From: Candidatus Zixiibacteriota bacterium
Lineage (GTDB): Bacteria; Zixibacteria; MSB-5A5; GN15; FEB-12
NCBI GenBank assembly: GCA_024278935.1
Contig: JAJRSF010000012.1
Span: 1-36,341 of the forward strand
Direction: 5' to 3'
DNA: 36,341 bases
Made by a program: the position numbers and the translations under genes. This document shows, piece by piece, positions 1-36,341 of the stretch (position 1 is its first letter; the number at the start of each line of letters is the position of its first letter). The notes under the pieces were generated by a model. That model was not told the origin of the DNA and searched no databases. It was given only the letters and a program-made list of their open reading frames with translations.

Positions 1-26
1 ATAAAAACAGTCAATCAAAAAAGAAT

Positions 27-1592
27 ATGATAGCACCGCTTCCACCACCACCTCCGGTGCTTGATGCACCACCGGTGCCTGATGATAAAAAACAAAATGA
101 ACATTCTGTTTCTGACAAAATAGAAATTAAGAAAGAAGAACCACAACAAATGACAGAAAACCCAGTAAGAGTTCGCATAGCACCGTCGCCGTCGGGCTAC
201 CTCCACGTAGGCACCGCTCGTATGGCAATCGCAAATTTCTTGTACGCTCGGCATACCAGCGGACAGTTTTTAATCCGTATCGAAAACACCGATGCTGCCC
301 GTTCTGATGACAGTCTAATCGAACCGATTATTTCAGCTCTCAAATGGCTCGGTATAGAATCTGATGAAGAAATTATTTTTCAGTCCGACCGTATTGAACT
401 GTATAAAAAACATGCTCAGCAAATTTTAAACGACGGAAAAGGCTATCGTTGTTTCTGTTCCCCTGAACTTCTTGCTGCCGACCGTGCAGAAGCTGTCGCT
501 AACAAAGGACCACTTCGCTATAACCGCAGATGCTTAAACTTGTCTCAGGAAGAAATAGATAAGAAAATCGCCGACGGTGAAAAATTTGCTATCCGTATTC
601 AAATCCCTGAAGGGCAAACGACTTTTAATGATATAGTGTCATCTGATTTAAAACGTGATAATGTCGAAATTGAAGATTTTATTATCGCCCGTTCCGATGG
701 TACCGCTACCTATAATTTAGCAGTTGTCATCGATGATAACGATATGAAAATTTCTCATGTTGTTCGTGGCAACGACCATGTGACCAATACTTTTAAGCAG
801 ATTCATATTTACAATGCTCTCGGATTTACGCTCCCGACATTTGGACATGTCCCGCTTATTTTAAGACCGGACAAAAAGAAAGTATCAAAACGTTTAGGCG
901 ATAAAGATGTTGCTCAGTATAAAGAGGAAGGGATCCTTCCTGAAGCGATGTTTAATTTCCTTTGTCTGCTTAGATGGTCTCCGAAAACTGATCGCGAAAT
1001 TTATAACGTAGAAGAACTTATTGAAATTTTTAATCCGAATCATTTTAATAATTCCAATGCGATTTTCAACGAAGAAAAACTTGAGGCGTTCAATAAAGAA
1101 CATATCGTATTAAAATCTGACCATGAGCTTGCGACATTAGTTGCACCTCTGCTTGTTGATGCCGGCTTTACTACTAAGTACTGGCTTGAGACACGATGGG
1201 AATATCTTCGCTCGGTTGTCTCAATTTTAAAAACAAGAGTCAGACGAATTTCTGAATTTGTAGCACTTAGCAAATATTTCTTTGAGTTTGATTATACGTA
1301 TGACCCACAAGCTGATGAAAAGAATTTCACCCCCGAAGCAGTTGATTTATTAAATCAATTTGCTGAACGGCTTGAAAAATTAGATACATATTCAAAAGAA
1401 ACAATTGAAAAAGCACTTTCTGAATATGCTTTAGAAAAAGAAATTAAAAAAGGTAAACTGATTCATCCAACCAGGCTCGCCGTTTCAGGAATTCCAAACG
1501 GACCCGGGTTGTATGATTTACTCTTAGTCCTGGGACAAGAAGCTGTTGTAGAAAGAATGAAAAAAGCAGCTTTATATATTCAACAAAAATAA
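27..1592 (+). CDS. gltX: Glutamyl-tRNA synthetase, N-terminally extended frame
   Basis: Charges tRNA with glutamate in the cytoplasm. The class I signatures are visible: APSPSGYLHVGTAR is the HIGH region, and DKKKVSKR is the KMSKS loop. A CFC pair lies in the region that binds zinc in some GluRS, and the C-terminal anticodon-binding helices run to the end. The catalytic protein begins at the in-frame ATG at 150 (MTENPVRVRIAP), which is where GluRS normally starts. The 41 residues before it are proline-rich then charged, and the frame has no stop back to the window edge, so the upstream part may be a lineage-specific extension or the tail of a longer frame. Neither ATG 27 nor ATG 150 has a clear Shine-Dalgarno. 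The gene is followed 23 bases later by the ferritin-like gene. With glnS nearby, this enzyme is probably discriminating (Glu only). Identity is certain; the start is not. Confidence 0.93.
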   Translation: MIAPLPPPPPVLDAPPVPDDKKQNEHSVSDKIEIKKEEPQQMTENPVRVRIAPSPSGYLHVGTARMAIANFLYARHTSGQFLIRIENTDAARSDDSLIEPIISALKWLGIESDEEIIFQSDRIELYKKHAQQILNDGKGYRCFCSPELLAADRAEAVANKGPLRYNRRCLNLSQEEIDKKIADGEKFAIRIQIPEGQTTFNDIVSSDLKRDNVEIEDFIIARSDGTATYNLAVVIDDNDMKISHVVRGNDHVTNTFKQIHIYNALGFTLPTFGHVPLILRPDKKKVSKRLGDKDVAQYKEEGILPEAMFNFLCLLRWSPKTDREIYNVEELIEIFNPNHFNNSNAIFNEEKLEAFNKEHIVLKSDHELATLVAPLLVDAGFTTKYWLETRWEYLRSVVSILKTRVRRISEFVALSKYFFEFDYTYDPQADEKNFTPEAVDLLNQFAERLEKLDTYSKETIEKALSEYALEKEIKKGKLIHPTRLAVSGIPNGPGLYDLLLVLGQEAVVERMKKAALYIQQK

Positions 1593-1615
1593 CATTTTTT
1601 AATTAGGATAAAAAT

Positions 1616-2116
1616 ATGGAACACACAAAAGAAGAAATTTCTGAAATTTTAAAAAGAGCTATCAAAGGTGAAGAAGACAGGTATACTTTTTATCAGATGT
1701 TATCCAAAAAAGCTGATGACACCCAAGCGAAAATAATTTTAGATAAATTGTGTACCGATGAAACCGAACATAAACAAGTTCTTATTGATTTATACAAAAA
1801 ACATGTCTCCGAAGACTTAGGTCAACTTCCTGAAACAGGTATTGATTCCTTATCTGAAATTATCAAAAAAGGTCAGGAAATAAGCAGAGCAACAGAAATA
1901 GATCTTATCAATTTAGCTATTGAAGCAGAGATCGCTGCGACAAAATATTATCAGGATGAAAACAATCTTATCACAGACCCACGTTTCAAAGAAGTCTTTG
2001 ATAAACTTGCCAAAGAAGAACATGACCATTATGAAATGCTTGTTGCCGAGAGAGATGCTATTTCAGGATCACATCATTGGTTCAGCATTGACAATAGTTC
2101 TCCTATGGAAGACTAA
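1616..2116 (+). CDS. Ferritin-like / rubrerythrin-type diiron protein
   Basis: A 166-residue all-helical protein with two sets of carboxylate and histidine ligands typical of the rubrerythrin/ferritin-like diiron fold: GEEDRY near residue 20, DETEH near 50, EAEIAATKYY near 105 and EEHDHYEM near 135. It has no C-terminal rubredoxin CxxC domain, so it is an erythrin-type protein rather than full rubrerythrin. Likely role: peroxide reduction or iron handling in the cytoplasm. A Shine-Dalgarno (AGGA) lies before ATG 1616. It sits just upstream of two peroxiredoxin genes, which supports a peroxide-defence role. The true substrate and electron donor cannot be read from the sequence. Confidence 0.85.
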   Translation: MEHTKEEISEILKRAIKGEEDRYTFYQMLSKKADDTQAKIILDKLCTDETEHKQVLIDLYKKHVSEDLGQLPETGIDSLSEIIKKGQEISRATEIDLINLAIEAEIAATKYYQDENNLITDPRFKEVFDKLAKEEHDHYEMLVAERDAISGSHHWFSIDNSSPMED

Positions 2117-2131
2117 GTAGAAAAAGTTATT

Positions 2132-2617
2132 GTGGCAGAAATGCAGATTAAAAATAGAAAATTAGAAGTTGGTGATAAGGCTCCGGATTTTACTCTGGAG
2201 TCTCACAACGAGGGAGAGCTTAATTTAGCTTGGTACCAGGGACGCAAAAATGTCGTGGTCGCTTTTTATCCCGGCGATTTTACCCTTGTCTGTTCAAACC
2301 AAATTCCCGGCTATAACAAACTACTCGAAAAATTTGACGAATTTAATTGTCAGCTGTTTGCTGTCTCTGTTGACTCAATTGCCTGCCATGTGGCATGGGC
2401 AAAATATATGGGTGGCATCAACTACCCGCTTATGTCTGATTACTATCCCCATGGCGAAGTTGCTGCAAAGTTCGGTGTCTTAAACGAACGAGGCTACGCC
2501 GACAGGTCAGTCTTTCTCATCGACAAAAATGGTATTATCAGGTTTACCGATTTTCTCGAATACAACTTAATGCCTGACAATGAAAAACTATTTACAGAAC
2601 TTGCGAATCTAAAATAA
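2132..2617 (+). CDS. Peroxiredoxin (AhpC/TSA family, cysteine type)
   Basis: A 161-residue thiol peroxidase of the AhpC/TSA fold. The peroxidatic Cys is Cys54 in PGDFTLVCS, with the family Pro and Thr upstream, and Arg in YADRSVFLID is the usual active-site arginine. Cys73 and Cys85 are possible resolving residues. The architecture is closer to AhpE/1-Cys-like short peroxiredoxins than to typical 2-Cys AhpC, because no C-terminal VCP motif is present. The start used is GTG 2132; ATG 2141 three codons on is an alternative. It lies 15 bases after the ferritin-like gene and 48 bases before the Sec-peroxiredoxin, so the three probably act together against peroxide. Confidence 0.9.
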   Translation: MAEMQIKNRKLEVGDKAPDFTLESHNEGELNLAWYQGRKNVVVAFYPGDFTLVCSNQIPGYNKLLEKFDEFNCQLFAVSVDSIACHVAWAKYMGGINYPLMSDYYPHGEVAAKFGVLNERGYADRSVFLIDKNGIIRFTDFLEYNLMPDNEKLFTELANLK

Positions 2618-2665
2618 ATTTTCGTATGATGTATACAAAGTGTATGTTTATAGTTAGGAAACGAA

Positions 2666-3100
2666 ATGTTAAAAATTGGCTCTCAAGCTCCAAAGTTCAA
2701 ACTGGAATCTTCAAACGGTGAACAGTTTTCATCGGATGAAATAAAAGACAAATTTACGGTGATAGTCTTTTATCCCAAAAACAATACACCCGGCTGAAAT
2801 CGCCAACTTGCAGCTCTGGAAGAGTTGAGAACAAAATTTGAAAAATTAAACACGGTCGTATTTGGAATTAACTTTGCATCGGTTACATCGCATCAGAATT
2901 ACTGTTCCAAAAAAGGATTCAATTTCCCATTACTTTCAGACCCCGATGAAAAAGTAATTGCACAGTTTGAAGCTCAAAAACCTGATGGCAAAGGTGTCCT
3001 AAGAACTGTCTACGCTCTTAACCCAAAAGGCAAAGTTATTTATGCTGAACGGGGAATGGGCGATTTTGCTGAAATTATCGAGCTGATAAAAGCATCATAA
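2666..3100 (+). CDS. bcp: Bcp/PrxQ peroxiredoxin with in-frame UGA, probable selenoprotein
   Basis: A 144-residue Bcp/PrxQ-type peroxiredoxin if codon 44 (TGA, 2795-2797) is read through. ATG 2666 follows an AGGA Shine-Dalgarno by six bases. The residues before the TGA read VFYPKNNTPG and those after read NRQLAALEEL. In Bcp proteins the residue after TPG is the catalytic peroxidatic cysteine, so the TGA is exactly where Sec replaces Cys. Downstream the family pattern continues (FPLLSDPD, then VYALNPKGKV) with no frame change. Only one Cys remains, Cys80 in NYCSKKG. It is 36 residues after position 44, the spacing of the alpha-3 resolving Cys in one class of Bcp, so a Sec44-Cys80 selenenylsulfide is inferred. 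A hairpin follows the TGA. A standard gene caller would split this gene or start it late (ATG-less remainder from 2825). Confidence 0.88.
2811..2827 (+). promoter_or_regulatory. Candidate bacterial SECIS hairpin
   Basis: A 7-bp stem, CAGCUCU (2811-2817) with AGAGUUG (2821-2827), includes one G-U pair and closes a GGA loop at 2818-2820. The loop begins 20 bases after the UGA at 2795-2797 and has G in its first two positions. Both points agree with the usual description of bacterial SECIS elements, which lie inside the reading frame just after UGA and bind SelB. Folding was done by eye only. Confidence 0.6.
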
Positions 3101-3188
3101 GGTGATATATTTATCTTGAATAATCTGTCGAATTTATTACCTTTAAGCCCAATAAATTGACAAGAGAATTAAACTAAGGTTTTACAAA

Positions 3189-4913
3189 ATGTCTTCTGAA
3201 AATGATAATATAACTAATCTGAATTCTGAAAACGATAACAGTCCTAAAGCAGAAACAAAAGATTTTATCCGAACGATAATCGACCAGCATAACAAAAGCG
3301 GTCGCTTCGATAATGTCGTCCATACTCGTTTTCCACCTGAACCGAACGGCTATTTGCATATCGGTCATGCCAAAGCTATCTGTATTTCATTCGGTATTGC
3401 TGAAGAATACGGCGGGGTGACGAACCTACGTTTTGATGACACCAATCCGACCAAAGAAGATACCAAGTACGCCGATGCGATTATGGAAGATATCAAATGG
3501 CTTGGCTTCAACTGGGAAGAGAGACTGTTTCATGCCTCCGATTATTTTGACCAACTCTATGATTGGGCTGTTCTGTTAATCAAAAAAGGTGTCGCATTTG
3601 TTGATGACCTTTCCGCAGAAGAGATGCGTGAGTATCGTGGAACTCTCACCGGAGCCGGCAAAGAATCTCCGCATCGCAGTCGTTCCGTCGAAGAGAACCT
3701 TGAGCTTTTTGAAAAAATGAAAAATGGTGATTTCCCTGACGGTGCTAAAACCCTTCGTGCGAAAATCGACATGGCATCGGGCAATATGAATATGCGTGAC
3801 CCGGTTATGTATCGTATCATGCGTGCGACACATCACCGTACCGGCGACAAATGGTGCATGTACCCGACGTACGATTGGGCTCACGGACAGTCAGATTCGA
3901 TTGAAAAAATTACCCACTCGTTGTGTGACCTTTCTTTTGAAGATCACCGTCCGCTCTATGATTGGTTCTTGGATCAACTTGATGTTCATCATCCACAACA
4001 GTCAGAATTTGCACGTCTTAATATAAATTATACGATTACAAGTAAACGGAAACTTCGTCAGCTTGTTGAACAAAATTTTGTCGACGGATGGGACGACCCT
4101 CGTATGCCGACCCTTTCTGGTTTGCGTCGTCGGGGATATACTCCAAAAGCGGTGAAAACTTTTATCGCAAAATTAGGTGTCTCAAAAAAGAGAGACACTA
4201 TCGCCGACATCGCACTTTTAGAACATGGCTTACGCGATGAGTTAAACGCATCATCTGAAAGACGGATGGCAGTTTTGGCTCCTTTAAAAGTTGTCATTAC
4301 AAATTACCCTGATGGACAAATTGAAGAGTTCGATGCTGTTAATAATCCTGAATCAGAAGCAGCAGGTTCTCGCAAAGTTTTCTTCTCAAAAGAAATCTAT
4401 ATCGAACAGACTGACTTTGTTGAAGTTGCTCCGAATAGAAAATATTTTAGACTGGCTATCGGCAAAGAAGTCCGTTTGAAACATACATATTATATCACTT
4501 GCGATGAAGCTATCAAAGATGACGACGGCAACATAGTCGAACTTCGATGCACCTACGACCCTGAATCAAAAGGTGGTTCAACACCTGATGGTAGAAAAGT
4601 TCGTGGAACTCTGCATTGGGTTTCCACCCACGATGCTGTCGACGCGGAAGTCCGTTTGTATGCACATCTATTTACAAAAGAATCTCCAGATGAAGATGAT
4701 GATTTCCTTGAGCATGTCAATCCTGATTCTCTTGAATTGCTTACAGATTGTAAAGTCGAACCTTCTTTGAAAGATTTAAAGAAGGGTGGAAGTTGTCAGT
4801 TCTTGCGTCATGGTTATTTTTGTGTAGATTCAAAAAATTCCACTAATGGCAAAATTGTTTTTAATCGTTCAGTTACTTTAAAAGATAGCTGGGCAAAGAT
4901 GAAAAAAAGTTAG
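3189..4913 (+). CDS. glnS: Glutaminyl-tRNA synthetase
   Basis: Charges tRNA-Gln with glutamine. Class I motifs are clear: [14 protein letters not shown] contains HIGH, and [11 protein letters not shown] is the KMSKS equivalent (TSKRKL). The Gln-specific catalytic core follows ([12 protein letters not shown]), and the C-terminal half is the two-barrel anticodon-binding domain ending near [11 protein letters not shown]. At 574 residues it has the usual length, with a short charged N-terminal extension. ATG 3189 is preceded by an AAGG Shine-Dalgarno. With gltX 1.6 kb upstream, the organism can make Gln-tRNA directly instead of only through GatCAB. nadA follows 13 bases later and may be co-transcribed. 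Confidence 0.96.
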
Positions 4914-4926
4914 AAAGATATTAAAA

Positions 4927-6006
4927 ATGTATTTCTCACTCCCACAAGAATATCGTGAAGCGACCAACGAAGAGTTAATCAAACGCATTACTGCTGCTCG
5001 TGAAAAACTAGGCACAAAGCTTACTATTCTAGCACATCACTATCAAAGGATGGAAATCGTTGCCATGGGTGACCATGTCGGTGACTCATACGGTTTGTCA
5101 AAAATTGCTGCCGAGCAAAAAGATGTCCAGTATATCGTTTTTTGCGGTGTTCATTTTATGGCAGAGTCGGCTGATATTTTAACCGACGATTCCAAAACCG
5201 TTTTTCTTCCGAACCCTCTGGCGGGTTGCCCGATGGCAGACATGGCAGAGATGGCTGATGTATTGGAAGCGTGGGAATACCTTGAAGAATTTGGTGGTGA
5301 TGATAAAATCATGCCGATTTCATATATGAACACAGCCGCCGGTCTCAAAGCATTCACGGGTAAACATGGCGGGCTGATTGGTACTTCATCAAATGCTCCC
5401 GGTGCCTACAAGGATGGATTTGAGAAAAAAGAAAAATTATTTTTCTTCCCTGACGAACATCTTGGTTTCAACACCGGAATAAATTTTGGTATCAAACCAG
5501 AAGAGATGGTAATCTGGGATTTCTCAAGAGAACACGGTGGCTTGACCGAAGATCAGGTTGCGAAGTCGAAAGTAATCTTGTGGAAAGGGCATTGCCATGT
5601 GCATACCAATTTCAAACCACATCATATCGAAGAATTCAGAAAAAATTATCCCGATGGCAAAGTAATTGTGCATCCTGAATGTCCCCACGATGTTGTCAAA
5701 CTCGCCGACGGAGCAGGCTCTACAAAATATATTGTCGATTACTGTCAAAACGCTCCTGCAGGGGCTACAATTGCAATCGGTACCGAGCTGAATCTGGTAA
5801 ATCGGATGGCGAAGACTTTCACCGATAAGCAAATTGTAGAGCTTTCGGGTGAAACATGTGCCGTTTGTGCCAATATGTACCGTACAACCCTCAATGATTT
5901 AGCCTATACTCTTGAGAATCTCGACGACATCAAACCGATCAGAGTTACGGAACCGACTAAAAGCGATGCACTTACAGCTCTTAAGAAAATGCTTACTGTC
6001 GGCTGA
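4927..6006 (+). CDS. nadA: Quinolinate synthase A
   Basis: Condenses iminoaspartate with dihydroxyacetone phosphate to quinolinate in de novo NAD synthesis, using an oxygen-sensitive [4Fe-4S] cluster. Visible hallmarks are LAHHYQR near residue 36, FCGVHFMAE with the first cluster Cys, LAGCPMADM, GHCHVHTNF, HPECPHDV and the C-terminal GETCAVCANM carrying another cluster Cys. At 359 residues it is full length and stops at TGA 6004-6006 after the usual RMLxxG-like tail, so this TGA is a genuine stop. Its cluster is presumably supplied by the SUF system encoded further on. nadE, the last NAD step, is at 30023 on the other strand. Confidence 0.96.
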   Translation: MYFSLPQEYREATNEELIKRITAAREKLGTKLTILAHHYQRMEIVAMGDHVGDSYGLSKIAAEQKDVQYIVFCGVHFMAESADILTDDSKTVFLPNPLAGCPMADMAEMADVLEAWEYLEEFGGDDKIMPISYMNTAAGLKAFTGKHGGLIGTSSNAPGAYKDGFEKKEKLFFFPDEHLGFNTGINFGIKPEEMVIWDFSREHGGLTEDQVAKSKVILWKGHCHVHTNFKPHHIEEFRKNYPDGKVIVHPECPHDVVKLADGAGSTKYIVDYCQNAPAGATIAIGTELNLVNRMAKTFTDKQIVELSGETCAVCANMYRTTLNDLAYTLENLDDIKPIRVTEPTKSDALTALKKMLTVG

Positions 6007-6036
6007 TTCTTTCTTCTTGATTTCCAGCCAAATATG

Positions 6037-6065
6037 TTGACTATACGAGTAAAAATGTATATATA
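6037..6065 (+). promoter_or_regulatory. Sigma-70-like promoter upstream of the E2-lipB-fabL unit
   Basis: TTGACT (6037-6042), a 17-base spacer and TATATA (6060-6065) lie about 105 bases before the E2 start, in the 163-base gap after nadA. This suggests a new transcription unit starts here. Confidence 0.5.
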
Positions 6066-6169
6066 TTGCCTATGTTTAAGCAGGTAAGGCTCTATTAGTT
6101 AGGAACTTATTACTTGCATAATTGTTCTTATTTGAAATAGATTTTTAAATCTTAAAAGGATATTTATTT

Positions 6170-7522
6170 ATGGCGTTAGATATTTTAGTACCTCAAATGG
6201 GTGAGTCGGTTCTCGAAGGAACGATTCTTGAATGGAAAGTAAAAGTTGGCGATACTGTAAAATTGAACCAACCATTAGTAGAATTAATGACTGATAAAGT
6301 GAATATCGAAATCCCTGCCGAAGCTGCCGGGATTATCACACACCTCTATGTAAAAGAAGGCGATGTTGTTCCTGTGGGAACACGTATCGCAGTTATCGAC
6401 GACGGCTCAGGTGATTCAGCTCCGGCACCAACTGCAACTCCAAAAACTGAATCTGCACCATCGGCGGCTAAAGCTCCTGCTGCAGCACCTACACAATCTG
6501 CTCCTGCAACTTTTAAAGCAACTGCCGATGCCGGCAAAGGAAAAATGTCTCCAAAAGTTCGTATGATGATGCGTGAATATGGTCTCGATTTTAACTCTAT
6601 TATACCTACCGGTAAAGAGGGAAGAGTCACTGTCGACGATGTCAAACGCACCGTCGAATCTCGTTCTACTTCCGCAGGCTACACTCTCGGACCAATTCCT
6701 GCACCACCTGCTCCTATGCAAGCGGTCGCCGCGTCAGCACCTCAAGCGAGTGCATCATCTGCTCCTGCCGAACCACTTGTCAAAGTTGAGATCCCAACTT
6801 TTGAACCGCTTCCGATTAACCAACGTGAAACTCGTAAACCTCTTGAAGGTATTAGAAAAGTTATTTCTGACCATATGATTAAATCGATACAAACCTCTGC
6901 TCATGTAACAACATTTCAGGAATTAGATTTAACAGAGTTAGTAGAATATCGCAATGAAATAAAAGCATCTTTCAAACAGACCTATGGTGCCAATATAACA
7001 TTTATGCCATTTATCGTTAAAGCTGTTTGTACTGCTTTAAAAGAATTTCTAAAGATGAACGCCTCGATGACTGAAAAAGAAATTATCTATAAAAATTTCT
7101 ATAATATAGGTATTGCTGTCGCACTTGATGATGGTCTTATTGTTCCTGTAATTAAAGATGCTGATAAAAAAACTATTGTAGAGCTTGCTGTAGAAATAAG
7201 TCAACTTGGTTTAAAGGCTCGGAATAACCAGCTTTTACCAGATGATGTTTCAGGTGGTACATTCTCAATTACAAATGCAGGTATGTTTGGCTCATCAGCT
7301 TCTACACCGATTATCAATCAACCTCAAGTAGCAATTTGAGGAATCCATGCTATTATGAAAAAGCCATGGGTTGTAAATGATGAGATTGTAAAACGTTATA
7401 TCTCAAACTTTGGATTGTCTTTTGACCATCGTTTAATTGATGGATCTACCGCTGTTCAATTCTTGCATCGAGTACATGAGTATCTTGCTGATATGAGAAA
7501 ACTTTTAATGCAGCTTAGGTAG
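6170..7522 (+). CDS. 2-oxoacid dehydrogenase E2 (lipoyl acyltransferase), interrupted by in-frame TGA
   Basis: The full frame is 450 codons with a TGA at codon 390 (7337-7339). Order: lipoyl domain (residues 1-80, lipoyl Lys43 in MTDKVNIE), Ala/Pro linker, E3/E1-binding domain (MSPKVRMMMREYG, near 127-160), second linker, then the CoA-dependent acyltransferase domain from about 225. The catalytic SFDHRLIDG (HxxxDG) lies after the TGA, so termination at 7339 would give an enzyme without its active site. The region reads INQPQVAI-TGA-GIHAIMKKPWV. Homologues usually have a hydrophobic residue at that place. The frame, spacing and motifs are intact on both sides, and the final stop is TAG at 7520. 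The SD is AAGG. lipB follows 8 bases later and supplies the lipoyl precursor. The partner E1 and E3 are not here, so pyruvate, branched-chain and oxoglutarate specificity cannot be told apart. The TGA could be recoding, a nonsense mutation or a sequence error. Confidence 0.85.
7342..7372 (+). other. Hairpin directly after the in-frame TGA of the E2 gene
   Basis: AAUCCAU (7342-7348) pairs with AUGGGUU (7366-7372), and GCU (7349-7351) pairs with AGC (7362-7364) across one bulged C, closing a 10-base loop. The loop begins 12 bases after the TGA and lacks G in its first two positions, so it fits the SECIS pattern less well than the hairpin at 2811. It may be a by-product of the coding sequence. 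Confidence 0.3.
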
Positions 7523-7530
7523 TTATTCTT

Positions 7531-8232
7531 ATGAGTCCGGCAGAGAAAAAACATAATGGCTGGCTACTTAATTTAGGTCGTGTTGATTATAAGCGTGTCT
7601 TAAATTGGCAGCACAAACTTGTCAAACTTCGCAAAGATGGTATGGCACGCGACACTCTTATTTTAGTAGAGCATCCTCCGGTGATTACTATTGGCAAAGA
7701 TGGTCATCCTGAAAATTACAGCCATACCGATATTGAACCGATTAAAATCGAACGTGGTGGTGATGTTACCTATCATGGTCCCGGTCAGTTGGTTATCTAT
7801 TTTATTTGCAATTTAACCAGACGTAAAAAAAATATGCACTTGTATGTAGATAAACTGCAGGATGGTATTATTGCAACCTGTAAAGAATATAAGCTTGATG
7901 CCCGCAAAGATGATACCAACACCGGTGTTTGGGTCGGTGATAAAAAGATCGCATCGCTTGGTGTTGCCGTGAAGCAGTGGATTACTTTCCATGGCGTTGC
8001 TATAAATTTGAATACCGATTTGTCAGAATTTAAACAGATAAACCCATGCGGACTGACATTTGATATTATGTCGTCGGTTGGAAAACTAACAAATAAAAAA
8101 ATTGATATAGAAAAATTTTCTAAAATTATTGTTGATAAATATTCAGAAATTTTTAATACTGCGTTCTACCCGATTCAACTAGAAGAAATCGCTGAAGATA
8201 TTGAATCGCAATCAGGCAGTAATGTAATTTAG
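7531..8232 (+). CDS. lipB: Octanoyl-[acyl-carrier-protein] transferase
   Basis: Transfers octanoyl groups from ACP to lipoyl domains such as that of the adjacent E2, the first step of endogenous lipoate synthesis. Signature blocks are RGGDVTYHGPGQLV, then KIASLGVAVKQWITFHG with the catalytic Lys, and NPCGL with the catalytic Cys. The length of 233 residues is normal. It begins 8 bases after the E2 stop at 7522, so the two are almost certainly one operon, and lipoylation is coupled to production of its substrate. LipA is not in the window. Confidence 0.95.
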   Translation: MSPAEKKHNGWLLNLGRVDYKRVLNWQHKLVKLRKDGMARDTLILVEHPPVITIGKDGHPENYSHTDIEPIKIERGGDVTYHGPGQLVIYFICNLTRRKKNMHLYVDKLQDGIIATCKEYKLDARKDDTNTGVWVGDKKIASLGVAVKQWITFHGVAINLNTDLSEFKQINPCGLTFDIMSSVGKLTNKKIDIEKFSKIIVDKYSEIFNTAFYPIQLEEIAEDIESQSGSNVI

Positions 8233-8249
8233 AAAGAGATAGAGGCAGT

Positions 8250-9002
8250 ATGGAGAAGGAACTCAAAGGAAAAGTAGCATTCGTATCAGGCGGTACAAAA
8301 GGAATCGGAAAAGCAATCGCTTTAGGACTCGCTGAAAAAGGTGCTCATGTAGTTGTCAATTATTTTCGTTCACGTTCAACCGCAAATGAAACGGTAAAAG
8401 AAATTCAGGCGTTTGGTGTTGAGTCGTATGCACATCGTGCTAACATGGGTAACCATGATCAGATTCCTGGGATATTTGAAGGTATCAAAGAACGTTTCGG
8501 TAAACTTGATATTCTGATTTCAAATGCTGCTCTCGGTTTGTTTACGAATATGCTTGAAATTGATGACAAGTCGTGGGATCTTTCGATGCACACCAATGCC
8601 AGAGCATTTTTAAATTCAGTACAAGTCGCATCGAATATTATGCCTGACCATTCACGAATCATTACACTGTCGTCGTTAGGTTCTATTCGGTATATCCCGG
8701 GCTATGCGTCGATTGGTGTTTCAAAAGCAGCGATAGAAAATATGGTCAAATATATGGCTGTCGAACTTGCTGATAGGAAAATTACAGTCAACTGTGTCTC
8801 AGGCGGATTTATTGATACCGATGCCCTCAAAGTATTCCCGAACTACGAGATGATGGTGAAAGAAGTTGTCAAGCGGACTCCGTTTAAACGGATGGGTACT
8901 CCGAAAGAAGTTGGCGATGTTGTCTGTTTCTTAGCAGGACCAAAAGCAACATGGGTCACCGGCCAAACTATCATCGTCGACGGCGGCTACACCCTGATGT
9001 AA
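8250..9002 (+). CDS. fabL: FabL-type enoyl-ACP reductase (SDR family)
   Basis: A 250-residue short-chain dehydrogenase. The Rossmann motif SGGTKGIGKAIA is at residues 11-22, NAAL near 92, and the catalytic YASIGVSK (Yx6K) near 152. The stretch VNCVSGGFIDTDALKVFPN closely resembles the conserved region of Bacillus subtilis FabL (enoyl reductase III) and differs from FabG, which has NAxxPGxIxTxM here. It therefore most likely reduces enoyl-ACP with NADPH in fatty-acid elongation. A GAGG Shine-Dalgarno precedes ATG 8250, 17 bases after lipB. LipB draws on octanoyl-ACP from fatty-acid synthesis, so the link makes sense. A strong terminator follows at 9131. A different SDR activity is possible but less likely. 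Confidence 0.82.
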   Translation: MEKELKGKVAFVSGGTKGIGKAIALGLAEKGAHVVVNYFRSRSTANETVKEIQAFGVESYAHRANMGNHDQIPGIFEGIKERFGKLDILISNAALGLFTNMLEIDDKSWDLSMHTNARAFLNSVQVASNIMPDHSRIITLSSLGSIRYIPGYASIGVSKAAIENMVKYMAVELADRKITVNCVSGGFIDTDALKVFPNYEMMVKEVVKRTPFKRMGTPKEVGDVVCFLAGPKATWVTGQTIIVDGGYTLM

Positions 9003-9021
9003 ATACTTTAATTTGTAGGGA

Positions 9022-9057
9022 GGAACCCAACGAGCTTAAAAGCTCTTTAGTGGTTCC
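9022..9057. repeat. Nested inverted repeat
   Basis: Outer arms GGAACC (9022-9027) and GGTTCC (9052-9057) enclose an inner hairpin GAGCTT/AAGCTC (9032-9045) with a 2-base loop. There is no T-run, so it is not an obvious terminator. Confidence 0.6.
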
Positions 9058-9090
9058 GCCAACATTTATCGAATGGTATTCCAAATTGTC

Positions 9091-9110
9091 ATTCCCGTGA
9101 AAACGGGAAT
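9091..9110. repeat. Dispersed GTCATTCC-type hairpin repeat, copy 1
   Basis: ATTCCCGT/ACGGGAAT, an 8-bp perfect stem with a GAAA loop, preceded by GTC and followed by CCAGAA. This pattern (GTCATTCC, stem, GGAATCC) is a small dispersed repeat family seen in many bacterial genomes. Related copies in this window are at 9571 (reverse orientation), 30981-31075 and 33626-33721. Confidence 0.65.
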
Positions 9111-9130
9111 CCAGAAAAAAATTATTGTAG

Positions 9131-9162
9131 GGCAGGTCTCGCTTTTGAGACCTGCCTTTTTT
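9131..9162 (+). terminator. Rho-independent terminator of the E2-lipB-fabL unit
   Basis: A 10-bp perfect stem, GGCAGGTCTC (9131-9140) with GAGACCTGCC (9147-9156), has a 6-base loop and six T's after it. It lies about 130 bases after the fabL stop. Confidence 0.85.
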
Positions 9163-9250
9163 ATATGCTGTTAGAATATGTAGGGAAGAACCCTTTTCTC
9201 GTTTTGTTAAAGAATTGTGAGTTTATCGAAACATTTACAAATCAGCAGTC

Positions 9251-9295
9251 ATTGCGAGGCGACTTTGTCACATTGTGACTTGTCGCCGTGGCAAT
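9251..9295. repeat. Bulged hairpin repeat (ATTGCGAGGCGAC type)
   Basis: ATTGC/GCAAT and GCGAC/GTCGC arms form a stem with an internal bulge, capped by GTCAC-ATT-GTGAC (9067-9079 within line numbering 9267-9279). Such sequences recur as dispersed elements in other bacterial genomes. No function can be assigned. Confidence 0.55.
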
Positions 9296-9352
9296 CTCAT
9301 CTTTTTATAAATGTCATCAAAGAAAATGTGATAGACTTATTGATTTTGCAGT

Positions 9353-9478
9353 AGTAGGTCGGGTTCCGTTGGTTTAAAATCGTATGATTTTAATATCGAG
9401 AAACCCGACAACTTGTAAGATTATAAGTAACGTCGGGTTCTGCATCCACTACCGGTGTTCGCTAGAACCCGACCTACT
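9353..9478. repeat. 126-bp element with 14-bp terminal inverted repeats (twin hairpin)
   Basis: AGTAGGTCGGGTTC (9353-9366) is perfectly inverted at 9465-9478. Inside, the same core occurs twice more in alternating orientation (AACCCGAC near 9412, GTCGGGTTC near 9432), so the element can fold as two side-by-side hairpins. It has no coding capacity. The second hairpin half reappears at 33548-33608. This looks like a small non-autonomous mobile element or REP-like unit, but no target-site duplication is evident. Confidence 0.6.
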
Positions 9479-9510
9479 AATTAGGATTGTTTAAGTAAAA
9501 GTGGAGTGCA

Positions 9511-9544
9511 AATAAAAAGGTCAGGTCTCGGAAAGACCTGACCT
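9511..9544 (-). terminator. Rho-independent terminator of the suf operon
   Basis: An 11-bp perfect stem, AGGTCAGGTCT (9518-9528) with AGACCTGACCT (9534-9544), has a 5-base loop. Read on the minus strand it is followed by TTTTTATTT, so it terminates transcription coming from sufT, which ends 64 bases away. Confidence 0.8.
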
Positions 9545-9570
9545 ACAAATTTAAAAGAGGACAATATTGG

Positions 9571-9590
9571 ATTCCTGCCTACGCAGGAAT
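9571..9590. repeat. Dispersed GTCATTCC-type hairpin repeat, reverse copy
   Basis: ATTCCTGC/GCAGGAAT, an 8-bp stem with loop CTAC, followed by GAC. It is the reverse orientation of the family at 9091. Confidence 0.6.
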
Positions 9591-9607
9591 GACAAAACTG
9601 GAGTCTG

Positions 9608-9925
9608 TTACCAGATGCCGAGGATGTCTTTGGCGGAGTCGGAACACATTTCTTTTGGATCCCAAGTCGGGTCCCATACCAGTTTGACTTCGACTTCTTT
9701 GACTTCATCTGAAATTTCTTCAGCAGCACGATGAGTCATTGATACAAGCATCTCGCCATACGGACAGGCAGGAGTTGTGAGTGTCATCTTAACGGTTACC
9801 TTGCCGATTTCTTCTTCAAGTAGCACATCGTAAATTAGTCCGAGGTCAACAATACCGATACGGATTTCAGGATCTTGCACAGGTTTGAGTGCGGTGATAA
9901 CTTCTTGTTTTGTTGGGAATGCCAT
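9608..9925 (-). CDS. sufT: SufT-type MIP18/DUF59 Fe-S maturation protein
   Basis: A 105-residue MIP18-family (DUF59) protein involved in Fe-S cluster assembly or transfer. Conserved points are QDPEIRIGIVDLGLIYD, LTTPACPYGEM with the reactive Cys, and VWDPTWDPKEMCS. The small single-domain form placed at the end of a suf operon is the typical SufT arrangement; phenylacetate PaaD homologues belong to paa operons, which are absent here. It is the last gene of the operon, 11 bases after sufU, and is followed by the terminator at 9511-9544. Confidence 0.88.
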   Translation of the reverse strand: MAFPTKQEVITALKPVQDPEIRIGIVDLGLIYDVLLEEEIGKVTVKMTLTTPACPYGEMLVSMTHRAAEEISDEVKEVEVKLVWDPTWDPKEMCSDSAKDILGIW

Positions 9926-9936
9926 AATATATTTTC

Positions 9937-10419
9937 CTAGTCTGTATCTTCTGTTGAAACTGTGAATGAATCCGGTTTGCTACCATGTTCAAATTTATCT
10001 ACACCCTCGATGAGTGTTACCCAAGCGAGAAGGGCACATTTTATACGTACCGGAAATTGACGAACACCCTTGAGCGAATCAAGGTCGCCAATGTCTTCGG
10101 TGATATTGGACTCTTCGCCTTTGAGCATTTTTTTAATCTGTTCGGATATCTTTTTGACTTCTTCAAGCGACTTGCCTTTGATAAACTCGGCAAGCATCGA
10201 ACCCGATGCAACCGATATAGCACAGCCTTTACAATTGACATGTACGTCGGCGATATTGTTTTTGCTGTCAACTTTGAGTTCCATCTTGAGTTCATCACCG
10301 CATGATGGGTTGTGACCGTCGGATGTAACGTTTTTATCATCTAGTGGCTTTTTGCCACGTGGTGCTTTATAGTGATCGAGAATTATTTCCCGATACATAT
10401 CATCTAAATTTTCACTCAT
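9937..10419 (-). CDS. sufU: SufU Fe-S scaffold / sulfur relay protein
   Basis: A 160-residue IscU-like fold. The three zinc/cluster cysteines are visible in NPSCGDEL (near residue 41), NCKGCAIS (near 65) and RIKCALLAW (near 127). The gap of about 60 residues between the second and third Cys is characteristic of SufU rather than IscU. SufU accepts persulfide sulfur from SufS and delivers it to SufBCD. Its ATG overlaps the end of sufS by 8 bases, indicating translational coupling. A short acidic tail follows the core. Confidence 0.95.
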   Translation of the reverse strand: MSENLDDMYREIILDHYKAPRGKKPLDDKNVTSDGHNPSCGDELKMELKVDSKNNIADVHVNCKGCAISVASGSMLAEFIKGKSLEEVKKISEQIKKMLKGEESNITEDIGDLDSLKGVRQFPVRIKCALLAWVTLIEGVDKFEHGSKPDSFTVSTEDTD

Positions 10420-11671
10420 GACCGAAATATTTCCTCATTGCAATTAGCGCATCAAATAATGCATCAATGTCAGATTCATCGTTGTAAATATACAAAGAAG
10501 CTCTCGCTGTGGCAATAGTTCCCATCCTTTTCATCAAAGTTTGTGCACAGTGATGTCCGGCTCGAATAGCGATGCCTTTGGAGTCCAAATAGGTCGAAAT
10601 GTCGTGCGGATGTAAATCTTTGTCGGTGAAAGAAACGGCACCACCACGATTGATAGCGTTATTTGGGCCTTGGATTTTCAAACCATCAATTTGTAATAAT
10701 TTATCGATCGTATAGGCAGTCAGTTTTGTTTCGTAGGTGTGGACATTGTCCATACCGATTTCATCGAGATAGGTTAGAGCAGCGTCAAAGGTGACAACGC
10801 CCGCGATATTTGGCGTGCCTGCTTCAAATTTATGAGGAAGCTCCGCCCAAGTAATACGGTCAAACGAGACTTCGGAAATCATTTCACCACCCATATTAAA
10901 TGGTGGCATTTTATCAAGGATATTTTCTTTGCCAAATAGAACGCCAACACCAGTTGGTCCGAGCATCTTGTGAGATGAGAAAGCGTAGAAGTCAACATCA
11001 AGGTCGAGCAAATCGACAGGCATATGAGGAACCGCTTGGGCTCCATCTGCTAAAATCAAGGCACCATTTTTGTGGGCGATTTCAGCGAGCTGTTTGACAG
11101 GGTTGAGAGTGCCTAAAACATTCGACATATGAGTGACGGCAACAAGTTTTGTTTTCTCGGTAATGATCTTGTCTATGTCAGTTAAGTCCAGACGTCCGTC
11201 ATCGGTGATAGGGATGCGTTTGATGACTGCGTTCTTGCGTTGAGCAAGCATGACCCACGGGACAAGATTGGCGTGATGCTCCATATCGGTCAGGACGATT
11301 TCATCGCCTTCGGAAATATTTGCTTCACCCCAAGTATAGGCGACAAGGTTGATAGACTCGGTTGTACCAGCGGTGAAAATAACTTCGCTTGTTTTCACAC
11401 CACCGATAAATTTGGCGATGTGGGTACGGGTTTTTTCATAGGCGTTTGTTGATTCTTCGGCGAGAGTATGCAAGCCACGATGGATATTAGAATTTATAGT
11501 TTTAAAAAATTCTTCATGGGCGTTGATAACTTCAATCGGTTTTTGAGTCGATGCACCCGAATCAAGATATACTAATTTGTGTCCTCTGATTTCTCTTTGG
11601 AGAATCGGGTAGTCACTTTTTATTTTTTGAATGTCAAAAACAAAATCTTTATTTGTTGTCTCAGTATTCAT
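10412..11671 (-). CDS. sufS: SufS group II cysteine desulfurase
   Basis: A PLP enzyme that takes sulfur from cysteine for Fe-S clusters. The PLP lysine is in SSHKMLGPTG, and the catalytic Cys is in AGHHCAQTLMKRMG, which matches the SufS/CsdA class rather than IscS. At 419 residues it is full length (LDSGASTQKP near the start). It stops at TGA, which overlaps the sufU start, another proof that TGA is a stop in this genome. It is placed 14 bases after the Rieske gene in the same operon. Confidence 0.96.
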   Translation of the reverse strand: MNTETTNKDFVFDIQKIKSDYPILQREIRGHKLVYLDSGASTQKPIEVINAHEEFFKTINSNIHRGLHTLAEESTNAYEKTRTHIAKFIGGVKTSEVIFTAGTTESINLVAYTWGEANISEGDEIVLTDMEHHANLVPWVMLAQRKNAVIKRIPITDDGRLDLTDIDKIITEKTKLVAVTHMSNVLGTLNPVKQLAEIAHKNGALILADGAQAVPHMPVDLLDLDVDFYAFSSHKMLGPTGVGVLFGKENILDKMPPFNMGGEMISEVSFDRITWAELPHKFEAGTPNIAGVVTFDAALTYLDEIGMDNVHTYETKLTAYTIDKLLQIDGLKIQGPNNAINRGGAVSFTDKDLHPHDISTYLDSKGIAIRAGHHCAQTLMKRMGTIATARASLYIYNDESDIDALFDALIAMRKYFGHE

Positions 11672-11685
11672 AATTCATACTTTTC

Positions 11686-12000
11686 TCAATCTATAGCTAT
11701 ATAAATTTCATTGTTTTCAATCTTAAGTTCATAGGTCTCAATACCAACCACTGCCGGAGGAGCTTTCACTTCACCGGAACAGCAATCAAATTTGGCACCA
11801 TGTCTAGCACAAACGATATGTCCGTCGGCGTCGATATACCCATCGGAGATTGGGGCAGAGTCGTGCGAGCAACAATCTTCAACAGCACAAAATCCTTTGT
11901 CAGTATGTGCAATAACAACCAAGTCTAAACCAAGTTTAAACTGTTTCATCGTTCCCATTGGAATGTCGTCAATATGCGCCACTTTTTGAAAATTCGCCAT
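11686..12000 (-). CDS. Rieske-type [2Fe-2S] ferredoxin of the suf operon
   Basis: A 104-residue single-domain Rieske protein. The ligands are CSH in EDCCSHDSAPISDG and CARH in IVCARHGAKFDCCSG, the CxH...CxxH pattern that binds a [2Fe-2S] cluster through two Cys and two His. It resembles NirD or dioxygenase ferredoxins but sits between sufD and sufS. Its ATG overlaps the sufD stop (TAATG), so it is translationally coupled to the assembly machinery. A role as electron donor for cluster building or as a cluster carrier is inferred from position only. It stops at TGA. Confidence 0.88.
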   Translation of the reverse strand: MANFQKVAHIDDIPMGTMKQFKLGLDLVVIAHTDKGFCAVEDCCSHDSAPISDGYIDADGHIVCARHGAKFDCCSGEVKAPPAVVGIETYELKIENNEIYIAID

Positions 12001-13316
12001 TAAATATCTTCCAACCTTTTTGCTACAAACTCGGGAATTTTCTCTTTGAGATCAGCCGGGACTTGTTTGAGAGTTGCTTCAACAAATCCGCTGACAATCA
12101 TACGAGTCGCATCGGTTTCATTTATACCACGACACTTGAGGAAGAAAACCATTTCCGGGTCAAGCGGTCCGATAGTGGCACCATGGGAACAGATAACATC
12201 TTCGTTTAAAATTTCAAGTTCAGGAATTGTCTCAGCTTTACATCCTTTGTTGAGAAGGAGGTTCCTGTTTTCCTGATATGCTTCACATACTTTGGCACTG
12301 TTTTCAATTCGAATAAGACCTGTGTATGCTGAGTTTGCTTTGTCTTTAAGTACGACTTTGAAATTAATATCGGAAGTTGTTTTACCTACTGCGTGATGAT
12401 GCAGAGTATGATTGTCGTAATGCTGACGTCCACCACCAAAAAGTAAACCGTACATTTTACTGTCGGCACCTTCACCATTGAGAGTGACACCAAAGTTTTG
12501 CTTTGAGATTGCTCCACCAAAGGCGAGTGGAACAGTTAAAATAGATGCGTTCTGTTCTGCGTTGGCTCTGTGAGCTAAATAGATTTTGGCGCCTTCGGAA
12601 TTTCTTTGTAGCGATATATATCTAGTGCGACTGTCAATGTCGCCAAAGATTTCAACGGCAGAATTTGTGAGGCTCATATTGTCGCTTTGTGTTTCTGAAC
12701 CACCGGCGTATTCGTCGATAATTGTTACTTCGGAATTTTTACCAACAACAACTAACAAACGAGGGAACTGTGCTGATTTGTCAAGACCTGATTCACGAAG
12801 TAAGTGGATAGGTTGTTCAACAGTTTTTCCGTCCGGGATATAGATGAAAATACCATCGTTCCAGAGAGCGGAATTCATAGCTTCAAATTTACCTGTTTCG
12901 TTGTTCACCAGTGAGTATAAATGTTTGTTCACAATTTCAAAGTGTGATTCAACAGCATCGGAAAGAGTTGAAATAATAATTACGTCTGAAGTTACATTGT
13001 CAGAAGAATTGATTTCAATATCGCGACCTGATTTGTCTACGACAAATGCTGATAAATTGCCGTCTTTAAGATGAGCAAGTTCAGCTTCGATTGTATAGTT
13101 TAAGTTTGCTCGGAAAGCTGTGTCAACGACCTGATCTTTATCTACAACAAAACTTGCCGGGTCGGTGTATCTCCAAAGATGCAGACCACGACGAGGGATC
13201 GGTGAGTTGTTATAAGATTCTTTTGAGGCAGTCCGTTTATCTTGTAACCATTGCGGACCACGTTTTAATTCCGGTGTGATTTCCGGTATCATAATATCTT
13301 GATTTTGAGTTGTCAT
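12000..13316 (-). CDS. sufD: SufD Fe-S assembly scaffold subunit
   Basis: A 438-residue SufB/SufD-family beta-helix protein; with SufB and SufC it forms the SufBC2D scaffold. The later half carries the family pattern: HHAVGKTTSDINFKVVL (SufD His region), then the C-terminal CSHGATIGPLDPEMVFFLKCRG and GFVEATLKQVP. Compared with SufB it lacks the cysteine-rich cluster region and is shorter at the N-terminus. It starts 3 bases after sufB ends and its stop overlaps the Rieske start. Confidence 0.94.
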   Translation of the reverse strand: MTTQNQDIMIPEITPELKRGPQWLQDKRTASKESYNNSPIPRRGLHLWRYTDPASFVVDKDQVVDTAFRANLNYTIEAELAHLKDGNLSAFVVDKSGRDIEINSSDNVTSDVIIISTLSDAVESHFEIVNKHLYSLVNNETGKFEAMNSALWNDGIFIYIPDGKTVEQPIHLLRESGLDKSAQFPRLLVVVGKNSEVTIIDEYAGGSETQSDNMSLTNSAVEIFGDIDSRTRYISLQRNSEGAKIYLAHRANAEQNASILTVPLAFGGAISKQNFGVTLNGEGADSKMYGLLFGGGRQHYDNHTLHHHAVGKTTSDINFKVVLKDKANSAYTGLIRIENSAKVCEAYQENRNLLLNKGCKAETIPELEILNEDVICSHGATIGPLDPEMVFFLKCRGINETDATRMIVSGFVEATLKQVPADLKEKIPEFVAKRLEDI

Positions 13317-13319
13317 ATC

Positions 13320-14753
13320 TTAACCTATTGAGCCTTCCATGTCAAGTTCAATTAAACGGTTGAGTTCAACCGCATATTCAAGTGGAAGTTCTTTTGTGAA
13401 AGGTTCCATAAATCCATTTACAATAAGTAGGCGAGCTTCATCTTCGGTGAGTCCTCTTGAGGTGAGGTAGAAGAGTTGTTCTTCGGCTACTTTTGAAACG
13501 CGTGCTTCATGTTCAACACGTACTTGATCGTTGTCGATTTCCATAGTTGGGTATGTATCGGAACGGGCGTCTTCGCCTATGAGTAAAGCATCACATTCAA
13601 CAGATACTTTTGCACCGGTAGCATTTTTATGAATTTTAACCATGCCACGGTAGGTAGCTCTGCCGTTATCTTTGGAAATAGATTTTGATGTAATCCGTGA
13701 TGATGTGTTCGGAGCAGCATGAATCATTTTTGCTCCGGCATCCTGATGCTGATCAACGCCTGCAAATGCGACCGAAAGAATTTCTCCTTTGGCACATTCA
13801 CCAAGAAGTTGGACGCATGGGTATTTCATAGTAAGACGGGAACCGAGGTTTCCATCGACCCATTCGATAGTAGAGTTCTTATACGCAGATGCTCTTTTGG
13901 TAACGAGGTTATAAATGTTACGTGACCAGTTTTGGATAGTCGTGTAACGGATATAAGCGTCATCCATAGCTTTTAATTCTACAACAGCGGTGTGTAGAGA
14001 ATTTGTTGAATAGACAGGAGCGGTACAACCTTCGATGTAGTGCAGTTTGGCACCTTCGTCGGCGATGATAAGAGTTCTTTCAAACTGTCCCATGTTTTCA
14101 GCGTTGATTCTGAAATATGCCTGGAGAGGGATGCCAACATCGACACCTTTTGGCACATAAATAAATGAACCACCCGACCAAACTGCTGTGTTTAAGGCAG
14201 CAAATTTGTTGTCGGTCATTGGAATTACTGAGCCAAAATGTTCTCTGACAATTTCAGGGTACTCACGAAGAGCGGAGTCCATGTCTAAAAAGATGATTCC
14301 CTTTTTGACTAAGTCTTCCTGCATCGAGTGATAGACAACTTCTGATTCATATTGTGCTGATACACCACCGAGGAATTTTTTCTCTGCTTCAGGGATACCA
14401 AGTTTGTCGAAAGTCTTTTTGATATATTCAGGGACATCATCCCAATTATCTTTTTGAGCATCGATCGGTTTCATGAAATAATAAATATCATCAAAGTCGA
14501 TTTCATTTAGTATATGATCGTTGCCCCATTTAGGCATTTCTTTTTTATAGAAAACTTCAAGAGCTTCGTGGCGAATCTCCGCCATCCACTTTGGTTCTTT
14601 TTTCATTTTAGAAATCATTTCGACTACTTCATGGTTGATACCTTTGGCACCTTTGTGGAAATAATCGACAGGATCATGAAAACCATATTTTGATTCATAA
14701 TCTTCATTGAGCTTTGAAAGCTCTAAGTTTTGTTTTTTCAGTGATTCAGACAT
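13320..14753 (-). CDS. sufB: SufB Fe-S assembly scaffold subunit
   Basis: A 477-residue SufB; full length. Diagnostic segments are [20 protein letters not shown] at the N-terminus, [20 protein letters not shown] mid-protein, [17 protein letters not shown] with a conserved Cys, and [21 protein letters not shown] with the conserved cluster/sulfur Cys. It is the scaffold subunit that receives sulfur from SufU or SufE and builds the cluster. It lies 2 bases after sufC and 3 before sufD, a compact arrangement implying one transcript. Confidence 0.97.
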
Positions 14754-14755
14754 AT

Positions 14756-15517
14756 TTAGACTCCAGTTTTTTCCTCGTTAAGCCATTCATACCCGGATTC
14801 TTCTAATTTTAAAGCTAGTTCAGGTCCACCAGTTAAAACAAATTTACCATCCATCATAACATGAACTTTATCTGGTTTGACATAGTTAAGCAAACGCTGA
14901 TAATGAGTCACCATAAGGACACCATTGTTTTCGCTCTGATAACGGTTGATACCTTCTGAGACAATTTTGATAGCATCGATATCTACACCTGAATCGGTTT
15001 CATCGAGCAACGCCATTGCCGGATTGAGCATAGACATTTGTAAAACTTCGATACGTTTTTTCTCACCACCAGAGAAACCATCGTTGATATAGCGAGTGGC
15101 AAAAGATTGGTCGACAGATAAATCAGTCATGGCAGCTTTGAAAAGTTTACGGAAATCAGACATATCGGCATCGGCACCACGGTGTGATTTGAGTGCTGCG
15201 CGCATAAAGTTTGCGACGGTAACACCAGGGATTGCGAGCGGATATTGGAATGCGAGGAAGAGACCTGCTCGGGAGCGTTCATCGGCTTCCATGTCTAAAA
15301 TAGATTCACCTTTTAAATATGCTTCACCTTTAGTAATGGTGTAGGAAGGGTGTCCCATAAGAGCGTTTGATAGTGATGATTTTCCCGAACCGTTTTTGCC
15401 CATGATAGCATGTATTTCACCCGGGTTGATTGTCATGGAAACGCCTTTGACAACTTCTTTCCCTTCGACTTCGACATGGATGTCTTTGAATTCTAAAATT
15501 GGTTTTTTATCTGACAT
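14756..15517 (-). CDS. sufC: SufC ATPase of the SUF scaffold
   Basis: An ABC-type ATPase, soluble, which drives conformational change in SufBD. Walker A is GKNGSGKSS near residue 39, the signature is [11 protein letters not shown] near 149, and Walker B is [11 protein letters not shown] near 171. The SufC-specific FSGGEKKR and DSGVDIDA forms separate it from transporter ATPases. It is the first structural suf gene after rrf2 (35-base gap). Confidence 0.97.
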
Positions 15518-15552
15518 TGTTTTTAAATCCTTTATTAGTTATTACATTTTTT

Positions 15553-16080
15553 TCAATTAGTTATTTTATTTTCATCAGAACAGCTTAACGACTTATTTAG
15601 TTCCGCTTGTTCTGTCTCATTCATAATTAAAACATTCGATTTTATAAAAGTGATATCATTTATGTTTGAACCATTGATGATGTCTTCTAAAGTAGAGGAT
15701 GATAAAAATTCGCCTACGATTTTTGAAAGTCCTGCTAGAGTGTACTGTACTGAACAGTCATCGGTGTGAATACATTTTTCGAGTTGTCCTGAAAATTTAA
15801 CACAATGGTTCGGGTCGATAAGTGGTCCGCCTAAAGCAGTTATAACTTCAAGCAGGTTAATATCTTTTGGTTCCCGTGCGATGCAAAATCCGCCCCCGCG
15901 ACCTCGCATAGCGGTTACCAAACCTGATTTTCGTAATATAGAAAGTAGTTTCGAAGTATATGGCACAGATAGTCCTTCTTTTTCGGAAATATCTGAAATC
16001 GATAATTGTCCGCCTGAACCTGCTTTGGCAAGTGCGACAAGACATCTGAGACCGTATTCTTCGAGGGCTGAAATCCTCAT
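15553..16080 (-). CDS. Rrf2/IscR-family Fe-S regulator of the suf operon
   Basis: An Rrf2-type winged-helix regulator, 175 residues from the ATG at 16078-16080; an in-frame GTG five codons upstream is less likely because AAAGG sits just before the ATG. The N-terminus MRISALEEYGLRCLVALA and the wing RGRGGGFCIAREP are typical. Three cysteines in NHCVKFSGQLEKCIHTDDCS are spaced C-x9-C-x5-C, in the region where IscR and related sensors bind an Fe-S cluster (IscR has C-x5-C-x5-C). A long C-terminal tail of about 45 residues has no recognisable motif. As first gene of the suf operon, it probably regulates that operon according to cluster status. Confidence 0.9.
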   Translation of the reverse strand: MRISALEEYGLRCLVALAKAGSGGQLSISDISEKEGLSVPYTSKLLSILRKSGLVTAMRGRGGGFCIAREPKDINLLEVITALGGPLIDPNHCVKFSGQLEKCIHTDDCSVQYTLAGLSKIVGEFLSSSTLEDIINGSNINDITFIKSNVLIMNETEQAELNKSLSCSDENKITN

Positions 16081-16121
16081 AATGTTACCTTTCACAACAG
16101 CTTATAATCAAAAGTCCATCT

Positions 16122-16150
16122 ACTATACGAAAAGAATACTAATTTGTAAA
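16122..16150 (-). promoter_or_regulatory. Promoter of the rrf2-suf operon
   Basis: On the minus strand TTTACA (16145-16150), a 17-base spacer and TATAGT (16122-16127) form a good sigma-70-like promoter about 40 bases before the rrf2 start. Confidence 0.6.
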
Positions 16151-16158
16151 GTATAATC

Positions 16159-16173
16159 TTTCATTTAATGAAA
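16159..16173. promoter_or_regulatory. 7-1-7 inverted repeat, possible Fur-family operator
   Basis: TTTCATT-T-AATGAAA is a perfect 7-base inverted repeat with a single central base. It lies between the divergent rrf2-suf and mntP genes, 9 bases outside the rrf2 -35 element. The geometry and AT-rich halves resemble Fur/Mur/PerR boxes (for example TGATAATnATTATCA) but the bases are not identical to any consensus I know. Confidence 0.4.
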
Positions 16174-16287
16174 ATATATTATAAAAAAGTATAGATTAAC
16201 ATTTTTTTAAAGAAAATAGTTGAATATTCTATCGTAAGTTGTTATATAACATGCTAATAAAGAGGTGTTACTATCAGTATAGATTTT

Positions 16288-16827
16288 GTGAACATATTTG
16301 CTTTAGCTTTTGCCCTGGCATTTGATGCCTTTGCGGTGGCTATTGCTGTTGGAATTCGTCTCGGGATGCTTGAAAAGTGGACCGTTTTTAGACTTTCTTT
16401 TCATTTTGGCTTTGCTCAGTTCGGAATGCCGATAATCGGTTGGATGGCAGGGGAGTATCTTGTAGGTGCTATTGGAGTTTACGCAAAAGTTATAGCTGCC
16501 TTGATTCTCGCTATTATAGGCGGGCGACTTATTTGGGAACAGTTTAAAGCTGAAGATAATAGTTGGAAAGGTGACCCGACTCGAGGGGCAAGTTTGTGGG
16601 TGCTGATGTTTGCGACCTCGATAGATGCATTGGCAGCCGGCTTTACTTTGGCATTAGTTGGGGTGCAGATTTTGTATCCGACTCTTATAATCGGAGTAGT
16701 GGCGGCATCGATGACAATCCTCGGATTAGTTTTTGGTCGGAAATTAGGAATGAAATTTGGAAAAACTGCCGGTGTTATTGGTGGTTTGATTCTGATTGGT
16801 CTTGCTCTAAAAACTATGCTGGTCTAA
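16288..16827 (+). CDS. mntP: MntP manganese efflux pump
   Basis: A 179-residue, six-helix inner-membrane protein of the MntP (DUF204) family, which exports Mn(II). Two homologous halves each carry the acidic TM motif: LAFDAFAVAIAVG near residue 10 and ATSIDALAAGFTLA near 110. Glycine-rich helices end at LILIGLALKTMLV. The start is uncertain: GTG 16288 lies 22 bases from the only good Shine-Dalgarno (AGAGG at 16261-16265), whereas in-frame ATC 16273 and ATA 16279 lie at ordinary spacing, and the frame reads sensibly from there (ISIDFVNIFALAF). It is divergent from the suf operon, consistent with joint iron and manganese control. Confidence 0.9.
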   Translation: MNIFALAFALAFDAFAVAIAVGIRLGMLEKWTVFRLSFHFGFAQFGMPIIGWMAGEYLVGAIGVYAKVIAALILAIIGGRLIWEQFKAEDNSWKGDPTRGASLWVLMFATSIDALAAGFTLALVGVQILYPTLIIGVVAASMTILGLVFGRKLGMKFGKTAGVIGGLILIGLALKTMLV

Positions 16828-16885
16828 GATTTTCTTAATAGGGGACAGGGTTGTACATGATGAAAAATAAAATAAAAAAAAGCGA

Positions 16886-16914
16886 TTGACAAACAAGTAA
16901 GAAAAAAGTAACTT
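16886..16914 (+). promoter_or_regulatory. Promoter of the ABC-exporter leader
   Basis: TTGACA (16886-16891), a 17-base spacer and TAACTT (16909-16914). The -10 is one arm of the inverted repeat TAACTT-aagtcc-AAGTTA (16909-16926), which covers the expected start of transcription and could be an operator. Transcription would begin near 16921, giving a leader of about 280 bases before the exporter start. Confidence 0.55.
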
Positions 16915-16977
16915 AAGTCCAAGTTAGAAAAAGCAACATTAACCTTAAGCCAAGCTTGAAAAGCTGTAGAAAGTTTT

Positions 16978-17070
16978 ATGAACTATCAAAATCAAAATAG
17001 CAGTAAAATTTCACTACAGGTCTGTCCTGTGATGTGTAAGCTCGGCGGGGGTATAATCCCTACAGAATAA
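16978..17070 (+). CDS. 30-codon leader ORF upstream of the ABC exporter
   Basis: ATG 16978 opens a 30-residue frame beginning MNYQNQNSSKIS and ending CKLGGGIIPTE with TAA at 17068. Its Shine-Dalgarno is weak (AGAAAG, 4 bases away). It is not like any peptide I recognise. Its last third covers the proposed antiterminator arm (17041-17048) and its stop is 29 bases before the terminator stem. That is the geometry expected of a leader peptide whose translation controls termination, as known for bmrB in front of bmrCD in Bacillus subtilis. It could also be a chance ORF within a small RNA. Confidence 0.35.
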   Translation: MNYQNQNSSKISLQVCPVMCKLGGGIIPTE

Positions 17071-17137
17071 CTATACGTTTACTATAGAGTAGATTGTATC
17101 CGTCGAGGCCCAAATAGAGTGGTTCGACGGGTTTTTT
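17041..17137 (+). promoter_or_regulatory. Attenuator: antiterminator and intrinsic terminator
   Basis: The terminator stem is CCGUCGAG (17100-17107) with UUCGACGG (17123-17130), followed by G and six T's. The same 5' arm can pair instead with CUCGGCGG at 17041-17048 (8 bp, one G-U), which would prevent the terminator. Between the two arms lie small hairpins, GGG/CCC (17049-17060) and CUAUA/UAUAG (17071-17087). The two folds are mutually exclusive. The terminator ends 64 bases before the exporter start, so it would control read-through into the exporter. No known riboswitch consensus was recognised. Confidence 0.6.
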
Positions 17138-17201
17138 GTGTCTTTTGTTGCCGTAGGACCAAATGAAAGATATGAAATTTAAGATTTTCAAGGATTGAGT
17201 T

Positions 17202-19001
17202 ATGAGTGCAGAATTATACGAAGATGAAAAACTTCAGGACGCTGAATTAGAAATCAGCTATAAAGAAGCGATGAAAAAATTGCTTCCGTTTTTGGCCGAG
17301 CATAAGAAAGGGCTCTTTACTTGTCTGGCGTTACTCGCCGGGACGACTCTTTTTTCGCTGACATGGCCATATTTATTAAAGCATGTTTTAGATGTCAATA
17401 TTCCTGGCAACGATTTTAATGGTCTGATTTGGACTGTTGTCGGAATCGGGATGATACAGATTATTACGATTGCATTGCAATATTATATGCGGATTAAACT
17501 GGAAATAATCGGTCAGGATGTCATGCTTACCCTCAAGCGTAAATTGTTTCATCATATATTGTCGCTAGATGTTAATTATTTTGATAAGAATCCGGTTGGG
17601 CGTTTGCTTGCAAGAGTTGAGTCTGACTGTGAATCGTTACGGTTGCTTTTTACAAATACAATCGTTTTGATTTTAGGTGATCTGATCTTGCTGATTGGTA
17701 TTTATTCGATCCTGTTTTATTTCCATTGGCAACTTGCCTTGGTGCTGTTTCTCAATGTGCCTGTTATAGGATTGTTTATTTATATCTTTCATAAAAAAAC
17801 AACACCGAAATTTTATCTGGTACGGAAAAATATGGCCGATGTTACCGCTGCGCTGACTGAGTTTTTACATGGTATGTCGATTATTCAAATTTTTAACCGA
17901 GGTGAATATGCTCGGGAAAAATTGAACTCTGCCAATAAGGTAAAGTTTTCAAATGATGTCTATGTCAATATTGGTGCTATCATATTTTTTAACACCGTCT
18001 TCTTTTTAGAATATGTGAAAATCGGATTAGTGCTTATTCTAGGACCTCTTTTTGGCGTGACCTTTGGTACGATTGTTATGTTTATCATTTATATATGGCG
18101 TTCGTTTGAACCTATCTGGAGATCATCGGAACAGCTTTCGACATTTCAAAAAGCTATCGCGGGGTCTAAGCGAATATTTTCGTTGTTGTCAGAAGAGTCC
18201 AAAATTAAGCAACCCGCCAAACCTGTCGCATGGGATAATTTTAATCATTCTGTGAAATTTGAAAATGTTTCCTTTTCCTATACCGATGATGAGAACTATG
18301 TTTTGAAAGATGTATCGTTTGAAATTGAAAAAGGAAAACGTGTTGCCTTAGTTGGTGTCACCGGTGGTGGTAAGTCGACTGTGATTTCTTTGATGCTCCG
18401 TTATTATGATCCTCAAAAAGGAAAAATAACAATTGATGGCCATGATATAAAATCAATTCCGACAAACGATTTTCGGAAACGGTTTGCTTTGGTTTTACAA
18501 GATATTGTTTTGTTCCCGGGTGATGTGAATTCTAATATTTCTCTTGAAGCAGATGGTATCTCACAAGAAGAAATTATTAAAGCAGCCGAGACAGTTGCAG
18601 CAGATTCCTTTATCGCTAAACTTGAGAAGCAGTTTGAAACCGAAGTGTCAGAAAAAGGTTCTAACTTTAGTCGTGGTGAAAGACAACTGTTGTCGTTTGC
18701 TCGTGCCTTAGTTGTGAACCCTGATCTGCTTATTTTAGATGAGGCAACATCGTCGATAGATCCTGAAACAGAACGGATGATTCAGGCATCGCTGAAACGA
18801 TTGATGAAAGGACGGACGTCGCTGATTATAGCACATCGTCTTTCAACAATTTTAGATGTTGATGAAATATTAGTATTAAAGCAAGGTGAAATTATTGAAC
18901 GAGGAACCCATCTGGAGTTGATTCAACAAGATGGATATTATTCGGATCTCTTTCACCTGCAGTTTAAACCAAAGAATGGAGAGTCTACTTATGTTAGATA
19001 A
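17202..19001 (+). CDS. ABC exporter half-transporter, subunit A of heterodimer
   Basis: A 599-residue half-transporter: six TM helices in about residues 40-330, then a nucleotide-binding domain. Walker A is GVTGGGKST (near 385), Q-loop VLQDIVLFPG, signature FSRGERQL (a degenerate form of LSGGQ, near 490), Walker B LLILDEATSSID with the catalytic Glu, and switch His in IAHRLS. The intact Glu with a degenerate signature is one half of the asymmetric pair seen in heterodimeric exporters such as BmrCD, LmrCD and TM287/288. These expel drugs, lipids or peptides; the substrate cannot be told here. The coding end overlaps the next gene by 11 bases. Confidence 0.92.
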   Translation: MSAELYEDEKLQDAELEISYKEAMKKLLPFLAEHKKGLFTCLALLAGTTLFSLTWPYLLKHVLDVNIPGNDFNGLIWTVVGIGMIQIITIALQYYMRIKLEIIGQDVMLTLKRKLFHHILSLDVNYFDKNPVGRLLARVESDCESLRLLFTNTIVLILGDLILLIGIYSILFYFHWQLALVLFLNVPVIGLFIYIFHKKTTPKFYLVRKNMADVTAALTEFLHGMSIIQIFNRGEYAREKLNSANKVKFSNDVYVNIGAIIFFNTVFFLEYVKIGLVLILGPLFGVTFGTIVMFIIYIWRSFEPIWRSSEQLSTFQKAIAGSKRIFSLLSEESKIKQPAKPVAWDNFNHSVKFENVSFSYTDDENYVLKDVSFEIEKGKRVALVGVTGGGKSTVISLMLRYYDPQKGKITIDGHDIKSIPTNDFRKRFALVLQDIVLFPGDVNSNISLEADGISQEEIIKAAETVAADSFIAKLEKQFETEVSEKGSNFSRGERQLLSFARALVVNPDLLILDEATSSIDPETERMIQASLKRLMKGRTSLIIAHRLSTILDVDEILVLKQGEIIERGTHLELIQQDGYYSDLFHLQFKPKNGESTYVR

Positions 19002-20784
19002 ATTTTTATGGCTCTGGCAATATTATAAAAAACATCTGTCAGTATTTGCATTGCTTATATTGCTGACTCCTATACAAGTAATTTTTCAAGTGTCAATTCC
19101 GAGAATGATAGATTTCTCAATTGATTATATGAATACGCAGAAAATAGCCGATGATATTTTTGCACAGTTCTTAGCTGATTTAGGTGCTAAGTTTTCTATG
19201 TCACCAGAGATAAGCTATGGTGTCAGTTTTATTGTGCTTGGATTGATAGCATCAATATTGTATCTGATAGTGCAGGGACATCGTGCTTGGATGAATATCA
19301 AATTGGAGTGGATGTTTCGTCAGGAATCTTTTAACTGTGCCACAACCAAAGGACCTGACTGTTACAATAAATTTCGTACCGGTGATTTAGTGACACGGAT
19401 GACTGATGCTGTCGCTGAAAAGCTTTCGTGGTTTGCATGTTCGGGAATATTTCGATGGTATGAAGCATTACTGATGGTCGGTTTTACGATTGCAATGATG
19501 GTTGCTATCGATCAGATAATGACATTGTGGGCGGTGGGACCATTGCCAATTTTAATCATAATCTTTTTCATAAGTGCATCGATACTTGAAAAACGATATG
19601 AACTATTGCAAGGACGGATCTCAAAATTCAATGATGTTTTGGAAGCATGTTTTTCTGGCATTCGAGTTGTCAAAGCGTATGTTTTGGAAAAGTCTCAAAA
19701 AGAGAAATTTGAAAAAGCAGCGGTTGTACGAAGAGATGCTGAAATTGATGCGGTCAAAATGCACGCAGTGATCGATTCATTGTATATGTATATCTGGCAG
19801 TTTTCAATTTTGGTTATTTTGATTGCCGGGGGATATGCAGTGATGAATTCAACTTTGTCACAGGGTAAGCTCGGCTCGTTTATTTTCTATACTGTTTGGT
19901 TGGTTTTCCCGATGTTTGATATCGGACAGTTTTTGGTTAAGTCTCGTCAGTCGGCAGTTTCGATAAATCGTTTTATGGAACTTGAAAGAATGCCGGAGCT
20001 TGTTAAAGAAAATGTAGAAACAGGTGCGGGAAATAATTTGGCTGATGATATTCATTTTACTGATGTCTCATTCAGGTTTCCTGAACTTGAACACAATATT
20101 ATCGACAAGGTAACAATGACAATTAAAAAAGGGTCAACTGTTGCCGTGGTTGGTAAAGTTGGGTCGGGTAAAAGTTGGTTTGTCAATATGATACCTCGGC
20201 TTGTTGAACCAACCGGTGGAGTTATAAAAATTGGTGAGAGAGAATTAAAAAAATATTCTCTTGCTGATTTACGTCAGTCTATCGGATATGTACCACAGGA
20301 ACCGATTTTGTTTTCTGACTCAATTCGAAATAATATTTTGATGGGTCGAACAAATATTAGTGACGAGATTTTAAACTGGGCGATTGAAGTAGCACAGTTA
20401 AAAGACGAAATTGATTTGTTCCCTAAAGGACTTGAAACATATATTGGTACGAGGGGGATGTCGATTTCGGGTGGACAAAAACAACGGTTGGGGCTGGCAC
20501 GTGCCTTAGTCGGGAAACCGAATATTCTGATTTTAGATGATTGTACATCGGCGCTGGATTCAAAAACTGAATCTGCCCTTTGGGATCATTTACATAAAGT
20601 CTTGCCGGACATGACTGCTATTTTGATAACGCACAGGGCTGATACCTTGGAAAAAACAGATAAAATATTTGTCTTTGAAGATGGTAAAGTTGTCGAAAGT
20701 GGTCATCATGATGAGCTGATTAACGTGGAAAGTCGCTATGCGAAAATTTATAAACGTTCAAAACTTGAAGAAGCTGTCAAATAA
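18991..20784 (+). CDS. ABC exporter half-transporter, subunit B of heterodimer
   Basis: A 597-residue partner. ATG 18991 (MLDKFLWLWQYYKKH) has a GGAGAG Shine-Dalgarno at 18978-18983; the in-frame ATG at 18931 would create a spurious extension. TM helices occupy about residues 15-330. Walker A is GKVGSGKSW (near 390), signature ISGGQKQR (canonical), Walker B ILILDDCTSALD with Asp instead of the catalytic Glu, switch His ITHRAD. Together with subunit A this makes one competent ATP site (A's Walker motifs with B's signature) and one degenerate site (B's Asp with A's FSRGE), the hallmark of heterodimeric exporters. Start and stop overlap shows translational coupling. Confidence 0.92.
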   Translation: MLDKFLWLWQYYKKHLSVFALLILLTPIQVIFQVSIPRMIDFSIDYMNTQKIADDIFAQFLADLGAKFSMSPEISYGVSFIVLGLIASILYLIVQGHRAWMNIKLEWMFRQESFNCATTKGPDCYNKFRTGDLVTRMTDAVAEKLSWFACSGIFRWYEALLMVGFTIAMMVAIDQIMTLWAVGPLPILIIIFFISASILEKRYELLQGRISKFNDVLEACFSGIRVVKAYVLEKSQKEKFEKAAVVRRDAEIDAVKMHAVIDSLYMYIWQFSILVILIAGGYAVMNSTLSQGKLGSFIFYTVWLVFPMFDIGQFLVKSRQSAVSINRFMELERMPELVKENVETGAGNNLADDIHFTDVSFRFPELEHNIIDKVTMTIKKGSTVAVVGKVGSGKSWFVNMIPRLVEPTGGVIKIGERELKKYSLADLRQSIGYVPQEPILFSDSIRNNILMGRTNISDEILNWAIEVAQLKDEIDLFPKGLETYIGTRGMSISGGQKQRLGLARALVGKPNILILDDCTSALDSKTESALWDHLHKVLPDMTAILITHRADTLEKTDKIFVFEDGKVVESGHHDELINVESRYAKIYKRSKLEEAVK

Positions 20785-20855
20785 ACTAGAGCTATAATCT
20801 CTTGTTTGAAAATAATTATTAACAATTTCTCTCTTTATGCGTTACTATATTAAAG

Positions 20856-20883
20856 GGTTTAGGTCATCCTGAACCTTTTTTTT
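20856..20883 (+). terminator. Rho-independent terminator of the ABC exporter
   Basis: GGTTTAGG (20856-20863) pairs with CCTGAACC (20868-20875), 8 bp with one G-U, loop TCAT, followed by eight T's. Confidence 0.85.
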
Positions 20884-20945
20884 ATGCGGGAAAAGATTTT
20901 TCAAAAAGAGAGAAGATAAACAGCAGTTAAATCAAGGAAGATTAT

Positions 20946-22574
20946 ATGAAGACAAGTTTTATGTATGCTTTATTTATTATTTCAATTTTTGCTCTAGGTT
21001 GTTCAGACAATCCGGTTGAGACAAACACGACTCGTCTTTTAGTTTCTGACATACCTGTTCATTTTTCAGCTCCTGCCGGAGGTCCTGGTCCGAGCCAATT
21101 ATTTTTCAATATATCTAGCTCAAGCGATGAAGTGTTACACTATACCGTTTCAAAAAAGTCGGGTTGGCTTCAGTTAATAAATAATGAACAAAGATTATTT
21201 GGTGATACACCTGATTCTATTTCGATGATTATTGGTGTGACCTTACCTGATCTTCTTGACTATGGAACTTATTACGACACGATTGCAATCACAACAACAA
21301 CTGTAACACAAGATACAATTTTTAAAGAGATCATACTTAATATCGGTACAGAAATCACAACGGCTCCTTTGTTGTTAGAATTCAACTCGACTGTGAGTGG
21401 ACCGAATCCTCCTGTGCAAACGTTGGATATTAATTCAACATCATCATTACAGTTTGAAGTTGCCTTGTCGCATGAATCATCTTGGTTGCAAGTCCCGGTG
21501 AGTACTTTTCATACCGGTTCTATTTCAAACATTTCTATTACTGCAGATATCTCCGGTTTACCAAAAGGAACTTATGTTGACACTATCTGGATTTCATCTG
21601 ACACAGCTTTAAATTCTCCATATCCGGTGCAGGTTACAACAATTCTCAAATCTTGGGTACAACAAGTATCGCCGAGAAAAAGTAATATAAACGATCTGTT
21701 TTTTGCCGATGCTCTCAATGGCTGGGCAGTTGGAGATATAATTGATCTCAATGCACGTTCCGGGTTTATTATTAGAACGACTGATGGTGGACAAAATTGG
21801 GAGGAAGTTGATCTTTTGTTTGGTACAGAATTCACTGATTCTGTTTTAGTCGGAGTTACTTTTGTGAATAACAGAGGATGGATTGCCGGTTCGGATGGTA
21901 TTATACTTTATTCTGATGATTTTGGAGCTACGTGGAATTCACAAACTCATCCATTAGATTCAACGGTTGATTTTAGAGATATTTCTTTTATCACTGCTGA
22001 TTCAGGTTGGATCGTTGGAGATTCGGGAATGATTATGGCAACATCTGATGGAGGATTAAACTGGGCAGTGCAGGATGTTCCAAGAAATATTGATAATAAT
22101 TTTATGACAAGTGATTTAACAGGTATTTCGTTTGTTGATAATATGCATGGATGGGTTGCAGGATTGACAGATATTATTTTGGTGACATCCGATGGTGGAC
22201 AAACATGGTCACAACAAACTTTGCCTGATAATTCCTATGACTTTAAAGAGATTGATTTTGTCGATCTACTCAATGGTTGGGCTGTTGGCAAACAAGGTCT
22301 GTTAGTTCACACAACCGATGGTGGACTAAATTGGAGTGTGGAGACTATCGCTGGAGCAAATGGTTTGCTGTCTCTGTTTTTTATAAATGAAACCACAGGC
22401 TGGCTCTCTGATGAAAGTGGTATGGTATATCGCACGATTGACGGTATTACCTGGACTGAGCTTGCAACAGAAACTACTGAAGCTTTACAATCTATCTTCT
22501 TTATCGATCAAAATATCGGATGGATTGTCGGGGGGAAAGGTACTATCATATATACGACATCCGGTGGTGAATAA
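20946..22574 (+). CDS. Lipoprotein with Ycf48-like seven-bladed beta-propeller
   Basis: 542 residues with AAGGAAG before ATG 20946. A lipoprotein signal ends IFALGC, so Cys19 would be lipidated and the protein exported. Residues about 28-125 and 127-230 are two related Ig-like beta-sandwich units; the second resembles BACON-type domains. From about 235 there are seven repeats of the type GWxxG followed by TDGGxxW (SDDFGATW, SDGGLNW, SDGGQTW, TDGGLNW and so on), the pattern of BNR/Ycf48-like propellers. These are typical of photosystem II assembly factor homologues and also occur widely in Bacteroidota-like and related lineages. A surface or periplasmic binding role is inferred; no enzyme residues are evident. 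It lies alone, converging on the cytochrome operon. Confidence 0.82.
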   Translation: MKTSFMYALFIISIFALGCSDNPVETNTTRLLVSDIPVHFSAPAGGPGPSQLFFNISSSSDEVLHYTVSKKSGWLQLINNEQRLFGDTPDSISMIIGVTLPDLLDYGTYYDTIAITTTTVTQDTIFKEIILNIGTEITTAPLLLEFNSTVSGPNPPVQTLDINSTSSLQFEVALSHESSWLQVPVSTFHTGSISNISITADISGLPKGTYVDTIWISSDTALNSPYPVQVTTILKSWVQQVSPRKSNINDLFFADALNGWAVGDIIDLNARSGFIIRTTDGGQNWEEVDLLFGTEFTDSVLVGVTFVNNRGWIAGSDGIILYSDDFGATWNSQTHPLDSTVDFRDISFITADSGWIVGDSGMIMATSDGGLNWAVQDVPRNIDNNFMTSDLTGISFVDNMHGWVAGLTDIILVTSDGGQTWSQQTLPDNSYDFKEIDFVDLLNGWAVGKQGLLVHTTDGGLNWSVETIAGANGLLSLFFINETTGWLSDESGMVYRTIDGITWTELATETTEALQSIFFIDQNIGWIVGGKGTIIYTTSGGE

Positions 22575-22605
22575 CTGAATCAGCATAATGATATAAATAA
22601 AAAAA

Positions 22606-22635
22606 ACCCGTTCACTTAGGTGAGCGGGTTTTTTT
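22606..22635. terminator. Bidirectional terminator
   Basis: ACCCGTTCAC (22606-22615) pairs with GTGAGCGGGT (22620-22629), loop TTAG, with A-run before and T-run after. It can end both the propeller lipoprotein gene (+) and the cytochrome operon (-). Confidence 0.9.
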
Positions 22636-22651
22636 ATGAAGCTAAGGAGTT

Positions 22652-24790
22652 TTACTTATGTGCTGAAACTAAACCTGAATTATTTCCTGAGACACCATTT
22701 GGGTTACCGCTATTTAGGTAATTGATTGACGATTGTAATAATCCTAATGTATATGCTGTGTTATGAATACCAAAAGAACGGTCATCTTCAACATATAAAT
22801 AGTTATACAAAGCACCTGCTGAGTCAGCATCGGCAACTGTAATTGAAAGCGGAGCACCATCAACATCTGCTAAACCAGCAGCTATTAAATGAACTAAAAG
22901 AGAATCAACTAAACCATGAACCTCGGTTTGGATTCCTTCAGTCAATCCGTTCCAATCATAATCGGCTGAGGCTGGGTTGTCAAATGTTGTAATTGTTGGT
23001 AGAGGAGATTGATGACATCCATCGGCATTACAACCGTTGAGATTTACAAAACCTCTATCTTCGTTATGCATATTCCAGCTATGACCACCAATAGTTGAAT
23101 GTTTTGCCGGATTCATATGGCAGTCTACACAACCATCAGTAGCAACGGATGAATGAGCCGATGAACTGTAAGTATAATTTGCATACTCATAGGCATTGGC
23201 ACCCATTAGCATATCACCTTGGTTAGAGTAATGAGGTCCCCAATGAGAACTCAAAGAGACATCATCAACAACATAGGTGTCAACATTTTGTCTACTCATG
23301 TGACAGGAAACACATAGATTCGCAGAGCCACGATCAAAAGTAGAACCGTTTGCTAAATCTACAGCTGCTGTAACACGAACACCAAAATTACCATCAGTAT
23401 GAGGTTCATGACAGGTAAAGCAGTTGATAGATGTGAAATATTCACCTGAGGCCGGTATACCGGTAACTTCGGCAATAAAACCTTCGTTAGTATGACATTT
23501 TTCACATGATGCATAATAACTGGCACCTAATCTATTACGATCGGTGTTATTACCGGAGGCATGAACAGAATATGAATATTCTTCCGAAATGGCAGCTACA
23601 ACAAGACCAAAGCTATTGTCATTATGGCAATTCAAACAGTCATCAGTACTGGTAACTTCGCCACCATGAACTCGACTTGCATTTTCAGCAGCCCAAGATT
23701 TATTTTCGTCTGTGTGACATTGGAGACATGTATATTCTAAAGTTAAATCACCGATAGCCCAATTGCCATCTTCAGTGAACATTTCAGCATCGGCAGCTGT
23801 ATTTATGCTCCACATATGAGAACGAACATCACCAACATAATCAGCTGATGAAACAGCAGACTTAGCAGCTTTAGGCATATGACAATCAATACATGAAGGT
23901 CCAAAGCTTGAACCAGCATGGTTAATACCAGATGCTTCAAAAGATTGAGTTTCTTTTAAATGACAGCTTTCACAACTGACAAATATTGCTTCGTCTTTAT
24001 CAGGGCTTGCTGGATGAAGAGTTTTATGAATATCATGACAACTAACACATTGTAGGGAAGCATGTTTAGATTGGAACATTTCATTCCACTGTTCGTGATG
24101 TTTTACAAATCCACCAGAAGCAGGAATACCATCTTTTGGATCTCCACGTCTGTGACACTTACCACATGCTTCATTGGAACGATCAATTGTCATACCGATA
24201 TCATATGGATCACCGGCATGAATTTCACCAGGACCATGACATTCTTCACATTGAATACCGTTATCAGACCAAGTAGCATTTAAACCTGGTAAGCCTTTTT
24301 GGAATCCACCATCATCATCCCAGTTTGTCATATGACAAGGACCACAAGAACCGTATGGTTTATCTACTACACCAGCTTTATATTGAACCCATGCATCAGT
24401 TTCAAAGTTATACTGAACACCAGCACCACCAACATCACCGGTCATAATATAACCAGAGCTGTCAATAAATCTAGCTTTCCAACGGAACCCACCAATGACC
24501 ATCATAGCTTGAGATAAATCTAGTTCTGGTCCAGTTGTTGGTAGAGTTGTAAAAGGATAATAGCCAGGAGTGAACGCATCAGATGCTTCACTCAATTTGT
24601 ATGGATGACCTGTTTTCACAAATGTTGCATGAATATCAGCGTGACAAGGCTGACAAGCATCAGTACCGATATATGCGGCTTTTACTGATATTTCTTTTAT
24701 CACTTTCGTTTCTGTGACTTTCCGTTCACAGCCGACAACGAAGAGCATAGCGACAAACGAAAAGATGATAAAAAGTTTAATGCTTCGCAT
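22652..24790 (-). CDS. Outer-surface multiheme cytochrome c lipoprotein (14 heme motifs)
   Basis: 712 residues with an AGGAG Shine-Dalgarno. A signal peptide with lipobox (FVVGC, Cys21) indicates lipidation. By counting there are thirteen CxxCH motifs (from CQPCH near residue 46 to CVDCH) plus one CNADGCH, a CX4CH site, near residue 605, so up to 14 hemes. Many free histidines (for example HHEQW, KHHEQ) could be distal ligands. The last 110 residues are heme-free and end with a pattern seen in other multiheme proteins (YLYVEDDRSFGIHNTAY). It is third in an operon after the small cytochrome and the porin, the place of MtrC/OmcB-like terminal reductases, so an outer-surface electron-transfer role is inferred. 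The electron acceptor is unknown. Confidence 0.85.
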   Translation of the reverse strand: MRSIKLFIIFSFVAMLFVVGCERKVTETKVIKEISVKAAYIGTDACQPCHADIHATFVKTGHPYKLSEASDAFTPGYYPFTTLPTTGPELDLSQAMMVIGGFRWKARFIDSSGYIMTGDVGGAGVQYNFETDAWVQYKAGVVDKPYGSCGPCHMTNWDDDGGFQKGLPGLNATWSDNGIQCEECHGPGEIHAGDPYDIGMTIDRSNEACGKCHRRGDPKDGIPASGGFVKHHEQWNEMFQSKHASLQCVSCHDIHKTLHPASPDKDEAIFVSCESCHLKETQSFEASGINHAGSSFGPSCIDCHMPKAAKSAVSSADYVGDVRSHMWSINTAADAEMFTEDGNWAIGDLTLEYTCLQCHTDENKSWAAENASRVHGGEVTSTDDCLNCHNDNSFGLVVAAISEEYSYSVHASGNNTDRNRLGASYYASCEKCHTNEGFIAEVTGIPASGEYFTSINCFTCHEPHTDGNFGVRVTAAVDLANGSTFDRGSANLCVSCHMSRQNVDTYVVDDVSLSSHWGPHYSNQGDMLMGANAYEYANYTYSSSAHSSVATDGCVDCHMNPAKHSTIGGHSWNMHNEDRGFVNLNGCNADGCHQSPLPTITTFDNPASADYDWNGLTEGIQTEVHGLVDSLLVHLIAAGLADVDGAPLSITVADADSAGALYNYLYVEDDRSFGIHNTAYTLGLLQSSINYLNSGNPNGVSGNNSGLVSAHK

Positions 24791-24852
24791 TCTTTACTCC
24801 TTTAAAGTTTTATTGCTTTTATAATGTTAATTTCTATAATATTTGCGGTGTA

Positions 24853-26382
24853 CTAATTTTTGTTCAACATATAATCGTCGTAGTTGAAAACATCGTATTT
24901 CACTTCGAGAATGTGTTCACTAGGAAGTGAATATTTTGCTGCGATGTTTAAAGAAAATTTCTCTTTGTCGTGGTCACGACGTGAGCGATAATATGTTCCG
25001 CCAAAACTAAATTCTAACTTACCATATACATTTGGTGTGATAGTTCCTGTGACAACATGGTCGGAAAATTCGTAACTTTTATCAGTACCATTTACGAAAT
25101 CTCTGTTTTCAAATTGACCAAGGTAATAGCTGTGTGTGACATTAAGAGAACCATACGATTTATCTTTGAGATTCAAAACTGATGTAACGGTTGTATAGTC
25201 AATTTGTGTGTTGACACCATCGTCATCATTTTTGCGAATTCTGTTGTCGAGTCTTAAAGTAAGGTCGCCATACTTATCGTGGGTGTATCTGGCTGTGAAA
25301 AGATGTCGTGTGACCGTTTCATCACCGAGGATTGTAGAACCGGTTACGATATCTTTACTTCTAGTGGATGCTTTGCCACGGAACAGAAATTGAGTCCCAA
25401 GTTTATACCAACCATCAATGATTAAACTATTTGATTCAGAACGATCAACTAGGTCATCAACTATACGGCTTTCAACGCCAACACGGATTCCGCCACTCCC
25501 TTTCCAAGTCTTTCCATAGGTAAGCGAGTTGACCCAGTTATCTGTTTCGACAATTTGTGAAGTGTTGTTTGTACGGGCAAACTTGATGCGGTATTCAATA
25601 GAACTATTTTTGAGGAAATAATATTTTGAGGCACCCCAAAGTTGGTTTGTCTTTGTCTCGGAATTAAAAGTTGTTTCTAAATCAGATCGGTAAATATATC
25701 CACCTGAAATATGTACCATTTCATAGTTTGGTACTTTTGCAAATCCTGAGAGTGTGATTTGTTCTGACTCTCTATCATAGCCATTGACAGTTTCATCTTC
25801 AAATTCTGACTTCCGATATTCAGCTCTTAAATTACCCAATGTGTTAAAAATCTGAGTACCAAATTTATAAGAAGTATGACGGTAATCAGTAACAAAGAAG
25901 GTAGTGTCATTTAAAATATCAATCTGTTGTAATGATGTTCCTGCTTTGTCAGTCAAAGCATAACCACCAAAGAAACGAATATTTTTGCTGGCTGTTATTG
26001 AACTGTTAAATCCATAGGAATCACGAACAGTGTTAAATGTTTTCTCAAAATTATAGTTTCTTCGATACTTATTGTTGTATGCCGAAATTGAAAAGAGTCC
26101 TGCTTTGCTGCTGCTTATACGAAGATTGCGATCTTCTAAAGTTGTGTTAATTAAGTCAGCATTAAAACGAACGCCGTTGTTGGTGAGATACGAGAAGTCA
26201 GTTATCGAAAGATTAAAACCTTCGTCGATATTAAAAGTTTCCTGATTGACAGACCCGTTGCCTTCTTCATCAGTTGAAATATATCCAACTGTAATATCTG
26301 CTGACCCTTCACCTGCATTTGTCTGAATAGCGATAGACAATGTAAGGAGCAGAGTGAGTGTTATGAGTAATATCTTTTTCAT
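24853..26382 (-). CDS. Outer-membrane beta-barrel porin of cytochrome conduit (MtrB/PioB-like)
   Basis: 509 residues: a signal peptide (MKKILLITLTLLLTLSIAIQ) followed by sequence made almost entirely of alternating hydrophobic/polar strands, with aromatic residues at strand ends and frequent acidic or asparagine turns, as in large outer-membrane barrels. It has no Cys, consistent with passing a cytochrome inside. The AGGAG Shine-Dalgarno overlaps the end of the upstream cytochrome gene, 9 bases away. I assign it by position and composition to the decaheme-associated (MtrB/PioB) porin type; I cannot show homology to a specific member. It does not end in the usual terminal Phe (it ends MLNKN). 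Confidence 0.7.
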   Translation of the reverse strand: MKKILLITLTLLLTLSIAIQTNAGEGSADITVGYISTDEEGNGSVNQETFNIDEGFNLSITDFSYLTNNGVRFNADLINTTLEDRNLRISSSKAGLFSISAYNNKYRRNYNFEKTFNTVRDSYGFNSSITASKNIRFFGGYALTDKAGTSLQQIDILNDTTFFVTDYRHTSYKFGTQIFNTLGNLRAEYRKSEFEDETVNGYDRESEQITLSGFAKVPNYEMVHISGGYIYRSDLETTFNSETKTNQLWGASKYYFLKNSSIEYRIKFARTNNTSQIVETDNWVNSLTYGKTWKGSGGIRVGVESRIVDDLVDRSESNSLIIDGWYKLGTQFLFRGKASTRSKDIVTGSTILGDETVTRHLFTARYTHDKYGDLTLRLDNRIRKNDDDGVNTQIDYTTVTSVLNLKDKSYGSLNVTHSYYLGQFENRDFVNGTDKSYEFSDHVVTGTITPNVYGKLEFSFGGTYYRSRRDHDKEKFSLNIAAKYSLPSEHILEVKYDVFNYDDYMLNKN

Positions 26383-26391
26383 TCTATTCTC

Positions 26392-27327
26392 CTAATTCGA
26401 TGAGCTGTGACAGCCAGAGTTAAAACAATTACCGCCAAATTTGGCTTCTAAATTAGGATCTAGGTAATTGTGACTTGTGAATGATCCGTGAGAATCTACA
26501 TGACAGCTTTGACATGGAAGTTTGCTCCAGTTGACATCCCACTGCGAAGCGTGATTTCTGGTAACATGCTCAACATGACATTGCTTACAGAGATCGTTTC
26601 CTTTTTGCTTGAGCAGACGATCATTCTCAGAACCATGAGGGTCATGACAAGTGATACATCCTTCACCATTGATTGCGTAACCGGTGGTAGCATCATGTTC
26701 AAAGAGGAAAGGTCCACCTTGTTGCGGGTGACAATCCTGACAAGAACGATCTAAATCATAAGCTAAGTTATCATCCTGTTTTTTAGTAAACTGATGACAA
26801 CTCAAACAAGTTAAGATTCCTTGTTTGACAGGATGGTTAGAACGTTTGGCAAATTTTGTTTTTGTTTCACTGTGACAAGGGAGACAAAACGAAGTCTGAT
26901 TGTCGAGCAGAAGTGATTTATTCTCGCCATGTACTTTATGACATGATGAACAATTTAAGTTTTGTGACTGATGCATATCAAAACCATAATTATCTAAATC
27001 TGAATGAGGGGTGTGACAAGTCATACAAGCTGTAATTGCTTTATCCGATGTTGTTGTAGCCGGATTACCGATATTTTCCGGTGACGGATCTTCAATATGT
27101 TCCGCTCCGCCGGTATGGCAAGAAGAACAAGAGATGTTGGTTTTGTTATTTTCAAGCTGATGTTGAGTTTGAGAAAGTGTTTCACCCATATCATCATGAC
27201 ATTCAAGGCAAGTCTCACCCGAAACTTCCTCGGCTGATTCTGCCGCCAAAACTGCTTGGGCAGAGAGAAGAATAGATGAGAGAAGAAGAACTTTCAAACT
27301 CCTTTTTATCCAGTTTTTTCTTTTCAT
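26392..27327 (-). CDS. Periplasmic multiheme cytochrome c (MtrA/DmsE-like)
   Basis: 311 residues from ATG 27325-27327, chosen because TAGGAAA precedes it by 6 bases; an in-frame ATG 16 codons upstream has none. The signal peptide (KVLLLSSILLSAQAVLAA) is cleavable and has no lipobox. Ten CxxCH motifs are spaced regularly along the chain, and a CFNSGCH (CX4CH) ends the protein. Ten motifs in about 310 residues match the size and density of MtrA-type decaheme cytochromes that plug the MtrB porin. It is the first gene of the three-gene unit, so electrons would pass from here through the barrel to the 14-motif lipoprotein. Exact family assignment is inferred. Confidence 0.85.
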   Translation of the reverse strand: MKRKNWIKRSLKVLLLSSILLSAQAVLAAESAEEVSGETCLECHDDMGETLSQTQHQLENNKTNISCSSCHTGGAEHIEDPSPENIGNPATTTSDKAITACMTCHTPHSDLDNYGFDMHQSQNLNCSSCHKVHGENKSLLLDNQTSFCLPCHSETKTKFAKRSNHPVKQGILTCLSCHQFTKKQDDNLAYDLDRSCQDCHPQQGGPFLFEHDATTGYAINGEGCITCHDPHGSENDRLLKQKGNDLCKQCHVEHVTRNHASQWDVNWSKLPCQSCHVDSHGSFTSHNYLDPNLEAKFGGNCFNSGCHSSSN

Positions 27328-27382
27328 GTGTTTTCCTATTTTATACTTATTTATTGTCACAGTTATGTCATACATAGATTAG

Positions 27383-27410
27383 TTTATCGACAAATAACCA
27401 ATAAAGTCAA
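27383..27410 (-). promoter_or_regulatory. Possible promoter of the cytochrome operon
   Basis: On the minus strand TTGACT (27405-27410), a 16-base spacer and GATAAA (27383-27388). The -10 match is modest (4 of 6). It lies about 55-80 bases before the small cytochrome start. Confidence 0.35.
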
Positions 27411-27419
27411 GTATAAAAA

Positions 27420-27433
27420 GTGAATTAATTCAC
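27420..27433. promoter_or_regulatory. CRP/FNR-family-like palindrome upstream of the cytochrome operon
   Basis: GTGAATTAATTCAC is a perfect 14-base palindrome. Read on the minus strand with flanks it is TGTGA-N6-TCACT, matching the CRP-family TGTGA-N6-TCACA layout except the last base. Its centre is about 50 bases upstream of the likely transcription start. Confidence 0.5.
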
Positions 27434-27614
27434 AAAGAAAACACTTAAGTTGTTGTTGTCGTGTATTGTAAGTGTGCGAGTATATGTAAGATGTGGTTTG
27501 CTAATAAGATAGGGAAATAATACAGGAGAGAAATTGTCTATTTAGTATTATTAAAAATAATTTGGACAACAAACTCAAATAATCATGAAATAGTTAAATA
27601 TTAAACAAATAATT

Positions 27615-28415
27615 TTAGTCTTCTATTTTATTCTTAGATTGAGTCCAATAAATAGATAATCCAAGTATGAATAACGAGATGGAAATAAGATGATTATAAG
27701 TCGGATGAAAGCCTGCAAAAGAGATATACATAGCATCTTCATAATACCTGACCGATTCAATCATGTATCTAAAGACCGATTCAACCATAAACAAAATTCC
27801 GACTATCTGACCATGGAACGATTTCCGTTTCATCAGATAATGCAAAACAAGAAAAAGACAGATCCCATACAGCGAAGAATATAACTGAGCAGGATGTAAA
27901 TGCTGGTCTTGGAAAATATAAAATGGAAGAGAACCTGCCGGGAAGGAGATCCCCCATGGCAGATCGGTTGGAGTTCCAAAACAACAGCCGTTCATAAAAC
28001 AGCCGATACGAGTAATGCCAAGCCCGAATGCTAAGGTTGGGGCGTAGTAATCAAAAGTTTCGTTGATAGGCATTTTTTTGAATTTACAATAGAGGAAAGA
28101 ACCTATGATAGCGAGTATTACTCCACCATATAAGTTAAGCCCTGAAATGCCAAATTCGTTTCCACCAAACGGGTTAAAAGTATCCATCCATCGACCTTGA
28201 AAATCAGAAAGATGAAAGAGAACGTAGGAAAGTCTGGCTCCAATGACACCACTAAAAATCAGGATATATGATAAGGTAAGGTACGGTTCAAAATCTTTCT
28301 TATCACGGGTCGTCATATATTTGACGTACATAACTCCAAAGAAGAAAGAGATCGCAAGGGTTAAGCCGTAGCTTCTGATAGGGAATGGTCCGATTGAAAA
28401 TATTTCTGGAAACAT
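27615..28415 (-). CDS. lgt: Prolipoprotein diacylglyceryl transferase
   Basis: Transfers diacylglycerol from phosphatidylglycerol to the lipobox Cys of prolipoproteins, such as the propeller lipoprotein and the 14-motif cytochrome in this window. It is a seven-TM inner-membrane enzyme of 266 residues. The Lgt signature RIGCFMNGCCFGTPTDLPW is present near residue 135, followed by HPAQLYSSLYG. The start ATG 28415 has only a weak Shine-Dalgarno. A 287-base gap upstream of the cytochrome operon contains the regulatory sites listed here and no gene. Confidence 0.95.
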   Translation of the reverse strand: MFPEIFSIGPFPIRSYGLTLAISFFFGVMYVKYMTTRDKKDFEPYLTLSYILIFSGVIGARLSYVLFHLSDFQGRWMDTFNPFGGNEFGISGLNLYGGVILAIIGSFLYCKFKKMPINETFDYYAPTLAFGLGITRIGCFMNGCCFGTPTDLPWGISFPAGSLPFYIFQDQHLHPAQLYSSLYGICLFLVLHYLMKRKSFHGQIVGILFMVESVFRYMIESVRYYEDAMYISFAGFHPTYNHLISISLFILGLSIYWTQSKNKIED

Positions 28416-28458
28416 ATATATCTGCTTTCTTATTATCTTTGAATTCTTATACTAATAA

Positions 28459-29322
28459 CTACTGCGAATTAACGAAATTCTTTTCATATTTCCAAACAAT
28501 AATTGTAGCTACTAAACCAATCAAGCCACCGATGAAAACATCGGAGATATAATGGAATCGCCCCCACACTGTACCAACACCCAAGCCGATAACTATTGGC
28601 ATAATTATATAGGCTGCTTTTCGGTAATCTTTAAAACATTGTAACCATATCACTAAAGCTACGCCAAAATGTGAGGACGGCATACATCCGCCTCGCACAG
28701 CACCATTAGCGATAACATATTCGACCGCTTGTCTGAAAAATGGTCCTTCGATTGTGTTCTGAAATAGCGAAACAAAATGCCATCTCGGTCCTTCGATAGG
28801 GTAGAGGAAAAAAAGCATATATGATGAGAAAAACATTATGCATGTAGCCGAAAGAAAACTTGCGAGAATCTTATAATCTTTTTTGACAAACACCGTAATC
28901 ATGAAAACCGGAATCATGAAATAATATGAGAAATAACAAAACGAGATTATTTCATTGAGCCAAACATTGAGTAAGTTTTTGTCTATATAAAGTGTTGGAT
29001 GAACCCCGAAAAGAGAAAGCTCAAAAGCGGTCAACTGCCAATCATAAAATGAGTCGAACAACAGAAACATCTGTCCACCAGTCATGCGGTAGGAAAATGA
29101 AAACATGATGGCAGGGTAGAAATACCGAATTGCTTTATTGATACGGTTTTTGTCTACGTCAATATAGTGTACAATGAGAAATGTAAGAGCCGATACCGAC
29201 AGGTAAAAAAGTAGTTCTTCGGTGTACTCTGAGAAAGGTCTTCCGATGAGAAGAATTATCGCAGTCATCAACCAGCAGTAACCGATGATTAGTTTTTCAA
29301 AGAGGAAAAATTTGTTTCGCAT
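28459..29322 (-). CDS. PAP2-type membrane phosphatase / phosphotransferase
   Basis: A 287-residue integral membrane protein with about six TM helices and the PAP2 (lipid phosphate phosphatase) motifs: SSH in GCMPSSHFGVALV and, further on, SGRFHY-like GRFHYISDVFIGG with the catalytic His and Asp. It resembles the inositolphosphotransferase (Aur1/Ipt1) C-terminal PAP2 subgroup, whose members hydrolyse or transfer phospho-lipid head groups. Substrate cannot be told. It starts next to rsmI (5 bases) and may be co-transcribed with rsmI and nadE. Confidence 0.82.
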   Translation of the reverse strand: MRNKFFLFEKLIIGYCWLMTAIILLIGRPFSEYTEELLFYLSVSALTFLIVHYIDVDKNRINKAIRYFYPAIMFSFSYRMTGGQMFLLFDSFYDWQLTAFELSLFGVHPTLYIDKNLLNVWLNEIISFCYFSYYFMIPVFMITVFVKKDYKILASFLSATCIMFFSSYMLFFLYPIEGPRWHFVSLFQNTIEGPFFRQAVEYVIANGAVRGGCMPSSHFGVALVIWLQCFKDYRKAAYIIMPIVIGLGVGTVWGRFHYISDVFIGGLIGLVATIIVWKYEKNFVNSQ

Positions 29323-29327
29323 AGATG

Positions 29328-30017
29328 TTATTTACTCCGGTTGCCTTCTACTACTATGACGATTTCGCCTTTGAGTTTCTTCTGTCCAAGTATTGTGATC
29401 ACCTCTGATACAGAACCACGGATAAATTGTTCAAACTTTTTAGTGATTTCTCTGGCGATACAAATTTGTCGGTTGCCGAACACTTCAAAGATATCGGCGA
29501 CAGTTTTTTCTATGCGATGTGGAGATTCATATAAAATTATCGTGTGTGGAAAGTCTACAAGTTGGGTGAGACGTGTTGTTCGTGCGGCTGATTTGTTGGA
29601 GAGGAACCCTTCAAAGAGAAAACGGTCGGTCGGAAGTCCCGATGCTGTCAAGGCGGGGACAAATGCCGTCGGACCGGGGATAGGAATTATTGTCAGTCCG
29701 TTTTCTATTGCAACTTTGACAATGCGATAGGCAGGATCAGAGATTCCCGGTGTCCCACCGTCGGTGATGACCGCAACAGACTCGCCATTTTTAACCGCTT
29801 CGACAAGTTGTAACGCTCTTGCGGATTCATTAAAATCATGGTAGCTGATTAGTCGTTTTTTGATTTCTAACTTTTTCAAAAATGAACCTGAATGTCTGGT
29901 ATCTTCGCATGCAACCATATCGACAGATTCTAACACTTCTCGCATTCGGTCTGATACATCGGACATATTGCCAATCGGCGTTGGTACTAAATAGATGATT
30001 CCTGAAATATCGTTCAC
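29328..30017 (-). CDS. rsmI: 16S rRNA 2'-O-ribose C1402 methyltransferase
   Basis: A SAM-dependent tetrapyrrole-methylase-fold enzyme that methylates C1402 of 16S rRNA. Family markers are LVPTPIGNMSDVSDR at the N-terminus, CEDTRHSG, YHDFNE, ITDGGTPGISDPAY and IPGPTAFVPALTASGLP. At 229 residues it is the full catalytic domain; some homologues have an extra C-terminal domain, absent here. It begins at GTG 30017 with an AGGA Shine-Dalgarno, 5 bases after the nadE stop. Confidence 0.96.
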   Translation of the reverse strand: MNDISGIIYLVPTPIGNMSDVSDRMREVLESVDMVACEDTRHSGSFLKKLEIKKRLISYHDFNESARALQLVEAVKNGESVAVITDGGTPGISDPAYRIVKVAIENGLTIIPIPGPTAFVPALTASGLPTDRFLFEGFLSNKSAARTTRLTQLVDFPHTIILYESPHRIEKTVADIFEVFGNRQICIAREITKKFEQFIRGSVSEVITILGQKKLKGEIVIVVEGNRSK

Positions 30018-30022
30018 TACTA

Positions 30023-30832
30023 TTATTCCTTTAGCTGTACAGATTCAGGGATGTCGGCTCTTCCGAGTGGAGCGATAGCCGGTTGGCTTCGTTTGAATGC
30101 GTTCCGATTTATCAATGATACTATTCGGCTAATATCGGTATGCGAACAGCCTGCATCTTGGAGTGCTGTGAGTGAGACATTCTGGTTGTCGATTATCTGC
30201 ATAAGTATAAAATCAATCTGTGCGTAACTGACGCCGATTTCCTGTTCGTCGGTTTGTCCAGCCCATAAATCTGCTGATGGTGGTTTGTTTATAATCGAAT
30301 CGGGGACGCCTAGGATTTTAGAAAGCTGACGTACTTCCGATTTATACAATTCACCAAGCGGATTCAACGAACAAGCCGAGTCGCCAAAAAGGGTCGTATA
30401 GCCGAGACAGATTTCGGTACGGTTGCCGGTGCCGAGGACAAGACAGTTCATTTTGTGGGCGTAATCAAAAAGTATCGACATCCGTTCGCGTGCCATTTTG
30501 TTGCCGGCACGGAGCTGATTTTCATCGTTGATTTCAGGGTAGTAGGCATCGACCATCGGCGAGATATCAATTTGAGTATATTTGATGCCGAGTTTGTGAA
30601 CGAGTTCCATCGCATCGGTGACAGAACTTTCCGATGATGATTTGTACGGCATCAGTATGCCAAACAGTTTATCTTTGCCGAGTGCTTCGACTGCGAGAGC
30701 TGCCGAGAGAGCCGAGTCTATGCCGCCGGAAAGCCCGATGACGTAGCCCTCTAAACCGCTTTGGAGTAGTTTGCCGGTCAGGAACCTTTTGAGGGTTGTA
30801 ATTGCTTTGCCTGAATCAAATGTATCGTTCAT
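30023..30832 (-). CDS. nadE: NH3-dependent NAD synthetase
   Basis: Amidates deamido-NAD to NAD with ammonia, the last step of the pathway that includes nadA at 4927. It is an N-type ATP pyrophosphatase: P-loop GLSGGIDSALSA near residue 35, GNRTEICLGYTTLFGDSAC near 140, and KPPSADLWAGQTDEQEIG near 190. With 269 residues it lacks the N-terminal glutaminase domain, so it uses free ammonia. The start is ATG 30830-30832, because AAAGGA precedes it; an in-frame TTG six codons upstream is less likely. Confidence 0.95.
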   Translation of the reverse strand: MNDTFDSGKAITTLKRFLTGKLLQSGLEGYVIGLSGGIDSALSAALAVEALGKDKLFGILMPYKSSSESSVTDAMELVHKLGIKYTQIDISPMVDAYYPEINDENQLRAGNKMARERMSILFDYAHKMNCLVLGTGNRTEICLGYTTLFGDSACSLNPLGELYKSEVRQLSKILGVPDSIINKPPSADLWAGQTDEQEIGVSYAQIDFILMQIIDNQNVSLTALQDAGCSHTDISRIVSLINRNAFKRSQPAIAPLGRADIPESVQLKE

Positions 30833-30980
30833 AAATATATATCCTTTCAATAATGCATAAGGATAGTTTAATATGATGGCTGTTTCAAGTCTTTAATTAT
30901 AGAATTTTATGGTCAAATTAAATGTCAATCCTTTCGTTCATGTCATCCCCGCTCCCCAAATGTCAACCTGTTGCCTTATT

Positions 30981-31075
30981 GTCATCCTGGACTTGATCCA
31001 GGATCCAACATTGTTGTTTTGTATTCAGTATAAACAGACTCTCAAAATGTCATCCCTAACTTGATTGGGAATCTA
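30981..31075. repeat. Direct repeat copy R1 (two GTCATCC modules)
   Basis: About 95 bases made of GTCATCCTGGACTTGATCC-type and GTCATCCCTAACTTGATTGG-type hairpin modules joined by a linker with TTGTTGTTTT and CAGTATAAACAGACTCTC. It is nearly the same as R2 at 33626-33721. It lies in the 253-base gap between nadE and the TPR protein, which holds no gene. Confidence 0.8.
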
Positions 31076-31085
31076 GGCGGAAAAC

Positions 31086-33170
31086 TTATTGACCGTAAAT
31101 TTCTTTTTCTAATTTTTTTAGTATTAGTGAATTCGGAGCAATAGCTTTTAATTGGTTGAAATATCTGATAGCATCTTCTTTACGATTTAGTGATATTGAA
31201 ATTGAGACATAGCTTCCTAAAATATTATGCTTTACGGAAGGAGGTAGGTATGGTAAAGATTTATCCATATAAAAAATTGCTGAATCAGCTATTTTAATTT
31301 CGGAAAACTGAACTCCTAATCTTAATAAAAACATATAATCATTCGGTTTTAAATCATTTACTTTACTAAAATATTTTAATGCCTCATCATGTTTATTTTG
31401 AGTTCTTAAGATTATCCCCAAGGTAGATAGGGCATGAATATGATTTGAATCAAGTGCTAAAGACTCTCTAGAGTATTTTTCTGCTAATGAAATATTATTT
31501 TCTAAAAATTCAATTTCAGCAAGCTTCGATAAAAACTTTGGGTCAAGTATAGATAAATTCTTTCCTTTATGAAAATAATGCCGAGCAGAATCTAATTGAT
31601 TTTTTTCAATATAGTAAACACCTAGATTATATAATGGTAAAGGATCTAGATTATTACTATTAGCACTTCTTGTAAAATATTTTTCTGATAAATCATACTG
31701 CTCTGAATTATTCCTTAATATATACCCCCAAGATAATCCCCTAAATGCATCTTGATATTCGTTCTGATAATGAGGGTCTTCCCATAAGATTTTATCTAAA
31801 TGTTCAACAGCAATATTCGGATGATTCTTTTCATATAAATTTGGTACTACATGAACTAATAAAATTACCAACGAAGCTATAATTATCCACGAAGGAAACT
31901 GTTTATAAGTAATTACTCTTGAGAACCGATACCCACTCCATAACGTTAATGGGATACCGTAAAAAGAGAACAAATCAAAGTCTCGCATCATTCCTAAGTG
32001 CGGGTCGATAAAACAAGCCGATAAGAATGTGAGCAATGAGATAACAAAAAGAACTTTTTCTGTTGAATCATTTTTCAATGCATTATTTTTCTTCAAACTA
32101 AAAAAGAAAAACAGAAGTCCCAATGGAGCTATGAGGAGAAGTAAGTTGAAAATATCTGAAAGATGGCTTAGGGCAAATAGAGAATAGTTATTTTTCGGTA
32201 TAGCCCAAATTGGAACAAAAGTTGACAGCCCTTTTAATTGTGCAAATAGTAAAATAGATAGAGAACCTACCAACACAATTATAACAAGATGAAATCTTTT
32301 TAGATTATCTATAAACTTCTTAAAAGAATCTTTTCGATACAAGATAACAAAAAGTACCGTAACCAATGCCGGCAATGTGATCATATGAAAAGCAAAGGCT
32401 AGAAATGAAAAAAATAGAAGAGGAAAGATTCTGCAAGTTCTCTGTGTATATCTGATTGAGTAATACAAAGACCACAACATAAAAGAAGTAGCCCAAGTAT
32501 AATTTTCTATATACCCAAAAAAGAGGATAATTGAAGCACTCGATAACGAAATTATGATAAAGAATAACCGTTCTTTCCTGCTTCTTGAAAGAACTACAGA
32601 AATCTTATAAATTCCCCATAATCCAATTATTCCACCTAAAACATTTGTTAATGCAAATATTTCTTCTTTATTAAACGAAGTAAAAGATGAAAAAGTTTTA
32701 AACGTAAATTGATGCCAATATAGTGCAAGAAGTTGTAATTTATGTTGGTCGATAATTTCTAATGGTTGGTTTGTTGAGCAAAAGTCCAGCATTGAATACC
32801 CATCACCGTAAACAAACGCCTGAGACCTAAAAGTATAAAGAACAAAACCTAAAATTAAAGAAATTAATACTGAGAATAAAACTGTAACAGGTTTTGATTT
32901 ATTTGAAAACTGCAACTGGTCTATAAAATTGAGCGACAATTTGTTTCGAAAGAAATAGAGGGACAAAACAGACAATATTGACATTGATCCAATTATGAGA
33001 GTAATAGTATTTGGGATAGATGCCCAATGGGAAAAGCCCCAACTAAAAAACGAATGCCAAAAACCACCCAAAATGTGCAGAAGAATAAGTGATAGAAATC
33101 CAATTAAGAGATATACATCGCTTTGGTTTTGATTCTCAGCCCTCTTCTTCTTCTTATTATTTTTTCCCAT
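31086..33170 (-). CDS. Large membrane protein with C-terminal TPR repeats
   Basis: 694 residues from ATG 33168-33170 (an in-frame TTG two codons earlier is not preferred). After a Lys-rich start there are roughly 10-12 TM helices over residues 20-430. Loop motifs are VYGDGYSMLD after TM3 and DPHLGMMRDFDLFSFYGIP near 400, acidic loops like those of GT-C membrane glycosyltransferases. From about 460 to the end are tetratricopeptide-like units (PLYNLGVYYIEKNQLDSARHY and HALSTLGIILRTQNKHDEAL are typical). Function unknown; glycan transfer or polymer assembly is a guess. The gene is visibly more AT-rich than its neighbours, stands alone, has no clear Shine-Dalgarno, and is bracketed by direct repeats R1 and R2, suggesting separate acquisition. 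Confidence 0.75.
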   Translation of the reverse strand: MGKNNKKKKRAENQNQSDVYLLIGFLSLILLHILGGFWHSFFSWGFSHWASIPNTITLIIGSMSILSVLSLYFFRNKLSLNFIDQLQFSNKSKPVTVLFSVLISLILGFVLYTFRSQAFVYGDGYSMLDFCSTNQPLEIIDQHKLQLLALYWHQFTFKTFSSFTSFNKEEIFALTNVLGGIIGLWGIYKISVVLSRSRKERLFFIIISLSSASIILFFGYIENYTWATSFMLWSLYYSIRYTQRTCRIFPLLFFSFLAFAFHMITLPALVTVLFVILYRKDSFKKFIDNLKRFHLVIIVLVGSLSILLFAQLKGLSTFVPIWAIPKNNYSLFALSHLSDIFNLLLLIAPLGLLFFFFSLKKNNALKNDSTEKVLFVISLLTFLSACFIDPHLGMMRDFDLFSFYGIPLTLWSGYRFSRVITYKQFPSWIIIASLVILLVHVVPNLYEKNHPNIAVEHLDKILWEDPHYQNEYQDAFRGLSWGYILRNNSEQYDLSEKYFTRSANSNNLDPLPLYNLGVYYIEKNQLDSARHYFHKGKNLSILDPKFLSKLAEIEFLENNISLAEKYSRESLALDSNHIHALSTLGIILRTQNKHDEALKYFSKVNDLKPNDYMFLLRLGVQFSEIKIADSAIFYMDKSLPYLPPSVKHNILGSYVSISISLNRKEDAIRYFNQLKAIAPNSLILKKLEKEIYGQ

Positions 33171-33244
33171 GTTCAAATATATACGTTTATAACTTTATCT
33201 ACAATACATAATATTGGAAAACACAGATGAATTATAAGTGGGCG

Positions 33245-33262
33245 GCAGACGCTCTCGTCTGC
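33245..33262. repeat. Short hairpin repeat
   Basis: GCAGACG (33245-33251) pairs with CGTCTGC (33256-33262), loop CTCT, with further partial pairing outside (GTG/CAC). There is no T-run. Confidence 0.5.
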
Positions 33263-33547
33263 TTCCGCACTGGATCCTTATTTTCATGGGAATGACATTA
33301 TGAAAAACTTCCTGCAATTTCTATATACAATCACAGTTCTTTAGTTTTATTCCCACTATTATATGAGACTGACTATTTTTATTGAGAAAAAGAGAAAGCC
33401 AAAAAAAACGCTATACCGAAAAACAAACCCATTTTGCTGTAACTAAAACCGACTCATTAAATTACAACGAAAAAGTAGTTTTACGATGTGGATAACTTTT
33501 GAAAGTCTGAGCTGACATACTTGTAGGGTTCTGGCCTGCCTGAACCT

Positions 33548-33608
33548 GTCGGGTTCTGCATCAACCTATCGGTTTTGCACAACCAATGGTTGCTTGCGGG
33601 AACCCGAC
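33548..33608. repeat. GTCGGGTTC inverted repeat, related to 9353-9478
   Basis: GTCGGGTTC (33548-33556) is perfectly inverted at 33600-33608. It begins GTCGGGTTCTGCATC, as does the second hairpin of the 126-bp element at 9432, so the two belong to one repeat family. Confidence 0.65.
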
Positions 33609-33625
33609 CTACGATGCTTCGCAAT

Positions 33626-33721
33626 GTCATCCTGGACTTGATCCAGGATCCAACATTGTTGTTTGTATATTCGGTATAAACAGACTCTCCAAAATGTCAT
33701 TCCCGGCTTGATCGGGAATCC
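33626..33721. repeat. Direct repeat copy R2 (two GTCAT modules)
   Basis: Nearly identical to R1 through the first module and the linker, and with a similar second module (GTCATTCCCGGCTTGATCGG). It has the same orientation as R1 and the two bracket the membrane-TPR gene. Confidence 0.8.
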
Positions 33722-33920
33722 AGGAGATTGTCGAAACCGCAGGGCTTACAGCCCGCATTGCGGGGTTCCGCACTACGAGAGCTTGGAATCGGAACACCGC
33801 CCTACATTTCCGACCATCTAATGCTTGCACTGACAGGGGCTGTCAGTATTTCTTTTGTGATGGTCGCATCCTGCTTGCATCGAGAAAAAAATCGACGTAT
33901 ATTGGCAAATGAAAATAGAA

Positions 33921-33953
33921 GTCCTCTTTAGATAAAACAGATAAGTAGAGGAC
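33921..33953. promoter_or_regulatory. Inverted repeat upstream of ssb
   Basis: GTCCTCT (33921-33927) is perfectly inverted as AGAGGAC (33947-33953) with a 19-base AT-rich spacer, 23 bases before the ssb start. It could be an operator or a 5'-UTR hairpin. Confidence 0.35.
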
Positions 33954-33976
33954 ATAAGTAAAACGAAAGGGAATTT

Positions 33977-34414
33977 ATGGCAGTCAATAAAGCAATTTTA
34001 CTTGGGAATCTTGGAAAAGATCCAGAGCTAAGATATACATCAGGAGGCAAAGCGGTCGCATCGTTTTCACTCGCAACATCCGAACGCTGGTCTGGTGCTG
34101 ATGGGCAAAAACAGGAATCTACCACATGGCACAATATTGTTGTCTGGGGCAAACAAGCTGAAGTAATGAAAGAATATCTTTCAAAAGGTCAGCAAGTATA
34201 TATTGAAGGACGTATCGCAAATAGAAGTTATGATGACAAAGATGGCGTCAAAAAATATATCTCCGAAGTAGTCGTAACAAATTTTTCATTCGTTGGCAAC
34301 AAAGGTGACAACAGAGGCAGTTCTGGTTCATCAAGCCAAGCTCCTCCTGCCGATATGCCTTCCGGTCCTCCATCAGGTGGTGGCGGCGGAAGCGACGACG
34401 ATCTGCCGTTCTGA
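33977..34414 (+). CDS. ssb: Single-stranded DNA-binding protein
   Basis: A 145-residue SSB: an OB-fold in residues 1-105 (MAVNKAILLGNLGKDPELRY, then WHNIVVWGKQAE and GRIANRSYDD), a Gly/Ser/Pro-rich linker, and the acidic tail DDDLPF that recruits repair and replication proteins. The tail must be the exact C-terminus, and it is followed immediately by TGA. This is the best proof in the window that TGA is a normal stop. GAAAGGG precedes ATG 33977. Confidence 0.97.
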   Translation: MAVNKAILLGNLGKDPELRYTSGGKAVASFSLATSERWSGADGQKQESTTWHNIVVWGKQAEVMKEYLSKGQQVYIEGRIANRSYDDKDGVKKYISEVVVTNFSFVGNKGDNRGSSGSSSQAPPADMPSGPPSGGGGGSDDDLPF

Positions 34415-34438
34415 TCTAATATTATACAAGACTTTAAG

Positions 34439-34470
34439 AAAGCCCTGTAAGCTATTGCTGACAGGGCTTT
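34439..34470 (+). terminator. Rho-independent terminator after ssb
   Basis: AAAGCCCTGT (34439-34448) pairs perfectly with ACAGGGCTTT (34461-34470), with a 12-base loop and a T-rich end. Confidence 0.8.
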
Positions 34471-34596
34471 TATCATGTGCAAAAAAAAGCTTCCTAATGT
34501 CGAATACTATACTAATAAATACGTGTGTATGTTCCGATTTGAAACAATAGGTATGAAAATTTATTGTAATTTAGTAAGATGAAGGAGTTTAAAAGT

Positions 34597-35178
34597 ATGG
34601 CAAAATCAATTTCTATAAATGAAACGGAGATTAGCTTTTTTAAGAATTCGCAGGTTTTAAGAGAAGTCGGATTTCTGTCTTTAGCAGCAGTACTTTTGTC
34701 GGTTGGCATTATTTGGTTTCATAATCGGGTTCTGTTTAATGACCAGATATATGTGCTTTATTCTCAAGTTGAACTTGCCGGTATAACATTTATGCCGTAT
34801 TTGATTTCGGGAGCAATTGCTGGGCTTACGGCTTTATATCTATTGCATTACATCCCAGCGGAAAAGAGTAAATTGCCGTCGCACCAGATTGCTGCGAGAA
34901 TCCGTAAATTAGGTGAGGGAGATTTAGTGACCTTTACCCGTATTTATTCTGAAAATCAAGAAGTAAATGATATTGCTCGTGAGTTGAGTTTTGCGGTTGC
35001 CCAACTGAATTCGCAGATGGCACAGATGAAAATTATCAACAGACAGCAATGGGGATTAGTGCAGGAGATAAAAGTATCAGCATCAAAATCTGATTCCGAA
35101 GCGACATTGTTGCATATAGAAAAGATTGAAGAGAATTGGATTAAAACAGCAGAAATTGAAGAACTTATAAAAACCTGA
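34597..35178 (+). CDS. Small two-TM membrane protein with HAMP-like cytoplasmic domain
   Basis: 193 residues from ATG 34597, chosen because AAGGAG (34582-34587) sits 9 bases before it; the ATG at 34579 overlaps this site. Two TM segments lie at about residues 26-42 and 63-83, separated by a short periplasmic loop (LFNDQIYVLYSQVEL). The stretch after the second TM (IAARIRKLGEGDLVTFTRI, then NDIARELSFAVAQLNSQM) has the form of a HAMP linker followed by a coiled coil. No kinase or methyl-accepting domain follows, so it is a HAMP-only membrane protein. Function unknown. It converges on lpxD and stops at TGA, with 2 bases between the genes. Confidence 0.72.
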   Translation: MAKSISINETEISFFKNSQVLREVGFLSLAAVLLSVGIIWFHNRVLFNDQIYVLYSQVELAGITFMPYLISGAIAGLTALYLLHYIPAEKSKLPSHQIAARIRKLGEGDLVTFTRIYSENQEVNDIARELSFAVAQLNSQMAQMKIINRQQWGLVQEIKVSASKSDSEATLLHIEKIEENWIKTAEIEELIKT

Positions 35179-35180
35179 TA

Positions 35181-36218
35181 CTATTTTTCTTCTTCAAGTT
35201 TTTTTAGACGTTTATACATATCAGGCAGACGACTGAGGATAGCTTCGATTCGTTTAGATTTCATCAGTTCTCTTGCCGGGGTTCCGAAAACTTTTGTTCC
35301 GGCTTTGACAGATTTAGTAACTCCTGCCTGTCCACCGGCCATGACGCCATCGCCGATTTCAATATGTCCAGCAACACCAACTTGACCTGCTAAGATAACA
35401 CCATTGCCGATTTTAGTTGAGCCGGAGATTCCGACTTGTGCGACTATTATTGAGTGGCGTCCGATTTGGACGTTGTGAGCGATCTGCACCAAGTTGTCAA
35501 TCTTTGTGCCTATGCCGATTTGAGTTGGTCCTAAAGCTCCACGGTCGATAGTACAGTTGGCACCGATTTCAACATGATCTTCAATAATGACATTGCCGAT
35601 CTGTTTGATTTTTTTGAGTCCTGTGTCTGACTCGGCGTAGCCGAAACCATCGGAGCCGATCACAGTTGAGGAATGGATAGAAACGTTGTTACCGAGCGTG
35701 CAACCGTCCATAATTCGTACACCGGGGTAGAGGATACAGTTGTCGCCGATTTCAACATTTTTCCCAATGAAAACAGAGGAAACCAAGCGAGTTTCTTTGC
35801 CGATTTTCGCCCCTGAACGGATATGACATAAAGCACCAACGCGAGCTGAACTGTCGATAGCTGTAGCATCTTCAAGTATTGCTGATGGAGCGATTCCAGT
35901 GGCAACATCGGGAAGTTCGGGGTAGAGAATATCCAAGACCAACGCAAAAGCGAGGTATGGGTTTTTATGTCTGATAATTGAAAGGTTGGATGCTTCTATT
36001 TTATCGTCTAGAATGACAGCCGATGCGTTCGTTGATGCGAGATGTTTGAGGTATTTTTCATTGGCGATAAAAGTTATATCACCACTTGAAGCAATATCGA
36101 TAGGGGCAGCCGAGTTAATAACCAGGCTGCCGTCTCCATCAACTGTTCCGCCGATTTTATCGGCTAAATCTTTGAGAGAAAATGAATTTTTATTGTTCTT
36201 CGTTGGCAAGATAATCAA
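35181..36218 (-). CDS. lpxD: UDP-3-O-acylglucosamine N-acyltransferase
   Basis: Adds the N-linked acyl chain in lipid A synthesis, so this cell makes an outer membrane with LPS or a related lipid. The protein has an N-terminal uridine-binding domain ([18 protein letters not shown]) and then a long left-handed beta-helix of hexapeptide repeats from about residue 100. The catalytic His is in [12 protein letters not shown], and the C-terminal helix ends [10 protein letters not shown]. At 345 residues it is normal. The start is unclear: TTG 36218 lies inside the upstream skp frame, and the TTG three codons later is also possible; neither has a good Shine-Dalgarno. The skp-lpxD order is a common envelope operon. 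Confidence 0.93.
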
Positions 36219-36341
36219 CTACCTGTTGAGTTATGTCATACGATTCTTTAATGTAACCTAAACCAGAACCAGCAACTGTAAAGATAACATCATAGTTGCC
36301 TTCGATTGCTACAACTTCGATTGCTTTTGTGACCGCTTCAA
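36190..36341 (-). CDS. skp: Skp/OmpH periplasmic chaperone, C-terminal end only
   Basis: A minus-strand frame enters at the window edge and ends with TAA at 36190-36192, giving 49 residues: [17 protein letters not shown], then [18 protein letters not shown] and [14 protein letters not shown]. The pattern (I..VA...GYD.VF......Y....D.T..V...L) is that of the C-terminal part of Skp/OmpH chaperones, which escort outer-membrane proteins through the periplasm. It overlaps the proposed lpxD start by 29 bases. The skp-lpxD gene order supports the call. The rest lies outside the window. Confidence 0.8.

Follow-up and report, generated by a model that had tools for sequence, protein, structure and literature searches.

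An in-frame UGA at the catalytic position of a Zixibacteria Bcp/PrxQ-type peroxiredoxin very probably encodes selenocysteine

Among the genes in the window, by which is meant the whole stretch of 36,341 nucleotides analysed here (contig JAJRSF010000012.1 of assembly GCA_024278935.1, Candidatus Zixiibacteriota bacterium), is one for a Bcp/PrxQ-type peroxiredoxin, PrxB, whose reading frame is interrupted by a single UGA. Comparison with related sequences makes it very probable that positions 2666-3100 constitute a functional selenoprotein gene with selenocysteine (Sec) at residue 44. This reading, put forward in a preliminary description of the DNA, is now supported by several lines of evidence. 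The TGA is present in 15 of 15 full-length orthologues, none of which has Cys in its place; purifying selection is apparent both before and after this codon; a covarying hairpin follows it; and the genome carries selB, selC and selD together with a selA homologue. The features of the gene are as follows.

2666 to 3100, forward strand: PrxB, a Bcp/PrxQ-type peroxiredoxin gene with an in-frame UGA, 144 aa
2795 to 2797, forward strand: UGA codon 44, predicted to be read as Sec at the peroxidatic position; TGA in 15 of 15 orthologues
2811 to 2827, forward strand: SECIS-like hairpin CAGCUCU-GGA-AGAGUUG, 7 bp with a 3-nt loop starting GG
2903 to 2905, forward strand: codon TGT of Cys80, aligned with the resolving Cys84 of X. 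campestris Bcp

The frame opens with ATG at 2666 and closes with TAA at 3098-3100, its sole interruption being the TGA at 2795-2797 in NNTPG-TGA-NRQ, so that the open frame with TGA at codon 44 described earlier is borne out by the sequence. A Pfam AhpC-TSA match spans residues 4-126 unbroken over the TGA (E 6e-33), and the active-site motif PxxxTxxC/U is present as P37-K-N-N-T41-P-G-U44. When solved structures were searched by sequence, the best matches were the Bcp/PrxQ entries of Xanthomonas campestris (PDB 5iiz and related), which share 34% identity with PrxB in structural alignment and have their peroxidatic and alpha-3 resolving residues at the same positions. Residue 44 aligns with the peroxidatic Cys48 and residue 80 with Cys84, and the earlier placing of the TGA at the catalytic Cys of Bcp proteins is thereby confirmed; the Xanthomonas protein has Cys48 where PrxB has a predicted UGA-encoded Sec, and PrxB, at 144 aa, is the shorter of the two. 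Bcp/PrxQ structures were also among the top fold matches to an AlphaFold model of PrxB (pLDDT 93.6), in which Cys80 sits on helix 73-83 (alpha-3). Position 44 aside, Cys80 is the only Cys of the protein, as had been claimed. PrxB scores 75 bits against the NCBIfam Bcp model PRK09437, below the curated cut-off of 140, and by this measure is a divergent Bcp-like subfamily outside that equivalog.

The strongest argument for Sec comes from the orthologues. A search of 60 relatives, later extended to 132 genomes of the Zixibacteria phylum, gave 15 genomes with a full-length PrxB orthologue, each with a single TGA, always at this codon and in the context [F][Y/H]xKxNT[P/G]G-TGA-N/D or near variants of it. 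No Cys version of the subfamily was found among the 132 genomes; below the orthologues, which score 194-242 bits, come ordinary Bcp proteins with Cys, at about 117 bits or less. The orthologues belong to two families of one order and show 40-73% identity where this was measured, and in a tree of PrxA (the neighbouring peroxiredoxin) and PrxB the PrxB branch is fully supported and holds Sec sequences only. Downstream of the TGA, dN is 0.11-0.33 and dS exceeds 1, with similar values upstream (Nei-Gojobori estimates made separately for the two parts). Since dS lies far above dN there, the part behind the TGA is under selection as protein. One further copy, in genome G037 (L110:3741-4088), keeps the frame and lacks the active-site stretch including the TGA (...GSRDSAF-RLAALEG...), which is either a deletion or an assembly artefact.

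It could be argued that PrxB is really a Cys-type Bcp gene whose TGA arose by a chance nonsense mutation or a wrong base call, particularly as premature stops occur in other conserved genes of the assembly (selA, the E2 gene at 7337, and genes for a carboxyltransferase, a class-II tRNA synthetase and a Band 7 protein). However, 15 separate genomes have TGA at the exact catalytic position, and both the purifying selection beyond it and the conserved hairpin speak against a dead or misread gene. The orthologues thus refute a pseudogene or assembly error, which is now highly improbable.

The preliminary description had also pointed to a 7-bp hairpin with a G-containing loop at the spacing expected of a bacterial SECIS. 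The hairpin starts 13 nt and its loop 20 nt past the UGA. The published bSECIS rules ask for a loop of 3-9 nt, a stem of 4-16 bp, a G in the first two loop positions, a UGA-to-loop distance of 16-37 nt and a minimum free energy of -7.5 kcal/mol or lower. Loop (GGA), stem (7 bp), G and spacing (20 nt) agree with these rules, while the energy, -7.2 kcal/mol, falls just short of the limit; values in relatives range from -5.6 to -15.2. The claim therefore stands as to spacing, loop and stem, and gains from covariation, with the energy marginally outside. Dinucleotide shuffles of the single PrxB sequence found its hairpin fold to be ordinary (z -0.3 to -0.5), and as this gave no significance, recourse was had to alignment and synonymous-codon tests.

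In eight sequences of family f1, picked for fitting one register, 91% of cells are paired and three pairs have changed on both sides, the column pair 18-32 being seen as UA, CG, AU and GC; none of 500 shuffles reached the covariation score of these eight, and no slid register came near it. Synonymous-codon shuffles, which keep the protein constant, gave, over all 14 sequences, a mean fold z of -1.2 for the segment that starts with the UGA and of -0.7 to +0.3 for other segments of PrxB (combined p 1.5e-4, but the sequences are non-independent). The hairpin is displaced by 1-2 nt in the f2 and G012 sequences and was not seen in the same register in genus g30, so that pairing is weaker when all 14 rows are held to one register. 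Conservation of the loop GG is not independent evidence, because it lies in conserved Leu-Glu codons.

A selenoprotein gene calls attention to the decoding machinery, and the 3.40-Mb draft genome (68 contigs) was searched for it. It holds selB (314 bits, over the cut-off), a tRNA-Sec gene (selC) with a UCA anticodon (64.5 bits) and selD (372 bits), the last with an in-frame TGA of its own near the N-terminus, in a CAG-U motif. The selC gene was found with its own family model; Rfam gave no match on the window or around selB. A selA homologue lies directly upstream of selB. In the other PrxB genomes searched, selA is free of stops, selB is present except in the incomplete G012, where it was not found, and tRNA-Sec is present where it was looked for. 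Of the expected set, selB, selC and selD are intact, but selA carries an in-frame TGA in this assembly (L001:1109-1111, contig C64). Almost every relative compared has a Leu codon (CTT, TTA, CTG or another) at that position; selA of twelve other genomes searched has no stop.

If real, the selA TGA would mean that Sec synthesis has probably been lost in this strain, and that PrxB here ends at codon 44. Such a recent loss draws its appeal from the failure to find any other selA and from the Leu that relatives nearly always have at the affected codon, and it is held back by the intact state of the other three genes and by premature TAA, TAG and TGA codons in unrelated genes of the assembly, such as those for E2 and the class-II tRNA synthetase, which point to noise. 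A 2-oxoacid dehydrogenase E2 gene in the window (6170-7522) has a premature in-frame TGA at 7337-7339 (QVAI-TGA-GIHAI), at a Leu-like position; this acyltransferase is the only E2 found in the genome, and the stop is absent from relatives. Further apparent premature TAA, TAG and TGA codons came up when 785 kb of the genome were scanned, in a list that also includes true gene ends and antisense frames; in two of the three TAA/TAG cases that were tested, a Pfam domain continues across the stop. Apparent premature stops lie within or between conserved domains at L157:7091 (TAA; carboxyltransferase), L161:567 (TAG; class-II tRNA synthetase) and L156:16415 (TAA; Band 7). Because TAA, TAG and TGA all occur prematurely elsewhere in the assembly, the selA TGA is more simply seen as part of its nonsense noise, whether consensus error or strain noise, and this is the likelier account from the sequences at hand; loss of the pathway is accordingly given a low probability.

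The selA and E2 codons raise another question, namely whether UGA is read through or reassigned in this organism, generally or in a certain context, as Trp, Leu or another residue rather than Sec. Both in-frame TGAs stand at Leu codons and share the context ATTTGAGR. Neither is common to relatives, though, and since premature TAA and TAG are present as well, reassignment of UGA was rejected. Moreover, TGA is the terminator of the SSB gene (DDDLPF-TGA, at 34414) and of SufS (at 10412), which upholds the earlier statement that TGA is a true stop elsewhere in the window, while homologues have the catalytic Cys at the residue aligned with codon 44, and tRNA-Sec and SelB are there to decode it. A meaning of UGA other than Sec is therefore scarcely credible for PrxB.

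In peroxiredoxins, the peroxidatic chalcogen attacks the peroxide, and the selenenic acid formed in the case of Sec is then resolved. For PrxB we infer Sec insertion, peroxide activity, the role of Cys80 and the reductant as follows. SelB with Sec-tRNA(UCA) would recognise the hairpin just past the UGA, and Sec would be inserted at residue 44. Sec44 would attack H2O2 or an organic peroxide, and Cys80 on helix alpha-3 would probably resolve the selenenic acid; the selenenylsulfide so formed would be reduced by thioredoxin or a reductant of that kind. The proposal that Cys80 resolves Sec44 is plausible for this protein, given its alignment with Cys84, but does not extend to the subfamily: Cys80 is missing in eight of the 15 orthologues, a single branch (support 81/96) accounting for seven of them, and in six of the 15 there is no Cys whatsoever. 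With more than half lacking Cys80, the conserved element is Sec44, and Sec44-Cys80 chemistry is not general. Judged by their residues, the orthologues without Cys80 must use a 1-Sec mechanism, in which a thiol from outside the protein would resolve the selenenic acid.

PrxB lies in a neighbourhood that includes two further genes of interest.

1616 to 2116, forward strand: ferritin-like/rubrerythrin-domain protein, the upstream gene, in the conserved neighbourhood
2132 to 2617, forward strand: PrxA, the neighbouring peroxiredoxin, with TLVC in this window

In family f1, the genes for gluRS, the ferritin-like protein, PrxA and PrxB stand together. The place of glnRS varies: in several f1 cases it comes after this set, in f2 before it, and in genus g30 (G032) PrxA and PrxB have it between them. 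Of the three-gene peroxide-defence set suggested earlier, the conserved neighbourhood has been substantiated, and a joint function may be supposed from it. The description of the neighbour as a Cys-type peroxiredoxin applies here (TLVC) and not throughout the order: every f1 genome seen has Cys in PrxA, and in f2 and f4 the motif is TPVU, with TGA (L106, L107, L111, L112). This difference between families amounts to a Sec/Cys exchange inside one order. Two genomes, G040 and G049, have TGA in both tandem genes.

Sec-containing peroxiredoxins with a TxxU motif are listed in reviews as COG1225 Bcp/PF00578 (PMC9312934, PMC13188914), and they were abundant in ocean metagenomes (PMC2398784). The Sec-containing Bcp type is thus an already known family, to which PrxB adds a member in the uncultured phylum Zixibacteria. 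Alike are the AhpC/TSA fold, the predicted Sec in TPGU (TxxU) at the peroxidatic position, the UGA with an adjacent SECIS-like hairpin and the bacterial Sec machinery. PrxB differs in the NRQ after Sec, in having no Cys version in 132 genomes of its phylum and in the absence of the resolving Cys from half of its members. With the NCBIfam model PrxU (NF040737) it shares the concept of a Sec peroxiredoxin and stands outside the equivalog, its score of 33.7 bits lying far below the cut-off of 270; PrxA is nearer to that model, at 78.8 bits. The name PrxU recalls the Sec peroxiredoxin of Eubacterium acidaminophilum, a protein cited in PMC13188914 (ref. 83). A literature search gave nothing more specific on Sec-Bcp than the reviews, and no description of Zixibacteria selenoproteins.

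The findings point to Sec decoding in Zixibacteria and to a Sec peroxiredoxin that is conserved there. Automatic annotation would truncate PrxB or start it late, and a mechanical list of open reading frames indeed begins it at codon 54. The orthologues offer a natural experiment, in which Sec is kept in all members and the resolving Cys comes and goes; with PrxA having Sec or Cys depending on the family, it becomes possible to ask why Sec stays in one peroxiredoxin and not in the one next to it. A broader reading is offered tentatively, and the odds are somewhat against it: PrxB could be an obligately Sec-containing Bcp subfamily, with one clade of 1-Sec enzymes in which the resolving Cys was dropped, leaving Sec as the sole redox residue; it might form a Sec tandem with PrxA (TPVU + TPGU) in part of the order, and a Sec-based peroxide/iron module with the ferritin-like protein. 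In another phylum, a metagenome-assembled genome of the Acidobacteriota has a Bcp-type gene (L051:3001-3413) with TPGU-TTE followed by a frame break, possibly a second Sec Bcp.
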